Shown here: in pieces, positions 1-64,000 of the stretch
How the letters are laid out: the number at the start of each line of letters is the position of its first letter
How positions within the stretch are numbered: position 1 is the first letter of the stretch
Assembly (NCBI GenBank): GCA_039930045.1
Contig: JBDSQB010000009.1
Location: 62,001 to 126,000 of the forward strand
Length of the DNA: 64,000 nt
Origin: Chthoniobacterales bacterium
GTDB taxonomy: Bacteria; Verrucomicrobiota; Verrucomicrobiia; Chthoniobacterales; DASVRZ01
Reading direction: 5' to 3'
Made by a program: the position numbers and the translations under genes
The notes under the pieces: generated by a model
Told to the model about the DNA's origin: nothing
Database searches by the model: none
The model's input: only the letters and a program-made list of their open reading frames with translations

Positions 1-663
1 GGCCATGAGCCATTCCTCGATGCGCTCGCTCATGCCGCGCTTCAGCAGGATGGGTTTGCCGGTCTTGGCGGCGGCGATGAGAAGGGCGAAATTTTGCGTG
101 TTGCGCGCGCCGATTTGCAGGATGTCGGCGGTTTCGGCGACGTGTTCGACGTCGAGTTCGCTGAGGAGTTCGGTGATGATCTTGAGGCCGGTTTCTTTTT
201 TCGCGAGGGCGAGGAGGCGGAGGCCTTCTTTGCCAAGGCCCTGGAATTCGTAGGGCGAGGTGCGGGGTTTGTAGGCTCCGCCGCGGAGAATCGTGGCACC
301 GGCAGCAGCGACGGCGTGGGCGGTGTCGAGGAGTTGTTTCTCGCTCTCGACGCTGCACGGGCCGGCCATCATGGCGAAGTGGCCGCCGCCGATTTTCACG
401 CCATCGACATCGACGATGGTGTCTTCGGGATGCGCGTCGCGGCTGACGAGTTTGTAGCGTTTCTGGACGCGGACGACGCGTTCGACGCCGGGAAGTGCGG
501 TGAGCGACTCGAGGGTGTGATGGGTGGTTTCGTCCCCGATGGCGGCGATGACGGTCTGGTTGGTGCCGTGGATGGGGCTGGCGGCGTAACCGAGTTTTTC
601 GATTTCAGCGATGACGAAATCGATGTCGGGACGCGGCGTGTGGGGTTTGAGGATGACGATCAT
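1..663 (-). CDS. aroF: 3-deoxy-7-phosphoheptulonate (DAHP) synthase, 3' end cut by window edge
   Basis: First step of the shikimate pathway: condenses phosphoenolpyruvate and erythrose 4-phosphate to DAHP in the cytoplasm. 221 codons are visible, reading off the window edge in frame. Residues 1-70 look like the ferredoxin-like regulatory domain of the AroF/AroG-I-beta type. The TIM barrel follows, with AGPCSVES near residue 98, RGGAYKPRTSPYEFQG, and KRGMS near the cut. The start ATG at 663 is chosen because the protein opens with MIVILKP, typical of this subtype. It lies 55 bases downstream of trpA on the same strand, so probably in one operon supplying aromatic amino acids. Family assignment is firm; feedback specificity cannot be read. 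Confidence 0.93.
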   Translation of the reverse strand, partial: MIVILKPHTPRPDIDFVIAEIEKLGYAASPIHGTNQTVIAAIGDETTHHTLESLTALPGVERVVRVQKRYKLVSRDAHPEDTIVDVDGVKIGGGHFAMMAGPCSVESEKQLLDTAHAVAAAGATILRGGAYKPRTSPYEFQGLGKEGLRLLALAKKETGLKIITELLSELDVEHVAETADILQIGARNTQNFALLIAAAKTGKPILLKRGMSERIEEWLMA

Positions 664-718
664 GGGAAAATTTGCGGGTCGGAAGGTTGGAGCACGCGCG
701 AGTGCAATGCAACTCGAA

Positions 719-1522
719 TCAAACTCCGTGCGCCGCAGCGACGAGCGGCTGGACGAATTGGAAAATCTTCTCGCCCAGTTCTGGATCGGCGGCGTGTTCC
801 TGGATGCGTTTGACGATGGCGCTGCCGACAACGACGGCGTCCCCGGCGGCGGCGACTTCGGCGGCTTGCTCGGGATTCGACACGCCGAAGCCGATGGCGA
901 TGGGCAGTTTTGTGGTGGCGCGGATCATTTCCACGCGCTCGGGCAAGGAGGTGGCGACGCTGCTCTGCTCGCCGGTGACGCCTTCGCGGGAGACGTAATA
1001 AATGAAGCCCGATCCAGCGGCGGTGATCTTGGCGATGCGCTCGGCGGGTGTGGTCGGCGCGATGAGGAGAATGCGTTGCAACCCGGATGAGTTCGCGAGT
1101 TCCGCGCTGCGATTCGCTTCATCGGGCGGCAAGTCGAGCAGGAGAAGGCCATCGACTCCGGCGGCTGCGGCTTCCTCGTGGAATTTGCGGAAGCCGTAAG
1201 TCAGCACAGGATTCAAATAGGAATAAATGACGATCGGAAGCTGCGACGTTTTGCGAAATTCAGCGATCATCGCTAGCAGTTTCGGGATGTTCGTGCCGGC
1301 TTCGAGGGCGCGCTGGGCGCTGAGTTGATTGGCGATGCCGTCGGCCAGCGGATCGGAAAATGGGAGGCCGATTTCGAGGATGTCCACCCCGGCGCGCTCG
1401 AGGGCGTGGGCGATGATCCGAGTTCGATCCAAATCGGGGTCGCCGCCGGTGATGTAGGCGATGAAGCCCTTATGATTTTGGCTGCGGAGTCGGGCGAAAG
1501 TGTCGTCGATGCGGGTGCTCAT
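719..1522 (-). CDS. trpA: Tryptophan synthase alpha subunit
   Basis: Cleaves indole-3-glycerol phosphate to indole and glyceraldehyde 3-phosphate and passes indole to TrpB. 267 residues, the usual length. YITGGDPD near residue 20 carries the family signature, LEIGLPFSDPLADG holds the catalytic Glu, and GVDGLLLLDLPPDE holds the catalytic Asp. The start at 1522 is set by a 4-base ATGA overlap with the fumC stop and by the normal MSTRIDDTFARL beginning; the frame stays open far upstream but that extension is not TrpA-like. TrpB is not in the window, so trpA is separated from its partner. Translational coupling to fumC is likely. Confidence 0.96.
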   Translation of the reverse strand: MSTRIDDTFARLRSQNHKGFIAYITGGDPDLDRTRIIAHALERAGVDILEIGLPFSDPLADGIANQLSAQRALEAGTNIPKLLAMIAEFRKTSQLPIVIYSYLNPVLTYGFRKFHEEAAAAGVDGLLLLDLPPDEANRSAELANSSGLQRILLIAPTTPAERIAKITAAGSGFIYYVSREGVTGEQSSVATSLPERVEMIRATTKLPIAIGFGVSNPEQAAEVAAAGDAVVVGSAIVKRIQEHAADPELGEKIFQFVQPLVAAAHGV

Positions 1523-2889
1523 GCGTTGCCCGTCATTTTGACGGGATCGAGCGCGGCGGCGAGTTTTTCTTCGGGTAAAATCTGCCGCTCCTGACAAATC
1601 TCCCGCACGGTGCGTCCGGTCTTGGCGCTTTCCTTGGCAATCTCTGCCGCCAAATCGTAGCCGATGATCGGCGCGAGACTCGTGACCATTGCCAGGCTTT
1701 TCTCGATCAAGGACTCGCAGTGTTCGCGGTTCGCCACGATCCCGGCGACGCAGCGGTCGGCAAAAAGTCGAGTCGAGTTCGATAGCAATCGGATGCTCTC
1801 CAAAATGTTGTGCGCCATCACGGGCATCATGACGTTGAGATCGAGATTTCCATTCGCGCCGGCCCAGGTGATCGTGGCGTCGTTGCCGATGACTTGCGTA
1901 CAAACTTGCATGAGCGATTCGCACATTACGGGGTTCACCTTGCCGGGCATGATCGAGCTGCCGGGTTGAGTTGCAGGCAATTGGAGTTCGCCAATGCCGC
2001 ATTGCGGACCGCTCGAAAGCCAGCGCAGATCGTTGGCGATCTTGAAAAGTGACACCGCGATCGTCTTGAGCTGACCGCTCGCCTCCACGAGACCGTCCTT
2101 GGCGCCTTGCGCCTCGAAATGATTGGCCGCTTCACGAAACGAAATCCCCGTTTTCTCCCAAAGCGTGCGGCAGACTTTGCCGGAAAACGTCCGGTCGGTG
2201 TTCAATCCCGTGCCGACCGCTGTGCCGCCGAGCGCGAGTTCTTCGAGGGCACGAATGGCGTTTCCAGCGCGCAGTTTTCCGTATTCCACCTGCTTCGCGT
2301 AACCAGAAAACTCCTGCCCCAGTCGAATCGGAGTCGCATCCATGAGGTGCGTGCGGCCGATTTTCAGCACGTCCCAGAACTCGCCGGATTTCCCGAGCAA
2401 CTCCAAGTGCAACGCGTCGAGAGCGGGCAGCAAATCGTTTTTCAACGACTCCGCCGCCGCGATGTGGATGGCCGACGGAATGACGTCGTTGCTCGACTGG
2501 CCCATGTTCACATGGTCGTTCGGATGCACTTCGGAGCCGAGTTGCATCGCTCTGTGGCAGATGACTTCGTTGGCGTTCGTGTTCGTGCTCGTCCCGGAGC
2601 CGGTCTGAAAAATATCGAGCGGAAAATGTTCGTCGAGCTTCCCGTCGGCGACTTCCAGCGCGGCGGTGACGATGATTTCGCTCAAACCCGGATCGAGTTT
2701 TCCCAAGTCGCGATTGGCCAGAGCCGCGCCGGCTTTAATCAAGCCCAGTGCGCGGATGAAGGAACGTGGAAACCGGTAGCCGCTGACGGGAAAATTCAAA
2801 ACCGCCCTCTGGGTGGACGCTCCATAAAGGGCATCGGCGGGCACCGACATTTCGCCCATGGAATCGCGTTCGATCCGAGTTTTTTCCAT
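1519..2889 (-). CDS. fumC: Class II fumarate hydratase
   Basis: Reversible hydration of fumarate to L-malate in the TCA cycle; iron-independent homotetramer. 456 residues, close to the family's 460-470. The superfamily signature GSSIMPGKVNP is at residues 310-320 and contains the catalytic serine loop. TGSGTSTNTNANEV (97-109) and GRTHLMDATPI (178-188) are the other conserved active-site segments. It is the first gene of the leftward fumC-trpA-aroF string and overlaps trpA by 4 bases. The 91-base gap to the divergent esterase gene must hold its promoter. Aspartase is the nearest alternative, but FumC spacing and motifs fit better. Confidence 0.95.
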   Translation of the reverse strand: MEKTRIERDSMGEMSVPADALYGASTQRAVLNFPVSGYRFPRSFIRALGLIKAGAALANRDLGKLDPGLSEIIVTAALEVADGKLDEHFPLDIFQTGSGTSTNTNANEVICHRAMQLGSEVHPNDHVNMGQSSNDVIPSAIHIAAAESLKNDLLPALDALHLELLGKSGEFWDVLKIGRTHLMDATPIRLGQEFSGYAKQVEYGKLRAGNAIRALEELALGGTAVGTGLNTDRTFSGKVCRTLWEKTGISFREAANHFEAQGAKDGLVEASGQLKTIAVSLFKIANDLRWLSSGPQCGIGELQLPATQPGSSIMPGKVNPVMCESLMQVCTQVIGNDATITWAGANGNLDLNVMMPVMAHNILESIRLLSNSTRLFADRCVAGIVANREHCESLIEKSLAMVTSLAPIIGYDLAAEIAKESAKTGRTVREICQERQILPEEKLAAALDPVKMTGNA

Positions 2890-2980
2890 TCAAAACTAGA
2901 CGACGCATCTATAACTAGAGCAAGTTCGTTTCTCATTCGACTTGCGGGCGATTCTCTAAGACGACTGAATCCTTTCCACC

Positions 2981-3943
2981 ATGCCACTCGTTGACAAACC
3001 TCTTCTCGAGCTCCTGAAATACCAGGGCCGCAACCCAAAACCAGCCGACTTCGATTCCTATTGGGACGACGCACTGGCCGAAATGGAGGCCATCGATCCG
3101 CAGGTCGAGCTGGTGCCGCATCCGATCTCGGGCGTCGATTTTGCGGAGACGTTCGACCTGTTTTTCACTGGCGTCGGTGGGTCACGGGTTCACGCCCAAT
3201 ACATTCGCCCGAAGAAAGCCGAAAAGCCGGGGCCTGCGCTTTTGCAATTTCACGGTTACTCCGGCAACAGCGGCGACTGGGCTCCGAAACTGCGCTGGGC
3301 GGCGGCGGGATTTGCGGTGGCGGCACTCGATTGCCGCGGTCAGGGTGGTCAAAGTGACGACCTCGGCGGCGCACGCGGAATGACGCTGCGCGGTCACATC
3401 GTTCGCGGCCTGGACGACCCAGACCCGCGCAAATTGGGCTATCGCCAGATCTTTTTGGACACGGCGCAACTGGCAAAAATCGTGTCCGGTTTCCGTGAAA
3501 TCGACGGCGACCGACTCGGCGCTTACGGCGGTTCGCAAGGCGGCGCTCTCACCCTCGCCTGCGCCGCGCTCGCGCCGATCAAGCGCGCCCTGCCAGTGTA
3601 TCCGTTTCTCTGCGATTACCAACGCGTCTGGGAAATGGATCTGGCGAAGGATGCCTACGACGAGTTGAAGTATTTCTTCCGGATGTTTGATCCGAATCAC
3701 GAACGTGAAAACGAGATTTTCACCCGGCTTGGTTACATCGATTGCCAGCATCTGGCCCCGCGCATCACGGGAGAAATCCTGATGGCTGTCGGCCTGATGG
3801 ACACCATCTGCCCGCCGTCGTCGCAATTTGCGGCCTACAACAAGATCACGTCGAAAAAGAGCCTGAAGGTTTATCCCGATTTCGGCCACGAGGGATTGCC
3901 CTGGCTGGGCGACGTCGAGTGGGAGTTCTTCGCCGGACTTTGA
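2981..3943 (+). CDS. Acetyl xylan esterase / cephalosporin-C deacetylase (CE7 family)
   Basis: Probable deacetylase of acetylated xylo-oligosaccharides, of the CE7 alpha/beta-hydrolase family that also takes cephalosporin C. 320 residues, the family length. The nucleophile elbow GGSQGG places the catalytic Ser at 185. The acid Asp is in GLMDTICPPS and the His in PDFGHEGLPW near the C-terminus. The RGQG element typical of CE7 is present (DCRGQGGQSDD). No signal peptide is visible, so it should act in the cytoplasm on imported oligosaccharides. It stands alone, divergent from fumC and convergent with the arsR-like gene. The substrate is inferred from family only. Confidence 0.9.
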   Translation: MPLVDKPLLELLKYQGRNPKPADFDSYWDDALAEMEAIDPQVELVPHPISGVDFAETFDLFFTGVGGSRVHAQYIRPKKAEKPGPALLQFHGYSGNSGDWAPKLRWAAAGFAVAALDCRGQGGQSDDLGGARGMTLRGHIVRGLDDPDPRKLGYRQIFLDTAQLAKIVSGFREIDGDRLGAYGGSQGGALTLACAALAPIKRALPVYPFLCDYQRVWEMDLAKDAYDELKYFFRMFDPNHERENEIFTRLGYIDCQHLAPRITGEILMAVGLMDTICPPSSQFAAYNKITSKKSLKVYPDFGHEGLPWLGDVEWEFFAGL

Positions 3944-3944
3944 T

Positions 3945-4256
3945 CTAGCCGACGAGTTGCTGGGTGCCGATCAGTTCCCACAAACCGGGGAAACGTCCTG
4001 CCACTTCGTCGCGGCGGAGAAAGGTGATGCTTTTCGTGCCTTCGACCCGGTGCTGGATGAGCCCGGCCTCGCGCAGGACCCGCATGTGATGCGACACCGT
4101 CGCCTTGGCCAGATCGCCGCAGAACTCGCCGCAGCAGCATTCGCCGTCTTCCTTGGCAATGAGCTGGCGGAGGATTTCCAGCCGAGCCTCGTCCGACAGG
4201 GCGTGCATGACGGCAGACAAAGTGACGGAGTCGAGGTCTGGGTAGGAATACTTCAT
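3945..4256 (-). CDS. ArsR-family winged-helix regulator
   Basis: 103-residue ArsR/SmtB-type transcription factor. The helix-turn-helix is AKATVSHHMRVLREAGLI (about residues 51-68), followed by the wing VEGTKSITFLRRDEV. Upstream, GECCCGEFC (about 38-46) is an unusual cluster of four cysteines that could bind a metal or sense thiol stress; this is inference. The gene ends one base past the CE7 esterase stop, facing it, and is divergent from the repeat-protein gene at 4367. Its target is unknown; autoregulation is usual in this family. Confidence 0.88.
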   Translation of the reverse strand: MKYSYPDLDSVTLSAVMHALSDEARLEILRQLIAKEDGECCCGEFCGDLAKATVSHHMRVLREAGLIQHRVEGTKSITFLRRDEVAGRFPGLWELIGTQQLVG

Positions 4257-4259
4257 AAG

Positions 4260-4285
4260 GGCAACGCACTATACCGATGTTTGCC
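4260..4285. promoter_or_regulatory. Possible operator between the arsR-like gene and the repeat-protein gene
   Basis: Inverted arms GGCAA (4260-4264) and TTGCC (4281-4285) with a 16-base spacer lie just upstream of the ArsR-like start. Position fits autoregulation, but the arms are short and the spacing is long for ArsR, so this is weak. Confidence 0.25.
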
Positions 4286-4366
4286 AGGGCTTGCGACGAG
4301 TTTTTCCTAAGATCGCCGCCTGCCATGCGTCTTTCCATGAGGGCCCAATCCTGCTAATCGACTTCC

Positions 4367-6493
4367 ATGCTCTCCTCCAAAGCGTTGCTCTTTCTCGCCG
4401 TCGGTCTCCTTTTCGGGGGCATTCTCGGCCGCGTCACCGCTCCCAAAGTCATCCCCGGCTCCGTCGTCGGAAGGCCCGGTGCCACATTCGCCCGCAACTC
4501 GACTTTCGCCGCCAACCCGAACGACCCCGGCTCGTCCCGCGCCATCGACGTGGATCCGGCGAACAATGGCCAGCCGCAGGAACGCACCTTTTCCCTCGAG
4601 GAACTCCTTAAGCTGCCACTGGACAATAATTTCTACCGGCGCATGAACCAGTTTGCGAACAGCCTCGACGAAAAAAGCGTCCTCCAGGCTCTCGACGAAG
4701 TCCAGGCCGCACCGCGCAGCCGCAACAGCCGGGCGTTGCTTTATCAGATCGTCAATCGCTGGGCCACTTTCAGCCCGCGCAAGGCTTACGACTTCGTCCG
4801 CAACACCAAAAACCGCGAACTCCGCCAGGGCACTCTGGGCATGATCTTCGCCAACTGGGCCAGCAAGGACCCCTCCACCGCCAAGGCCGAAATCCTCCGC
4901 TTGCCGCCCGGACGCGACCGCGACCAGGCCATGGGCTTTTTCATCAACGCCCTCGCCGAGAAGCAGCCCGAGGAGGCCTATCAACTCATCACCACCCTCG
5001 GCGGCAACTCAGGCCGCAATTTCTCCTTTCAGGTCTTTCAAAAGCTCGCCGAGGCCAACCCCGCCAGCGCCGCCCAGCGCGCCCTCGCCCTGCCCGGCGG
5101 CAACCTCCGTTCTCAAGCCATCAGCAGCGTCGTCAGCGTCTGGGCCCAGAAAGATGCGACCGCCGCCACGCAATGGGCGAAATCGCTTCCGCCCGGCCAG
5201 GCGCAGCAAAACGCCTACAGCGCCATCGCCGGCCAGCTCGCCCAAAATGATCCCGACGCCGCCCGCGCATGGGCCGAGGCTCTGCCCGACAAACGCGCCC
5301 GTGAGTCCGCCTACAACAACATCATTTCCCAGATGTCGCAGACCGATCCCGCCGCCGCCATGCAGTGGGTCAGCTCCCTGCCCGATGGCCAGTCGAAGCG
5401 CAACCTCTCCAGCTCCATCGCCTTTAACCTCGTCGAGAGCGACCCCGAGGCCGCCAAGCAATGGGCCGCCTCCCTGCCGCCCGGCAACACCCAGCGCAAC
5501 GTCATCAGCAACCTTGCCGGACGCCTCGCCCAGAATGATCCGAAAGGCGCACTCGCCTGGGCCCAGACCCTGCCCGCCGGCGAGTCTCAGAACCAAGCCA
5601 TCGGTAACATTGTCGGCCAGCTCGCTCAGAATGACCCCAAAGCCGCCGCCGAGTTTGTCACCAGTATGGAACCGAGCCAGGTCCGACGCAACGCCCTCAG
5701 CAATATCGCCTCCAACTGGGCGCAGCAGGACATGCCCGCCGCCCTCAAATGGGTCGAAAGTCTGCCCCCGGACGATGGCCGCCGCGACGCCTACAGCTCC
5801 GTCCTTGCCAATTGGTCGGACAACGACCCGAAGGCCGCTGCCAGTTACGTTCTCGGACTGAAGGACGACCCGCAATTCGCCAACTATCTCAGCAACATCA
5901 GTGGCAACTGGGGACGCACCGACCCCGCCGCCGCCCTCGCCTGGGCCCGAACGCAATCTGACCCGCGCATCGAGGCCAACTTCACCGCCCGCATCATCGG
6001 TCAATGGGCCGACGACGATCCCGTAAAAGCAGCCGCCGCCGTCGCCACCTTGAAAAGCCCCGAGGCGCGCAACAACGCCATCAACCAGGTCGCCAGCCAG
6101 TGGTCGCAGAATAACCCCGCCGCCGCCATCACTTGGCTCACCACCCTGCCGGACGGCGACGCCCGCACCAACGCCATGGGCAGCGCCGTCTCCAACTGGG
6201 CCAGCAACAACCCGGCTGCCACCTCCGCATGGCTCGGGAAACTTCCCGAAGGCCAGGTCCGCGACAAAATGATACACAATTTCGTCGGTCGCATCTCCCA
6301 GTACGATCCCGCCTCCGCCACCGCCTGGGCCAGCACCATTAGCGACGACAACCAGCGCCGCGACTCCGTCCGCAATTCCCTCAACAGCTGGGCCCGCAAC
6401 GACCGCGCCGCCGCCCTCCGCTGGGTCCAGAGCCAAAACCTCTCCCCCGAGGAACAAAAATCCTACCTCGACCGGATCGGCCCGCAGCGTTGA
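4367..6493 (+). CDS. Secreted or membrane-anchored alpha-helical repeat protein (about 18 x 31 residues)
   Basis: 708 residues. An N-terminal hydrophobic segment (about 5-25, ending ILGRVTAP) is a signal anchor or signal peptide, so most of the chain is probably periplasmic. From about residue 140 to the end it is built from about 18 repeats of 31 residues with consensus W(A)xxDPxAAxxWxxxLPxGxxRxxAxxxI, likely a TPR/Sel1-like superhelix. The repeats differ clearly at protein and DNA level, so they are old. No catalytic domain is seen; a scaffold or binding role is inferred from architecture. Similar repeat proteins are, to my knowledge, frequent in Verrucomicrobiota. It stands alone, with 122 bases before the next gene. 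Confidence 0.8.
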   Translation: MLSSKALLFLAVGLLFGGILGRVTAPKVIPGSVVGRPGATFARNSTFAANPNDPGSSRAIDVDPANNGQPQERTFSLEELLKLPLDNNFYRRMNQFANSLDEKSVLQALDEVQAAPRSRNSRALLYQIVNRWATFSPRKAYDFVRNTKNRELRQGTLGMIFANWASKDPSTAKAEILRLPPGRDRDQAMGFFINALAEKQPEEAYQLITTLGGNSGRNFSFQVFQKLAEANPASAAQRALALPGGNLRSQAISSVVSVWAQKDATAATQWAKSLPPGQAQQNAYSAIAGQLAQNDPDAARAWAEALPDKRARESAYNNIISQMSQTDPAAAMQWVSSLPDGQSKRNLSSSIAFNLVESDPEAAKQWAASLPPGNTQRNVISNLAGRLAQNDPKGALAWAQTLPAGESQNQAIGNIVGQLAQNDPKAAAEFVTSMEPSQVRRNALSNIASNWAQQDMPAALKWVESLPPDDGRRDAYSSVLANWSDNDPKAAASYVLGLKDDPQFANYLSNISGNWGRTDPAAALAWARTQSDPRIEANFTARIIGQWADDDPVKAAAAVATLKSPEARNNAINQVASQWSQNNPAAAITWLTTLPDGDARTNAMGSAVSNWASNNPAATSAWLGKLPEGQVRDKMIHNFVGRISQYDPASATAWASTISDDNQRRDSVRNSLNSWARNDRAAALRWVQSQNLSPEEQKSYLDRIGPQR

Positions 6494-6615
6494 GCCGTCA
6501 TTTGAGCTGGAGCCCACGGTCACCAAAGTTCCGCCAATTAGTTGAACAAGATCGCTGACAGCCAAACTACTTTTTCCTGTCGCTGGAAAAGAAAAATGTG
6601 GATCATCCTTTTCCC

Positions 6616-7998
6616 ATGAGCTTGCTGATCAAAAATGGGGAAATCGTCACGGCCACGGAGCGTTATATCGCCGACATCTGGTGCGAGGGGGAGACGATCT
6701 CGCTGATCGCTCCGAACATCGACGCGCCGGAAGGCGTGGAGGTGATCGATGCCACCGGGAAATATGTCTTTCCGGGGTTTATCGATCCGCACACCCATAT
6801 TTATCTGCCCTTTATGGGCACCCATGCGAAGGATACTTACACGACGGGCAGCCAGGCGGCGCTCATCGGGGGAACGACGACGATTTTCGACATGTGCTGT
6901 CCGTCGCGGGCACAGTCGGCGGCGGAGGGGTTTGCCATCTGGAAGGAGCAATCGGCAGGGAAGTCGGCCTGCGATTATTCGTTTCACATGGGGGTGACGC
7001 GTTTCGATGAAAACACCAGGGCGGAGTTGGAGTCGATTGTGAGTGAAGGGATCGCGTCGTTTAAGATTTTCCTGGCTTACAAAGGTGCCTTTGGCATCGA
7101 CGATTCGGAGCTCTACAACACGCTCAAACTCGCCTCCGAGCTGGGCGTGGTGGTCTGCGCGCACTGCGAAAACGAGACGCTGGTCGCCGAGCGTCAGAAG
7201 GAGTTGCTGGCAGCAGGATTGACGGGACCAGAGCAGCATTATGAGAGCCGTCCGCCGATCGTGGAAGCGGAAGGGGTGCATCATTTGATGACGTTTGCGG
7301 AGTTGCTGGGGACGGAGATTTACATCGTGCATCTGAGTTGCATCGAGGCCTTGCGCGAAGCCGTCGCGGCCCGGTTGCGCGGGGTGAAAGTGTCCGTCGA
7401 GACGCTCATTCAGTATTTGCTCCTCAGCCAGGAGGACACGAAGCGGCCCGACTTCGAGGGCGCGAAATACGTCATGTCCCCGCCCCTGCGCGACGCGTCG
7501 AATCAGGAGATTCTCTGGAATGCGCTGCGCTCGGGTCTGATTCAAACCGTGGCGACGGACCATGCGCCCTTCGATTTCGCCGGTCAGAAACCGATGGGCG
7601 CGGACGATTTCACGAAGATCCCCAATGGCATCCCGGCTCTGGAAGACCGCATCAATTTGCTCCACAGCTACGGCGTCGAGGCGGGCAAGATCGATCTCAA
7701 CACCATGGTCGCCGTGGCCTGCACGAACGTCGCGAAGACCTTCGGCTTGTTTCCCAGAAAGGGCGCGATCCAACCCGGCTCCGACGCTGACTTGGTGATC
7801 TTCGACCCCGAATGGCGCGGGACGATTTCCGCCGCCACGCAGACGATGAACGTGGATTACAGCGCCTTCGAAGGCTGGGAACTGCGGGGGCGTCCGAGTG
7901 TGGTCACGGTGCGCGGGGAAGTCGCGGTGAGGGATGGGAAATTCGTCGGCACCGTGGGCCGCGGGCAGCTTCTGGCCCGTCCGACGAAGGCTGGCTAA
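6616..7998 (+). CDS. Dihydropyrimidinase / D-hydantoinase
   Basis: Cyclic amidohydrolase that opens dihydrouracil or 5-substituted hydantoins. 460 residues from ATG 6616; an in-frame GTG at 6598 with a better purine-rich upstream stretch is the alternative start. Metal ligands: His59 and His61 (DPHTHI), carboxylated Lys156 (FLAYKG), then the VCAHCEN and VHLS histidines and Asp in ATDHAPF. FTKIPNGIPALEDR is the dihydropyrimidinase-type substrate loop and argues against allantoinase. The nearby NCS1 permease and AGXT2-like aminotransferase suggest uracil/thymine or hydantoin use; no dihydropyrimidine dehydrogenase or beta-ureidopropionase is in the window. Allantoinase activity cannot be fully excluded, given the uricase downstream. 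Confidence 0.9.
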   Translation: MSLLIKNGEIVTATERYIADIWCEGETISLIAPNIDAPEGVEVIDATGKYVFPGFIDPHTHIYLPFMGTHAKDTYTTGSQAALIGGTTTIFDMCCPSRAQSAAEGFAIWKEQSAGKSACDYSFHMGVTRFDENTRAELESIVSEGIASFKIFLAYKGAFGIDDSELYNTLKLASELGVVVCAHCENETLVAERQKELLAAGLTGPEQHYESRPPIVEAEGVHHLMTFAELLGTEIYIVHLSCIEALREAVAARLRGVKVSVETLIQYLLLSQEDTKRPDFEGAKYVMSPPLRDASNQEILWNALRSGLIQTVATDHAPFDFAGQKPMGADDFTKIPNGIPALEDRINLLHSYGVEAGKIDLNTMVAVACTNVAKTFGLFPRKGAIQPGSDADLVIFDPEWRGTISAATQTMNVDYSAFEGWELRGRPSVVTVRGEVAVRDGKFVGTVGRGQLLARPTKAG

Positions 7999-8026
7999 TC
8001 GGGATTCCCTCCACTGGAAACGGACT

Positions 8027-8044
8027 TTGTGAAAATTTTCACAA
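8027..8044. promoter_or_regulatory. Rex operator upstream of cydAB
   Basis: TTGTGAAAATTTTCACAA is a perfect palindrome matching the known Rex consensus form TTGTGAnnnnnnTCACAA, and the symmetry extends to 26 bases (8023-8048). It sits 45 bases upstream of the cydA start. Rex represses respiratory and fermentative genes when NADH/NAD+ is low, and cydAB is a classical target. No rex gene lies in the window, so the match is by sequence and context. Confidence 0.8.
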
Positions 8045-8088
8045 AGTCTGATTGCGTGCCGAAGATCGCGGCCTTAATAAAGAAGTCG

Positions 8089-9483
8089 ATGGAAAATCTC
8101 GACGTATTGATCCTTTCCAGAATCCAATTCGCGTTCACGATTGCGTTTCATTACATCTACCCGCCGTTAAGCATCGGATTGGGACTGGCCTTGGTGGTGA
8201 TTGAAGGGATGTGGATGAAAACAGGGCTGCCGTTGTATCATCAGATGGCGCGGTTCTGGACGAAGGTTTTTGCGCTCACCTTTGCCATCGGAGTGGCGAC
8301 GGGGATTGTGATGGAGTTTGAGTTTGGCACGAATTGGGCCACGTATTCGCGCTATGTCGGCGATGTTTTCGGCAGTGCGCTGGCGGCGGAGGGAATCTTC
8401 GCGTTTTTCCTGGAATCGGGCTTTCTGGCGATCCTGCTCTTTGGCTGGAACAAAGTCGGACGCAAAATGCATTTCTTTTCAACCTGCATGGTCTGCCTGG
8501 GTGCGCATTTTTCCGCCGTCTGGATCGTGGTGGCGAATTCCTGGCAACAGACGCCGGCGGGTTATCACATCGTGGGGGAAGGCGTTCACGCGCGCGCCGA
8601 GATTATTGATTTCTGGGCGATGGTCTTTAACCCGTCGTCGATGGAACGGCTGAGCCACGTGATCGGCGGGGCGTGGCTGGCTGGCTCGACGTTGGTGATG
8701 AGTGTGAGCGCCTGGTATTTGCTGAAAAACAAGCACACGAAATTTGCAAAGGCGTCGCTCAAAGTGGGACTGGCGATTGCGTTGGTGACGTCGCTTTTGC
8801 AACTGACGACCGGCCACAAAAGCGCGGTCGGCGTGGCAAAAAATCAGCCCGCGAAGATGGCGGCATTCGAGGGACATTACGAGACCGGTCCGAAGGCGGC
8901 GCTTTTCCTGGGCGGCTGGGTGAACGACAAGGCGGAGAAAGTGCAATTCGGCATCGGCGTTCCGGGGATGTTGAGCTGGCTTTTGCATGGCGATGTGAAT
9001 GCACCGGTGACGGGGCTGCGCGAGTTTGTGAAGGCGGATCGGCCACCGGTGAATTTCGTGTTTCAGACCTATCACCTGATGATTGGGATCGGCTTCGGCT
9101 TAATCGGCCTGACGCTGCTCTCGGCGTTTCTGCTCTGGCGCGGAAAACTTTTCTCCAGCAAGCCGATGTTGCTCTTGCTCGTGCTCTCGGTGCTGGGGCC
9201 GCAGGTGGCGAATCAGGTGGGCTGGTTTTCCGCCGAAGTGGGGCGTCAACCGTGGATCGTTTATGGGCTGCTGCGCACGTCCGATGGCTTGTCGAAAGTG
9301 GTCCAGGCCAACGTGGTTCTGACCTCGCTGGTTATGTTCACCGTGGTTTATCTGCTGCTCTTCGCGGTCTTCGTTTATCTGCTGAACGACAAAATCCATC
9401 ACGGTCCCGACCCGGATGATTTGCAGGTGACGGGACGACTCGGAGACAGTCTTGCGCACAAAACCGGGAGGGCGGACGAATAA
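8089..9483 (+). CDS. cydA: Cytochrome bd ubiquinol oxidase subunit I
   Basis: Quinol-oxidising, haem-bearing subunit of the high-affinity terminal oxidase in the inner membrane. 464 residues, so the short Q-loop form rather than the 520-residue E. coli type. His21 in [14 protein letters not shown] corresponds to the haem b595 ligand. [13 protein letters not shown] is the conserved motif near the quinol/haem site. About nine hydrophobic helices are visible. ATG 8089 is preferred because SRIQFAF then lies at the normal distance and AAGAAG lies just upstream; the frame is open back to 8029, but that stretch runs through the Rex palindrome. It is joined to cydB by a TAATG one-base overlap. Confidence 0.96.
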
Positions 9484-10514
9484 TGGAATTTCCCCATCTC
9501 GATCTCAACATCGTCTGGTTCATCCTGGTCGGTGTTCTATTCACCGGCTACGCGATGCTGGATGGCTTCGATCTCGGCGTCGGCGTGCTGCATTTGTTCA
9601 CGAAAACAGACGAGGAACGTCGCCTGATGCTGAACTCCATCGGCCCGGTCTGGGACGGAAACGAGGTCTGGCTGGTGACGGGCGGCGGCGCGCTCTTTGC
9701 GGCGTTTCCGATGGTTTATGCGACGGTCTTTTCGGGGTTTTATCTGGCGTTCATGCTGTTGCTGGTCGCGCTGATTTTTCGTGCGGTGGCCATCGAGTTC
9801 CGTAGCAAGCAACCGATGAAATGGTGGCGAAAAATGTGGGACATCGGTTTCGCGGGCGGGAGCTTTCTGTCGAGTTTCCTCATCGGAGTGGCCATGGGGA
9901 ATATCGCCTGGGGCATCCCGCTGGACGCAGACCACGAATATCGCGGTGGGTTGTTGCCCTTGCTCCATCCTTACGCGCTGCTGCTCGGGGTGACGACAGT
10001 GGCGCTTTTCGCGATGCACGGCGCAATCTATGGGGTGATGAAAACCGAGGGCGAACTGCACGATAAATTGCGGCGTTGGGTGAACCGCTGCATCATTATT
10101 TTCATCATCTGCTATGCCACGACGACGATGGCGACGCTGATCTACGTGCCGCACATGCTGGTGACGATCAAGGCGCATCCCGGCTTCTTTTTGCTGGCGT
10201 TGCTAAACATGCTGGCGATTGCGAATATCCCGCGCGAGATCCATTTCGGACGCGATCATCTGGCGTTTATCTCCTCGTGTTTCGCGGTGATCGCGCTGAT
10301 GGCCCTCTTCGGCGTCGGCATGTTTCCCAACATGGTTTTCAGCCACGTGTCGCCGGAAAACAGTCTCACTCTTTACAACGGCGCATCCTCTAAAAAAACC
10401 TTGGGCATCATGCTCACTATCGCGATTTGCGGCATCCCGATCGTGCTCGCTTACACGGCGAGCATTTACTGGATTTTCCGAGGCAAAGTGACGCTCGACA
10501 AGACCAGCTACTAG
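9483..10514 (+). CDS. cydB: Cytochrome bd ubiquinol oxidase subunit II
   Basis: Structural partner of CydA in the bd oxidase. 343 residues with about eight transmembrane helices. The N-terminal FTGYAMLDGFDLGVG and the downstream GPVWDGNEVWLVTGGGALFAAFP are strongly conserved CydB blocks. The start codon overlaps the cydA stop by one base (TAATG), giving obligate coupling under the Rex site. No cydX-like small ORF or cydCD transporter follows: the 63 bases downstream contain none. The bd oxidase supports micro-oxic respiration. Confidence 0.96.
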   Translation: MEFPHLDLNIVWFILVGVLFTGYAMLDGFDLGVGVLHLFTKTDEERRLMLNSIGPVWDGNEVWLVTGGGALFAAFPMVYATVFSGFYLAFMLLLVALIFRAVAIEFRSKQPMKWWRKMWDIGFAGGSFLSSFLIGVAMGNIAWGIPLDADHEYRGGLLPLLHPYALLLGVTTVALFAMHGAIYGVMKTEGELHDKLRRWVNRCIIIFIICYATTTMATLIYVPHMLVTIKAHPGFFLLALLNMLAIANIPREIHFGRDHLAFISSCFAVIALMALFGVGMFPNMVFSHVSPENSLTLYNGASSKKTLGIMLTIAICGIPIVLAYTASIYWIFRGKVTLDKTSY

Positions 10515-10577
10515 CCCAGCGAATTCCGCAGTTTTCGCTATTGCCAGAGCGCCAGATTTTTCGCTTAACTCACTCCC

Positions 10578-12065
10578 ATGGCACTCACTACCGGGGACGT
10601 AGTTTTGGGAAATCCGTTCATCCAGGACAGTCAGCTTTACAACGCCGACCTCGCACCCGTGCCGCCGGAGAAACGCACTTGGACCCAATGGAATTTCGCC
10701 GCGCTCTGGATTTCCATGGCGGCCTGCATCCCAACTTATTTGCTCGCCTCGTCCTTGATAGACGAGGGCATGAACTGGTGGCAGGCCGTCCTCACCATCT
10801 TCCTCGGCAACCTCATCGTGCTCGTCCCGATGATCCTCAATGCCCACGCCGGCACGCGCTACGGGATTCCGTTTCCGGTCTTGTGCCGGTCGTCTTTTGG
10901 CACGCGCGGGGCTAACATTCCCGCTCTCATGCGAGCCTTGGTCGCCTGTGGCTGGTTTGGCATCCAGACGTGGATCGGAGGCAGTGCGATCTTCAAAATC
11001 GTCGCCGTTTTCCAGCCGAGTTTGAGTGCAATCGAGCCCGTCCACGCTCTGGGAATTTCACTGCCGCAACTGGTCTGCTTTCTAATTTTCTGGGGCATCA
11101 ACATGTTCGTCGTCTGGCGCGGGATCGATTCCATCCGCATCCTGCTCAACATCAAAGCGCCGCTCCTCATCGCGCTCGGACTCCTCCTCCTCGGCTGGGC
11201 TTACCAGCGCGCGGGCGGGTTTGGTCCGATTCTCAGCCAACCGTCCGCCTTCGATCCGGGACAGCCGAAGGCGGGTCAATTCTGGACCACGTTTTTTCCG
11301 TCGCTCACCGGCATGATCGGCTTCTGGGCCACGCTCTCGCTGAACATCCCCGATTTCTCCCGCTACGCCCGCTCGCAAAAGGCGCAAATAATCGGCCAGC
11401 TCATCGGACTGCCGCCGACGATGGCGCTCTACTCCTTCATCGGAGTTGCAGTCACCTCAGCCACGATGATCATCTTTGGCAAAACCATCTGGGACCCGGT
11501 CGATGTGCTCACGCGCTTCACCAATCCCGTCGTGCTAGTACTAGCGATGCTCGCGCTCTGCCTCGCCACTTTGGCAACGAATCTCGCGGCCAATGTCGTC
11601 GGGCCAGCCAATGATTTTTCCAACCTCGCGCCGCGCCTCATCTCCTTTCGCACCGGCGGGCTGATCACCGGCTTCATCGGACTGCTCATCATGCCATGGA
11701 AACTCGTTTCCGACCCGAGCGGCTTCATTTTTACCTGGCTCGTCGGCTACAGCAGCCTGCTCGGCCCCATCGCCGGCATCATGATCGCCGATTATTTCGT
11801 CCTCCGAAAACGTATCCTGAGCGAGTCCGATCTTTATCTGGAAAACGGCGTCTATCGCGGCACCGGTGGCTTCAATCTGGCCGGTGTCGGCGCGCTGCTC
11901 ATCGCCATTTTGCCCAGCCTCCCCGGCTTCCTCGTGGAGGTAAAATTGATCGCTTCCACAGCCGTGCCCGCCTTTCTGGTGACGGCTTATCATTCCGCGT
12001 GGTTTATTGGCTTCGCCGTCGCCTTTGTGGCTTATCTGGCGCTGGCCACACATCGCAAAAACTAA
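10578..12065 (+). CDS. NCS1-family nucleobase/hydantoin permease
   Basis: Inner-membrane cation symporter of the nucleobase:cation symporter-1 family, for cytosine, uracil, allantoin, hydantoin or related substrates. 495 residues with about 12 transmembrane helices. NADLAPVPPEKRTWTQWNFAALW at the N-terminus is the family's amphipathic entry. CGWFGIQTWIGG (helix 3) and SLNIPDFSRYARSQ (helix 8 and cytoplasmic segment) are NCS1 hallmarks. It lies 12 bases before an aminotransferase and follows a dihydropyrimidinase two genes upstream. It therefore most likely imports a pyrimidine, hydantoin or ureide feeding those enzymes. The exact substrate is not readable. Confidence 0.9.
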   Translation: MALTTGDVVLGNPFIQDSQLYNADLAPVPPEKRTWTQWNFAALWISMAACIPTYLLASSLIDEGMNWWQAVLTIFLGNLIVLVPMILNAHAGTRYGIPFPVLCRSSFGTRGANIPALMRALVACGWFGIQTWIGGSAIFKIVAVFQPSLSAIEPVHALGISLPQLVCFLIFWGINMFVVWRGIDSIRILLNIKAPLLIALGLLLLGWAYQRAGGFGPILSQPSAFDPGQPKAGQFWTTFFPSLTGMIGFWATLSLNIPDFSRYARSQKAQIIGQLIGLPPTMALYSFIGVAVTSATMIIFGKTIWDPVDVLTRFTNPVVLVLAMLALCLATLATNLAANVVGPANDFSNLAPRLISFRTGGLITGFIGLLIMPWKLVSDPSGFIFTWLVGYSSLLGPIAGIMIADYFVLRKRILSESDLYLENGVYRGTGGFNLAGVGALLIAILPSLPGFLVEVKLIASTAVPAFLVTAYHSAWFIGFAVAFVAYLALATHRKN

Positions 12066-12077
12066 CCTTGCTCTAAC

Positions 12078-13412
12078 ATGCCTACTCTCCCTCCATTCGA
12101 CTTCCAACCGACTCCCTACACCGGCCCTTCAGCCGAAGAAGTGCTCGCCATGCGCCACGCGCACGTCAGCCCGGGCATTTTCGCTTATTACAAAAAGCCG
12201 CTCATGATCGTCGAAGGCAAGGGCCAGTGGCTCTTCGACGAAAAAGGCCGCCGCTACCTCGATGGCTTCGCCGGCATCGTCACCGTCAGCGTCGGGCATT
12301 GCCACCCGCACGTCATCGCCGCAGCCAATCGCCAAAACGAATTGCTCCAGCACACGACGACGATTTATCTCCATCCTAACATCGCGGAGTACGCCACCGC
12401 GCTCGCCGCCAAAATGCCAGGCAATTTGAAGGTCTGCTACTTCACCAACTCCGGCTCCGAGGCCAACGATCTCGCACTCCTCATGGCCCGCGCCTACACG
12501 GGAAATTACGACATGATCGCCCTGCGCAACGGCTATCACGGAGGGAGTCAGAGCACGATGGGACTCACCTCGCACTCGACCTGGAAATTCAACGTGCCGC
12601 ACAGTTTCGGCGTCCAGCACGCGCTCGCACCCGACCCGTATCGCGGCCTCTACGGTTACGACGATCCAGACGCCGGAACGAAATATGCCTCCGACATTCA
12701 GAGTTTGATCCAATTCGGCAGCTCGGGAAAAATCGCGGGCTTCATCGCCGAATCCATTCAGGGCGTGGGCGGCACGATTGTTTTCCCCGACGGCTATCTG
12801 CAAAAAGCCTACGAGCACACCCGCGCCGCCGGTGGCGTCTGCATCGCCGACGAAGTGCAGGCCGGCTTCGGTCGCACCGGCGAGAAATTCTGGGGATTTG
12901 AAACCCAGGGCGTCATTCCCGACATCGTCACCATGGCGAAGGGAATCGGCAACGGCGTCCCGCTCGCAGCCGTCGTCACCACACCGGAAATCGCGCGGAC
13001 GCTCGCCTCCCGAATCCACTTCAATACCTTTGGCGGAAACCCCGTTTGCATGGCGCAGGGCAAGGCCGTTCTGGAAGTGATCGAGCGCGAGGGATTGCAA
13101 TCCAACTCGGGTGTCGTCGGCGGCCATTTGCTGGCTGGTTTCCAGAAGCTGGCGGAGAAACATAACATCATCGGCGACATCCGCGGCAAGGGCCTCATGT
13201 TAGGAGTCGATCTGGTGAAGGATCGTGTTAGCAAGACGCCGGCCAAGGAGGAATGCCTGCAGGTTTTCGAGAAAGCCAAGGACCTCGGGCTCCTCATCGG
13301 CAAGGGCGGCTACTTCGGCAACGTCCTGCGCATCAAACCGCCGATGTGCATTACCCAGGCCGATGCCAGCTTCATGTTAGAAGTCCTCGACGAATGCTTC
13401 ACATCGCTATGA
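12078..13412 (+). CDS. Class III PLP aminotransferase, AGXT2-like
   Basis: 444 residues. Fold-type I class III transaminase resembling alanine-glyoxylate aminotransferase 2 / (R)-3-amino-2-methylpropionate-pyruvate transaminase. The PLP lysine is Lys288 in [15 protein letters not shown]. The cofactor Asp is in [17 protein letters not shown], and [15 protein letters not shown] binds the phosphate. In a pyrimidine-catabolic setting it could transaminate beta-alanine or beta-aminoisobutyrate. Next to uricase it could also use glyoxylate as acceptor. Its stop overlaps the uricase start by 4 bases (ATGA), so the two are co-translated; this links it to purine as well as pyrimidine use. The substrate is inferred. 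Confidence 0.88.
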
Positions 13413-14245
13413 AACTCACCTCGCACCAATACGGCAAACAGCGCGTGCGCGTGATGAAAATCATTCGCGACGGCAACACGCAAACCGTCAAGGAACTCAC
13501 CATCGGCGTCGCGCTGCAAGGCGACTTTGAGACGTCTTACACCGCTGGCGACAACAGCCTCGTCGTCGCCACCGACACGATGAAAAACACGGTGCAGGCT
13601 CTCGCCAAGGATCACCTCGGCACCGACACGGAGAAGTTTCTGGCCTACCTTGGCCATCATTTTGTCAGCAAATATCCACAGGTGAAAACAGCCACCATCA
13701 GCTCGAAGGAACATGTCTGGCAGCGCCTCACCATCGGCGGCGCGCCGCATCCGCACAGCTTCTCCGGCAACGACAGCTCGACTCCATTTTCCGAGATTAC
13801 CGTCACTGCGGCCGGCGGGTCCGCCTTCTCTGGAATCGACAATTGGCTCCTCCTAAAATCCACCGGCTCGAGCTTCGTGGATTATCCGCGCTGCGAGTTT
13901 ACCACTTTGCCCGAGACGACCGACCGCGTGCTCGCCACTTCGATCAAGGCCACTTGGAAATGGACAGGCGAGTTAGATAACTATGCCACTGCCAACGAGG
14001 CGATTGTTAGTGCGATGTTAGTTCCGTTTTCTAACAATCACAGCCCAAGTGCGCAAACGACACTATTCGAAATGGGTGCCGCCGCCCTGGCGGCTTGTCC
14101 TAACATCAGCGAGATCCACATTGTGATGCCCAACAAACACTACATCCTCGTTCCGCTCGACAAGTTCGGCCTGGAAAACAACAACGACATTTTCCTGCCC
14201 ATCGACGAGCCGCACGGCCAGATCGAGGCCACGGTGAGCCGCTGA
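13409..14245 (+). CDS. Urate oxidase (uricase)
   Basis: Cofactor-free oxidase converting urate to 5-hydroxyisourate with release of H2O2. 278 residues, two T-fold domains. Conserved segments are [19 protein letters not shown] (with the T-D substrate/oxygen-site pair), a VWQRL strand, and [16 protein letters not shown] with the conserved Arg region. The start at 13409 is fixed by the ATGA overlap with the aminotransferase and by the standard [14 protein letters not shown] opening. Hydroxyisourate hydrolase and OHCU decarboxylase are not in the window. The gene is followed by a palindromic repeat and then xdhC. Confidence 0.95.
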
Positions 14246-14263
14246 TGAAGGCGCTGGCAGCTT

Positions 14264-14396
14264 CGGGAGCGCACGCGTCTCGCGTGTTCTTGCCGGCGTC
14301 TCGCCGGGAAGCATTGGATGACAAGAAACGTGGTCGATTTCCAGCAAGCCGTTCTGCGAGACACAGAACGGAGCACGCGAGACGCGTGCGCTCCCG
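14264..14396. repeat. Palindromic hairpin element, copy 1 (133 bp)
   Basis: Perfect 23-base inverted ends (14264-14286 and 14374-14396; left end begins CGGGAGCGCACGCGTC) enclose smaller hairpins. These include CCGGCG-TCTCG-CCGG around 14292-14306 and GTTCTG-CGAGACA-CAGAAC at 14351-14369. Each hairpin keeps a GTCTC or GAGAC core in or near its loop while the stem differs. The same ends recur at 19722-19827. It fills the gap between uricase and xdhC without interrupting either gene and encodes nothing. It resembles a REP/BIME or MITE-like non-autonomous element. Confidence 0.85.
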
Positions 14397-14404
14397 ATCC
14401 TAAC

Positions 14405-15205
14405 ATGATTACCGACTTCATTCTCTCCGCCGTTGTTGCCGCGAGAGCCAAGCGAACACCCTGCGCCACCATCACCGTCGCCGCAACGACCGGCTCTGTG
14501 CCGCGTTCCATTGGCGCAAAAATGCTCGTCTATCTCAACGGCGAAACCATCGGCACCATCGGTGGCGGCAAACTCGAATCGCTCGCCGTCGGAGTTGCAT
14601 TTGAATGCATCGGCAGTGGCCAGCCGCTTCTCAAAACCTACCCATTGCGCGAAGACGAACCCGATTCCTTCGGCGCGATCTGCGGCGGCGAGGTCACTCT
14701 TTTCTTCGAGCCCATTGCCCGCAAGGAAGCCCTCTTTCTCATCGGCGCCGGACATTGCGCACGGGCCATCGCCAAACTCGCGGCCGACTGCGATTTCCAT
14801 GTTAGCATCATCGACGAGCGCGCCGACGAACTCGCCCTCTGCGACATGGCCCACGAAAAAATCCAGCGCGCTCCCGCTGAATTCATCAGCAGCCGCGATT
14901 GGAAATCCGACGACGCGCTCATCCTTGTCAGTCGCAATTTTCTCGGCGACCAGGACGCGCTCGCCGCCATTCTCACACGTCCGCTGCCCGGCTACGTCGG
15001 CATGATCGGCAGCCGCCGCAAAGTCCTCCACGTCTTCGATGAACTCCGCAGACAAGGCTGCAACTCCGATCTGCTCGCCCGCGTCCACGCCCCCATCGGA
15101 CTCGACATCGGCGCCGATTCCCCCATCGAAATCGCCATCAGCGTCCTGGCCGAAGTCATGTTAGTCCTCCGCGGACGCAGCGGTTCGCACCTGAGTCTAC
15201 GTTAG
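14405..15205 (+). CDS. xdhC: XdhC/CoxI-family xanthine dehydrogenase accessory protein
   Basis: Molybdenum-cofactor chaperone that inserts sulfurated Moco into xanthine dehydrogenase. 266 residues. The N-terminal XdhC/CoxI domain has ATTGSVPRSIGAKMLV and GTIGGGKLES; the C-terminal Rossmann half begins ALFLIGAGHCARAIAKLA. ATG 14405 is chosen because MITDFILSAVVA matches the family; upstream codons read through the palindromic repeat. Its presumed client, XDH, is about 34 kb away on the other strand (48964-52665), unusual since these genes are often adjacent. The repeat between uricase and xdhC may affect co-transcription. Confidence 0.9.
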   Translation: MITDFILSAVVAARAKRTPCATITVAATTGSVPRSIGAKMLVYLNGETIGTIGGGKLESLAVGVAFECIGSGQPLLKTYPLREDEPDSFGAICGGEVTLFFEPIARKEALFLIGAGHCARAIAKLAADCDFHVSIIDERADELALCDMAHEKIQRAPAEFISSRDWKSDDALILVSRNFLGDQDALAAILTRPLPGYVGMIGSRRKVLHVFDELRRQGCNSDLLARVHAPIGLDIGADSPIEIAISVLAEVMLVLRGRSGSHLSLR

Positions 15206-15252
15206 CATTCCCGCTCGACTATCCGGCTCGTTCAGATACTTCAAAGTCTGCT

Positions 15253-17004
15253 ATGAACGAGAATACATTGGGCGACGAAACCAAACCCTCCATCTGGAAA
15301 TGGAGCTGGCTGCTGCCCATTATTGTCATCTTTGTTCTGGCCGAGGTGATCGTCTACCGCTTCGGAGTTCACCAGCCATTCAGCGATGAATTTTCCACGC
15401 CGGGAAGAATTCTTTATGAGCTGAGTCAGGGACGATTCTCCTGGAAAGATCTCTGGGCCTGGCACAACGAGGCGCACATGGTTTTTCCAAAAATCCTCTG
15501 GATCATCGAGGCGCTGGCCGTCGGATGGCACGTGAAAACCTGGATGTATTTTGGCGTCATTCTGACCGCGCTGGAAGTTGTTCTGCTCTGTTTGCTTTTG
15601 GAAGTGAGAGCCTTCAGCGAAAAGACCAGATGGCTTCTGGGACTGGCCTTTGCATTGATCCTCCTGCATCCGTGCAATGCGCCGGGAACATTCCTGCGAG
15701 GCTCGCAATATATCGCGATCGTTCCAGGATTTTTGTTAGTTCTCGGCAGCTTTATTAACATCAAGGCTTCGAGGCTGGGCACCTTGTTTGCCAGCTATTG
15801 TGCCCTGAGCACCATCGGCACGCTGACCTTCCCAAATGGGATGGCATTGTGGGTTTTGCTCTACCCTTATTTCCCAGTCTTCAAGATGTGGGGATCGGGT
15901 GACAGGGATCTGCGGAAAAAAATCATCGGCTATTCACTGGCTTCATTCGCCTTCGGTCTGGCGCTGATCGGTTGCTACTTCATCGGCTACTCGGAAGTGC
16001 GCCAGGATGCCGGACTCAAGCTGCCGCATCCGGATTACGTCGGCTATTTTTTCAAATGGATGGGCGCTCCATTGGCGCTCCATTTTAAGAAGGAATATTC
16101 CGCTGCTTTCGGCTATGGAGTGACGGCCCTTTCCCTAATCCTGCCCGCATTTCTGTTTCTAACGGCTTTGGTTAGACGCATGTTAGGAAGAATCGAAGTC
16201 GCGTGGCCGTGGCTGATGCTCATCGCCTACGGATTGCTGTCCGCGACCGCCTCCTCGCTGGGCCGCGCCAGCATCCCTCAGGACCAGTCCGTAGCCGGCA
16301 GATACTTCCTGATTTCACTGCAACTCGTCGCTGGCATTTTGGGATTGTGGCTGGTCCTGGCAGCGTATGAGGCGAGCGGTGCGGTTCGGCGGAGAAAGGT
16401 ATTTTCCCAATCTCTAATCTTTGCCACGCTGGGCTTGGTCTTGGTATTTGAACTCGGCACTTGGAACCTGGGCTACTCCCAATCAGCCAAACATCTTTTC
16501 TCCCGCTCGAAGGAGCAACTCGCGCTCAACTTATGGGACGAGGCTCCGCTGATTACTCCCATTCCATTTTTCATCCCGACGCCGCCTTCTGTCCGACCCA
16601 AATATCTTACGTTAATCGAGACGGGATTTTTGAAGAACCAAGGCGATGGCATCTGGCTGAGTGAGGCGTTAAAAGTGGCCGCAGACAAAAAGCCGATCGG
16701 CGAAGTGCGGGTGAACGGCCAGGGCGAGAACTTGCGTGTCAGCTCGCATCTTTCCAAAGTTTTCGCGAAATGCCCCAATCCGGCTCTTCTCACCACGCTG
16801 AGGCTTCCAGACGGAACCCTTGCACCCGTGGCCGTGGATCTGATGTCGCCACAAGTCACCAAAAAGGGTCTGCCCGGTCTGCAAATTTACACGAAGCCGT
16901 TTCGTAATAACGTCACTCATTGTCAGAACGCCAACGACCTCGTCTTCTTCGCCCTCGATCCCATGCGGAAGAAAGCCTATTTGCTCAAAAGCGTCATCAA
17001 ATAG
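15253..17004 (+). CDS. Multi-spanning membrane protein, possibly GT-C-type glycosyltransferase
   Basis: 583 residues with about 10-11 predicted transmembrane helices in the first 420, then a soluble C-terminal part of about 150 residues. After the first helix comes HQPFSDEFSTPG, followed by WHNEAHMVFPKILW. An acidic pair in the first periplasmic loop followed by a His-rich segment fits polyprenyl-phosphate-sugar (GT-C) transferases, but no family motif is decisive. It stands alone, 47 bases after xdhC. The residues listed are seen; the transferase role is inferred. It could equally be an O-antigen-related membrane protein of unknown function. Confidence 0.6.
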   Translation: MNENTLGDETKPSIWKWSWLLPIIVIFVLAEVIVYRFGVHQPFSDEFSTPGRILYELSQGRFSWKDLWAWHNEAHMVFPKILWIIEALAVGWHVKTWMYFGVILTALEVVLLCLLLEVRAFSEKTRWLLGLAFALILLHPCNAPGTFLRGSQYIAIVPGFLLVLGSFINIKASRLGTLFASYCALSTIGTLTFPNGMALWVLLYPYFPVFKMWGSGDRDLRKKIIGYSLASFAFGLALIGCYFIGYSEVRQDAGLKLPHPDYVGYFFKWMGAPLALHFKKEYSAAFGYGVTALSLILPAFLFLTALVRRMLGRIEVAWPWLMLIAYGLLSATASSLGRASIPQDQSVAGRYFLISLQLVAGILGLWLVLAAYEASGAVRRRKVFSQSLIFATLGLVLVFELGTWNLGYSQSAKHLFSRSKEQLALNLWDEAPLITPIPFFIPTPPSVRPKYLTLIETGFLKNQGDGIWLSEALKVAADKKPIGEVRVNGQGENLRVSSHLSKVFAKCPNPALLTTLRLPDGTLAPVAVDLMSPQVTKKGLPGLQIYTKPFRNNVTHCQNANDLVFFALDPMRKKAYLLKSVIK

Positions 17005-17104
17005 AGCACCTAGCCATCTGCCAATGATCCAGTCTGGAGCCACATGGAAGAACAAGACCGGAATCCTCTCGCGATACGTTTAATAAATAGAAACTCATCC
17101 TCCC

Positions 17105-17257
17105 ATGTCCACCATTCTACTCATCGTCCTCATCCTGCTTCTCGTTGGTGCCATTCCCTCCTGGCCGCATAGCCGCTCTTGGGGCTACGGACCAAGTGGG
17201 GGCCTGGGTCTGATTCTGGTCATCATCATTATTCTGATGTTGATGGGCCGGTTTTAG
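17105..17257 (+). CDS. Small DUF3309-like membrane protein (50 aa)
   Basis: Encodes MSTILLIVLILLLVGAIPSW followed by a Ser/Gly-rich turn (about 23-33) and a second hydrophobic helix ending LMGRF. Two short transmembrane segments joined by a WPHSRSWGYGPSGG linker are the layout of DUF3309. It lies between the GT-C-like protein and lpd on the same strand. Function is unknown; such peptides are common in bacterial envelopes and sometimes stress-induced. Confidence 0.75.
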   Translation: MSTILLIVLILLLVGAIPSWPHSRSWGYGPSGGLGLILVIIIILMLMGRF

Positions 17258-17314
17258 GACCGCTTCCCCGCAGTGATTGACTCCCCGGCGGGCTGCCCCT
17301 AAATTTTTGGGCTT

Positions 17315-18715
17315 ATGCCCACATTTGATCTCGTCGTCATCGGAGCCGGACCTGCCGGTTATGTCGCAGCCATTCGCGCCGCGCAACTTGGCTTGAAAAC
17401 GGCCATCGTCGAGAAAGGCAAAACCCTCGGCGGCACTTGTCTGAACATCGGCTGCATCCCGAGCAAGGCCTTGCTCAACTCAACCGAGCACCTCCATTTC
17501 GCCCAGAAGAAGGCGGCCAAACACGGGATCATCATAGAAAAAATCTCCGTCGATCTGGCCAAAATGCAGGCGCGCAAAGACGGCGTCGTGAAGCAACTCA
17601 CCGGCGGCGTGGAGTTTCTGATCAAGAAAAACGGCATTACGCGTTTCGAGGGCGTGGGGAAAGTCACCGCGCCGGGAAAAGTGACGGTCACCGGCGCAAA
17701 AACCGAGGAACTGGAGACGACTTCCATTCTTCTCGCGACGGGCAGCGTGCCGTCGGAAATCCCGCATTTGCCGGTCGATGGCGAAACAGTGGTCACCAGC
17801 ACCGAGGCGCTCAGTTTTTCCGAAATTCCGAAGCGGCTGCTCGTGATCGGCGGCGGCGCGATTGGATTGGAACTCGGCTCTGTCTGGGCACGGCTCGGCA
17901 GCGCGGTGACGGTGGTGGAATTTCTCCCACGCATCGCGGCGTTTTACGATCCAGACGTTACGACGACGCTGCAAAAATGTCTCGCTTCGGAGGGGATCAC
18001 GTTCCACCTCGATACGGCTGTAACTGCGCTCACCGTGGAAAAAGGCATCGCCACGGCGACCTTGAAAACCAAGGACGGCCAGGAATCCACGCTCGAGGCG
18101 GACAAGGTTCTCGTCTCAGTCGGGCGCAAGCCGTATCTCGCCGGAGTCGTGGACGATTCGCTCGGGCTGAAGCTAACATCGCGCGGCCAGGTCGAGGTCG
18201 ATGCGCATTACGCGACTAACATTCCCGGCATTTACGCCATCGGCGACATCATTTCCGGTCCGATGCTGGCCCACAAGGCCGAGGACGAAGGCGTCGCCTG
18301 CGCCGAGCGGCTCGCGGGCAAGGCCGGGCATGTGAATTACGACATCATCCCGAACGTGATTTATACCGAGCCCGAGGTTTCCAGCGTTGGTCTCACCGAG
18401 ACGGCGGCGAAGGAAAAAGGTATCGCGGTGAATGTCGGCAAATTCATTTTCAAAGCCAACGGACGCGCCATTGCCTCCGATGCGACGGAAGGGTTTGTGA
18501 AGATCGTGGCCGACGCCAAGACGGATCGCCTGCTCGGCGCACAAATCATTGGAACCGGCGCTTCAGAATTGATCGCCGAATGTGTCAGCGTCATGGAATT
18601 TAGCGGCAGTGCCGAGGACATCGCGCGGACGATTCACAGTCATCCGACGATGACCGAATCCGTGAAGGAAGCCGCGCTCGCCGTGGCGAAACGCTCCATT
18701 CACGCGGTCAACTAA
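17315..18715 (+). CDS. lpdA: Dihydrolipoyl dehydrogenase (E3)
   Basis: FAD-dependent reoxidation of dihydrolipoamide in 2-oxoacid dehydrogenase complexes and the glycine cleavage system. 466 residues. FAD-binding [11 protein letters not shown] is at residues 10-20 and the redox disulfide is Cys42/Cys47 in [19 protein letters not shown]-binding [17 protein letters not shown] is mid-chain, and the catalytic base is in the C-terminal [15 protein letters not shown]. It is isolated from E1/E2 genes, which are not in the window, and lies 6 bases before an aldo/keto reductase. Identification is firm. Confidence 0.96.
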
Positions 18716-18721
18716 TCTCAC

Positions 18722-19714
18722 ATGCATCCCTCCCCCACCCGCTATCAGTCCATGCAATACCGCCGCTGCGGCCGCAGTGGACTGCAACTCCCGGCCATTT
18801 CCCTCGGGCTCTGGCATAATTTCGGCAGCGTGGATAATTTCGGCAACGCGCGGGACATGATCTCCACCGCGTTCGATCTAGGCATCACGCACTTCGATCT
18901 GGCGAATAATTACGGTCCGATTCCAGGTTCCGCTGAGACGAATTTCGGGAAAATTCTGCACGTCGACTTCGCAAACCATCGCGACGAAATGATCATTTCC
19001 AGCAAGGCTGGCTACACGATGTGGCCCGGGCCTTATGGCGACTGGGGCTCTCGCAAATATCTCCTCTCCAGCCTCGATCAGAGTCTGAGTCGCATGAAAC
19101 TCGACTACGTCGATATTTTCTATCATCACCGGCCCGATCCGAACACGCCGCTCGAGGAAACGATGGGTGCGCTCGCCCATGCGGTGCGCCAGGGCAAGGC
19201 GCTTTACGTCGGTCTCTCGAATTACTACAACCCCGAGCTGGCGGTGCGCGCGGTCACGATTTTGCAGGAAATGGGCGTGCCGTGCCTGATCCATCAGCCC
19301 GCCTATAACATGATGGCAAATCGCACGCTGGAGACCGGGACGTTTCCCGCGTTGGAAGCGCTCGGCGTCGGCGAAATCGTCTTCTCGCCGCTCGCGCAAG
19401 GGCTGCTCACGAACAAATATCTGAACGGAGTTCCATCCGATTCACGCGCGGCGAATCCGCATGGATTTCTGAAGGAAAGCGCCATTACGCCGGAGAAAAT
19501 AACAATGGTTCGCGCACTGGCCGCCATGGCCGCCGAACGCAACCAGACGCTGGCGCAAATGGCACTCGCCTGGTGCCTGCGTTTCCGCGCGGTGACCTCG
19601 GTCCTAATCGGAGCGAGCCGCCCGAGCCAGATCATTGATTGCGTCGCGTGCGTGGAAAATCTGGCGTTCACCGACGCCGAACTCGACCGGATCGAGACCA
19701 TCCTGGCGGCGTAA
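18722..19714 (+). CDS. Aldo/keto reductase, YghZ/L-glyceraldehyde 3-phosphate reductase type
   Basis: NADPH-dependent aldo/keto reductase of the Kv-beta-like AKR14 group. 330 residues. The N-terminus (RYQSMQYRRCGRSGLQLPA, then SLGLWHNFG) matches YghZ/Gpr closely and supports the first ATG rather than the internal Met 10 codons later. Catalytic tetrad: Asp in THFDLANNYG, Tyr in NNYG, Lys in IISSKAGY, His in YHHRPDP. Likely detoxifies reactive aldehydes such as L-glyceraldehyde 3-phosphate or methylglyoxal. It immediately follows lpdA (6 bases). A palindromic repeat begins 8 bases after its stop. Confidence 0.9.
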   Translation: MHPSPTRYQSMQYRRCGRSGLQLPAISLGLWHNFGSVDNFGNARDMISTAFDLGITHFDLANNYGPIPGSAETNFGKILHVDFANHRDEMIISSKAGYTMWPGPYGDWGSRKYLLSSLDQSLSRMKLDYVDIFYHHRPDPNTPLEETMGALAHAVRQGKALYVGLSNYYNPELAVRAVTILQEMGVPCLIHQPAYNMMANRTLETGTFPALEALGVGEIVFSPLAQGLLTNKYLNGVPSDSRAANPHGFLKESAITPEKITMVRALAAMAAERNQTLAQMALAWCLRFRAVTSVLIGASRPSQIIDCVACVENLAFTDAELDRIETILAA

Positions 19715-19721
19715 TTTCTTC

Positions 19722-19827
19722 CGGGAGCGCACGCGTCTCGCGTGTTCCCTTTTGCGTCTCGCGAAAGGGCTCGTCCCAGCCATCGGACGAGACGTCCGAT
19801 GGGACACGCGAGACGCGTGCGCTCCCG
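19722..19827. repeat. Palindromic hairpin element, copy 2 (106 bp)
   Basis: Same perfect 23-base inverted ends as at 14264-14396 (here 19722-19744 and 19805-19827) with a different interior. CCCTTTTGCGTCTCGCGAAAG and neighbouring bases form one hairpin (about 19747-19769), and ATCGGACGAGACGTCCGAT (19782-19800) another. Each again centres on GTCTC or GAGAC. It sits exactly between the convergent aldo/keto reductase and glmM stops, where it could also act as a bidirectional terminator. Confidence 0.85.
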
Positions 19828-19834
19828 AAGCATT

Positions 19835-21214
19835 TCAGCCGAGTTTGGTTTGAATCTCGGCGGCGATTTCATCGGCGCGCTGATTGATCCACTCGCCATC
19901 GCGGCCCTCGATCAACAGGCGAATTTTTGGTTCGGTGCCGGAGTAACGCAGCAGCACACGACCCGCGCCACCGAGCGATTTCTCGGTCTCGACGACGAGT
20001 TTTTGGATCTCCGGAAACTGCTCCAGCGGCAATTTCTCCCGCACCCGCAGATTGCGCTGCGCCTGCGGATATTTCTTTAGAACGCGCTTCAACTCGCTCA
20101 ACGGCTTCCCCGTTTCGACCATGATTCGCAAAATTTGCAGCGCACTCACGATGCCATCGCCAGTCGTGGCGTAGTCGCGAAAAATCATGTGCCCGCTTTG
20201 TTCGCCGCCGACGTTGTGACCGTGGCGCAGCATTTCCTCGATCACGTAGCGGTCGCCGACTTTCGTCCGCACGATCTGGCCGCCGTGAGCGTGGATCGTT
20301 TCGTCGAGGCCGAAGTTCGACATGATCGTCGAGACCAGCGTCTGGTTCGCCAGTCCGCCATTTTTCAATAAATCGACCGCCGCGATGGCCATGATTTCAT
20401 CGCCATCGACGACCTCGCCGTTCTCATCGCAGAGAAGCACGCGGTCCGCGTCGCCATCGTGTGAGATGCCGATATGCACGCCCGTTTCCTTCACAATCCG
20501 GGCGATTTCGTCGGGATACGTGCTGCCGCAACTGGCGTTGATGTTCGTGCCGTTCGGTGCGTTGTGGAAAACTTTCACATCCGCCCCCAGCTCACGCAAA
20601 ATGCAGGGCGACGATTTGTAAGCGGCCCCGTTCGCGCAATCGATGGCGATGGTGACGCCCTCCAGCGTGCGGTTTTTCGGGAAACTGGCCTTGGCAAATT
20701 CCACATAACGCCCCAGGGCGTCGTCGATGCGGGCGGCGCGTCCGATCTTTCCAGCGGTGGGGCGAATTGACTCAATCTCGCCACTGAAAACCAGATTTTC
20801 GATCTCGGCTTCCACCGCATCGTCGAGTTTGCAGCCGTCGTGACGGAAAAATTTGATGCCATTATCCTCATACGGATTGTGGGAAGCGGAGAGGACGATC
20901 CCCGCGTCGGCCCGCAGCGAACGCGTGATGTAGGCGACGCCCGGCGTGGGCAGCGGCCCGATCAAAAGCACATCCACGCCGAGTGAAGTGATGCCAGCGA
21001 CGAGCGCGGTTTCCAGCATGTAACCGGAGAGCCGGGTGTCTTTGCCGAGGACGATTTTGGGTCGAGTTTCAGTGTTATGGCGGTTGGCGCTGAGCTTGGT
21101 GATGACATGCGCGGCGGCACGTCCGAGTTTGAGCGCAGTCTCGGCGGTGACGGGCTCGATATTGGCCACGCCACGAACGCCATCGGTGCCAAAAATTTTG
21201 CGGGGTTGGGACAT
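19835..21214 (-). CDS. glmM: Phosphoglucosamine mutase
   Basis: Interconverts glucosamine 6-phosphate and 1-phosphate for UDP-GlcNAc synthesis. 459 residues, normal for GlmM. FGTDGVRG at 8-15, the phosphoserine loop GIVLSASHNPYEDNG with Ser111, the metal loop SHDGDADRVLLCDENG, and a C-terminal RYSGTEPKIR phosphate-binding loop are all present. It ends the leftward folP-cdaA-mini-cdaR-glmM string. In Firmicutes cdaA-cdaR-glmM is conserved and GlmM binds and inhibits CdaA; the same order here suggests the same coupling between c-di-AMP and wall precursors. Confidence 0.97.
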   Translation of the reverse strand: MSQPRKIFGTDGVRGVANIEPVTAETALKLGRAAAHVITKLSANRHNTETRPKIVLGKDTRLSGYMLETALVAGITSLGVDVLLIGPLPTPGVAYITRSLRADAGIVLSASHNPYEDNGIKFFRHDGCKLDDAVEAEIENLVFSGEIESIRPTAGKIGRAARIDDALGRYVEFAKASFPKNRTLEGVTIAIDCANGAAYKSSPCILRELGADVKVFHNAPNGTNINASCGSTYPDEIARIVKETGVHIGISHDGDADRVLLCDENGEVVDGDEIMAIAAVDLLKNGGLANQTLVSTIMSNFGLDETIHAHGGQIVRTKVGDRYVIEEMLRHGHNVGGEQSGHMIFRDYATTGDGIVSALQILRIMVETGKPLSELKRVLKKYPQAQRNLRVREKLPLEQFPEIQKLVVETEKSLGGAGRVLLRYSGTEPKIRLLIEGRDGEWINQRADEIAAEIQTKLG

Positions 21215-21282
21215 CGGACGATTACAAACAACTGCCCCAGCCTGTGCAAACGAAAACGCCGGTTTGGCGACTCGCTTCCCAC

Positions 21283-21423
21283 TCAGGGACGGGCCAAAGC
21301 CCGCGGCGGCGCGAGCTGATAACTGGTGTCCGGAATGTTTTTCTTGATCAGATACCAGACGGCAAAGGCGAGGATGATGGAGACGATTTTGATCTGCCAG
21401 TTGTGCGTGAAAAGATGCTTCAT
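21283..21423 (-). CDS. Miniature CdaR/YbbR-like membrane peptide (46 aa)
   Basis: Starts MKHLFTHNWQIKIVSIILAF and continues AVWYLIKKN, ending LARP. This matches the N-terminal transmembrane entry of CdaR/YbbR proteins (N-W-x-L-K-I-x-S-x-x-L-A-x-x-L-W), but all YbbR repeats are missing: CdaR is normally about 300-480 residues, and this stops after about 20 residues beyond the helix. The start overlaps the cdaA stop by 4 bases (ATGA) and the gene lies 68 bases upstream of glmM, exactly where cdaR sits in Firmicutes. I infer a minimal membrane regulator of CdaA. A truncated remnant is the alternative, though the clean overlap argues for a functional gene. Confidence 0.75.
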   Translation of the reverse strand: MKHLFTHNWQIKIVSIILAFAVWYLIKKNIPDTSYQLAPPRALARP

Positions 21424-22238
21424 GACGCCAGTTTCGTGTCGCTCAACTCATCGCCCACCTCGTCGGCCTCGTCCTCGAAGGACAGCAATTCGTTGATGCG
21501 CGCGCGGAAAGTCTGCGGATTGAAATTGCGCTCGATGCGTCCGCGATGGCAGATGGAAACCGTGCCCGTTTCCTCGGAAGTGACGATGGCGATGGCGTCC
21601 GATTCCTCTGTAACTCCGAGTGCGGCGCGGTGGCGCAGGCCGAGCGAACGGTCGAGATCTTCGCGGGCGCTGACGGGAAAAATGCAGGCGGCGGCTTCGA
21701 TGCGGCCGTTGTTGATGACCATGCCGCCGTCGTGCAGCGGAGTCTTCGGATGAAAGATCGTGAGCACGAGTTCGCGCGAAAGTTTGCAGTCGATGTCCAC
21801 GCCCGTCTCGGTGAAATTGCGGATGTTGGTGTCGCGCTCGAGGGCGATGAGCGCGCCGAGTTGCTTGGCCGCGAGCGCGAAAACGATGTCGGTGAGCTGG
21901 GTTAGGGTTTCCTGTTTTTGCCGGTTTGAAGAGAAAATCGGATGACCGCCGAGGGCCGCCAGAGCGCGACGCAACTCGGGTTGAAAAATGACCACGAGCG
22001 CGATCGCCAAAAACGCCGACAGGCTGCGGATGATCCAGCTAATGACCTTCAGATCGAGGACTTGCGCAGTGAGCGTGAGGGTCAGGAAAATGAGGGCGAG
22101 TCCGGTCAGCACCTTCGCGCCACGCGTTCCGCGAAAGTAGAGGTAGCCGTAATAAATCGCCACCGCGAGGATGCAAATCTCGATGGCCGACGGCCAGTTT
22201 TCGCGGGCAAATTCCAAGAGCGAACGCAGCTTATTCAT
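21420..22238 (-). CDS. cdaA: Diadenylate cyclase (c-di-AMP synthase) CdaA
   Basis: Makes cyclic di-AMP from two ATP at the membrane. 272 residues: three transmembrane helices (about 20-85), then the DAC domain. DAC motifs: LHDGGMVINNGRI (DGG at 170-172, where DGA is canonical), LGLRHRAALG (RHR at 202-204) and SEETG at 221-225. The Ala-to-Gly change in the DGA motif is conservative but notable. It overlaps folP by 8 bases and the mini-cdaR by 4. c-di-AMP controls K+ and osmolyte balance and wall stress; this is family knowledge, not shown here. Confidence 0.94.
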   Translation of the reverse strand: MNKLRSLLEFARENWPSAIEICILAVAIYYGYLYFRGTRGAKVLTGLALIFLTLTLTAQVLDLKVISWIIRSLSAFLAIALVVIFQPELRRALAALGGHPIFSSNRQKQETLTQLTDIVFALAAKQLGALIALERDTNIRNFTETGVDIDCKLSRELVLTIFHPKTPLHDGGMVINNGRIEAAACIFPVSAREDLDRSLGLRHRAALGVTEESDAIAIVTSEETGTVSICHRGRIERNFNPQTFRARINELLSFEDEADEVGDELSDTKLAS

Positions 22239-23085
22239 GGACGCTTGCAGCTTGGCCCAAGATCGCTTCCATCATGCGCAGGGAGTGAAAATTCGGCCGG
22301 ACATCGTGCACGCGGATGATTTCCACACCGGCCTCGCGACAGTGGGCCGTGAGCGCGACGGTCGGCCAGAAACGGTCGTTCGGCGAGTCGGTGCCGATGA
22401 TTTTGCTGAGGAACGATTTCCGCGACACGCCGACCAGCATGGGCCGGTCTCCGAGGCGGAGCAAGGCGAGATTGCGCAGAAGCTCGAGATTATGCGCAAC
22501 GGTTTTGCCAAAGCCGATGCCGGGGTCAAAGACGATCTGACTCGGATCAATTTTTTGTTCAGCGCAGGCGGCGAGGCCCTCCTCAAAGAATGCCCGCACC
22601 TCGCCGACGACGTCGTCATAGCTCGGGGTTTGCTGCATCGTCACCGGCGTGCCGAGCATGTGCATGCAGACGGCTCCGGCTCCGGTCGCGGCGACGACTT
22701 CGAGCATTTCCGGCGCACGCAAACCGCTGATGTCGTTGATGATATTGGCCCCCGCCTCCATCGCGGCGCGGGCCACGGCGGGCTTGCAACTATCGATGGA
22801 AATGAGCACGTCGGACTCTGCGCGCAACGCCTCGATCACCGGCAGCACGCGCTGTTTTTCCTCCTCGATTGAAATGGAACTCGCCCCCGGACGGCTCGAT
22901 TCACCGCCGATGTCGATCACCGTCGCGCCTTCGGCGATCATCTGCCGCGCGTGAGTAAGGGCGGGATCGAGTTGGACAAATTGCCCGCCGTCCGAGAACG
23001 AATCCGGCGTCACATTCAACACGCCCATGATCCAGCCGCCAGTGCGTTGGAAGTCGTATGAGCGGTCTTGGATTTTCCAGATCAT
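22231..23085 (-). CDS. folP: Dihydropteroate synthase
   Basis: Condenses 6-hydroxymethyl-7,8-dihydropterin diphosphate with p-aminobenzoate in folate synthesis; target of sulfonamides. 284 residues from ATG 23085 (MIWKIQDRSYDF); the frame remains open far upstream but that part is not FolP-like and crosses the divergent gene. GVLNVTPDSFSDGG and DIGGESSRPGA are the two Prosite signatures, and FDPGIGFGKT and VGVSRKSFL are the remaining pterin/phosphate sites. It is first in the folP-cdaA-mini-cdaR-glmM string, an order also seen in other phyla. It is divergent from the secreted protein gene with only 45 bases between starts. Confidence 0.95.
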   Translation of the reverse strand: MIWKIQDRSYDFQRTGGWIMGVLNVTPDSFSDGGQFVQLDPALTHARQMIAEGATVIDIGGESSRPGASSISIEEEKQRVLPVIEALRAESDVLISIDSCKPAVARAAMEAGANIINDISGLRAPEMLEVVAATGAGAVCMHMLGTPVTMQQTPSYDDVVGEVRAFFEEGLAACAEQKIDPSQIVFDPGIGFGKTVAHNLELLRNLALLRLGDRPMLVGVSRKSFLSKIIGTDSPNDRFWPTVALTAHCREAGVEIIRVHDVRPNFHSLRMMEAILGQAASVHE

Positions 23086-23130
23086 GGGTGGCGCGGCGAT
23101 TCGAGTTTGATTATACTGCGCTCCACTTTT

Positions 23131-23649
23131 ATGTCCCCCCGCTTTTTGCTCTTTTCCGTTTTCCTCGCGCTCGCCCCGGCCCTGCACGGCCAGTCGAAAC
23201 CCGTCACCGAGACCGGCCCGCTGCCGCCGCCCGATCTTTCCCTCACTCGCGCTAGCACGATTCTCCACCCCGACGACACGAAAACCGTCACCCTCTACGA
23301 CGCGACGAAACGCCAGTCCGACGTGCATTATTACAACGCCGACGGCTCCTGGCGCGCCCACATTATTTACTCGCTCGACACCGATGGAAAGATCAAGTCC
23401 GGCCAGTTTCTCGATCAGAAAGACAAACCCGGCGTCCGCAGTCTGTATCGTTATGGCGCCGAGGATCGCGTGGTCGAGGAGTCGCATTACAATCAGGCCG
23501 GCGCTCTCGTCCGCCGCATGGTCTATGAGTACGGCCTCACGAGTCAGGTCATGAAAACCGTCGCCTACGACGCGCAGGGCAACGTCCTCGGCGTCTGGAC
23601 TCCCAAACGCAACACCAGCAACGGTCCGAATATCCGCAAGCGGCGCTAA
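23131..23649 (+). CDS. Secreted protein of unknown function with MORN-like strands
   Basis: 172 residues. A Sec signal peptide (about 1-21, ending LHGQS) is followed by a Pro-rich linker. Then come repeating Tyr-rich strands: VHYYNADGSWRAHIIYSLDTDGK, about 44 residues later ESHYNQAGALVRRMVYEYG, and VAYDAQGNVLG. The Y-D/N-x-x-G pattern is like short beta-strand repeats of the MORN/RHS type. I do not recognise a family. ATG 23131 is chosen because it gives a clean signal peptide. It shares a 45-base divergent promoter region with folP and is 80 bases from the acyltransferase. Confidence 0.65.
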   Translation: MSPRFLLFSVFLALAPALHGQSKPVTETGPLPPPDLSLTRASTILHPDDTKTVTLYDATKRQSDVHYYNADGSWRAHIIYSLDTDGKIKSGQFLDQKDKPGVRSLYRYGAEDRVVEESHYNQAGALVRRMVYEYGLTSQVMKTVAYDAQGNVLGVWTPKRNTSNGPNIRKRR

Positions 23650-23729
23650 TAGCGATAAGGCTGGATTCGCGGGCAAAGTTTTCGCAGGCTCGGGAACGAA
23701 ACTCGCTCTGTAGCGGGTTGTCATTTCCC

Positions 23730-24395
23730 ATGCAACTCCTCCTCCAACTTCTCGCCTTCGCCCTCCCATGGAGCCTGCGGCGAATCGTCCTCCAGAAATG
23801 GTGCGGCTGCGAACTGGCCGAGGGGAGTTCCATCGGACTCTCGCTCGTCCTCTGCCGCCGCGTAAAACTGGGTCGCGCCGCGCGCATCGGGCATTTTAAC
23901 TTCCTGAAAAACTGCTCCCTGGTCGAACTCGGCGACCACGCCATCATCAACAACCTCAACTGGATCACCGGCTTCCCGAAGATCGACTCGCCCCATTTTG
24001 CCGCCGAGCCCGACCGCGCCCCGGAGCTGATTCTGGGACGCCACAGCTCCATCACCAACCGCCACCTGATCGATTGCACGGCTCGCGTCACCATCGGGAG
24101 TTTCACCACATTCGCCGGGTTTCGCTCGCAGATTTTGACGCACACCATCGACATCATCGGGGGCCGGCAAACGTCGCGACCACTCACCATCGGCGACTAT
24201 TGTTTCATCGGGACCGACTGCATTTTACTCGGCGGCAGCGCACTTCCATCGCACTCGGTGCTCGGCGCAAAATCGCTCCTCAACAAAATTCACCTCGCCG
24301 AATACCGACTCTACGGCGGCGTTCCCGCGAAGGAACTCTCCGAGCTTCCCGCTGACGCGAAATATTTCACGCGCGCCACCGGCTTCGTCGAATAG
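23730..24395 (+). CDS. Left-handed beta-helix acyltransferase
   Basis: 221 residues. From about residue 35 there are hexapeptide-type turns (SSIGLSLVL, VKLGRAARIGHF, VTIGSFTTFAGF, LTIGDYCFIGTDCILLGGSAL), indicating an LbH-fold O-acetyl- or acyltransferase. QILTHTIDI carries a likely catalytic His. It is the first of three tightly packed genes: its TAG is followed directly by the GT4 start, whose own end overlaps a WcaF-like gene. The cluster probably builds and acetylates a short glycan. Acceptor and donor cannot be read. Confidence 0.8.
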   Translation: MQLLLQLLAFALPWSLRRIVLQKWCGCELAEGSSIGLSLVLCRRVKLGRAARIGHFNFLKNCSLVELGDHAIINNLNWITGFPKIDSPHFAAEPDRAPELILGRHSSITNRHLIDCTARVTIGSFTTFAGFRSQILTHTIDIIGGRQTSRPLTIGDYCFIGTDCILLGGSALPSHSVLGAKSLLNKIHLAEYRLYGGVPAKELSELPADAKYFTRATGFVE

Positions 24396-25520
24396 ATGAA
24401 AATCCTCCACGCCATTTCCTCCATCGACCCGCGCCAGGGCGGCACCAGCGAGGCGGTCCTGCAACTCAGCCGCGAAGCGATCCGCCAAGGGCACGAGGTG
24501 GAAATTGTGAGCATCGACGACCCGGCGGCAGACTGGATCGAAAGTTTTCCATTCGAGTTACATGCCACTGGACCGGGGAAAACCGCCTTCCAATATTCGG
24601 CGAAATTCCATTCCTGGCTGCGGGAAAACGTCGGCCGCTTCGACGCTGTTTTCTCCCACGCCCTCTGGCAATACACCGGAGTTGCAGTGCGGTCTGCCTG
24701 CGGAAAAAAGCATCCCTACTTCGTCTTCCCTCACGGAATGCTCGACCCGTATTTCGATCAATTTCCCCTCAAGCGCCTCAAGAAAAACTGCTTCTGGCCC
24801 TGGGCCGATTACCGCGTGCTGCGCGACGCACGCGCCATCTTTTTCACCTCCGAGGAAGAACGCATCGGAGCGCATCATTCCTTTAAAAGCCTGCGCGGTC
24901 ACGACGTCATCGCCCCGCTCGGCATCGACGATCCACCGTCATTCACCCCGTCGATGCGTGAGGCGTTCGCCGCCAAAGTCCCCGAACTGGCAGGTCGCCG
25001 CTACCTCCTGTTCCTCGGCCGCATCCATCGCAAAAAAGGCTGCGACCTCCTCCTCCGCGCTTGGTCGAAGGTCACCCATCCAGACATCTGCCTCGTCATG
25101 GCCGGGCCCGACCAGACGGGCTGGACAGCCGAGTTGCAATCGATTCCCGCCGAGCGCGTCTTCTGGCCCGGCATGTTGGCAGGCGACGCCAAATGGGGCG
25201 CGCTCTACGGAGCCGACGCGTTCGTTTTGCCGTCGCACCAGGAAAACTTCGGACTCGCCGTCGCCGAAGCGCTCGCCTGCTCCACGCCTGTCCTCATTTC
25301 CCGAAAGGTGAACATCTGGCGCGAAATCACCGAAGCCGGCGGCGGCTACGCGGAAGACAACACTGAAACTGGAACGCAAAATTTACTCACCCGTTTCCTC
25401 GCCCTCTCCGACTCCGAGAAATCCGCCCTGCGCCTCGCCGCCCGCGCCACCTTCGAGACCCATTTCCGCCTTTCCGCCGCCGCCGCCCTTCTCCACCAAC
25501 ACGTCGCCCAACTCCTATGA
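24396..25520 (+). CDS. GT4-family glycosyltransferase
   Basis: 374 residues with the GT-B fold. The N-terminal domain begins MKILHAISSIDPRQGGTSEAV, with a glycine-rich acceptor loop. The C-terminal nucleotide-sugar domain has LFLGRIHRKKGCDLLLRAW (about 200-218) and the E-x7-E element PSHQENFGLAVAEALACSTPVL (about 284-305). It starts on the base after the preceding acyltransferase stop and overlaps the next gene by 4 bases. It probably adds a sugar to a polysaccharide or glycolipid on the cytoplasmic face. The WcaI/WcaL-type donor is unknown. Confidence 0.88.
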   Translation: MKILHAISSIDPRQGGTSEAVLQLSREAIRQGHEVEIVSIDDPAADWIESFPFELHATGPGKTAFQYSAKFHSWLRENVGRFDAVFSHALWQYTGVAVRSACGKKHPYFVFPHGMLDPYFDQFPLKRLKKNCFWPWADYRVLRDARAIFFTSEEERIGAHHSFKSLRGHDVIAPLGIDDPPSFTPSMREAFAAKVPELAGRRYLLFLGRIHRKKGCDLLLRAWSKVTHPDICLVMAGPDQTGWTAELQSIPAERVFWPGMLAGDAKWGALYGADAFVLPSHQENFGLAVAEALACSTPVLISRKVNIWREITEAGGGYAEDNTETGTQNLLTRFLALSDSEKSALRLAARATFETHFRLSAAAALLHQHVAQLL

Positions 25521-26059
25521 AAAGCGCCCTGCCCGACTTCCCCTCGCCCTGGACCTTTCGCCAGAAAATCATCATCTTCCTGTGGGGCATCGCCTGGGCC
25601 CTCCTCTGCTCCTGGACCCCGAAGCCGCTCAACAAATGGCGCCTCCTCGTCATGCGCCTCTTCGGAGTGAAGATCGACGGCCTCCCCTTCGTCCATCCGC
25701 GCGCCCGCATCCAGATCCCTTGGAACCTCACCCTGCACGACCGCGCCTGCCTCGGCGACCGCGCCAACGCCTATTCGCTGGGCGAAATCGAACTCGGCAT
25801 CGCCAGCACCGTCGCGCAGGAATGCTACCTCTGCACCGGCACCCACGACATGCAGGACCGCGCCCGCCCGCTCCTCACCGCCAAAATCACCATTGGCGAC
25901 TGGGCCTTCCTCGGCGCGCGCACGTTCGTTTTGCCCGGCGTCACCATCGGCAACAACTGCGTCGTCGGTGCCTGCTCCGTCGTCAGCAAAGACCTTCCCC
26001 CCGACTGCTACGCCATCGGCACCCCCGCCACCGTGAGACGCGCCAAGCCGCCGCTGTAG
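25517..26059 (+). CDS. WcaF-like colanic-acid-type O-acetyltransferase
   Basis: 180 residues. N-terminal half: a helical membrane-associated segment (TFRQKIIIFLWGIAWALLC) and VKIDGLPFVHPRARIQIPW. C-terminal half: left-handed beta-helix with GTHDMQDR (catalytic His), ITIGDWAFLGARTFVLPGVTIG and GACSVVSKDLPP. The order and GTPA(T)V ending are those of WcaF. It overlaps the GT4 gene by 4 bases. Likely O-acetylates an exopolysaccharide unit. A GC-poorer degenerate region begins about 40 bases after its stop. Confidence 0.88.
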   Translation: MKSALPDFPSPWTFRQKIIIFLWGIAWALLCSWTPKPLNKWRLLVMRLFGVKIDGLPFVHPRARIQIPWNLTLHDRACLGDRANAYSLGEIELGIASTVAQECYLCTGTHDMQDRARPLLTAKITIGDWAFLGARTFVLPGVTIGNNCVVGACSVVSKDLPPDCYAIGTPATVRRAKPPL

Positions 26060-26094
26060 GTGCTGAATATAAAACGAAGGCCGCGGCAGGTCGA

Positions 26095-27005
26095 TCATCT
26101 GTTGTCGAGAGAAGAGTCCTTCGAAATACGGTATTCCAAATGTCCCAAGCGGGGAACTTTAGAGTGATCCAAGTCCGGCTCCATATTGCGACTCCCTTCT
26201 TCGTTGAGCATATAGGTGAATCTGCAGGCCCAGCCACCATCATTGGAAATCAAACGAGGTCCCTCCACGATTTTGCCATACTTTGCCCCTCCTAGCCTTT
26301 CCGAGCTAATCTTGAAGTAGTAAACGAAAGGACTCCACGACTCTTTGCCTGTCTGTTTCGCTGCTTCCCGTAGGCTCGGCACGTAGCCAGTCTCAGGGGG
26401 CTTCATACAGCGTGTGAAATTCGCTTCTAGAAGTGGTTCCCTCATTGTAAGGAATGGGGAGAGCCCAAAAACCGCCCGCTGGTTCTGGAATACGCACGTC
26501 GATAGCATCAATCAACGCGGGAGTCCCATTGTAAGCAGGTATCTGCCATACTAAGAGAATGTCTATATGCTCACCTCTACCGTTGGGAGCCACGAGATCC
26601 CCTTTGACGAGGTCATATCCTACCTCCCCGGTTTCACGCAACATGACGAACGCCTGTTTGCCCAACAAAGGAATGGGATTGATTTTTTTCTCAGCACGAT
26701 CGAGACTTTCCCGCGCTGGGATTCGCTGACCGTCCTACGAGATGAATAGTATCCGTCGTATTTGGTTTTAAGAAATGTTACCCAGCCCGACTCAGCCAGG
26801 GTGGACATTCCCTGAGCGTCGGTAACAGTTTCCTCTTCATAATTATTAGATCCCTTGCCTGTCCATGCATCTCCCCCTACCGACCAAGTATTGTTGATAG
26901 TGACACCGGACAGTAAATGACCTTGCTCATCGGTCACCTCCACTGCGTGCTGTTCGGACGGCAGCCTGTGAAAGCAAGGCAAAGCAGCAGAGTGAAAGCT
27001 TTCAT
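26095..27005 (-). pseudogene. Frameshifted lipoprotein gene (three frame breaks)
   Basis: ATG 27005 opens a lipoprotein signal (MKAFTLLLCLAFTGC) whose frame stops at 26934. Coding sense continues in a second frame (VEVTDEQGHLLSGVTINNTW onward), breaks at an A7 run (26683-26689), continues as INPIPLLGKQAFVMLRETG, breaks again at CCC-TGA (26393-26400), then runs as ETGYVPSLREAAKQTGK to a TGA at 26095. The first break lies in about 26936-26960. All pieces join into one plausible extracytoplasmic protein of about 300 residues. Base composition is visibly AT-richer than its neighbours, suggesting transfer. Decay is most likely; homopolymer sequencing error, or frameshifting at A_AAA_AAA and CCC_TGA, are alternatives. 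Family unknown. Confidence 0.7.
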
Positions 27006-27113
27006 CGTTGTTCGTAGTCTTTCTGCTTCCTTATGGATTGGCAACTGGAGTTGCCGGAGTGACCCTCGCAGCTACAGGAGGGGTATGGCCGCACCAGCCG
27101 ATAAGAAAAATAA

Positions 27114-28112
27114 TCAAGCCGCTGGGCGTTTCTCGACGAGGCCGGGCGGGCGGGAGAAGAAACCTCGGGTCCAGAGGGCGAGATCGTCCCAAGTGGATTT
27201 CATTTTGTAGGGGAGTTTGCTGCAGCGCACTTTCTGGAGGTAATGCAGGAAGTTTTCCAAGAGGGCCATGCGCTGTTCCTGGGTGATTTCTTTCATTTGG
27301 AGGTAGCCGGGAGCGACTCGGGGCGAGGTGAGGCGGTTGACGGTGGCCAGCCAAAGCAGGCGGCGTTCCTGCGGGTTGGCACCGACTTTGAACGTGATCT
27401 CCAGCAGGTCGGCGCAATGGGCGATCCAGGCGTGGAGGCGTTTTTCCTCCGGCCAATCGGCCCATTTCGTATGCACGTTGTCCTCGTGGTAACGCTTGAA
27501 GTACCAGTCGCCTGGAACTCGAATCAGGTCGCCCCAGCAGGCCATTTGCGACATCCAGGTGGTATCGACGGAGTAGTTTTCCACTTCGTTGGTGATCAGC
27601 CCGCCGGATTCGCGAAGGGCTTCCACGCGCGTTAGCCCCCGGAAGGCGACGGCGGAATGGTGGGCGTAGAGCAAGGCGAGCTGCCGCGCCGCCGGAATGC
27701 CGGTGACGGAGGGTTGGGAGGTCTGCCACGATTGCGTGCCGAAGGCGACGATGTCGCAATAGACCACCGCCGCACTCAGGTGGCAGAGGGCGGCCTCCAG
27801 TAATTTCTCGAAATAACACGGGGCGGTGAGGTCGTCCTGCTGGTAGTAGCACCAGAATGGGGTGTCCACCTGGGCCGTGAGCCAGTCGATATTGCCGACC
27901 CAGCCGAGGCGTTCGGGTTGCGTGACGACGGAGAATCGTTTGTCGCGGAGAAACGGCTGGCAGACGGCTTCGGACTCCGGGTCGGGGCCGTCGATGGAAA
28001 TGAGGACGCGCAGGTCTCCGCAGGTTTGCACGCGGATGGATTCGAGGGTTTCGGCGAGGTAACGCGCGCCTCGATAGACTGGAACTCCGACGGTGATGAG
28101 GGGCGATGTCAT
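27114..28112 (-). CDS. GT2-family glycosyltransferase
   Basis: 332 residues with the GT-A fold. It opens with TVGVPVYRGARYLAETLESI; the nucleotide-binding Asp is in VLISIDGPDPESEA, and the metal-binding acidic motif is in FWCYYQQDDLTAP (about 85-97). ENYSVDTTWMSQMACWGDL holds the likely catalytic acidic pair. The gene starts within the last codons of the FAD oxidoreductase (4-base overlap), so they are co-translated. Substrate unknown; the same cassette could decorate an envelope glycan. The C-terminal third (about 215-332) is helical and family-specific. Confidence 0.87.
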   Translation of the reverse strand: MTSPLITVGVPVYRGARYLAETLESIRVQTCGDLRVLISIDGPDPESEAVCQPFLRDKRFSVVTQPERLGWVGNIDWLTAQVDTPFWCYYQQDDLTAPCYFEKLLEAALCHLSAAVVYCDIVAFGTQSWQTSQPSVTGIPAARQLALLYAHHSAVAFRGLTRVEALRESGGLITNEVENYSVDTTWMSQMACWGDLIRVPGDWYFKRYHEDNVHTKWADWPEEKRLHAWIAHCADLLEITFKVGANPQERRLLWLATVNRLTSPRVAPGYLQMKEITQEQRMALLENFLHYLQKVRCSKLPYKMKSTWDDLALWTRGFFSRPPGLVEKRPAA

Positions 28113-29293
28113 GCGATTTGCTGGGCCAGAGTTTGCGCGAAGAAGGGGGCCATCGTGAGCTTGCCGGTGTCCACGGAATGGTAGCGCCCGTAGCTGACCG
28201 GCCCGATGCGGTAGCGGTCGTGCAAGCCGCTGTGTGGATCGTCAATATCGGTGGAGCCCCAGGCAAAAATGACGCCGCCTTTCACATGCGCGTTCTCGAT
28301 GCAGGCTGGCGACAGACGCTTGAGCGAGGGAACGATCCGGCTGAGTTCCTGGAAAATGGAGGCGCGCAGATTCGACTGTAACTCGCCTGAAGGCGGCGGC
28401 CAGGCAGGCGGTCGAATCGCGGTGGACGCCCCGAGCATTCCCGTCGGATACCAGGAAAGATAGAGCGCGCCATTGTTGTAGTTTACCACGTCGCCAAAAG
28501 CTCCCAGCACGATCGTGCTCGACGGAATGCCGACGGTTTCCGACGGCAGCAACTGCACGCGGAGGTAATGTTTTACCCGATACAGCCAGGGCAGCGAGGG
28601 CGTGATGCCAGCCGTCTGATCCACCGCGAGGCGTCCTTCCCAGAGGGTGTTGATGACGTGATCGTAGGGCGCGTCCCCATTCACGATGGCGCTGTCTTCT
28701 CGCGGCGTGACACCGTCGATATGCGTGTTCCAGTGGCAAGTAATGCGGGGGTTTTCGGTCACTGCGACGTGAACGCGCTGGGCGAGAAACTCGGGATCAA
28801 TGCTCACTTCCTCCGTGCGATAGGCGGCTTGAACCAAATCGGGATCGAACAGCGCCGCGCACTCCGCATCTGTGAGTCGCTCGGGAGTCAGCCGGTAGTC
28901 GCGTCCGAAATATTCCGGCGTCCCCTCCCCGGCGATGTCGCGGGCCATTTTTCCACAATCCCGAAAATGCGCCTCGACTTGGGGAATGCTGAGGAGGCTG
29001 TCGCTGTGGACCAGATAGTAAAACGGCGTCGAGACCGGGAGTTCCATGTCTCCCAGCAAGCGGCGCAGCAGGGGCTGGAACCGCACGGCTCCCTCGATCA
29101 TAGCGCGGGCCGAGTTGCGCGAAGGATCGTTGGCATAAACGTAGCCGAGATGGATTTTGCCCTCGTTCTGGGAGGACGCCTGCGTCATGCACGCGGCGTT
29201 TTGATCGTAAAGCGCGACCTTCACGCCGCGCGAGGCGAGTTCCAATGCAATGCAACTCCCCTGCAAACCGGCACCGAGAACCGCGACTTTCAC
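28109..29293 (-). CDS. FAD-dependent oxidoreductase (DAO superfamily)
   Basis: 394 residues. The N-terminal dinucleotide fold MKVAVLGAGLQGSCIALELA binds FAD, and VALYDQNAACMTQASSQNEGKIHLG is the glycine/acidic strand and isoalloxazine-contact region. GGVIFAWGSTDIDDPHSGLHDR near the C-terminus is the second FAD-contact block. Similar single-domain DAO proteins oxidise amino acids or polyols, but the substrate is not evident. It overlaps the GT2 gene downstream and UbiD upstream by 4 bases each (ATGA), so the three form one translational unit. That tie suggests a role in modifying a glycan or lipid precursor; this is inference. Confidence 0.8.
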   Translation of the reverse strand: MKVAVLGAGLQGSCIALELASRGVKVALYDQNAACMTQASSQNEGKIHLGYVYANDPSRNSARAMIEGAVRFQPLLRRLLGDMELPVSTPFYYLVHSDSLLSIPQVEAHFRDCGKMARDIAGEGTPEYFGRDYRLTPERLTDAECAALFDPDLVQAAYRTEEVSIDPEFLAQRVHVAVTENPRITCHWNTHIDGVTPREDSAIVNGDAPYDHVINTLWEGRLAVDQTAGITPSLPWLYRVKHYLRVQLLPSETVGIPSSTIVLGAFGDVVNYNNGALYLSWYPTGMLGASTAIRPPAWPPPSGELQSNLRASIFQELSRIVPSLKRLSPACIENAHVKGGVIFAWGSTDIDDPHSGLHDRYRIGPVSYGRYHSVDTGKLTMAPFFAQTLAQQIA

Positions 29294-30753
29294 AGACTGG
29301 CGGAGAGCGCAGCCATCTTCGCAACGATGGCGGGGTCCATTTTCACCAAATCTGGCCAGGTGCGGGTGTAGCCTTCGCCAGCGATTTTACGAGTGGCGTC
29401 GAAACCGATGTGACTCCCCATGTTCGCGACGGTTTGCGCGTGGTCGAGGCTGTCGCAGGGGCTCTTTACAAACGTGCTGTCGCGCTGTGGATCGGTGTTC
29501 GAGAGCCATCGGAAAAGGACTTCGCTGGTGTTGTGCACGTCGCAATCCTCGTCCACGACGACGATGTATTTGCTGAACATCATCTGACCCATGCCCCAGA
29601 GGCCGTGCATGATTTTGTAGGCCTGCCACGGGTATTGTTTGCGGATGCTGACCACGACCAGATTGTGAAAAACGCCCTCGGCTGGGAGCGCCATGTCCAC
29701 GATCTCGGGAAAGTTCATTTTGAAGACCGGCAGGAAGATTTTGACGCTGGCCGTGCCCATGTAGAAGTCCTCCATGGGCGGAATGCCAACGATGGTAGCG
29801 GGGTAAATCGCCTTCTGCCGATGCGTGATGGCGGTGACGTGGAAGACGGGATAGTCGTCGATCGGCGTGTAAAATCCGGTGTGGTCGCCGAACGGGCCCT
29901 CGGGCCGCATTTCGCCGGGCTGAACGTAGCCTTCGAGGACGAAATCGACGTCGGCAGGGACTTCGAGGTCGTTGGTGACGCATTTCACCAGCTCGACGGA
30001 TTGTTTTCTCAAGAAACCGGCGAAAAGGATTTCGTCGAGTCCATCGGGCAGCGGCGCGGTGGCGGCAAAAGTGTAGGCCGGATCACCGCCGAGGCAGACG
30101 GCGACGGGCATGCGTTCGCCGCGCTCGTAGTAGCGTTTGCCGTGGCGCGCCGCGACTTTGTGTACCTGCCAGTGCATGCCAGTGGAACTCCCGTCGTAAA
30201 CCTGCATCCGGTACATGCCGATGTTGCGTTCGCCCGAATCAGGGTCGCGCGTGTAAACCGTCGGGAGCGTGATGAAGCGTCCGCCGTCCTGCGGCCAGCA
30301 ATGGAGAATCGGCAGGTCGGTGAGGGAAAACCCGGATTTACCCGTGAGATGGATCACTTCCTGACAGGCGGCGTCGGAGACTTTCTTCGGGCGGGCGTAA
30401 AGGAGGTCGAGGCCGTTTTTGAGCAAGTCCCAGCCTTCGCGGAGAGACTTCGGCGGCTTGGCCTTGAGCAAAAACTGCATCTGGTCGGCGATTTCCTGGA
30501 CGTTGGAAACGCCCAGCGCGGCGGCCATGCGTTTCTCGCTGCCCATGAGATTGATCGCGACGGGGAACTCGGATTGGCGACCGTCGATGGTAGGATTTTC
30601 GACGAGAAGCGCCTTGCCACCGCCGGGCGATTTCATCTGGCGGTCGGCCAGCTCGGTCAATTCGAGTTCCGTCGCAATGGGCTGCGAAACGCGCAGAAGT
30701 TCGCCCGCCTGATCGAGCTGGGAAACGAAGCTGCCGAGCGAGGAAAATGCCAT
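29290..30753 (-). CDS. UbiD-family prenylated-FMN decarboxylase
   Basis: 487 residues. UbiD-type (de)carboxylase that needs prenyl-FMN made by UbiX. Motifs: SSTGMHWQVHKVAARHG (cofactor/metal region), YVQPGEMRPEGPFGDHTGFYTP with the catalytic Glu and Asp, and a C-terminal VDEDCDVHNTSEVLFRW. Length matches UbiD and its menaquinone-pathway relative MqnL. It could act on 4-hydroxy-3-polyprenylbenzoate or in the futalosine menaquinone pathway; no other quinone gene is nearby. The downstream overlap is with the FAD oxidoreductase, and nadA and a membrane protein lie upstream on the same strand. Confidence 0.93.
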   Translation of the reverse strand: MAFSSLGSFVSQLDQAGELLRVSQPIATELELTELADRQMKSPGGGKALLVENPTIDGRQSEFPVAINLMGSEKRMAAALGVSNVQEIADQMQFLLKAKPPKSLREGWDLLKNGLDLLYARPKKVSDAACQEVIHLTGKSGFSLTDLPILHCWPQDGGRFITLPTVYTRDPDSGERNIGMYRMQVYDGSSTGMHWQVHKVAARHGKRYYERGERMPVAVCLGGDPAYTFAATAPLPDGLDEILFAGFLRKQSVELVKCVTNDLEVPADVDFVLEGYVQPGEMRPEGPFGDHTGFYTPIDDYPVFHVTAITHRQKAIYPATIVGIPPMEDFYMGTASVKIFLPVFKMNFPEIVDMALPAEGVFHNLVVVSIRKQYPWQAYKIMHGLWGMGQMMFSKYIVVVDEDCDVHNTSEVLFRWLSNTDPQRDSTFVKSPCDSLDHAQTVANMGSHIGFDATRKIAGEGYTRTWPDLVKMDPAIVAKMAALSASL

Positions 30754-30759
30754 GGCCAG

Positions 30760-31404
30760 CTACGGCTTTTTGGCGCGGACGACGAGTTTGTTGTCCTTGA
30801 TGTCTAGCGCGCTGAGGTTATTGCCAATGGAATCGCTCTCCGATATGGATGGAACTCCGAGGCTTTCGACGAAGTTTTTCGAGGTGATGTAACGCATTCC
30901 CCAACGCGGAAACTCCACGTCGCCGCTGCGCACACTGACGTTGTTCGGATGCGGCTTGCCTTTCTCCGTGATGAAATTCATGGAAACTTCGCCGTTGAAA
31001 TAGCGATCCTGCATGAGTCGAATCTGACTCAGCGGAAAGCTCACTTGCGCCGAAATGTGATCGCCCTCGATGCTGGTGGAAACCTTGCCGCGCAGGGCGG
31101 ACCACGGCTCGTATTTGGCGATCAGCGTGTTGATTTCATTCGCGGAAAGAACGATCTCCGCCTCCTGTCCGGCGTCGTAGGCCGTGTTAAACGCCTTCAC
31201 TTTGTCCAGCGCAGTCTGCGTTTCGAGATCGGTCGGATTGTAAACCGGGATCGCTTTTCCGTCGGCCACGGTCATGCTCTTGATGCCGTTGAAAGTGCTC
31301 CAGGCACCCCAGAAAAGCGCGCCGCCGAGCAGCAGAAAAATGACGGCCGCCATCGCGCAACCGCCGCCGAGACAGCCGCAGCCCGTCTTTTTGTCGCGGT
31401 TCAT
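30760..31404 (-). CDS. Single-pass membrane protein of unknown function
   Basis: 214 residues from ATG 31404 (MNRDKKTGCGCLGGGCAMAAV); an upstream in-frame start at 31437 is possible. A Cys/Gly-rich stretch (GCGCLGGGC) precedes one transmembrane helix (about 16-38). The rest is a soluble domain with VLSANEINTLIAKYEPW and VSFPLSQIRLMQDRYFNGEVSMNF, and looks extracytoplasmic. No family recognised; such Gly/Cys-led single-pass proteins recur in Verrucomicrobiota. It lies 6 bases upstream of the UbiD gene and 55 bases downstream of nadA, so it is likely co-transcribed. Confidence 0.7.
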   Translation of the reverse strand: MNRDKKTGCGCLGGGCAMAAVIFLLLGGALFWGAWSTFNGIKSMTVADGKAIPVYNPTDLETQTALDKVKAFNTAYDAGQEAEIVLSANEINTLIAKYEPWSALRGKVSTSIEGDHISAQVSFPLSQIRLMQDRYFNGEVSMNFITEKGKPHPNNVSVRSGDVEFPRWGMRYITSKNFVESLGVPSISESDSIGNNLSALDIKDNKLVVRAKKP

Positions 31405-31459
31405 GGGCGTGAGGACGGATGGAAGATTAGAGCGCATGTCGGTGATGAGAGCGGTTGTT

Positions 31460-32395
31460 CTAGCGGCTGAGTTCCAACATGCGCAAGATCGGTTTTTCGG
31501 CGCGCTGGCGGATAGCCTCGTCCATCAGGAGTTCCGGCGAGAGATTCAGCAGGGCGGAATGCAGCTTCTCCAGCGTGTTCATTTTCATGTAACGGCAGTC
31601 GGCGCAGGCGCAATTTTCCGTCGGCCCGGGGATGAAAGTTTTCCCCGGCACTTCGCGCTTCAGCCGGTGCAACATCCCGCTCTCGGTGACGATAATGAAC
31701 GCGTCCGCCGGGTTTTCCTTGCAGAAGCCGATCATTTTCTCGGTCGAACAAATCTCGTCGGCGAGCATGCGCACGGCGGCGGAGCACTCGGGATGGGCCA
31801 CCACGGGAGCCGCCGGATATTCTTCGCGAATCTTCCGAATGCTGCGCGCGGTAAACTCCATGTGCAGGTAACAATTCCCCTGCCAGAGATCCATCGGGCG
31901 ACCGGTTTTTTCCATCACCCAGGCGCCGAGATTCTGGTCGGGCACGAAGAGAATGTTGCGGTCCTTCGGCGCGGCATTGACGATTTTCACGGCGTTTCCG
32001 CTCGTGCAAATGACGTCTGAGAGCGCCTTCACGCCCGCGCTGCAATTGATATAGGCGATGACGTAATAGTTTTTGTCGGCGTGCTTTTGCAGGTGCGCGG
32101 CGAGTTTTTCCGGCGGGCACGAGTCGGAAAGAGAGCAGCCGGCATCGAGGTCGGGCAGCAAAACGGTGCGCGACGGGTTCACGATTTTCGCCGTTTCCGC
32201 CATGAAATGCACGCCGCAGAAAACGATCACACTCGCCTCTGTTTCCTTCGCCTTGTAAGCCAGCCCGAGGGAATCGCCCACGTAATCGGCCACATCCTGG
32301 ATGTCGCCGGTCTGGTAATTGTGCGCGAGAATGATCGCGTTGCGTTCGCGTTTCAGTTCGAGGATTTCCTCAGCTAGATCGACTCCTGTCATCAT
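31460..32395 (-). CDS. nadA: Quinolinate synthase A
   Basis: [4Fe-4S] enzyme condensing iminoaspartate with dihydroxyacetone phosphate to quinolinate for NAD synthesis. 311 residues. [27 protein letters not shown] (about 20-46), [16 protein letters not shown], and the cluster cysteines in [21 protein letters not shown] and [17 protein letters not shown] are present. The C-x2-C-like CACADC end is the usual third-ligand region. NadB and NadC are absent from the window. It is first in the leftward nadA-membrane protein-UbiD-FAD-GT2 string and divergent from adeC with 93 bases between. Confidence 0.95.
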
Positions 32396-32488
32396 CGGGC
32401 GCGAAATATAGGGGTGTCCGCCGCGAAAGGCAACGGTTACAAGATTGCCGGGTGGCGTTTCCCATCGGAGTTGGATAGTGATCTCACT

Positions 32489-34279
32489 ATGAATCGCTTC
32501 ACCGTTCCGCCGCTTTGGACTGTCACCCGCCAGCTCGCCGATGTCGCCTCTGGACGAAAAAAGCCCGATCTCGTCATCGGCGGCGCACGGATTCTTTCCA
32601 CCTACTCCGAGCGGATTCTGGAAAATCGCGAGATCTGGATTTCCGCCGGGCGCATCGCCGCAGTGAAGCCCGCAGGAAGCTGCCCGCGCTCGGACGGCGT
32701 CTCATTTTACGACGCGAAAGGCGGCATTCTCGCCCCCGGTTTGGTCGATCCGCACCTGCACATCGAGAGCAGTATGATGACCGCCTGCGCGTATGCCGAG
32801 GGGGCGTTGTTGAATGGCACGACCACCATTTTCTGCGACAGCCACGAGATCGCCAATGTCTCCGATGTCGCCGGCATCGAGTGGATGCTCGAGGACGCGC
32901 GCCAGGCTCCGATGTCGATTTATCTGACGGTCCCGAGCACGATTCCGGCGACGACATCCGAGTTTGAGACCGCTGGCGGCGATGTGACTCCCGATAAAAT
33001 TGGCGCGCTTTTCGACAAATGGCCCGAAGCGCTCGCTCTCGGCGAAAAGATGGACTTTGTCCAAGTCAACGCAGGCGATCCGAGGACGCACGCGATCATC
33101 GCCGAGTCTTTGAAACGCGGGCGGCCCGTGTCGGGTCACATCTACGGGCGCGATTTCGTGGCGGCTTATGCAGCGAGCGGCGTCACCGACACCCACGAGG
33201 CGATCGACCGGGATATTGCCGATGATTTGCTGGAGGCCGGTGTCTGGATTTTCCTACGCGGCGGCAATCCAAAAACTCCGTGGCACAGTTTGCCCGAGGC
33301 GATCAAGACGGTCACGGAACTCGGTGCCTCAACCAAACGCATCTGCGTTTGCACCGATGACCGCGACGCCGACGACTTGTTCCAGTTCGGGCTCGATTGG
33401 GTAGTGCGCCAGGCGATTGTCGCCGGTATGCCGCCCGCGCGCGCCTGGAGTTTCGGTTCGCTGCACTCGGCGACTCGGTTTGCGATGGATGGAGAATTTG
33501 GCGCACTTGGGCATTCGCGCCGGGCCGACATCGTGCTCCTGAACGACGCCTGCGAGGTGCAAAATACCTGGTATGGCGGCGAATTATTGGTCGAGAACAA
33601 ACGCGTCACGCCCCGGCTCGATGCGATTCTCTCCAACCCGTATCGCTACCCGCCCGAGGCTTACCGGACGGTGAATCTGCCGAAAACCATGCAACTCACT
33701 CCGGCGCTCCCGGAGAAAACGGTCACGGCCAATCTCATCCGAGCCGCGCTGCCAGGCATCATTCTTTTCCACGATCGGGCGACCATCGATCCGGCGGACG
33801 GCGACTGGAGCGCGCAATTTGCCAAGCATCGCCTCTGCTTCGTCAGCGTGATCGAGCGTTACGGAAAATCGGGCGCGGTGGCCCACGGATTGTTGCAAAA
33901 TTTTGGGCTGCAAGCGGGCGCGGTTGCGAGTTCGGTCGGGCACGACGCGCACAACGTCATCGTCGCAGGAACCAACGAGAGTGACATGCAACTCGCCGTG
34001 GAAACGCTCCGCAAATCCAACGGCGGAGTCGTGGTCATTCGCGACGGCAAAATCCAGGCGCTGGTCGAACTCCCCATCGCCGGCCTGCTCTCCGACAAGC
34101 GCGCCACTGTCGTCGCCGAAGAAACGACGCAACTCAAAAAGGCCTGGGTCGAGTCCGGTTGCACCCTGCCCTACATGGGTTTCAACCTCATCCCGCTCTC
34201 GGTCATCCCCGAAATTCGGATCACGGACAAGGGGCTGGTGCTCGTCCCGCAGTTAGAAATCATCCCGCTCTTCGAGTAA
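32489..34279 (+). CDS. ade: Adenine deaminase
   Basis: Amidohydrolase deaminating adenine to hypoxanthine, feeding purine catabolism via xanthine dehydrogenase. 596 residues, the family length. Metal-binding [10 protein letters not shown] (about 90-99), [19 protein letters not shown] and DTHEAIDRD are characteristic, followed by [14 protein letters not shown] 32489 is chosen over upstream codons because [10 protein letters not shown] leads directly into the family's first helix. It is transcribed alone, with a hairpin terminator right after its stop. Its partners (XDH, XdhC, uricase, AllE) are dispersed over 40 kb. Confidence 0.94.
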
Positions 34280-34301
34280 AAGCCCGTTCCCGCAGGGCTT
34301 T
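34279..34301. terminator. Hairpin terminator between adeC and the GNAT gene
   Basis: AAAGCCC (34279-34285) and GGGCTTT (34295-34301) form a perfect 7-base stem with a 9-base loop. It overlaps the last base of the adenine deaminase stop and lies 19 bases beyond the convergent GNAT stop, so it can serve both. The T-run is short on either strand. Confidence 0.6.
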
Positions 34302-34319
34302 CGGTCGTTCCCGCAGTGA

Positions 34320-34844
34320 CTACAAAGTCACCATGTCGGGCTCGTCTTCGCAGACTTCGCTGCGGCCGCCGAACTTGTGATAGACAAATTTCGCCGCCGG
34401 AATGGTCTTTTTCGTGGTGCCGCTGGCGAGTTCCAGTCCGGCCTCGCGCAGGTAGGCGAGCGAAGCAGCCAAAAGCTGGGTACCGAGGCCGCGATTGCGG
34501 TATTCCACCAGAATGCACGGGCCCGAAATAAGCTGGTTTGGGGCGTCGGTGTCGGTGGTCAAAATGGACGCGCCGATGACCCGCGTGCCATGGGTGAGGA
34601 CGAGGCATTTCGGCTCCTTGGAGCCAAATGCGTCGCCGATTTGGCCGGTCAAAGTGGGCCAGATGCGGTTGAGCGAATCGCTCCAGTCGGAGTCCAATGA
34701 AAATGCGCTGAAGATGGCTTTGCGAACCACTTCCTCCTCGTTGCGCACGGCGCGCCGGATGGTGTAATGGGAGGGCAAATCCGTCTTGGGAGCCTCGTAA
34801 GTCTTGAGGTCCCAGATAAATTTCAGCCAGTTGGTGAGCTTCAT
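34320..34844 (-). CDS. GNAT-family N-acetyltransferase
   Basis: 174 residues from ATG 34844 (MKLTNWLKFIWDLK); the frame extends to 34928 but without acetyltransferase sequence. The acetyl-CoA motif A is ILVEYRNRGLGTQLLAASLAYL (about 112-133; R-x-x-G-x-G/A), with motif D/C in VLTHGTRVIGASILTT. The acceptor is unknown. It converges on adenine deaminase across a hairpin and is the last gene of the block that includes pilT/pilU, though 136 bases separate it from the next gene upstream. Confidence 0.82.
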   Translation of the reverse strand: MKLTNWLKFIWDLKTYEAPKTDLPSHYTIRRAVRNEEEVVRKAIFSAFSLDSDWSDSLNRIWPTLTGQIGDAFGSKEPKCLVLTHGTRVIGASILTTDTDAPNQLISGPCILVEYRNRGLGTQLLAASLAYLREAGLELASGTTKKTIPAAKFVYHKFGGRSEVCEDEPDMVTL

Positions 34845-34980
34845 GCGGCGGAACTCTGCTTGCTGCCCTCTCCGAAAGCAACCGCCAATTCTGGATTCGC
34901 TGGCGAATCGCAATTGGAGGCGAGCCATTGGCTCCTATCTAGCAGCGTGGGAGGCGAAAGTTCAGGGCCTCACCCGATGC

Positions 34981-35439
34981 CTAGACGCGCGGGGCCTTGA
35001 AGGATTCGCGGAAATTGTAATAAAAGTCCGTGTGCCGGGCGAGACCGCGCCGCAAGACGGCTTTGAAGGTCGGCATGTCGGCGAAGTCGAAGATTAGATC
35101 GACGCTGTAAATGAAGGCCAGCATCTCGTCGTTAGTCGGCAGATTATTGCCCATCAGCACGACGTATTCGTTGCGCCGAATCTCTGCTGGCAGCTTCGCT
35201 ACGGCTTGGAGAATTTCATTTTCCTCGATCGTCCAGCCGCCGTAATCGGCCTGGATGAGAATGAGGTCGTACTGGTGGGTTTTCACCTGAATGAGGAGCT
35301 CCTCGTAGGAGTCGGTGCCGTGGACTTTGTAGTCGATGGCGGTGAGTTGCTTGGAAACGACCTCGGCGTGGCGCGCCTCGTCAAACGCGACCAGCGCGGT
35401 GGAGTCGCCGGGTTCAAAAACATCGAATTGCTGGGCCAT
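34981..35439 (-). CDS. Degenerate receiver-domain (pseudo-receiver) protein
   Basis: 152 residues with the alternating strand/helix pattern of a CheY-like receiver: ALVAFDEARHAEVVSKQL, YDLILIQADYGGW, NEYVVLMGNN. The phosphoacceptor position after strand 3 is Gln63 (DLILIQ instead of DLxLxD) and no conserved Lys is seen after strand 5, so phosphorylation is unlikely. It lies 30 bases downstream of the PilU-like ATPase and probably belongs to the pilus-retraction operon as a protein-interaction regulator. I infer the receiver fold from pattern; it is not a certain assignment. Confidence 0.65.
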   Translation of the reverse strand: MAQQFDVFEPGDSTALVAFDEARHAEVVSKQLTAIDYKVHGTDSYEELLIQVKTHQYDLILIQADYGGWTIEENEILQAVAKLPAEIRRNEYVVLMGNNLPTNDEMLAFIYSVDLIFDFADMPTFKAVLRRGLARHTDFYYNFRESFKAPRV

Positions 35440-35469
35440 GGTGAAAAATGAGCGGAGTTGGATGCTTCT

Positions 35470-36636
35470 CTAAACGCCCAGTTTCGCGGCGAGGTCGAGG
35501 CGCAGGCCGGAGTCGTGATTCTGCGCCATGCCCCGGGCTTTTTTCACGCTGTCGATGGCGCGGGTGACGGCGCCTTTCCGATTCGCGTAAAGCAAAGAGG
35601 TTTCCTCGGTGATGATCCCGGCCTCGTAGGCGCGCAGGATGGATTGGTCAAAGGTGGTCCAGCCGTAGGTCGCGCTCGCCTCGGTGATGGAATAAAAATC
35701 GCGCGTCTCGTGCTCACCGAGGGCGATGGCTTCCTTCGTGCGCAGGTTGTTTCCCATGATTTCGAGCAGCAATTGACGTCCGCCGCCGACCTTCGGGGCG
35801 AGGCGCTGACTGACGACATAGCGCAGTGTGTCGGAGAGCCGCTGGCGCAGATGGGATTCCTCCGCCGTGTCGAAAAGCCCGAGGATGCGGCTGATGGATT
35901 GCCCGGCGTCGATGGTGTGCAGCGTGCTTAAAACGAGATGGCCCGTTTCCGCCGCCGAGAGCGCAGTTTCAATCGTATTGCGGTCGCGCAACTCGCCGAC
36001 CAGGATCACTTTTGGTGCCTGGCGCAGGGCGGCCCGCAACCCGACCGTGAACGACTCGAAGTCGATCCCGAGTTCGCGCTGGCTGATGCTCGATTGCTTG
36101 TGCGGATGAACAAATTCGATGGGGTCCTCCAGCGTAACAATGTGCACGGCCTGAGTTTCATTGATCTGGTTGACGACGGCGGCGAGCGAGGTCGTTTTAC
36201 CGCTGCCGGTCGCGCCGGTGAAGAGAACTAGGCCCGTTTTCTCGCGGCAAATCTCGTCGAAGATCGGCGGCAAACCCAGCGCGCGAATCGTCGGAATATC
36301 CATCTGGAGCTTCCGCATAACGATGGAGAGATGGCCCTTTTGCCGAAAAATATTCACACGAAAACGCGCCTCGTCGCCCAGTGAATAGCTGCAATCGCAG
36401 GAGCCGGTGCGGAGGAGTTCGTCGATCAGGCGCTTGTCGTGGCCGATGATATTCAGCGCCAGCGCCTCGGTCTGGTAGGAGGACATCGAGCGGATTGGCG
36501 GCTCGACGTTGATCGATTTCAGCCGTCCGTAGGCCTCGACCTGGAGTGGTCGGCCCACGGTGAAAAGAAAGTCGGAAATGCCCTCATAGCTTTGGAGCAT
36601 GGCGCTGAGAATGGCGTCGAGTTCGATTTTGCGCAT
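35470..36636 (-). CDS. PilT/PilU-like pilus retraction ATPase
   Basis: 388 residues; secretion-superfamily hexameric ATPase. Walker A is FTGATGSGKTTSLA (about 137-150) and the Walker B region is VILVGELRDRNTIETALSAAETGHLV, with the Asp box VTLEDPIEFVH and the His box STLHTIDAGQSISRI. It differs from the second ATPase (36673-37752) by lacking the AIRNLIRE motif, as PilU does relative to PilT. The N-terminal PAS-like domain (about 1-100) is present. Probably co-operates with PilT in retraction of type IV pili for twitching or DNA uptake; no pilin genes lie in the window. Confidence 0.9.
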   Translation of the reverse strand: MRKIELDAILSAMLQSYEGISDFLFTVGRPLQVEAYGRLKSINVEPPIRSMSSYQTEALALNIIGHDKRLIDELLRTGSCDCSYSLGDEARFRVNIFRQKGHLSIVMRKLQMDIPTIRALGLPPIFDEICREKTGLVLFTGATGSGKTTSLAAVVNQINETQAVHIVTLEDPIEFVHPHKQSSISQRELGIDFESFTVGLRAALRQAPKVILVGELRDRNTIETALSAAETGHLVLSTLHTIDAGQSISRILGLFDTAEESHLRQRLSDTLRYVVSQRLAPKVGGGRQLLLEIMGNNLRTKEAIALGEHETRDFYSITEASATYGWTTFDQSILRAYEAGIITEETSLLYANRKGAVTRAIDSVKKARGMAQNHDSGLRLDLAAKLGV

Positions 36637-36672
36637 CGTGAATGAAGGGGAAAGCTAGGGCGGAGTCAGGGT

Positions 36673-37752
36673 CTATTCGTCGAGATCGTCCGGCGGTGTT
36701 TTGAGGAACGCGCGGAATTTTTTGCGGTCGTTGGCCTTGTCGTAGGCCTCTTCGGGAGAGATGCGGCCCATGCGCAGATGCTCGGAAATGGCGTCGTCGA
36801 GCGGCTGGTTGCCCTTGCGCTTGCCGACTTGCAACATACCGGGAATCTGGTGTGTCTTGGCTTCGCGAATCAAGTTCCCGATGGCCGTATCGGCGACGAG
36901 AATTTCCAAGGCCGCGACCCGGCCCGGCTTGTCGATGCGGCGGAAAAGATTCTGCGCGACAACGCCACGGAGCGACTCGGAAAGCGTCGCGCGGACCTGA
37001 TTTTGCTGGTCCACGGGGAAGACGTCGATGATGCGGTCCACGGTTTTGGCCGCGCTTGAAGTGTGCAAGGTGCCGAAAACCAAGTGACCCGTCGCTGCGG
37101 CGGTGAGGGCGAGTTCGATCGTTTCCAAGTCGCGCATTTCACCGACGAGAATGATGTCCGGATCTTCGCGCAACGCCCCGCGCAACGCGGAGGCAAACGA
37201 CTTCGTGTGGGTGCCGACCTCGCGATGATTCACGAGGCACTGCTGGCTGCGATGGACGAATTCGATGGGGTCTTCCACCGTGATGATGTGGTCGTGACGA
37301 TGCAGATTCGCATGATCAATCATGGCCGCGAGGGTTGTCGATTTGCCAGAACCCGTCGGGCCGGTGACCAGGACCAGCCCTTTTTTCAACATGGCGAGCC
37401 GCTTCAAAACCGGTGGCAATCCGAGATCTTCGCAGGTGAGAACCTTGCTCGGAATGATGCGGAACACGGCGGCGATGCCGTTCTTTTGATTGAGAAAGTT
37501 CGAGCGATAACGGGCGAAATTCTTGATCTCGTAGCCAAAATCGACGTCCCCAGTTTCCTCGAATTGCTTGATCTTGGCTTCGGGCGCAATCTCGTAAACC
37601 ATCGCTTTGAGGTCGTCATTTTCCAGCTCGGGATAATCAATGCGGACGAGTTCGCCGTGAATGCGCAGCATGGGCGGGTTGCCGGTGGAAAGATGAAGGT
37701 CAGAAGCATTCTGCTCCTTCATCAGCTTAAAAAATGGGTCGAGCTTGGCCAT
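36673..37752 (-). CDS. pilT: Type IV pilus retraction ATPase PilT
   Basis: 359 residues. KLDPFFKLMKEQNASDLHLSTG is the PilT N-terminus. Walker A GPTGSGKSTTLAAMID (about 130-145), Asp box TVEDPIEFVH, Walker B DIILVGEMRDLETIELALTAAATGHLV, His box GTLHTSSAAKTVDRIIDVFP, and the retraction motif IGNLIREAKTHQI (canonical AIRNLIREGK) are all seen. It pulls pilin subunits back into the inner membrane. It lies 36 bases upstream of the PilU-like gene on the same strand; a two-domain response regulator lies 141 bases further upstream. Confidence 0.95.
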   Translation of the reverse strand: MAKLDPFFKLMKEQNASDLHLSTGNPPMLRIHGELVRIDYPELENDDLKAMVYEIAPEAKIKQFEETGDVDFGYEIKNFARYRSNFLNQKNGIAAVFRIIPSKVLTCEDLGLPPVLKRLAMLKKGLVLVTGPTGSGKSTTLAAMIDHANLHRHDHIITVEDPIEFVHRSQQCLVNHREVGTHTKSFASALRGALREDPDIILVGEMRDLETIELALTAAATGHLVFGTLHTSSAAKTVDRIIDVFPVDQQNQVRATLSESLRGVVAQNLFRRIDKPGRVAALEILVADTAIGNLIREAKTHQIPGMLQVGKRKGNQPLDDAISEHLRMGRISPEEAYDKANDRKKFRAFLKTPPDDLDE

Positions 37753-37893
37753 GGTGAGGTAAGGTTACCCCACTAGATTAAGCAAACGGCGTGCTCAACT
37801 CGGTGCCACCATCAAAATAAGATGGGAGTTCCAGTCGAATCTGACTCCGCAAATTTGGCTGAATCGACCCCAACTCGACTCAGATTTTTTTCC

Positions 37894-38601
37894 TTAAAGC
37901 GAATCGAGGACGTTGCGAATTTCGCTCAGGAGCCGCTGCTGCGTGTAGGGCTTGGCGACAAATTCCTTCAAACCTTGGGAGAACATCCGATTTAGCTTGG
38001 TTTGGTCCGCAAATCCGCTGCTGAGAATGACCGCAACCGAGGGATTGATTTTTCTCAATTCTTCGAAAACCTGGTCACCGTGCATCCCTGGCATCGTAAA
38101 ATCGAGAATCACGAGGTCGATTTTTTCTCGGAGCTTCTTGTAATTGTCGATGGCTTCAAACCCATCCTTGGCCGTGACAACGCGGTAACCGTTTTCGGCG
38201 AGCATCATTTTGGCGAGCAGCATCACATGGACTTCGTCGTCCACGACCATAATGGTTTCCTTGGTGCCGCCCGGATTGGTGACGCTGACGTCGTTGATGA
38301 ATTCGACGGCTTGCGATTTCAGGCCTTTGAAAGCTAGGCTTTCGTCTGTCTTCTGCGGGGCCATGGCAACTGGCGCAAACGGTTTCTGCACGGTGTCCTT
38401 CGTTCCATCGAGATGAGTCAGCAGGGTGTGCACAGTGCTGGTGGCGCGCTCAACACTGCCCAGGCAGCTCTCCAGATGCTCCCACGTCGGGCCCTTGGTT
38501 TTCGTCGATTCACGAGCGAGATGGACGTAGCCCGAAATCTCCTGCAGGAGGTTGTTCAAGTCATTGGCTGTCGATTTTATCCATCGATTATCTTCAGACA
38601 T
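37894..38601 (-). CDS. Response regulator with a DHp-like N-terminal region lacking His
   Basis: 235 residues. The receiver (about 116-235) is canonical: Asp121/122, phosphoacceptor Asp167 in LVILDFTMPGMHG, Ser194/195 and Lys217 in FVAKPYT. Residues 5-68 resemble the dimerisation helices of hybrid kinases, but the expected AHDFNNLL is TANDLNNLL, with Asn13 where the phosphorylated His should be. No ATPase domain follows. It probably dimerises through that hairpin, or mimics a kinase surface. Proximity to pilT/pilU suggests motility control; no DNA-binding domain is present. Confidence 0.85.
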   Translation of the reverse strand: MSEDNRWIKSTANDLNNLLQEISGYVHLARESTKTKGPTWEHLESCLGSVERATSTVHTLLTHLDGTKDTVQKPFAPVAMAPQKTDESLAFKGLKSQAVEFINDVSVTNPGGTKETIMVVDDEVHVMLLAKMMLAENGYRVVTAKDGFEAIDNYKKLREKIDLVILDFTMPGMHGDQVFEELRKINPSVAVILSSGFADQTKLNRMFSQGLKEFVAKPYTQQRLLSEIRNVLDSL

Positions 38602-38641
38602 AAACAGAAAATCAAAAAAACCGGCTCACTGAGCCCGACCT

Positions 38642-38737
38642 TTATTGGGCATTATCGAAATCGTCGTTTTTGCAGGCCCACCACACGCAGCCGAGAAGAG
38701 TGAAAGCAACAATCGTAAAACTACCTAAAGTGAGCAT
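38642..38737 (-). CDS. Possible 31-residue membrane peptide
   Basis: Encodes MLTLGSFTIVAFTLLGCVWW then ACKNDDFDNAQ, a single transmembrane helix and an acidic tail. The tail faintly recalls CcoS-type oxidase assembly peptides (W-x-x-x-N/S-x-x-F-D-D), but it is too short to assign. No good ribosome site is seen. It occupies the 262-base gap between the response regulator and accA, which otherwise holds nothing I recognise. Confidence 0.35.
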   Translation of the reverse strand: MLTLGSFTIVAFTLLGCVWWACKNDDFDNAQ

Positions 38738-38863
38738 TAAAAAATGGGTTAAGGGCGATGGACTGTGAGTTGTTTGAGCAGTTATCAGGTGAAAGGCTGA
38801 TGGCTATTCTCAGCTATGGCAACCAAAATTGCGGAAATTATGCGGAGTTCCGAGAAATCCGCC

Positions 38864-39865
38864 CTAAGCCCGCCTTTTGGCCGCACGCACTACATCGGAG
38901 TTTGAGTCGGGGTCGAAAAATTTGCCGAAGTTTCGGAACTTCTCGTAGCGCGCCTGTAGGAGTTGCTCCCTCGGCACTGGGCTCAAGGCATCGAGCGAGG
39001 CCAGCAGCGAGGCTTTTAAAAGCTCCGCCGAAGCCTTCGGATCGTGATGTGCCCCGCCCTCGGGTTCGCGGACCACGCCATCGACAAGGCCGAGTTCGAC
39101 CAAGTGAGTGGAGGAAAGTTTCAATGCCTCCGCTGCCTCCGGGGCGAAGCTACGGTGTTTCCACAAAATCGCCGCGCAACCCTCGGGGCTGATCACGGAA
39201 TAATAGGCATTTTCCATGATCAAAACGTGATCGGCGACACCAATTCCGAGCGCGCCGCCCGAGCCGCCTTCGCCAATGACTACGGAAACAATCGGCACGT
39301 TCAGCAGCATCATTTCGCGAATATTTACCGCAATGGATTCCGCAATGTGACGCTCCTCCGCGCCGACGCCGGGATAAGCGCCGGGAGTGTCGATCAGGGA
39401 AACGATCGGGAGCTGAAATTTATCCGCCAGTCGCATCAGCCGCAACGCCTTGCGATAACCCTCGGGATTGGCGCTACCGAAGTTGCGATGGACGTTTTCC
39501 TTGGTGTTGCGACCTTTTTGATGGCCGATGACGACGCACCTATAATCACCAATCGTCGCCAACCCGCCGGGCATCGCTGGATCGTCGCCAAAAAGCCGGT
39601 CGCCGTGCAACTCGACAAAATCCGTGAAGCATTCCTCCAGATAATTCAGGTAAAAGGGACGCGCCGTGTGCCGGGCGATCTGCACGCGCTGCCAAGCGGT
39701 GAGATTGCTGTAAATCTCCGAGCGAAGCTGGACGATTTTTTTCTCCATGCTCTGCACCTCGGAATCAAGGTCGAAGCTGCTGGCCTTGGAATGTTTCTTC
39801 AGATCCTCGATCTTTTTTTCGAGTTCGACGATCGGCTTTTCAAAATCGAGGGGTTGGACTTTCAT
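38864..39865 (-). CDS. accA: Acetyl-CoA carboxylase carboxyltransferase subunit alpha
   Basis: Transfers CO2 from biotin-BCCP to acetyl-CoA with AccD, giving malonyl-CoA. 333 residues. The N-terminal coiled segment (LDFEKPIVELEKKIEDLKKH) is typical of AccA. Conserved blocks: GGLATIGDYRCVVIGHQKG, NFGSANPEGYRKALRLM, DTPGAYPGVGAEERHIAES and IGEGGSGGALGIGVAD, with the oxyanion glycines. AccB, AccC and AccD are not in the window. It lies 5 bases downstream of the LysM/YkuD-like gene on the same strand. Confidence 0.97.
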   Translation of the reverse strand: MKVQPLDFEKPIVELEKKIEDLKKHSKASSFDLDSEVQSMEKKIVQLRSEIYSNLTAWQRVQIARHTARPFYLNYLEECFTDFVELHGDRLFGDDPAMPGGLATIGDYRCVVIGHQKGRNTKENVHRNFGSANPEGYRKALRLMRLADKFQLPIVSLIDTPGAYPGVGAEERHIAESIAVNIREMMLLNVPIVSVVIGEGGSGGALGIGVADHVLIMENAYYSVISPEGCAAILWKHRSFAPEAAEALKLSSTHLVELGLVDGVVREPEGGAHHDPKASAELLKASLLASLDALSPVPREQLLQARYEKFRNFGKFFDPDSNSDVVRAAKRRA

Positions 39866-39870
39866 GCGTA

Positions 39871-40716
39871 TCAGGGCAAAATCGTAACCGGTGTTCCACG
39901 ATTAACGAGCGCAAAAATTTCCTCCAGATCGCCCGGACTCAACTGCGCCCCAGCGCCCGGCACCTCGACATCCGCCGGACTGCCGTCCTCGATCACCGAC
40001 CAGAGGGTTAACCCGTTGCTGGACAACGTGATCCAGCGGCTGCTACCGACGTAATTCTTGTCTCCAAAGGCCACGCGTTTGCCGTCGTGCCAGGCGATTT
40101 TCTCGCTCACGACGATCCCTTCCGCCGACGGATTGGGCGGCAGGCTGGCGACGACGAGCGGGTAATCTTTGAAGAATACGCCGTTGTCCTTCAGCGTGAT
40201 CAGTTTGTCCTTGGCCGAGATCTCCAGGCTGAAATTTCCGGTCGGAATGATGAAGCGATCTCCCGGATGAATCAGGAGCCGGTCGATGTTGTTGGCGCGA
40301 ATGATGAGGTCGAACGACACCTTGTTTTTCGACGCGATGCGGGCCAGCGAATCACCGGGGACGACGGTGTATTCGGTCTTGTTCGGCCCCGGTGTGCGCG
40401 AGAAAAATTCTTCAATATTCAGATCGCCGAGCATCTTGCGGGCGTCGGAGATTTTATTGGAACTCGGATGGTCGGTGAGAAATTGCTGCAAGGCGGCGAT
40501 GGCTTCCGTGCGCGGCTTACCCTTCAAACTCGCGGTCACGGCATCGAAATCGGCCGAAGATCGGTCCGGCGTCGGCGCGGCTTTCGCAGTGATCGCGGCC
40601 TTCGATTTCACGATTTTCTGCGGCTTCAGATAGAGGTTGTAGGCATACCAGGCGGCTCCGCCGAAAATGCCGGCGACGAGGATGAGCAAGACCAATACTT
40701 TGACGATAGTTTTCAT
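39871..40716 (-). CDS. LysM protein with a degenerate, probably inactive L,D-transpeptidase domain
   Basis: 281 residues from ATG 40716. A signal anchor (about 4-28) is followed by a helical pair (about 58-100), a LysM peptidoglycan-binding module (EYTVVPGDSLARIASKNKVSF, then RANNIDRLLIHPGDRFIIP, about 115-158), and a YkuD-shaped domain (about 162-281). The YkuD active-site block HGT...SxGCxRLS is replaced: where GCxRLS should be, the chain reads GAGAQLS (254-260), followed by the normal DLEEIFALVNRGTPVTIL ending. The catalytic Cys, its His and the Arg are therefore missing. A wall-binding structural or regulatory role is inferred. Confidence 0.8.
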   Translation of the reverse strand: MKTIVKVLVLLILVAGIFGGAAWYAYNLYLKPQKIVKSKAAITAKAAPTPDRSSADFDAVTASLKGKPRTEAIAALQQFLTDHPSSNKISDARKMLGDLNIEEFFSRTPGPNKTEYTVVPGDSLARIASKNKVSFDLIIRANNIDRLLIHPGDRFIIPTGNFSLEISAKDKLITLKDNGVFFKDYPLVVASLPPNPSAEGIVVSEKIAWHDGKRVAFGDKNYVGSSRWITLSSNGLTLWSVIEDGSPADVEVPGAGAQLSPGDLEEIFALVNRGTPVTILP

Positions 40717-40739
40717 CGGAGAATACAGAACACGTTGAC

Positions 40740-41261
40740 TTAGAGGAGTTTGCGTCGGCGCAGATCCTTTACGTTGCCCTCCAGCGATTGCTGGATGAGG
40801 TCCATGGAAAATTTCAAAAGACACACTTCCCAGGCATCGTCCACGCCTTGGATGATCACGCTCACCTCGTCGTTCATGGCGATGCGGGCGTCGATGGTGT
40901 TGATCACGAGTTCCATCGTTTCGTGGGCGGTCGTCTCGGTGATGTCGCGTTTCACGATCTGCATTCCGTAGCGCAGAAACGGCCCCAAGTCGGGCTGGTG
41001 GCGAAGCATTTCGGCAAATTGACCGGCCTTTTCCCCGAATCCCTCCAGTAAAATCCGGGACATTTTTTCCGGGGTCAGCAACTGCGGACGCTCGGCTTCG
41101 ATGCGGCCCTCGCGCACGCGGATTTCGTTGGCCCGATCCATCAATTCCGTAACGAGATAGAATCGAAAAGTGGTGGTTCCAAATGTCTGGATGGAACGCC
41201 GCGGCGGACGAATGACGACCGTATTTTCGATCGCATATTGAAAATCATCCGGGCTGAACAT
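40740..41261 (-). CDS. Conserved-looking protein of unknown function
   Basis: 173 residues from ATG 41261 (MFSPDDFQYAIENTVVIRPP); the frame stays open upstream but only in sequence overlapping the next gene. Acidic helical protein: LVTELMDRANEIRVREGRIE, PEKMSRILLEGFGEKAGQFAEMLRHQPD, ITETTAHETMELVINTIDARIAMNDEVSVIIQG. No signal peptide or membrane segment. It lies 23 bases upstream of the LysM protein gene and 65 bases downstream of the GT-C-like gene. No family recognised; co-transcription suggests an envelope link, nothing more. Confidence 0.65.
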   Translation of the reverse strand: MFSPDDFQYAIENTVVIRPPRRSIQTFGTTTFRFYLVTELMDRANEIRVREGRIEAERPQLLTPEKMSRILLEGFGEKAGQFAEMLRHQPDLGPFLRYGMQIVKRDITETTAHETMELVINTIDARIAMNDEVSVIIQGVDDAWEVCLLKFSMDLIQQSLEGNVKDLRRRKLL

Positions 41262-41326
41262 GGACGCCGAAGATGCCACGCCGCATCGGGACGGTCCAAT
41301 CAAAGTTTCTCCGCCCCAGAGCGGTT

Positions 41327-42997
41327 TCACGGGTCGCCGTCCTCCAATTTGCGAGCGGCGAAGGCGGAGAATCCCCTTTCTGCGGCGCGAGCCCAAAAGA
41401 GGGCGAGCGGCTGCTCCGGCGAGGTGCGGATGAACTGGTGCGGACCAGGGGCGAGTTCCATCGCATTCGTAAAGGGCTGGCCGTCGAGCGTGCCGGCGAC
41501 CGGGCCATTTTTTCCGACGATCACGTAGCGCTCGGGCACACCGACCTCGAAGGAATAGTGAGCGGAGGTGGAGTCGGATGCGGTGAGATCCTGACCCAAA
41601 ACGGACGTGCCGCGTCCGATGCGGAGGTAATGTTTTTCCACAAACGCCTCGGCGCGATGGGGCAGGCGGTTGGTGCGGGTCACTGCCGTCCGAGTGGCGA
41701 TGAGACGCTCGGGAATGTCGTCTGGCAGATCGCCCGCGATCAATTTCCGGCGCGTCTGCGTTTCGAGACAATAGTAATAAGGACGCCGCCGGAAGATCGC
41801 CTCGCCCTTCGCGTCCATCACGTAGTCGTCGGGCCCGGTGAGTTTGAGCACAATGGCGAGAAACCGCTCGTAGCGACCGGGGTTTGGCGTGTTGTCGATG
41901 GGATCGCGCAGCAACGGCACCAGTAAACCGGCGACGACAGTCAGCCCTGGCAATGGTTGCAGCCAGCGGGGAAACCGGTCGGTCACCCAGATCAAACCGG
42001 GAGCCAGGACCAGCATGAGCATCGGAGTCAACGGGAGGAAATCCTGATTCGTCAGCGGCGTCAGCAAAGACCAGAAACTGACCAGCAGCCCGCCGTAAAT
42101 TGCGGTGCCCAAAACGAGAAATGCAGACCGGAAAGCGATGCCTTTTTTTTCGCGATGGAGAAACCATGCTACTAGGACGGCGGCGATCAGCAAGCCGGGG
42201 AAAACCAACATGGTCGGATCGAACTCCGGCACGCTGGCGGCGGACCGCGTGTTGTGATGAAACAGGCAGTAAACCATTTCCCGCAAGCCGCCGCGCCATT
42301 GTATATAGCCGGTGAGTGCCAGCGGAATGATCAGGCTCCCGGCGACGAGCAGGGCAAACTGGCCCGCGATTTTTTTCCACTCGATAGGACTGCGGGAGAG
42401 CTTTTGCAGCACGAGCCAGAAAGCGGCGGCAAGGGTGAAACTGACGATGAGGAGCGCCGTTTTAATGGAAGTCCCGAGCGTCGCGCCGAGGAGCAGGCCA
42501 GCCAGAAAGAGACGAGTTCCATTCTTATCTGCGGAGAGCAGAACGAGAAGCGTCAGCATCCAGAGCAACGCCCAGAGCACATCGGCCCGGAACTCCAGTG
42601 AGGTAAAGAAAAACGTCGCCTCGCAGGCCGTCAGCAACATCGCCCACCAACCTGTGCGCACGTCGTAAATCCTTCGACCCAAGGCATAAACGCACCACAA
42701 GGTCAGCGCGAAGAGCGGCAATTCCGCGATGCGCATCGCGACTAAAATATCCGCGCGCTCGCCGAGCAAGCTCAGTAACGGCGCATAAAAAATGTGGAAA
42801 AGCGGCGTGTGATTATCAAAAAAATCGCGGTAAGGCAGCAGTCCCCGCGTCCAGCCCCAGACGACGTGCAAATGCTGTGGCTCGTCCGAATCGATGCGAA
42901 ACCGGCTGATCGCCCGCCAGCGCCACACCGCCAGAAAAACGAGCAGCGCGACTCCGAACCAAGTCTCCCAGCGGGCCAGATTCCTGACCCGGTTCAT
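41327..42997 (-). CDS. GT-C/ArnT-like membrane glycosyltransferase
   Basis: 556 residues with about 10-12 transmembrane helices and a C-terminal soluble part (about 400-556). After the first helix come RIDSDEPQHLHVVWGWTRGLLPYRDFFDNHTPLFH (about 32-66). The acidic DSDEPQH and the later D-N-H-T-P-L are the pattern of dolichyl/polyprenyl-phosphate-mannose-type GT-C enzymes. The start at 42997 is fixed by the 4-base ATGA overlap with the serB stop and by MNRVRNLARWE. Probably glycosylates a lipid or protein at the periplasmic face; the donor is not readable. Confidence 0.78.
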   Translation of the reverse strand: MNRVRNLARWETWFGVALLVFLAVWRWRAISRFRIDSDEPQHLHVVWGWTRGLLPYRDFFDNHTPLFHIFYAPLLSLLGERADILVAMRIAELPLFALTLWCVYALGRRIYDVRTGWWAMLLTACEATFFFTSLEFRADVLWALLWMLTLLVLLSADKNGTRLFLAGLLLGATLGTSIKTALLIVSFTLAAAFWLVLQKLSRSPIEWKKIAGQFALLVAGSLIIPLALTGYIQWRGGLREMVYCLFHHNTRSAASVPEFDPTMLVFPGLLIAAVLVAWFLHREKKGIAFRSAFLVLGTAIYGGLLVSFWSLLTPLTNQDFLPLTPMLMLVLAPGLIWVTDRFPRWLQPLPGLTVVAGLLVPLLRDPIDNTPNPGRYERFLAIVLKLTGPDDYVMDAKGEAIFRRRPYYYCLETQTRRKLIAGDLPDDIPERLIATRTAVTRTNRLPHRAEAFVEKHYLRIGRGTSVLGQDLTASDSTSAHYSFEVGVPERYVIVGKNGPVAGTLDGQPFTNAMELAPGPHQFIRTSPEQPLALFWARAAERGFSAFAARKLEDGDP

Positions 42998-43854
42998 TTG
43001 GGTGCGATGCCCATGAAATACAGGACGGCGCGCAGATCCGAGTGTTGAATGCGGCATTTCACGGCGGCGTTTACTGCGGGTTTGGCGTGGTAGGCGATGC
43101 CGAGTCCGGCGGTTTGAAGCATGGGTAAATCGTTCGCGCCGTCGCCGATGGCGATGGTTTCCGCGAGAGAAATGCCCATTTGAGTTGCAGTCGATTCGAG
43201 GATGCGTTGCTTCTCCTCACGGCCCCCAACGGGCAGCACAGGCGCGCCGGTGAGCGTGTCGTTTTCAATGATCGGATCGTTGGAAAAATCCTCGCCCGCG
43301 CCCAATATCTCCCTAACTCGACTCGTGAAAAACTTGAAGCCACCCGAGACGATGATCGTGCGGATCTGGTGCGCGTTCAGCGCCTCGAACATCTCCTTCG
43401 CGCCCGCCATCCAGCGGATGTTTTCGTAGGCGCGATCCAGGATTCCCGCAGGCTGGCCCGCCAGCAGGGCGACGCGTTCCTGGAGCGAACCGGCGAAGTC
43501 GATCTCGCCATTCATCGCGCGCGCGGTGATCGCCTTGACTCGCTCGCCGACTCCGCAAAACGCCGCGATGTCGTCGAGAAATTCGTTTTCCACCAAGGTC
43601 GATTCCATGTCGGTGACGAGCAGTTTTTTCATCCGGGTCGCAGCATCCTGCACCGCGTAATCGACCTGTCGCGGCGCGGCCCAATTTGCCAGTTCCACAT
43701 CGGAGATCGCCCCGGTAAATGTCACATCGACCGCGCAATCGAGCTGCTGGATTTCCTCCACCTGCACGCTGGTGCGCTCGAGAAGCGCCTCGACGCTGAG
43801 GCGCGTTTCAATCGGCAACCCATCGGTGTTCACAATCGTCAAAATCTGTTTCAT
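42994..43854 (-). CDS. serB: Phosphoserine phosphatase SerB
   Basis: Last step of serine synthesis: phosphoserine to serine. 286 residues from ATG 43854 (MKQILTIVNTDGLP); an upstream start at 43878 adds 8 residues. An N-terminal ACT-like domain (about 1-75) precedes the HAD domain. HAD motif I is DMEST (82-86), where SerB normally has DMDST, so the general acid/base Asp is Glu. Motif II is in IIVSGGFKFFT, and motif IV is AIGDGANDLPML. It heads the leftward string serB-GT-C-unknown-LysM-accA and is divergent from the phosphohexomutase with 54 bases between. Confidence 0.92.
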   Translation of the reverse strand: MKQILTIVNTDGLPIETRLSVEALLERTSVQVEEIQQLDCAVDVTFTGAISDVELANWAAPRQVDYAVQDAATRMKKLLVTDMESTLVENEFLDDIAAFCGVGERVKAITARAMNGEIDFAGSLQERVALLAGQPAGILDRAYENIRWMAGAKEMFEALNAHQIRTIIVSGGFKFFTSRVREILGAGEDFSNDPIIENDTLTGAPVLPVGGREEKQRILESTATQMGISLAETIAIGDGANDLPMLQTAGLGIAYHAKPAVNAAVKCRIQHSDLRAVLYFMGIAPK

Positions 43855-43908
43855 CGAGCCGAGAACATAGGTTTGCAATCGCCCCGGTGAAAGTCTAAAG
43901 CCATAGCC

Positions 43909-45852
43909 ATGAGTGATCGTTTCTCCCTAATTGAATCCGCCGTCGCCAACGCCCAGCTTCTCCCAGCCACGGCGGAAAATATCCAGCTTCTCCTCTCGCG
44001 CAGCACCGATCCGGTGGCCGCCGCGAGCATCGACGAATTGATCGCGACGGGGAATTGGACGGAACTGAACGACCGCTTTTTTCGCACGCTGGCCTTTGGC
44101 ACCGGCGGCCTGCGCGGACGCACCATCGGCAAGACGGTGACCGCCGCCGAGCACGGGACTTTGAACGCACTCGGGCGGCCGCAGTTTCCCTGCATCGGGA
44201 CGAATGCGATGAATTTTTATAACATCAGCCGCGCCACGCAGGGTCTGGTCGCGTATCTGAAAAACGTGGTGCCCGCCGGCAGCAAACCGAGCATCGCCAT
44301 CGCGCACGACACGCGCCATTTCTCCCGCGACTTCGCCGAGTATGTGGCGAAGGTGGCCACGGAACTCGGCTGCGATATTTATCTCTGCGCCGCGCCGCGC
44401 TCGACGCCGGAATTGAGCTTCGCCGTGCGCCATGTGGGAGCAACGGCGGGAATCGTGCTGACGGCGAGCCACAACCCGCCGCACGACAACGGGTTTAAGG
44501 TGTATTTCAGCGACGGCGCGCAGGTGGTGGAGCCGCACGCGACGGGGATTATCAAGCAGGTGAACGCAGTGGAAAGCGACATTTACACGCCCGTGGCCGA
44601 TCCCGGCACGCTTCATGTGTTGGCCGATGAACTCGACGCCGCCTATATGACGCGGCTGGAGTCGCTCCTGCTCGACCCGGCGATGGTGAAGGCGTCGGAT
44701 TTGAAGGTGGTCTTTACGCCGATCCACGGCACGGGTGGCGAGATCATTGTGCCGATGCTGAAGCGACTCGGGTTTAGCTATTCCACGGTCGTGGAGCAGG
44801 ATGTGCGGGACGGACGTTTCCCGACGGTGAAAAGTCCGAATCCCGAAAATGCCGACGCGCTGGCGATGGGCGTGGCGCTTGCGGAAAAAACGGAGGCGGA
44901 TGTGGTGATCGCCACCGATCCCGACTGCGACCGCATGGGAGTCGCGTATCGTTCATCGAATGGCGCGATGGAATTGCTCACGGGGAATCAGATCGGCTCG
45001 CTGATGGCGTGGTATCGCGCGACGACGTTGTTCGCTCAGGGCATACTAACCTCGGCCAACAAAAAGAACGCGGTCATCATCAAGACCTACGTCACAACCG
45101 ACCTGCAAAAAGCCATTGCCGAAAAGCTCGGCATCCGCTGCGTCGAGACGCTCACCGGTTTTAAATACATCGGCGAAAAACTCGGCAAATACGAAAACCA
45201 GATTCCGATGGAACTCCGGTCTAACTATCGCCAGCTATCCGATGCCGAGACGCGCAAACTGCGTCTGGAGCATTCCAGTTTCTATGTCTTCGGCGGCGAG
45301 GAAAGCTACGGTTACAGCGGGGCGGATTTTGCCCGCGACAAGGACGGTAATGGAGCGACGGTGATGTTTGCCGAGGTGGCGGCCTACGCCAAGACGAACG
45401 GCCTGACGCTCGACCAGTTGCTCGATCACATTTACGCGGAGTTCGGTTACTATCTGGAGAATGCGAAATCGCTCACTTTCGAGGGCGCGGAAGGCGCGGC
45501 GCAGATCGCGAAACTGGTCGCCAGCTACGCCAGCCATCCGCCGACGGTTCTCGCCGACAGCCCGGTGGCGAAGACGACGAATTTCGCCGTGGAAGATCTC
45601 ACCGACATCGAGGGCGACGCCATTCCCAAGGAAAAAATGCTCATGATCGAGCTAACCGATGGCCGTCGCATCGCGGTTCGCCCCTCGGGTACGGAACCGA
45701 AGATCAAGTTCTATCTCTTCGCCAAAGTGAGCCCGCCCGCAGATCGTCCGTTCACTCCCGAGGAACTGGCCGCGCTCAAGGAATCAACCGTCCATTCGCT
45801 GGCTCATCTCTGGTCTAACATCGAGACCGACGTGGCAATCCGGCTGCTCTAA
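43909..45852 (+). CDS. Phosphoglucomutase/phosphomannomutase-type phosphohexomutase
   Basis: Alpha-D-phosphohexomutase, 647 residues, longer than the 460-residue ManB type and close to the PgcA-like group. Phosphoserine loop VLTASHNPPHDNGFKVYF with Ser187; metal loop ATDPDCDRMGVAY; sugar loop FGGEESYGYSGADFARDKDGNGA; phosphate loop VRPSGTEPKIKFYLF. FGTGGLRGRTIG at about 63-74 is the substrate-proximal entry. Likely interconverts glucose or mannose 1- and 6-phosphates for glycogen or polysaccharide synthesis. Sugar specificity is not readable. It is followed by an unknown protein after 34 bases. Confidence 0.92.
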   Translation: MSDRFSLIESAVANAQLLPATAENIQLLLSRSTDPVAAASIDELIATGNWTELNDRFFRTLAFGTGGLRGRTIGKTVTAAEHGTLNALGRPQFPCIGTNAMNFYNISRATQGLVAYLKNVVPAGSKPSIAIAHDTRHFSRDFAEYVAKVATELGCDIYLCAAPRSTPELSFAVRHVGATAGIVLTASHNPPHDNGFKVYFSDGAQVVEPHATGIIKQVNAVESDIYTPVADPGTLHVLADELDAAYMTRLESLLLDPAMVKASDLKVVFTPIHGTGGEIIVPMLKRLGFSYSTVVEQDVRDGRFPTVKSPNPENADALAMGVALAEKTEADVVIATDPDCDRMGVAYRSSNGAMELLTGNQIGSLMAWYRATTLFAQGILTSANKKNAVIIKTYVTTDLQKAIAEKLGIRCVETLTGFKYIGEKLGKYENQIPMELRSNYRQLSDAETRKLRLEHSSFYVFGGEESYGYSGADFARDKDGNGATVMFAEVAAYAKTNGLTLDQLLDHIYAEFGYYLENAKSLTFEGAEGAAQIAKLVASYASHPPTVLADSPVAKTTNFAVEDLTDIEGDAIPKEKMLMIELTDGRRIAVRPSGTEPKIKFYLFAKVSPPADRPFTPEELAALKESTVHSLAHLWSNIETDVAIRLL

Positions 45853-45886
45853 CTTCCCTGGCACGCCGCTTGCAGTCGAATAGGGC

Positions 45887-46474
45887 GTGCGCATTATTTT
45901 TCTGATCCTGCTCGTGAGTCTGGCCGCCTTCTGGTGGTGCCAGCGACCGATTGCACGCGCAGATGGCGTGCTCATTCGCGGAGAGCCGACTCAGGTTCTA
46001 CTCTCCGGCGAAAACACGGCAACGACTCGCGACGGATTCACCATTCGCCCACTGGCGGGTTACATCATCGAAGCCCGCGTCCTGCATACGAAACATTACC
46101 TCTCCGACACCGTCCACAACCTCGCTCCCTACGACGTCGGCCTGGGTTGGGGACCCATGTCCGACACTGGCATTCTGAAAAAGCTGACACTCTCCCAGAG
46201 CAACCGTTTCCTCTTCTGGGAATGGCAAAATCAAAGTCCGCTGCCGCAGCACGAACTGGAAACCCATGCGTCCAACAATCACCTCATCGCGGCCAATGCT
46301 AACATCGCCCGCCAAATAGCCTGGCTGCGCGAAGGCGAACTCATTCGCCTCGAAGGCAGCCTGATAGAGGCCACCGCGCGGGACGGTCACAAATGGACGA
46401 GTTCGCTCAGTCGCGACGACACCGGCAATGGGGCTTGCGAGATTATGTGGGTCTCGAAGCTAACCAAACTCTAG
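45887..46474 (+). CDS. Signal-anchored protein of unknown function
   Basis: 195 residues from a GTG start with AGGG upstream. It has an N-terminal hydrophobic helix (about 1-18, ending FWWCQRP). The soluble part contains the block DGFTIRPLAGYIIEARVLHTKHYLSD, then YDVGLGWGPMSDTGIL and ASNNHLIAANANIARQIAWLREG. The Trp/His-rich central part looks conserved, but I cannot name the family. No Cys lipobox at the right place, so an inner-membrane-tethered periplasmic protein is likely. Its TAG stop shares the CTAG tetramer with the convergent DUF883-like gene. Confidence 0.65.
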   Translation: MRIIFLILLVSLAAFWWCQRPIARADGVLIRGEPTQVLLSGENTATTRDGFTIRPLAGYIIEARVLHTKHYLSDTVHNLAPYDVGLGWGPMSDTGILKKLTLSQSNRFLFWEWQNQSPLPQHELETHASNNHLIAANANIARQIAWLREGELIRLEGSLIEATARDGHKWTSSLSRDDTGNGACEIMWVSKLTKL

Positions 46475-46788
46475 CCTTCGAAATTGGTATGGGGAGTTGG
46501 AGTGCTATCAGGCCGCGCCAGAACCTCATAGGCTTTGGCGGCTCCATAGACGAGCGCCGCTGGTTTGACTGCGAAGAGAACGACACGGATCGCACTCCGA
46601 ACAATCGCGCCAATCGGCAAAATCCGCAGCACGTAACCCGCAGCCGCCGCATACGCGACCGCCTTGAGAGGTTCCTCGCGGACATAGCTTTCTCCATCGC
46701 GCAAACGAGCCAAGGCGGCCTCGCGGACGTCGCTCCATTTTTGGCAGACGCACTCCTCGATGGTGGGAACGGAATTGGTGTCCGGCAT
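46471..46788 (-). CDS. Small amphipathic membrane-associated protein, partner of the DUF883-like gene
   Basis: 105 residues. N-terminal acidic helix with two Cys (IEECVCQKW), then a hydrophobic core (AVAYAAAAGYVLRILPIGAIVRSAIRVVLFA, about 43-73) and a short polar tail. The layout resembles YqjD/ElaB-type ribosome-associated membrane proteins. It lies 3 bases downstream of the DUF883-like gene and shares its strand, so the two form one operon. Its stop shares a CTAG tetramer with the convergent upstream-strand gene. Confidence 0.65.
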   Translation of the reverse strand: MPDTNSVPTIEECVCQKWSDVREAALARLRDGESYVREEPLKAVAYAAAAGYVLRILPIGAIVRSAIRVVLFAVKPAALVYGAAKAYEVLARPDSTPTPHTNFEG

Positions 46789-46791
46789 AAC

Positions 46792-47157
46792 CTAGGAAAA
46801 GTTGAAGCGTTTCTTGGCTTTTTTCAGCACATCACCGATCGCAGAACTCACTTCGCTATAGCCGTCTTCGGCGGTCGAACTCACTCTGGATTTTAGCGAG
46901 CCGAGCAGATCCTTGAGTTCGTCGATGTGACCGTCGATCCGGCTGGTGGCGGCTTCTTTTTCACGCGGAACCAACAGGCCCAGCACGAAACCGAGGGCCA
47001 ATGCTCCCGCGATGATCGGGACTGGATTCGATGCAGCGTAGCTTTTGCCTTGCTCAACGACTTTCTGGACGCGCTCGGCGCCTTGCTTGAGGGCTTCCCG
47101 GCCTTGATCGGCTATTTGAGAGGCACCCGACTGGTTTTCTTCTTGAGATTCGTTCAT
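46792..47157 (-). CDS. YqjD/ElaB (DUF883)-like protein
   Basis: 121 residues. Polar helix with heptad pattern (SQIADQGREALKQGAERVQKVVEQGKSYAASNP), then an alanine/glycine-rich transmembrane helix (VPIIAGALALGFVLGLLVPREK), the order of the YqjD/ElaB/YgaM family. A second helical segment after the membrane part (SRIDGHIDELKDLLGSLKSRVSS) is an extra C-terminal extension. Family members bind ribosomes and appear in stationary phase. It is followed 3 bases later by a second small membrane protein. Confidence 0.75.
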   Translation of the reverse strand: MNESQEENQSGASQIADQGREALKQGAERVQKVVEQGKSYAASNPVPIIAGALALGFVLGLLVPREKEAATSRIDGHIDELKDLLGSLKSRVSSTAEDGYSEVSSAIGDVLKKAKKRFNFS

Positions 47158-47271
47158 AACTCAAAATCGTAATCTGCACGTCCTTCGGCTGCAACTATTT
47201 TGGTCGCAACAATCATCTCGCCAGCGGCAGCCCGGCGAGCTAGTTTCCCCGCTGCCAAGGGGATTTTTACC

Positions 47272-48951
47272 ATGCTGCGCGTCTGCCTCATTTCGATCTT
47301 ACTCGCCTTTTTTTGGGGCGCATGGATCGTCCCCGCGTCAGCGTCGGATTTCACCTGGACGGCGGGTGCGGACACGCTGACGCCGCTGTTGAACAATCAG
47401 GACGCCGACGCCGGTGTGGTGCAAAGCGGCCCGAATCTCGATATCCAGACCGCGCTCGAGGAAACATGGCAACGCTGGCGCGGGCCAGACCTCGATCATT
47501 TGGCGGCGCTCCCCAATGCGAAGCTCGACGCATCGTTCCCTCACTTGAATGGCGACATCTATTGGACCAACGGCATCTGGCAGGACCCGGCGGGCAAGCG
47601 TTACGCGGTCATCCATGTCGAATATGACTACCTAACGCCAAAGAAAAGTTTCTACTGGAAACGCCGCATCGGCCTCGCCACCTCCACGGATCAAGGCGCG
47701 AACTGGCACTACGAAGGCAACATCATTACCACGAATCCGGCGCGTCCCGGAGCACCACCACCGGCGAGCGATTTCCAGGATTTCGGCTGCGGCGACACCT
47801 ATCTCTTCGTCGATCGGCGCAACAATTACTTCTACGTCTATTACATGACCGCCTGGGTTTACCAACCCACCGGTTGGCGCACGCGGCAGATCATGAGCGT
47901 GGCGCGCTGCCCGATTTCCGCGAAGATGGCTCCGGGCCAATGGACAAAATGGAGCGGCGGCACCTGGACGCAACTCGGTCTCGGCGGTGCGGAAGACGCT
48001 GTTTTCGAGGGTAAATATCCAACACCTAGTGACAGCGGCACCGACTCCGCCGTGGTCCACTTTAATACGTATCTAAACGCCTTCGTCGCTATTGGCCATG
48101 ACTCCGATGGCGCAGCTTGGATCAGGACCGCATCCAGCCTAACCTCTCAAAACTGGCAGCCCGCCGACTACACTTTTCCGCAGCGGCTTTATTGGTATAA
48201 CTGGCCCATCGATCCGGTGACGCACGACCGCTATGAAATCGGGCAAACATTCCGGCTCTATTCCGCTCAGGCGAATGTTAGCAATGTGGGCACGAAATAT
48301 TTCAACCTAACATTCTCGAAAAACAACAACGTCGCTCCCACCGCACATCTCATTCAACCCGAGGAAGGCGCCAAAACTTTCACACCCGGCCCGGTTACCA
48401 TTATCGCCACGGCGGGCGACAGCGATGGCAATGTTAGTAAAGTCGAGTTCTTCGCCAACCAGCAAAAAATCGGCGAAGTCACCAGCGCTCCCTATGTCTT
48501 TATTTGGAAAGCCGTTCCCGTGGGCGACTACCGGCTCTCCGTCCGCGCGACCGACAACACTGGCGCTGCCACCGAATCGGCTGGCTCCGATATCTCTGTC
48601 ACTGCGCTCACGTTCAACCTCTGGAAACAGAATCACGGCCTTCTAACATCCGCGTCTCCAACAGCTCCCGGCCCCAGCGGACGCCCCATTCTCTTGGACT
48701 ACGCCCTCAATCTCGACTACGAGTCGTTGCCCGCGCCAAAGGTGGACACGAATCAGCTTTCCCTCACTTACACCAAGGCGCGACCCGATGTTAGCTACAG
48801 CGTCGAACGCTCGATCGATCTCACTAACTGGACCACCCAGGGAGTCGATCAAGGTGGTGGCGCCAGCACAACCGCTCCGGTTTTGGTCACCGCCAGCACG
48901 CCGCTGACCGGGTCGAAAACATTCCTACACGTGCGCCTGAGTTATCCCTAA
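47272..48951 (+). CDS. Secreted beta-propeller protein with Ig-like domain
   Basis: 559 residues from ATG 47272, preceded by AAGGGG. Signal peptide about 1-25 (ending PASASDF). Residues about 70-360 look like a BNR/five-blade propeller region (GLATSTDQGANWHYEGN; FGCGDTYLFVDRRNNYFYVYYM). An Ig-like (Big-type) domain follows (PTAHLIQPEEGAKTFTPG, then VSKVEFFANQQKIGEV, about 366-450). The C-terminal module ends SYSVERSIDLTNWTTQG, a segment common at the ends of Verrucomicrobiota secreted proteins. Glycan binding or hydrolysis is possible; no catalytic pair is clear. Confidence 0.75.
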   Translation: MLRVCLISILLAFFWGAWIVPASASDFTWTAGADTLTPLLNNQDADAGVVQSGPNLDIQTALEETWQRWRGPDLDHLAALPNAKLDASFPHLNGDIYWTNGIWQDPAGKRYAVIHVEYDYLTPKKSFYWKRRIGLATSTDQGANWHYEGNIITTNPARPGAPPPASDFQDFGCGDTYLFVDRRNNYFYVYYMTAWVYQPTGWRTRQIMSVARCPISAKMAPGQWTKWSGGTWTQLGLGGAEDAVFEGKYPTPSDSGTDSAVVHFNTYLNAFVAIGHDSDGAAWIRTASSLTSQNWQPADYTFPQRLYWYNWPIDPVTHDRYEIGQTFRLYSAQANVSNVGTKYFNLTFSKNNNVAPTAHLIQPEEGAKTFTPGPVTIIATAGDSDGNVSKVEFFANQQKIGEVTSAPYVFIWKAVPVGDYRLSVRATDNTGAATESAGSDISVTALTFNLWKQNHGLLTSASPTAPGPSGRPILLDYALNLDYESLPAPKVDTNQLSLTYTKARPDVSYSVERSIDLTNWTTQGVDQGGGASTTAPVLVTASTPLTGSKTFLHVRLSYP

Positions 48952-48963
48952 CCCAGCTCCGAC

Positions 48964-51900
48964 TTACATCGCAATCGCCGCCAGAATCGCCTCGCCGCTG
49001 GCGGGTGACGCCAGATTTCCGCTGCCCCCCAGCGCCACCACCGCATCGCGAATCGCCTCGCGCACTGCTATGGCCAACATTAGCGGCGGCTCGCCCACCG
49101 CCTTGCTCCCGTGAATCGCCCGCGCATGGCTCGCATTGGTTAGGAGAGTGATATTGAACTCCGACGGAGCGTCGCTAAACGCCGGAATCTCGTAGGTGCT
49201 GGCGCTCGTTGTTAGCAGACGTCCAGTCGCCTTGTCCCATTTGAGTTGCTCACGAGTCAGCCATCCCATTCCCTGCACAAAACCGCCCTCGATCTGCCCG
49301 CGATCAATTCCAGAATTCAGCGAATTTCCGACATCATGGAGAATGTCCACGCGCCTAACCTTGCTCATGCCGCTGTAGCCATCCACCTCAACCTCGGCGA
49401 CCGCCGCGCTGCACGAGTAGTAATTAAATGGACGGCCCTTACCCTCGGCGCGATTCCAGTGAATGTCGGGAGTCGCATAGAACCCGCTGGCCATCAGGCT
49501 CAATCTCCGCGCATGAGCCGCGAGTGCGAGTTGCGCAAAAGAAATTTCCTTTCCGCCACCGCTGATTTTACCATCGGCCCAGGTTAGGTCTTCGCTTCCT
49601 AACATCTCACTGGCCAGCGGACTCAGGCGCGTGCGCAGGATCGTGCAGGCATTGGCGACGGCGGCTCCATTGAGATCGGCCCCGCTCGAGGCCGCCGTGG
49701 CGGATGTGTTAGGAATCTTGTCGGTGGTCGTCGTCATCATCCGCACCTGATCGGCCCGCAAGCCCAACTCGCGCATGGCGATTCCCTGGATTTTCGTGTA
49801 AAGCCCCTGCCCCATTTCGGTTCCGGCGTGGTTCACCTGTATCGTCCCATCGACGTAGATCAACACCAGCGCACCGGCCTGGTTGTAGTAGGTGAGCGTA
49901 AAGGAAATGCCAAACTTCACCGGAGTGATCGCCAGCCCGCGTTTGATCCGGGAATTGTTAGCATTCCACGCGGCGATCTCGCTTTTTCTACTTTGGAAAC
50001 GCGACGTTTCGATCAACTCATGCCAAATTTGCTCCACCCGATTGTCCTCGATCTCCTGTCCGTAGTGAGTCGTGTTTGTCTCGCCTGTTCCGTGATAAAG
50101 ATTCCGCTCGCGAACGACTTCGGGAGCCAGGCCAGTCGCGCGTGCGATGCGGTCCATGATCTCCTCGATAACTAACATTCCCTGCGGACCGCCGAATCCG
50201 CGAAACGCGGTCTGCGAGGTGATGTTAGTTTTCGCCACCTGGCCCGTGACTTCGATGTTAGGAATGTAGTAGCCGTTGTCGATATGAAACATCGCACGGT
50301 CCGTCACGGGCATCGACAAATCGAGCGACCAGCCGCCATTCGAGAAGAGCGCGCATTGCAGGGCGTTGAACTGGCCATTCGACTCAAACCCGACTGAAAA
50401 TTTCGCTAGAAACGGATGGCGTTTCCCTGTCAGTCGCATGTCCAGATCGCGATCCAACTGGACTTTCACCGGACGCCCCGTTTTCAACGACGCGAGCGCC
50501 ACCAGCGCGGCCCAGGCGTTGCCCTGCGTCTCCTTGCCGCCGAAGCCGCCGCCCATGCGGGGGACTTGCACCGTGATGCGGTTTCTCGGGATGTCGAGGA
50601 CATGCGAAACGGTGGCCTGAATCTCGCTCGGATGCTGCGACGAGGACGATATGAGGACGTTTCCCTCGGCATCGGCATCGGCCCAGGCGGCGTGCGTTTC
50701 GAGGTAGAAATGTTCCTGTCCGCCGAGTTCAAACTCACCGTCGATGCGATGCGCGCTGGAGGCCAGGGCGGAGTTCCAGTCGCCTCTGCGCATGAAGTTA
50801 GGTTCGGTGTGAAAGCTGCCGGCGGCAATCGCCTCGGGAATGGTTAGGAGATGCGGCAGAACCTCGTATTCCACTCGCACTTTTCCAGCAGCGACGCGAC
50901 AGGCTTCGATGCTTTCGCCGACCACGAGCGCGATCAGTTGTCCGTGGAAGAAAACGTCTTTGTCGGCGAGTAGAATTTCGTCGTGAATGGACGGGCCGAC
51001 ATCGTTCAGACCGGGAACGTCCTCGGCGACTAACACTCGAATCACACCGGGCATCTCCGCCGCCTCCTGAATGTTGCGCCTAACAATTCTCGCTCGCGCA
51101 TGGGGAGCCATCACCGGCCAGACTTCTAACATCTGCCGCTTCGACGCGGTATCATCGACATATAACGCACTGCCGCAGACGTGGCCGATGGCGCTTTCAT
51201 GAGAAAGCCGGCGCGAGTCGGACAAGGCCGGCGTGGGAATCGCATCGGCGAAAGTTGGCGCGTAATCCTGCGACTCGCTTTCGTCGCCGGTGACAAATTT
51301 GTGCCAGAGTCCGAGGATGAGTGCATTGCGGTAGGCGGCGCTGCCGCGCACGTCGTCGATGGGAGAAAACTCGGTTTCGAGAACCTTCATGACGTCCAGA
51401 CTATCAAGCGGCTGGCCCATGAGAGCGGCCTCGGTTTTTCGGGCTCGCGCTGGTGTGGCTGCGACTCCGCCAAAGGCAATCCGCGCTTCCTGAACGAGTT
51501 GAGTCGGACCTAACTTGATTGAAAATGCCGCCGACACGATGCTGATATCCATCTCGCGTCGCTTGGAAACTTTATACGATTCCGAGCGCCAGCCAGTCTT
51601 CTTTGGGATGACGACTGCTAACATTACTTCGTCTTCACGAATCACTGTCTTGCGATAAGCTAGAAAGAACTCAGAAATCGGAACACCGCGCTCGCCATTC
51701 GCAGATGTTAGGATCACCGAGGCATCGAGCGAGAGTAGCGCCGGCGCGGTGTCACCGATAGGTGAGGCGGTGACGAGATTGCCGCCGAGCGTGGCCCGGT
51801 TGCGAATCTGTCGCGAGGCGAAGACCCAGAGCATTTTGTCGAGCGAGGGGAAGGCTCCGGCGAGGGCTTCCTCGACTTGGGTGAGAGTTGCACCAGCGCC

Positions 51901-52665
51901 TATTTTCCATTCGGTGGCGGTTTCCGTGATGACCTTCAACTCTGCGACGGCATCTAGCGAAATGAGTGTGTCGAAGCGGGAGAATCGTTTGTTGATCTCC
52001 ACTCCAATTTCCGTGGCACCGGCGACGAGGCGAGCTTGCGGATGCGAGGCTTTGAGAGTTAGTAGTTCTTTTAGTGAACCGGGCCGAAGAAACCTCTCGT
52101 TTCCACTCTCGTACTCCGGTGCGGATAGCATTTCCTGAATCGATTCTAACTCGTCTGTAAACCGGTCGGTTGGGGCCGTTCCTAACATCGTTTCCACAGC
52201 AGCGTCGCGAATGGGGCGGTAGCCGGTGCAGCGGCAAAGATTGCCGTTAAGCTGATCGGCGATCTGCCATTTTTCCCGCAGGTCTTTTCGGTAGTAACCC
52301 TCGAACATCGACATGATGAAACCCGGCGTGCAGTAGCCGCATTGCGAGCCGTAATTTTTCACCATGCTCGCCTGAACAGGATGCAACTCGCCTTGGTTGG
52401 AAAGGCCTTCCACCGTGATGATTTCCCGGCCTTCCATCGCGGGCAAGAGAGCAATGCAACTGTTGATCGAGCGATAAACGCGCCGGCCTTGGGAGTCGCG
52501 GTCGATCATCGCCACGGAGCACGCGCCGCAATCGCCTTCCGCGCAGCCGATCTTCGTTCCGGTGCGTCCGCTGGCGCGCAGCCAGCCAGCCAGCGTGGTG
52601 TTAGTCGAGACGTCCTCGACGCGCACCGGCTCGCCATTGAGTTGGAATTGAATGGCGCGGCTCAT
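48964..52665 (-). CDS. Xanthine dehydrogenase, single-chain FeS/FAD/Moco type
   Basis: 1233 residues in one chain, as in eukaryotic XDH rather than split XdhA/XdhB. It oxidises hypoxanthine and xanthine to urate. Two [2Fe-2S] clusters: Cys41/46/49/70 and Cys109/112/144/146 (QCGYCTPGF and NLCRCTGYRP). A FAD domain follows (LVAGATEIGVEIN about 215-227). Moco domains: QVPRMGGGFGGKETQGNAW, TAFRGFGGPQGMLVIEE, and the catalytic Glu in GEPPLMLAIAVREAI near the C-terminus. It is 5 bases upstream of the DUF6986 gene; its chaperone XdhC is at 14405. Acceptor (NAD or oxygen) is not readable. Confidence 0.93.
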   Translation of the reverse strand: MSRAIQFQLNGEPVRVEDVSTNTTLAGWLRASGRTGTKIGCAEGDCGACSVAMIDRDSQGRRVYRSINSCIALLPAMEGREIITVEGLSNQGELHPVQASMVKNYGSQCGYCTPGFIMSMFEGYYRKDLREKWQIADQLNGNLCRCTGYRPIRDAAVETMLGTAPTDRFTDELESIQEMLSAPEYESGNERFLRPGSLKELLTLKASHPQARLVAGATEIGVEINKRFSRFDTLISLDAVAELKVITETATEWKIGAGATLTQVEEALAGAFPSLDKMLWVFASRQIRNRATLGGNLVTASPIGDTAPALLSLDASVILTSANGERGVPISEFFLAYRKTVIREDEVMLAVVIPKKTGWRSESYKVSKRREMDISIVSAAFSIKLGPTQLVQEARIAFGGVAATPARARKTEAALMGQPLDSLDVMKVLETEFSPIDDVRGSAAYRNALILGLWHKFVTGDESESQDYAPTFADAIPTPALSDSRRLSHESAIGHVCGSALYVDDTASKRQMLEVWPVMAPHARARIVRRNIQEAAEMPGVIRVLVAEDVPGLNDVGPSIHDEILLADKDVFFHGQLIALVVGESIEACRVAAGKVRVEYEVLPHLLTIPEAIAAGSFHTEPNFMRRGDWNSALASSAHRIDGEFELGGQEHFYLETHAAWADADAEGNVLISSSSQHPSEIQATVSHVLDIPRNRITVQVPRMGGGFGGKETQGNAWAALVALASLKTGRPVKVQLDRDLDMRLTGKRHPFLAKFSVGFESNGQFNALQCALFSNGGWSLDLSMPVTDRAMFHIDNGYYIPNIEVTGQVAKTNITSQTAFRGFGGPQGMLVIEEIMDRIARATGLAPEVVRERNLYHGTGETNTTHYGQEIEDNRVEQIWHELIETSRFQSRKSEIAAWNANNSRIKRGLAITPVKFGISFTLTYYNQAGALVLIYVDGTIQVNHAGTEMGQGLYTKIQGIAMRELGLRADQVRMMTTTTDKIPNTSATAASSGADLNGAAVANACTILRTRLSPLASEMLGSEDLTWADGKISGGGKEISFAQLALAAHARRLSLMASGFYATPDIHWNRAEGKGRPFNYYSCSAAVAEVEVDGYSGMSKVRRVDILHDVGNSLNSGIDRGQIEGGFVQGMGWLTREQLKWDKATGRLLTTSASTYEIPAFSDAPSEFNITLLTNASHARAIHGSKAVGEPPLMLAIAVREAIRDAVVALGGSGNLASPASGEAILAAIAM

Positions 52666-52670
52666 GTTAG

Positions 52671-54014
52671 TTATTTGCGACGGGCTTCGAGAATTTTGAA
52701 GAACGAGCGCGAGCGAATTTCCTCGATGGTGAGCCCGGTGGCGAGCGCCTCCTCCTCGGTGATCGCTCCACAGGCAATGCCTCGCAGGAAGAAATTGAGC
52801 AGGCCCTGACCGGTGGCTGCATCGTCGAAAACGTCGCCAAACAAGGATGCCAACGCGGCTTTTTGCACGAAGGCTTGGAGGCGGCCGGAGGCAGCTTCGA
52901 GACCCTCAAGGAAGAAGGCGTAAACGGCGGCGTAACGCACGACAAATTGAGCCGGATGCAGGTCCCAGCCTTGATAGATTCCGTTGCGCAGCGAGTGGAG
53001 ATTGTCGCGGTAGGCCATGCGCCAGGCCCCGTGAACGGCGGCGTTGTTTTCCGCGATTTGAATGGAAGTCAGCTCACCACCTTGCGCACGATTCGGGCCG
53101 ACGGGTAGGATGTTAGTTGCACCGTCCGAAAGATGAATGCCGGTGCCGGCGAGCGCGACGATCATGTGCGAGCGGGCGAAGTCGCAGGCGGGATGTCCCA
53201 TCGCCTGATACGCCGCCGTAATGCCGCTCGACGCGGTGTAATCGTAAACGCCGAAGTGCACGCTGCCGCAACGGCCTTCCGCAGCTTCGATAAAGCTCAG
53301 CAGCGGGCAAACGCCGTGGCGGTCGATGATGGATTGCGGTGTCTCGATCATGAGTTCGAGGCGAAGCGCGCCTTTGGTTAGACCGAGTTTTTTTTCCAGC
53401 AAATCGCAAAGTTTCGCGGCAGCGGTGACTTGCGCCGCGACCTGCACCTTGGGCAGTGTGATGACGAAGTTAGGAGGCAGCGCGCCGCCGGTTTTTTTGA
53501 CGAGCGTGGAGATGAAAATATCGAACGTGCGCAGGCTGCGGGCGCGCAGGTCTTCGTTGAAAGGCTTGATGCGAATCCCGATGAATGGCGGCAGCGTTCC
53601 ATTGGTTAGACCGAGCGCGACTTGCTCAGCGCTGCTGGCGGCGTGGCCGTCCTCCTCGGAGTCCACGCGGTTGCCGTAGCCGTCCTCGAAGTCGAGGCGG
53701 AAATCTTCCACGGGTTCGCGGCGCAGTTTCTCGGTAATGCGGTCGTAGAGTTTCGTAGCAAAAGCCGCTTCCCAGTTTTCCCCTAACACGGCGGCGAGCG
53801 AGGCCGCGTCGGGCGCGTATTCCTGAAGTGATCGCAATGCGACTCCGCCCAGTCGTTGGGGCGAATCGGCCTTGAACAAATGCGCGCCGCCATAGACGCT
53901 ATGCACGGCCTGCCGACGCGCCGATTCGCCGGGATAGGTCTGCATGAAAGCGCGGTTGGCCGCAGCCAGTCCGGCGGTGATTTCGGAGGTTTCGTCTGGG
54001 GTGAGCGTGGTCAT
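52671..54014 (-). CDS. HpcH/citrate-lyase-like aldolase-fold protein (DUF6986)
   Basis: 447 residues from ATG 54014 (MTTLTPDETSEITAGL). TIM-barrel aldolase-superfamily features: DFRLDFEDGYGNRVDSEEDGHA (metal-binding acidic segment, about 102-123), PFIGIRIKPFNE, RLELMIETPQSIIDRHG with a metal-binding Glu, and SVHFGVYDYTASSGI. DUF6986-like proteins appear, as I recall, near ureide catabolism genes, consistent with its place between xanthine dehydrogenase and ureidoglycine aminohydrolase. It overlaps the latter by 4 bases (ATGA). A role on a glyoxylate/ureidoglycolate-type substrate is inferred. HpcH aldolase or malate synthase-like chemistry are alternatives. Confidence 0.8.
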   Translation of the reverse strand: MTTLTPDETSEITAGLAAANRAFMQTYPGESARRQAVHSVYGGAHLFKADSPQRLGGVALRSLQEYAPDAASLAAVLGENWEAAFATKLYDRITEKLRREPVEDFRLDFEDGYGNRVDSEEDGHAASSAEQVALGLTNGTLPPFIGIRIKPFNEDLRARSLRTFDIFISTLVKKTGGALPPNFVITLPKVQVAAQVTAAAKLCDLLEKKLGLTKGALRLELMIETPQSIIDRHGVCPLLSFIEAAEGRCGSVHFGVYDYTASSGITAAYQAMGHPACDFARSHMIVALAGTGIHLSDGATNILPVGPNRAQGGELTSIQIAENNAAVHGAWRMAYRDNLHSLRNGIYQGWDLHPAQFVVRYAAVYAFFLEGLEAASGRLQAFVQKAALASLFGDVFDDAATGQGLLNFFLRGIACGAITEEEALATGLTIEEIRSRSFFKILEARRK

Positions 54015-54736
54015 AGTGGGATGCGGTTGACGTCTTTGTAGTAGATGTAGCGGGCCGGGCCGGGGCCTGCGGCGATGAACCATTGCGGACAATACGGCGC
54101 GATCCAAATGGCGTCGCCCGCGCTCACCGGATGCCAATCGTCGCCGAGCCGGTAAACGCCGCCGCCGGTGAGAAAAAGCATCCCGTGTTCCATGACGTGC
54201 GTCTCGACGAATGGCAGGGTGGCCCCCGGCTCGTAGGTGAAAATATTCACCGCCATGTCGGCTCCGAGCGTGTCGGGAATAAGCGTTTTCAGGCGCGCCT
54301 GCGGGTCGCCGAGAAACGGCACCTCGACGATATTCTCCTCGTGCCCGGCAAAGAATTCCGGTGGCTCGAATCCAGCCAGAGGCTCATGGCGTTTCCGAAA
54401 AATGAGGAGGCGTGAATTTTTGGCAGCGCCCTTGATTTGATAGCTAGTGCCCGGTGGCAGAAAAGCGAATCCGCCTTGGGCGATTTTCTCATTTTGCGCG
54501 ACGATACCGCCGCTAACGACGTAGAGAAACAACTGGTAGCCGAAGGTTTCCCCTGCCCCGCTGGCACCTTTCGGCAGATCGACTAACCATTGACTAACCC
54601 CGGCACCCATCGCGGCGGAGATTTGAATGTAACTCGTCCCCCCGGCCCAGCCGGGAAGCGCGCTGGGTACGTAACCATCGGGGCTGATGAGCGCATAGTT
54701 AGGTCGAATGACGGTGCGGGTCAGGGCAGTTTGCAT
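54011..54736 (-). CDS. allE: (S)-ureidoglycine aminohydrolase
   Basis: Mn2+ bicupin hydrolysing (S)-ureidoglycine to (S)-ureidoglycolate and ammonia. 241 residues, two cupin domains. In the second, the metal set is Glu178, His180, His184 (FVETHVMEHGM) and Gln218 (YCPQWF). Spacing E+2H+4H+34Q is that of the characterised plant enzyme. NPYALISPDGY-like opening (RPNYALISPDGYVPS) fits AllE/YlbA. It overlaps the DUF6986 gene by 4 bases and shares the strand with XDH. Allantoate amidohydrolase (AllC) is not in the window. The 182 bases upstream hold no gene and must carry the promoter. Confidence 0.93.
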   Translation of the reverse strand: MQTALTRTVIRPNYALISPDGYVPSALPGWAGGTSYIQISAAMGAGVSQWLVDLPKGASGAGETFGYQLFLYVVSGGIVAQNEKIAQGGFAFLPPGTSYQIKGAAKNSRLLIFRKRHEPLAGFEPPEFFAGHEENIVEVPFLGDPQARLKTLIPDTLGADMAVNIFTYEPGATLPFVETHVMEHGMLFLTGGGVYRLGDDWHPVSAGDAIWIAPYCPQWFIAAGPGPARYIYYKDVNRIPL

Positions 54737-54918
54737 GGGAGAATGAAACGACAGCCGGGCGGTAGCGTCCAGCGGAACCTTTGCATAAACTGGGCAGCCG
54801 CCTGTTGCAATTCCCGGTTGCGAATCAGTTCACTATGGTGCGATTCGCATTTTCCTCGCGAGGCAACAGGCTGGCAAACGCCTCGGCGTCTCGACCTAAT
54901 GACAGGTTACTTAGCCGC

Positions 54919-55065
54919 TTAAGCTCCTTTTCCGCCACGAATAAAGTGGAGGACAAAGACGACCAAGGCAACGACTAACAAGATATGAATCAGGCCGCCT
55001 GCGATATGCGCAAACAAACCTGCAATCCAGAATAACAACAGTAGAATGGCGATGATGAGTAGCAT
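54919..55065 (-). CDS. Lmo0937-like small membrane protein (48 aa)
   Basis: Encodes MLLIIAILLLLFWIAGLFAH, then IAGGLIHILLVVALVVFVLH and FIRGGKGA: two hydrophobic helices with a glycine/His turn and a basic Gly-rich tail. This is the layout of the Lmo0937/DUF5670 family, often general-stress-induced. It lies between allE and a lipoprotein gene and is separated from the latter by a strong terminator hairpin, so it is probably a monocistron. Confidence 0.75.
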   Translation of the reverse strand: MLLIIAILLLLFWIAGLFAHIAGGLIHILLVVALVVFVLHFIRGGKGA

Positions 55066-55134
55066 ACTTGAGAATCGTTCAGCACCAGAAGTCCGGATGT
55101 ATTCTGCAAGCTAAGTGGCTTGTGAGCCGCAACG

Positions 55135-55168
55135 AAAAGGGCAGCCAGAGAAATCCGGCTGCCCTTTT
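55135..55168. terminator. Strong rho-independent terminator after the lipoprotein gene
   Basis: AAAAGGGCAGCC (55135-55146) pairs perfectly with GGCTGCCCTTTT (55157-55168) around a 10-base loop. On the minus strand the run of T follows the GC-rich stem 21 bases past the lipoprotein stop. The A/T symmetry makes it usable in both directions. Confidence 0.85.
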
Positions 55169-55188
55169 CGATAGAAATGAAACTCGAC

Positions 55189-55437
55189 TTACGGAGTAGT
55201 CGTAGTGGACTTTGTTTCGCTACTGCTGGAACCGCCGGGACTAACCGTGGTGGTGCTTTCCGTTTTCTTCTCAGACGAAGCCGGATTGACGATGGTGGTA
55301 TTGTTTTCCGTCTTCTTTTCCGCGCCGGGAACGATGACCGTAGTGTCTTTGCCAGAGTCTCCGGCAGGAACAACGGTGGTTTTTTCACAGGCGGTGAAGA
55401 GTGATGCGAGTGCGAGGGTATAGAGTAGTTTTTTCAT
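55189..55437 (-). CDS. Small Ser/Thr-rich lipoprotein
   Basis: 82 residues. Signal peptide with lipobox (LASLFTAC, Cys17), then a low-complexity chain rich in Thr, Ser and Lys (KTTVVPAGDSGKDTTVIVPG, SSEKKTESTTTVSPGG, ETKSTTTTP). Three imperfect repeats of a K-T-x-(x)-T-T-V/I-x-P-x-G unit are visible. No family; it looks like a secreted unstructured linker or coat peptide. It is followed by a terminator and preceded by a 163-base gap to ahcY that contains the ahcY terminator. Confidence 0.75.
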   Translation of the reverse strand: MKKLLYTLALASLFTACEKTTVVPAGDSGKDTTVIVPGAEKKTENNTTIVNPASSEKKTESTTTVSPGGSSSSETKSTTTTP

Positions 55438-55549
55438 GTGTTCAGTTAGGATTCTGACAATCGTCAGGTCCAGATACTACGAAAACACTGAATGAACTGG
55501 CCGTAAGTAACTTCGCGATTTCCTGATCCGTTCATCAGGGCACAAAAAA

Positions 55550-55572
55550 AACCGGCCTTTGTAGGACGGGTT
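55550..55572 (-). terminator. Terminator downstream of ahcY
   Basis: On the minus strand an imperfect AACC...GGTT hairpin with an inner CCT/AGG pairing (55550-55572) is followed by eight T (55543-55550). It lies 28 bases past the adenosylhomocysteinase stop, a normal distance for an intrinsic terminator, though the stem is bulged. Confidence 0.6.
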
Positions 55573-55599
55573 CTTTGTTAGTTGAAACTGCCGCGCGTG

Positions 55600-57030
55600 T
55601 TAGTAGCGGTAGTGATTCGGCTTGTAAGGTCCTTCGATTGGAACGTCGAGGTAAGCGGCTTGTTTCTCGGAGAGAACCGTGAGCTTGGCTCCGATCTTGC
55701 CCAAGTGCAGGCGGGCTACTTCTTCGTCGAGTTTCTTCGGCAAAACGAAGACCGCAGGCTTGTAGAGATCGCGATTTTTCCAGAGGTCGAGAATCGCAAG
55801 CGTCTGGTTGCTGAACGACGCGGACATGACGAACGATGGATGGCCTGTGGCGCAACCGAGATTGACCAGTCGGCCTTCGGCGAGCAGGAAGACACTGTTG
55901 CCCGTCGGGAAGGTGTATTTATCGACCTGAGGCTTGATGTTCACATGCTGGATGCCGGGGAAATTTACCAGCTTGTCCACTTGAATTTCATTGTCGAAGT
56001 GGCCGATGTTAGCAATCACCGCCTGATCCTTCATCTTCGCGATATGTTCGATGGTTAGCACGTCCACGTTTCCGGTGGTGGTGACGTAGATGTCGCCGCG
56101 ACCGAGAGTGGATTCGACGGTGTTAACCTCGTAGCCTTCCATGGCGGCTTGGAGCGCGTTAATAGGATCGACTTCGGTAACAATCACTCGAGCACCCTGG
56201 CCACGGAGCGATTGAGAACAGCCTTTGCCGACATCGCCGTAGCCGATGACGACTGCGACTTTGCCGGAAATCATGACGTCAAGAGCGCGGTTCAATCCGT
56301 CCACCAGCGAGTGGCGGCAACCGTAGAGATTGTCGAACTTCGACTTGGTCACGGAGTCATTCACGTTAAATGCAGGAATCAGAAGCTGGCCTTTTTCCTG
56401 AAGCTTGTAGAGACGATGCACGCCAGTTGTGGTTTCCTCGGAAACGCCTTTCCAATCCTTCACAATTTCGTGGAAAATATAGGGATTCTCGGCGTGGATC
56501 TTCTTCAACAAGTTCTTGATGACAGTCTCCTCGTGCGAACCAGACTCGCTGTTCACCCAGTCGCTGCCTTCCTCCAACTCATAGCCTTTGTGAAGGAAAA
56601 GCGTCACGTCGCCGCCGTCGTCGATGACTAACTCTGGTCCTTTGCCGTCGTTGTTAACAATCGCCTTCCAGGTGCAGTCCCAGTATTCTTCGAGGCTCTC
56701 ACCTTTCCAGGCAAAAACAGGGACTCCAGTCGCCGCGATGGCTGCCGCCGCGTGGTCCTGAGTGGAGAAAATATTGCAGGAAGCCCAGCGCACATCGGCA
56801 CCTAACTCGACCATCGTCTCAATGAGAACGGCTGTCTGAATAGTCATGTGCAGCGAGCCGGTGACGCGCACGCCAGCGAGTGGTTTGGCAGCGGCGTATT
56901 GCTTGCGAATGGAGATGAGTCCGGGCATTTCCTCCTCGGCGATTTGGATTTCTTTGCGACCCCAGTCGGCCAGGGTGATATCGGCGACCTTGTAGTCGTT
57001 TGCGATGCGAGTGCTTAGTGTTGTGCTCAT
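55600..57030 (-). CDS. ahcY: Adenosylhomocysteinase
   Basis: Hydrolyses S-adenosylhomocysteine to adenosine and homocysteine, removing SAH after methylation. 476 residues, the longer form with the roughly 40-residue insert found in many bacteria. It contains [18 protein letters not shown], the nucleotide-binding [19 protein letters not shown], the [10 protein letters not shown] strand and the conserved C-terminal PDHYRY-like ending [10 protein letters not shown]. It lies 15 bases downstream of metK; the two form a SAM-cycle operon. ATG 57030 is preceded by CTAAC, a pattern seen at several starts here. Confidence 0.97.
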
Positions 57031-57045
57031 GTTAGTATGTTGGAT

Positions 57046-58221
57046 TTATTGAATGTAGTTTTTCAGAGCTTCGGCCTTGTCGGTTTTCTCCCAAGTAAGG
57101 GAATCCAAGTCATCGACTTTACCGAAGTGACCGTAGTTAGTCGTCTTGCCGTAGATTGGGCGAAGAAGGTTTAATTGCTCTACGATGGCCGCGGGTTTGA
57201 AGTTGAATATTTCTTTCACCGCAGCTTCGATTTTTTCTTCGTCCACTAGGGTCGTTCCGAAAGTGTTAATATGGATGCTCACGGGATCGGGATAACCGAT
57301 GGCGTAGGCAAACTGCACTTCGCAACGCGTAGCCAGACCGGACGCGACTACGTTCTTTGCCACGTAACGTCCCATGTAGGCCGCACTGCGATCCACCTTG
57401 CTTGGATCTTTTCCAGAGAATGCGCCGCCGCCGTGACGCCCCATGCCGCCGTAAGTATCCACTATGATTTTGCGACCAGTTAGACCGGTGTCGCCTTGCG
57501 GTCCGCCGATCACGAAATTTCCCGTCGGGTTAATGAGGAATGTCGCGCCTCCTAACATCTCCGTCGGGAGCACTTTTCTAACAATCTCCTCGATGCAAAA
57601 ATCTTCGATCAACTTGTGCGGAATCCCCGCCGCGTGCTGCGTTGAAATCACCACATTGGAAATGCCGACCGGCTTGCCATCCTCATAGATCACCGACACC
57701 TGGCTCTTCGCGTCGGGACGCAGCCAATTCGCCTCGCCACTCTTGCGAATGCGAGTCAACTCACGCCCGAGCCGGTGCGCGAACATGATCGGAGCCGGCA
57801 TCAATTCCGGCGTCTCGTCGCAGGCATAACCAAACATCAATCCCTGGTCGCCCGCGCCCTGCTCGGCTGTCGCTTTTCCCTCGGCCGCCGCCGCGTCCAC
57901 GCCTTGCGCGATGTCGCTCGATTGCTCGGTGAGAATGTTAGTAATGAAGACCTTGTCCGCATGGAAAATGTCGTCGTCGTTGACATAGCCGATGCCGCGA
58001 ATCGCCTCGCGCACAATACGATTGAAGTCGATCCAGCCGTTGGTCGTAATCTCGCCGCCGACGATCACCATGTTCGACTTCGCGTAGGTTTCGCAGGCCA
58101 CGCGGCTGTATTTGTCCTGGGTCAGGCACGCATCGAGCACCGCATCGGAAATGGTGTCGCAAACTTTGTCAGGATGACCTTCACCGACGGACTCAGAGGA
58201 AAAAATATAATGACGTGACAT
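57046..58221 (-). CDS. metK: S-adenosylmethionine synthetase
   Basis: Makes SAM from methionine and ATP. 391 residues. ATP-binding [24 protein letters not shown] near the N-terminus, [21 protein letters not shown] mid-chain, and the P-loop-like [19 protein letters not shown] are the family signatures. It heads metK-ahcY, so SAM synthesis and SAH clearance are co-expressed. The 84-base divergent region to the ArsR-methyltransferase gene contains an ATCAT-N6-ATGAT palindrome. No SAM riboswitch fold is visible there. Confidence 0.97.
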
Positions 58222-58271
58222 GGGAGTTGGATTGTTATGGAAACGAAGCGCTGAATGGCGAACATCAACGA

Positions 58272-58287
58272 ATCATGATAGGATGAT
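58272..58287. promoter_or_regulatory. Palindrome between metK and the ArsR-methyltransferase gene
   Basis: ATCAT (58272-58276) and ATGAT (58283-58287) with a 6-base spacer, 18 bases upstream of the regulator start and about 50 upstream of metK. Size and symmetry suit an ArsR-type dimer. It is probably the operator by which the neighbouring fusion protein controls itself and metK-ahcY. Confidence 0.55.
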
Positions 58288-58305
58288 ATATCTCCGCTCC
58301 AGCTT

Positions 58306-59232
58306 ATGGCGTCAACCCTAAAAATTCTCCGCGTCCTCGTCGATCCGACCCGGCTCCGGCTCCTGCGGCTGCTCGGTCAGACTGAATTGACCGTGGCCGA
58401 AATGCAGGAAATTCTCGCCATGGGCCAGTCGCGCATCTCGACTCATCTCGCGCAACTCCGCCAGGCGGGACTCGTCGCCGACCGTCGCGCGGGCAAAAAT
58501 ATCTACTACGGACTCGCCCCCAACTCGGCTCAGAAACCGTGGTTTCGCCTCATGGAAGACAGCGCCGCCGAGCTGACCGAGACCGACCGCGACGACCGTG
58601 CCCTCGGGCTCGTTCTCAAGAAACGACAGGACACCGCCCGCGAGTATTTCGATAAACTGGCAGGGAAATTTGGCCGCAGTTATTGTCCAGGCCGGTCGTG
58701 GCAGGGTCTCTCGCACCTGCTGCTCACGCTCGTTCCGCGGGTCGTCGTCGCCGATCTGGGAGCGGGCGAAGGCACCCTTTCCCAGCTCCTCGCCCGCAGC
58801 GCGGAGAAGGTCATCGCCATCGATAATTCCGAAAAAATGGTCGAGTTCGGCTCCAATGTTGCGCGCGAAAACGGCTTCACCAACCTCGAATACCGCCTCG
58901 GCGACATCGAGGCCCCGCCCATCGAATCCAACTCCATCGACCTTGCGATCCTGAGCCAGGCGCTGCATCACGCCAGTTCGCCGATCCTGGCTTTGCAGGC
59001 GGCGCACAAAATCCTCAAGCCCGGCGGAAAAATCCTCATCCTCGACCTGCTGGCGCACAACTTCGAGCAAGCCCGCGAACTCTACGCCGACCTCTGGCTC
59101 GGCTTCGGCGAGGCCGAACTCCTCGAAATGCTCGAGCAAGTCGGCTTCAAAAACGCCGGAGTTACAGTCGTATCGAAGGAACCCGAGGCCCCCTATTTCC
59201 AAACACTCCTCGCCAGTGCGGTGAAAGCCTAG
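58306..59232 (+). CDS. ArsR-type regulator fused to a SAM-dependent methyltransferase fold
   Basis: 308 residues. An N-terminal winged helix (about 1-80) carries the recognition helix MGQSRISTHLAQLRQAGLV and a wing at RRAGKNIYYGLA. A class I methyltransferase fold (about 110-308) has motif I VVADLGAGEGTLSQLLA (about 147-163), the acidic ribose ligand VIAIDNSEKMVEF, and LAILSQALHHASSP. Gene position opposite metK-ahcY suggests it senses SAM or SAH through the methyltransferase fold, as proposed for SahR-type ArsR regulators. Whether it also methylates something is unknown. Its stop shares a CTAG tetramer with the convergent P450 gene. Confidence 0.87.
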   Translation: MASTLKILRVLVDPTRLRLLRLLGQTELTVAEMQEILAMGQSRISTHLAQLRQAGLVADRRAGKNIYYGLAPNSAQKPWFRLMEDSAAELTETDRDDRALGLVLKKRQDTAREYFDKLAGKFGRSYCPGRSWQGLSHLLLTLVPRVVVADLGAGEGTLSQLLARSAEKVIAIDNSEKMVEFGSNVARENGFTNLEYRLGDIEAPPIESNSIDLAILSQALHHASSPILALQAAHKILKPGGKILILDLLAHNFEQARELYADLWLGFGEAELLEMLEQVGFKNAGVTVVSKEPEAPYFQTLLASAVKA

Positions 59233-60449
59233 ACCGTCACCTCCAGCGGGCCGACGGAGCGAAACGTGGCGAGCGGTTTCCAGGTGACGGTCTCGCTTGC
59301 GAGCCGCGCATGGGGGAATCGTCGGAAGAAAGCGCTCAGACTCGTCGCGGCGATTTCGCGTCCGAAGTCGGCTCCGGGACAGGTGTGCGGGCCGAATCCG
59401 AACGCCGCCGTGCGCGTGCGCCGCTGAGTGGGATCGAAGTCGTCCGGGTTTTCAAATGCCTCGGGATCGCGATTGGCTGCGCCGAGCAGAAACGAAACCC
59501 CTTCGCCGGGCTGGATCGGCACGCCGCGTATCTCCAGCGGCACACTGGCGTGCCAGGTGGTGAGTTGCACCGGTGTCTCGAAACGCAGGATTTCCTCGAG
59601 CACGGGCGGAGCAAAATCGGGCTCGGCGATGAGGCGTTGCACCACGGCGGGATGCCGCAGTAGGGTGAGAATCCCATTGGCCATGAGCGCGCTGGTGGTG
59701 TCCTGTCCGGCCTGAATGAAGAGGATGGCGGTGGCGGCGAGTTGGGGCGCGCTCTGGATAATTCCGCGGGTTTGCATCGACAGCAGCCGCTCCAGAAACG
59801 GGGCGGGTTTCGTGCGAGCACCGGCTTCTCCGGCGGCCTCGGTGATCCAGTTTTCGAGGGTTTCCATCGCGGCGCTGGCCTGCTCGAGGCGTTGCTGATC
59901 GAAGTGATTGCCAAACCCGAGGCTGACGCTTTGCAGATGCGCGCCAAACTCCTGCCAGCCGTGGTTGTCCAGGCCGAGCATGGCGAGGTTGAGTTGCAGC
60001 GCCACGCGCCGGGCGAAATCTTCCGCGGCGTCGAAAGTTTTCCGCGCCGCCAGATCGTCCAGCGTCTGCCGCAGAATCGTTTCCAGAATGGCACTGTGAC
60101 CCGGCTCATCCAGCACGCGATTGACCAGACGCCGCGCGGGCGCGTGATGCGGCGGGTCGCGAAAAAGGGGCCATTCGCGTGTGACTCGCGCGTAAGCTTG
60201 CAGGGCGGGAGGCACGTTTTCCAGAGGCTGATTCCAGAGAGAACTGCGGTGAACCGAGCGTTTCAACACGGGGTTTTTCAAGCCGGCCTCGACGTCGCTC
60301 CAGCGGGTGACGAGATAACGCGGCACGCCGTCCGCCTGCGGAGGTTCGACGCGATGGACGGGGGAATTTTCCCGATACCAGCGATAAACCGGGTAGGGAT
60401 CGGCGCAGACCTCCGGATGCGTGAGGTCGAGCGGCAGCGGGAAAGTCAT
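59229..60449 (-). CDS. Cytochrome P450
   Basis: 406 residues, bacterial class I length. Haem-ligand loop FGFGPHTCPGADFGRE with Cys357; I-helix oxygen site FIQAGQDTTSA (AGQDTT 247-252); ExxR pair Glu286/Arg289 in EEILRF. No N-terminal membrane helix. Substrate unknown; no ferredoxin or ferredoxin reductase gene is adjacent. It lies 5 bases after the GT-like gene on the same strand and so may belong to the dltA-dltB-glycosyltransferase string. An oxidative tailoring role is inferred from that position only. Confidence 0.93.
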   Translation of the reverse strand: MTFPLPLDLTHPEVCADPYPVYRWYRENSPVHRVEPPQADGVPRYLVTRWSDVEAGLKNPVLKRSVHRSSLWNQPLENVPPALQAYARVTREWPLFRDPPHHAPARRLVNRVLDEPGHSAILETILRQTLDDLAARKTFDAAEDFARRVALQLNLAMLGLDNHGWQEFGAHLQSVSLGFGNHFDQQRLEQASAAMETLENWITEAAGEAGARTKPAPFLERLLSMQTRGIIQSAPQLAATAILFIQAGQDTTSALMANGILTLLRHPAVVQRLIAEPDFAPPVLEEILRFETPVQLTTWHASVPLEIRGVPIQPGEGVSFLLGAANRDPEAFENPDDFDPTQRRTRTAAFGFGPHTCPGADFGREIAATSLSAFFRRFPHARLASETVTWKPLATFRSVGPLEVTV

Positions 60450-60454
60450 GGAGG

Positions 60455-61777
60455 TTAGTCGGCGGCTCCTGAAAGCAGTCGGCGGAGTTTCTGAAAAAAG
60501 GTGAGAGGTGGCTTTGGTGGAGCGGGTGCGGGACGATTCTTTAGAGCTTTATACTTCTCGAAAAGCTCCGAGTGCCGGGCCAGCAAATCGGCGTGCTTGC
60601 TGCGGAGCGCCTCCATTTTTTCCTTTCTCTCACCTTGACGGGCAGCCAGGCGCAAGCTCGCGAAAGTCTGGTGCTGGGCCGCGATGGCTTCCCAACTCTT
60701 CTGCAAATTACCAACGGGAAACGAGGGCAATCGCAACGGCACGCCCTGCGTTTTGCGAAGGCTATCCATCGGTATTTTGGAGAGGTGCAGTTGGAAGCGC
60801 AGGAAATCAGCGCCCGCAATCATGGGATCGTAATCCGTGAGCGAGCCCGCCATCGCCGCGGCTTCCGCGTAGAGTGGGATCAGACTCGCCATGGTTTTTT
60901 CCAGGGTCGCCTCTTCGCGAATGCGCTGTGAAAAGAGCGCCGCGTCCACGGGATCGTAGCGGTCCATTTCGCGTCCGATCACCTCGGCATCCAGTGGGAG
61001 GCGCATCGTGTGGTAGCCGAAATTGTAATCTCGCAGCTCGTCGTAGTTTTCCGTTCGCGCCAGGTGACCCGCGCCGAAGAACTCCAGTTGCATCACGGCG
61101 CAACCGACGGCGGCCGCCTCCAGCGCGACGCGGCCTTTGGCGAAAACGAGATCAAACTCGGGAAAGAGCGTCTCCAGGTTTTCGACATTGCCCCCGAGGC
61201 TCGTGCCGACGGTGCATAGCTCGATGCCACGCGCCTCGCAGGCCGCTCTCGCCGCCAGCACTGCGGGGTGTTCCGGCACCAGATAATTGCTGGCCAGTAG
61301 CGCTCGCCGGGGTTTCGCGGGAAGCGGGCTGCGCGGGTGAAATTTGCGGTTGTCGAAGTGATTTAAAAGAACCGTCACGCGGGCGGCATCCACATTTTCC
61401 TCCTCCACCCAGCGTCGGCGGCAATCCTGATCCACGACGATCCAGCGAACCACGTTGGGCAGCCGACAGGCGCTTTCCTGCCAGGCTTCCGGCGAATGAC
61501 AGACGGATATGACTGGAACTCGCCGATAAGTCATCGCCGCCAGGGTGGTCTCGATAATGTGCTGCCCGTGAATCACATCGGGCGGCCCCGGCAGCGCGCG
61601 GAGATCGTCGCTCACCGGGATGCCCAGTTGCAGAAGGCGGTCGGACTGCGCGCCGAGTTTGAGGCTGAAGCACATCGGCTCGTGACCGGCGGCCAGCAAT
61701 GCCTCGGCGATCTCGCAAAGGTAAAGCTCGGTGCCGGCGCGCGCGTCGAGGGTGTTGTTAGTGAGCAGGATCCTCAT
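60455..61777 (-). CDS. Glycosyltransferase-like protein with C-terminal coiled coil
   Basis: 440 residues. GT-B (GT4-like) opening MRILLTNNTLDARAGTELYL, with DVIHGQHIIETTLAAM and HSPEAW in the acceptor half. In the C-terminal half, FDLVFAKGRVALEAAAVGCAVMQLEFFGAGH replaces the usual E-x7-E box with a weaker one. Residues about 340-420 are a charged coiled coil (SLRLAARQGERKEKMEALRSKHADLLARH) ending in a Pro-rich tail. It may glycosylate a surface polymer. It lies between P450 and dltB; the DltB stop is 85 bases upstream. Confidence 0.75.
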   Translation of the reverse strand: MRILLTNNTLDARAGTELYLCEIAEALLAAGHEPMCFSLKLGAQSDRLLQLGIPVSDDLRALPGPPDVIHGQHIIETTLAAMTYRRVPVISVCHSPEAWQESACRLPNVVRWIVVDQDCRRRWVEEENVDAARVTVLLNHFDNRKFHPRSPLPAKPRRALLASNYLVPEHPAVLAARAACEARGIELCTVGTSLGGNVENLETLFPEFDLVFAKGRVALEAAAVGCAVMQLEFFGAGHLARTENYDELRDYNFGYHTMRLPLDAEVIGREMDRYDPVDAALFSQRIREEATLEKTMASLIPLYAEAAAMAGSLTDYDPMIAGADFLRFQLHLSKIPMDSLRKTQGVPLRLPSFPVGNLQKSWEAIAAQHQTFASLRLAARQGERKEKMEALRSKHADLLARHSELFEKYKALKNRPAPAPPKPPLTFFQKLRRLLSGAAD

Positions 61778-61862
61778 GGGGGGCGGGCAGTGTTAACCAG
61801 ATTTCCCCCGGCGCAAAGCGCGGGTTTCGCGGAACAGTGCGATGGAACTCGCCTGTAAAAAG

Positions 61863-63080
61863 TTATCGGTTCGAGCGCGAGGAGCCAGCCGCCGGATGAT
61901 GCACCGCGACTGGCTGCACGGGCACGCCTCCGGCGAAAATCAGGAATCCGAGGCAGACGCAGTGAAACGTGAGCACCACGGAAAGCGCGTCCGTCCAACG
62001 CCGCGTGCGTGTCCATTTGCGCCGCTTTTTGTAAGCCGTCCACTGCTCGTAGCCGATCATCAGCCCGGCCTGATAGAAGCCGTAAACAATGTAATGCCAC
62101 TTGGTGCCGTGCCACACGCCCATGAGGCCGAACGACAGCAGCAAGCCGAGCGCGGAGATAGTCTGCGCGTTTTTTATGCGGCCCCATTTCATCATCCCCA
62201 TGACAAACCGCATGTAGATGTGATCGCGAAACCAGGCCGACAAACTCATGTGCCAGCGGTTCCAGAAATCGCGGATGTTTTTGGCTAGAAACGGCTTGTT
62301 GAAATTCACCGGCGTCCGGATTCCTAACAAATAACTAACACCGACTGCGAATGCGCTGTAACCTGCGAAGTCGAAGAAAAGATAAAGCGCGTAACCATAG
62401 AAATACACCACCGGACGCCACACGCCGGCGTGATCCAGAAGCGCTCCGAGCACGAGCTTGTTCAGGTAATGCGCGACGATGTATTTGTAGAGAAACCCGG
62501 TGAATATCTGATGCACCGCCACATCCAGATCGGCGAAAAATTGTTCCCGCGTGCGGACGGCGGCGTAGTCTTTCTGGAAACGGGCAAACCGGTCAATCGG
62601 CCCGGAGGACACCGTCGGAAAGAAAAACAAATAAGCAAAGAATTCCCCGAGTCCGAGGCTGCGCACCTTGCCATCCTGGATGCCGACTAACAAATCAATC
62701 GAACGAAACACCGCATACGACACACCGGCGAAACCGAGCGGATGATTCAGATGTCCAAAGATGCGCGAGAGCACCAGCGGCCCGACTGCGAGTGCAATGG
62801 AAGTCGCAAAAATCCAGCGCGAGTCGCTTCGCTTGCGGCTCTGCAAAAAAAGGACCGCCACGAAGCATTCCAAGCCGCCGTAGATCGCCAGCCAACCCAG
62901 CTCGGAAATGTGCGAGTCCGCCGCAGGCATCGCGCCGCCGTATTGGATGACTAACATCACGGCACTAACAGTTAGTATCCAGAAGCGCATCGAGCCGCGC
63001 CAGAGATTCATCCAGAGCAGCGGAATCGCCGAGACCAGAGCCGCGATGCCGAAATAGAAATAGGAGGCGTAGGGAATCAT
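61863..63080 (-). CDS. dltB: DltB-like MBOAT acyltransferase
   Basis: 405 residues with about 10-11 transmembrane helices. MBOAT hallmark His residues lie in RDFWNRWHMSLSAWFRDHIYM and GVWHGTKWHYIVYGFYQ. The start at 63080 is set by MIPYASYFYFG and by the ATGA overlap with the dltA stop; longer in-frame extensions upstream run into dltA. In Gram-positive bacteria DltB passes D-alanine to teichoic acids; in a diderm the acceptor is unknown. DltC (carrier) and DltD are not in the window and could lie past the edge or elsewhere. Confidence 0.88.
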   Translation of the reverse strand: MIPYASYFYFGIAALVSAIPLLWMNLWRGSMRFWILTVSAVMLVIQYGGAMPAADSHISELGWLAIYGGLECFVAVLFLQSRKRSDSRWIFATSIALAVGPLVLSRIFGHLNHPLGFAGVSYAVFRSIDLLVGIQDGKVRSLGLGEFFAYLFFFPTVSSGPIDRFARFQKDYAAVRTREQFFADLDVAVHQIFTGFLYKYIVAHYLNKLVLGALLDHAGVWRPVVYFYGYALYLFFDFAGYSAFAVGVSYLLGIRTPVNFNKPFLAKNIRDFWNRWHMSLSAWFRDHIYMRFVMGMMKWGRIKNAQTISALGLLLSFGLMGVWHGTKWHYIVYGFYQAGLMIGYEQWTAYKKRRKWTRTRRWTDALSVVLTFHCVCLGFLIFAGGVPVQPVAVHHPAAGSSRSNR

Positions 63081-64000
63081 GTTAGCTCCGCCAGCTTCCG
63101 CCGGTCCACTTTGCCATTGATCGTCATGGGAAACTCGTCGAAGAAGCGGAAGTTGCGCGGCAGCATGTAGTCGGGCAGCTTCTTTCTCAACGCGCCGCGC
63201 AAGGTTAGAATGCGCTCCGTCGGGCTGGCGGATTCGCCGCTGTAAATGATGCAGGCCGTCAGCGAAGTCACTGTGCCATCCTCCAGATTGGTTAGGACCA
63301 CGGCGTCGCGCACCTGCTCCAGTGAACGTAGATTCGCCTCCAAGTCGCCGAGTTCGATGCGATAGCCATTCAGCTTGATCTGCGAATCCATGCGTCCGTC
63401 GAAGTAGAGTTGAGTTCCATCGAAATGACCCCAGTCGCCGGTGCAATACGACCACACGCCGTCGATCTCGCGGAAGGGTTGCTCGTTCGGACGCGGGTTT
63501 AAGTAGCCCGGACTAACATTCGGACCGGAGATAACAATCTGACCCCGCTCACCCGTCGCAACGTCGTGCAGCTCGTCATTCAAAATACGGATGCGGCAGC
63601 CTGGAGTCGGCTCGCCGACGGGAAGCTCGCCCGTCGCGATCCAATCGGGCGTGATAAGAACCGAACTCGTCGCCACTGTCGCCTCGGTCGGGCCGTAGGT
63701 GTTCCAGACTTGCGCCGCGGGAAAACGCTCCAGCAAAGTCGCCGCAACGGCTGGCGGAAGCGTCTCGCCGCAGAAAAGAAAACGGCGGAGTTCCATCAGA
63801 TTCTGGCCATGGAACTCTGGATTTCCCGCGCACAAACGCGCAAAAGACGGCGTGGAAACCCACGTGGTGAGTCCATGGTTAGTCAGCAGCGCGGAGAGCG
63901 CCGTCAAGTCGGTGAGCAGGGCTTTGGTCACACTCACCAGCTTTCCGCCGCAGCGCAGACAGGGAAATAAATCCATCACCGACAAGTCGAAGCAGAAGGG
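63077..64000 (-). CDS. dltA: D-alanine-[D-alanyl carrier] ligase DltA, 5' end cut by window edge
   Basis: 308 codons of an adenylate-forming enzyme; the N-terminus is beyond the window. FDLSVMDLFPCL at the cut, STPSFARLCAGNPEF, FLFCGETLPPAVAATLLERFP, NTYGPTEATVATSS, YCTGDWGH, DSQIKLNGYRIELGDLE and the catalytic-Lys region FPMTINGKVDRRKLAEL follow DltA order closely. It activates D-alanine and loads a carrier. It overlaps dltB by 4 bases. The presence of dltAB in an apparently diderm genome suggests D-alanylation of a non-teichoic polymer, or a related non-ribosomal loading role; this is inference. Confidence 0.9.
   Translation of the reverse strand, partial: PFCFDLSVMDLFPCLRCGGKLVSVTKALLTDLTALSALLTNHGLTTWVSTPSFARLCAGNPEFHGQNLMELRRFLFCGETLPPAVAATLLERFPAAQVWNTYGPTEATVATSSVLITPDWIATGELPVGEPTPGCRIRILNDELHDVATGERGQIVISGPNVSPGYLNPRPNEQPFREIDGVWSYCTGDWGHFDGTQLYFDGRMDSQIKLNGYRIELGDLEANLRSLEQVRDAVVLTNLEDGTVTSLTACIIYSGESASPTERILTLRGALRKKLPDYMLPRNFRFFDEFPMTINGKVDRRKLAELT

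Follow-up and report, generated by a model that had tools for sequence, protein, structure and literature searches.

A putative helix-only relative of CdaR encoded between cdaA and glmM in a Chthoniobacterales bacterium

The region between cdaA and glmM in this genome raises the question of what has become of CdaR, the YbbR-domain protein (PF07949) whose gene follows cdaA in Firmicutes and in other classes of the phylum. In the window analyzed here (the whole stretch of 64,000 nt), a single open reading frame (ORF) of 46 codons lies in this place, and the original prediction was that it keeps only the CdaR transmembrane helix and drops every YbbR repeat. The ORF exists as it was described (Table 1), the membrane stretch quoted for it (NWQIKIVSIILAFAVWYLI) is correct, and the 4-nt overlap of its start with the cdaA stop, an ATGA, is confirmed in the sequence. 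We refer to it and its relatives as micro-CdaR.

The locus

Table 1. Features of the cdaA-glmM region; positions are those of the window.
Feature	Position	Strand	Basis
micro-CdaR ORF, 46 aa, product MKHLFTHNWQIKIVSIILAFAVWYLIKKNIPDTSYQLAPPRALARP	21283..21423	(-)	sequence, ATG start
ATGA start/stop overlap of cdaA and micro-CdaR ORF, 4 nt	21420..21423	(-)	sequence
Codons of predicted single helix, residues 3-29	21337..21417	(-)	AlphaFold2, single sequence
K-x6-A-x3-W motif, K12 (21388-21390) to W23 (21355-21357)	21355..21390	(-)	class alignment
cdaA, membrane diadenylate cyclase, 272 aa	21420..22238	(-)	TIGR00159, PF02457
glmM, phosphoglucosamine mutase, 459 aa	19835..21214	(-)	FGTDGVR and SASHNP motifs; name from sequence alone
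folP, dihydropteroate synthase	22231..23085	(-)	name from sequence alone; start 23085 chosen
Promoter-like site before folP	23110..23137	(-)	consensus match only, 10/12

The cdaA product scores above the cut-off of the CdaA equivalog model TIGR00159 (212.2 bits; cut-off 188.8), matches PF02457 with 134 bits, and is the sole DAC protein in the genome. Upstream, folP overlaps cdaA by 8 nt, giving the order folP-cdaA-ORF-glmM, and the promoter-like site before folP is a possible start of the transcription unit. A consensus scan found no terminator-like site on the minus strand from cdaA to glmM, and no Rfam element was found in the region. The ORF adjoins cdaA and lies in the cdaA/glmM gap, which is the CdaR/YbbR slot; since just 68 bp separate it from glmM, no remnant of CdaR lies between the two. 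The short overlap with cdaA is atypical, in that most relatives of the same order overlap it by 34-154 nt.

The helix and its relationship to CdaR

AlphaFold2, run on the single sequence, predicts one helix (residues 3-29), with pLDDT of about 92 at residues 11-20. The window peptide has no match to PF07949, and no family in Pfam or NCBIfam is above its cut-off; DUF6587, YesK, and FeoB_associated were considered as its Pfam family and rejected, their matches being below cut-off and unspecific. In the PDB, no relative was found for the helix, nor for one full-length CdaR of the phylum.

The relationship to CdaR emerges when families are compared. A profile of 37 micro-CdaR peptides matched a profile of N-terminal helices from 22 full-length CdaR proteins (98.1%, E 1.2e-13), and among 110 distinct peptides of the class K12 is present in all, A19 in 107, and W23 in 108, a K-x6-A-x3-W motif that recurs with identical spacing in full-length CdaR. 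Counted from K12, the most conserved positions (0, 4, 7, 11, and 14) share one face of the helix. Conservation shows a significant helical moment in both sets (p 0.006 for micro-CdaR, 0.01 for full-length CdaR), whose conservation profiles are correlated over the non-anchor columns (r 0.68). By both the profile comparison and the motif profile, the N-terminal transmembrane helices of micro-CdaR and CdaR are thus homologous. The same 110 peptides vary freely in their C-terminal tail. On these sequence comparisons the window peptide is best described as a putative helix-only relative of CdaR, rather than filed as a YbbR protein.

Similar transmembrane helices are easily reached independently, and an unrelated small membrane protein that had come to occupy the slot could resemble the CdaR helix by convergence, the more so as the peptide taken singly matches no family above cut-off. 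The strength of the profile match and the shared motif spacing make this hardly credible, as do the common slot and the existence of intermediates in which one or two YbbR repeats follow the same helix.

Distribution and selection

Loci of cdaA were collected by genome search, and the region after each gene was read (136 loci in the class, 50 in other classes). Within the class, 117 loci have micro-CdaR, 14 the helix with about one YbbR repeat, three the helix with two, and two nothing. Micro-CdaR is found at 60 of 61 loci of the same order, which rules out a truncation confined to one strain; the rest of the class has 57 micro forms, 14 of 122-146 aa, three of 229 aa, and one locus with none. 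The 117 peptides have one helix and a median length of 50 aa (range 31-111), lengths that depend on the start codon chosen. In other classes of the phylum, the slot holds a full-length CdaR (more than 300 aa) at 48 of 50 loci; the exceptions are one cut by a contig end (L071) and one of 235 aa (L058). Representatives of the four size classes have 3, 2, 1, and no YbbR domains by Pfam count. A scan of genome contigs gave a single relative, L032 (Victivallales), which has a full-length CdaR.

A split gene, with the YbbR part encoded elsewhere, was also considered. It is excluded in the window's genome (99.9% complete), where no YbbR domain was found anywhere, and was unseen in the micro-CdaR families: YbbR occurs in 30 of 286 genomes of the class, none of them from families whose loci were read as micro. 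Only two changes between micro and longer states are needed on a tree of CdaA with 119 rows, root and direction left open, and the micro state is therefore inherited rather than sporadic. Because full-length CdaR is the form found in other classes and in Firmicutes, the YbbR repeats were presumably lost rather than gained. Homology, position, and the graded intermediates thus bear out the prediction of a peptide reduced to the CdaR helix, as do the absence of YbbR elsewhere, purifying selection in relatives, and strict dependence on CdaA (the last two are treated below).

The helix itself can also be lost. In five loci from genomes with CdaA, the helix is missing from the vicinity of cdaA (L179, L189, L146, L200, and L202). 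Losses exist at L179 and L189, both from one genus of the order, and at L146; family f87 has probably also lost it. Absence from close relatives, which would have counted against the original prediction, was seen within the order in one genus, whose genomes G348 and G370 look like true losses. At L179 (G348, family f6), the slot is filled by a lysine- and phenylalanine-rich, repeat-like stretch.

Selection was measured in relatives, the window having no congener in the set. In seven groups of these, dN/dS ranges from 0.05 to 0.48, counting only codons outside cdaA. In eight species pairs (two of them from one genus), differences in helix codons are biased toward synonymous ones (combined p ~1e-26), with pN/pS of 0.11 in the helix and 0.53 in the C-terminal tail. 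Strong purifying selection acts on the helix in these relatives, the outcome that the proposed check on dN/dS and helix conservation had looked for; the invariance of K12 agrees with it.

A further test is offered by the many relatives of the same order whose helix codons lie within the 3′ end of cdaA. In families where the ORF starts 76-154 nt inside cdaA, the differences collect at the third position of the peptide's codons, corresponding to the first position in the cdaA frame; in family f2 they amount to 0.30 per site at the third peptide position, vs. 0.08 and 0.07 at the others. In five of five families tested, conservation is higher in the peptide frame than in the tail of CdaA. Selection in the overlap thus acts on the peptide, not on the tail of cdaA.

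These measurements weigh on two readings in which the product itself would not matter. The helix might be the functionless leftover of a lost cdaR, in keeping with the disappearance of every YbbR repeat, the freely varying tail, and the complete absence of the helix from a few lineages; but a decaying relic would scarcely show such a pN/pS, keep its lysine in every distinct peptide, or persist at 117 of 136 loci of the class even where it overlaps cdaA or lies up to 1254 bp from it, and we regard this as extremely unlikely. Alternatively, the ORF might be of the leader type, its translation serving to couple that of cdaA to that of glmM, as the window's ATGA overlap and the position before glmM could suggest. 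This is nearly as improbable: constraint acts at the amino-acid level, on one helical face, of a peptide with homology to a known type of protein, and the helix is fused to CdaA in some genomes and present in others where glmM does not come next (e.g., bioD-like genes in family f8).

The link to CdaA and a proposed role

Two kinds of evidence tie micro-CdaR to CdaA. The micro-CdaR profile, which also detects longer CdaR forms by way of their helix, matches 183 of 286 genomes of the class, and CdaA is present in all 183; in the window's own genome the ORF is the single match (E 6.8e-18, with the window peptide included in the profile), which together with the synonymous bias in relatives marks it as no chance reading frame. 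In at least two lineages, CdaA and the helix are joined in one reading frame (L011 of family f11; L203 and L218 of family f8), and the CdaA of family f93 has a similar helix, with R in place of K, as its C-terminal end. As CdaA has its DAC domain in the cytoplasm, these fusions place the N-terminus of the helix inside.

Fusions of CdaA with CdaR are known from some streptococci (PMC10243994), and one locus here (L028; G130, family f18) encodes CdaA and a full-length CdaR as one 602-aa reading frame. The one-chain L011 and L203 likewise set the CdaR helix next to CdaA, but in these micro fusions the helix only is joined, with no YbbR part; in the window the two genes are separate. Nine loci (L205-L213, in genomes G341, G318, G224, G456, G339, G291, G321, G353, and G336) encode another type of diadenylate cyclase, which is divergent and carries a long C-terminal part within the same chain (402-546 aa). 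This part starts with a CdaR-like helix in L207, L208, and L211, and in G321, G353, and G336 the divergent cyclase occurs alongside classical CdaA.

The surroundings of the gene vary. In four loci of family f9 (L049-L052), 137 to 1254 bp lie between cdaA and micro-cdaR, with the peptide nearly unchanged. In three genomes of family f97 (G361, G378, and G398; L214-L216), micro-cdaR is directly before glmM and apart from cdaA, with a phosphofructokinase-like gene upstream of it in L214. In family f8 (L017, L019, L022, L218-L220, L222, and L223), the gene after cdaA and micro-cdaR is bioD-like (TGTDTGVGKT) rather than glmM.

The f97 arrangement could point to a micro-CdaR that, though descended from CdaR, now has as its main partner GlmM or some other peptidoglycan-pathway membrane protein. 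This too is unlikely, if less so than the readings discussed above: the helix is never seen without CdaA, is naturally fused to it, and in f8 lies beside cdaA with no glmM.

The most probable reading is that micro-CdaR is the N-terminal transmembrane helix of CdaR without YbbR, kept across the class as a separate protein of about 40-110 aa and likely a constitutive subunit of CdaA. In Firmicutes, CdaR and CdaA make contact through their transmembrane regions (PMC10243994, PMC8573169). By this model, micro-CdaR would insert into the membrane with its N-terminus inside and pack against the transmembrane part of CdaA, probably on TM1, using the face formed by K12, I16, A19, W23, and I26. As a constitutive small subunit, it might assemble or stabilize the cyclase or set its oligomeric state; its stoichiometry and any effect on c-di-AMP belong to the same conditional part of the model. 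It would have no outside sensor, and is more safely termed a constitutive transmembrane subunit than a regulator.

A candidate contact on the CdaA side is E20, an acidic residue of TM1 (window 22179-22181) that is E in 116 of 117 micro-CdaR loci. Loci with Q20 often have no W at the matching position of the CdaR helix, with only 3-4 independent changes, so that covariation is without power and E20 as the partner of K12 or W23 is no more than a lead. The single-sequence fold of CdaA (pLDDT 43) was too poor for use.

Among known systems, the closest is CdaR/YbbR itself, which shares the slot after cdaA, the K-x6-A-x3-W helix, and the dependence on CdaA; micro-CdaR differs in having 46 aa rather than about 310-330, no YbbR repeat, and no outside sensor part. 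KdpF, CydX, and AcrZ are one-helix subunits of 30-50 aa, often encoded beside the gene of a large partner that they are thought to stabilize or tune. Micro-CdaR is likewise a small helix encoded beside a large partner (an analogy, with no homology claimed), but it is a diadenylate cyclase that it accompanies, and its helix recurs in a larger known partner protein. The literature searched on CdaR and diadenylate cyclase in Verrucomicrobia, on truncated YbbR, and on c-di-AMP in Akkermansia describes no such peptide, although subscription papers lay mostly outside that search and absence from it is no proof.

As the helix has been kept under selection across the whole class, the findings suggest that what the enzyme cannot easily spare is this one helix and not the large extracytoplasmic portion of CdaR. 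It is an evenly balanced proposition that the partner of CdaA throughout the class has been reduced to a single transmembrane helix, in many cases overprinted on the cdaA 3′ end, with the core activity of CdaR residing in the helix and the YbbR sensor being optional. The role of CdaR in the control of CdaA is unsettled, both activation and repression having been reported (PMC10243994, PMC8573169, PMC5207132, PMC9259658), and micro-CdaR bears on it. A natural series runs from three YbbR repeats through two and one to none, always behind the same helix; together with the invariant lysine and the single conserved face, it makes the membrane contact directly testable with short peptides and with natural fusions. 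Micro-CdaR is also a further example of a small membrane protein that is widely conserved, encoded partly in overlapping genes, and covered by no Pfam or NCBIfam model.
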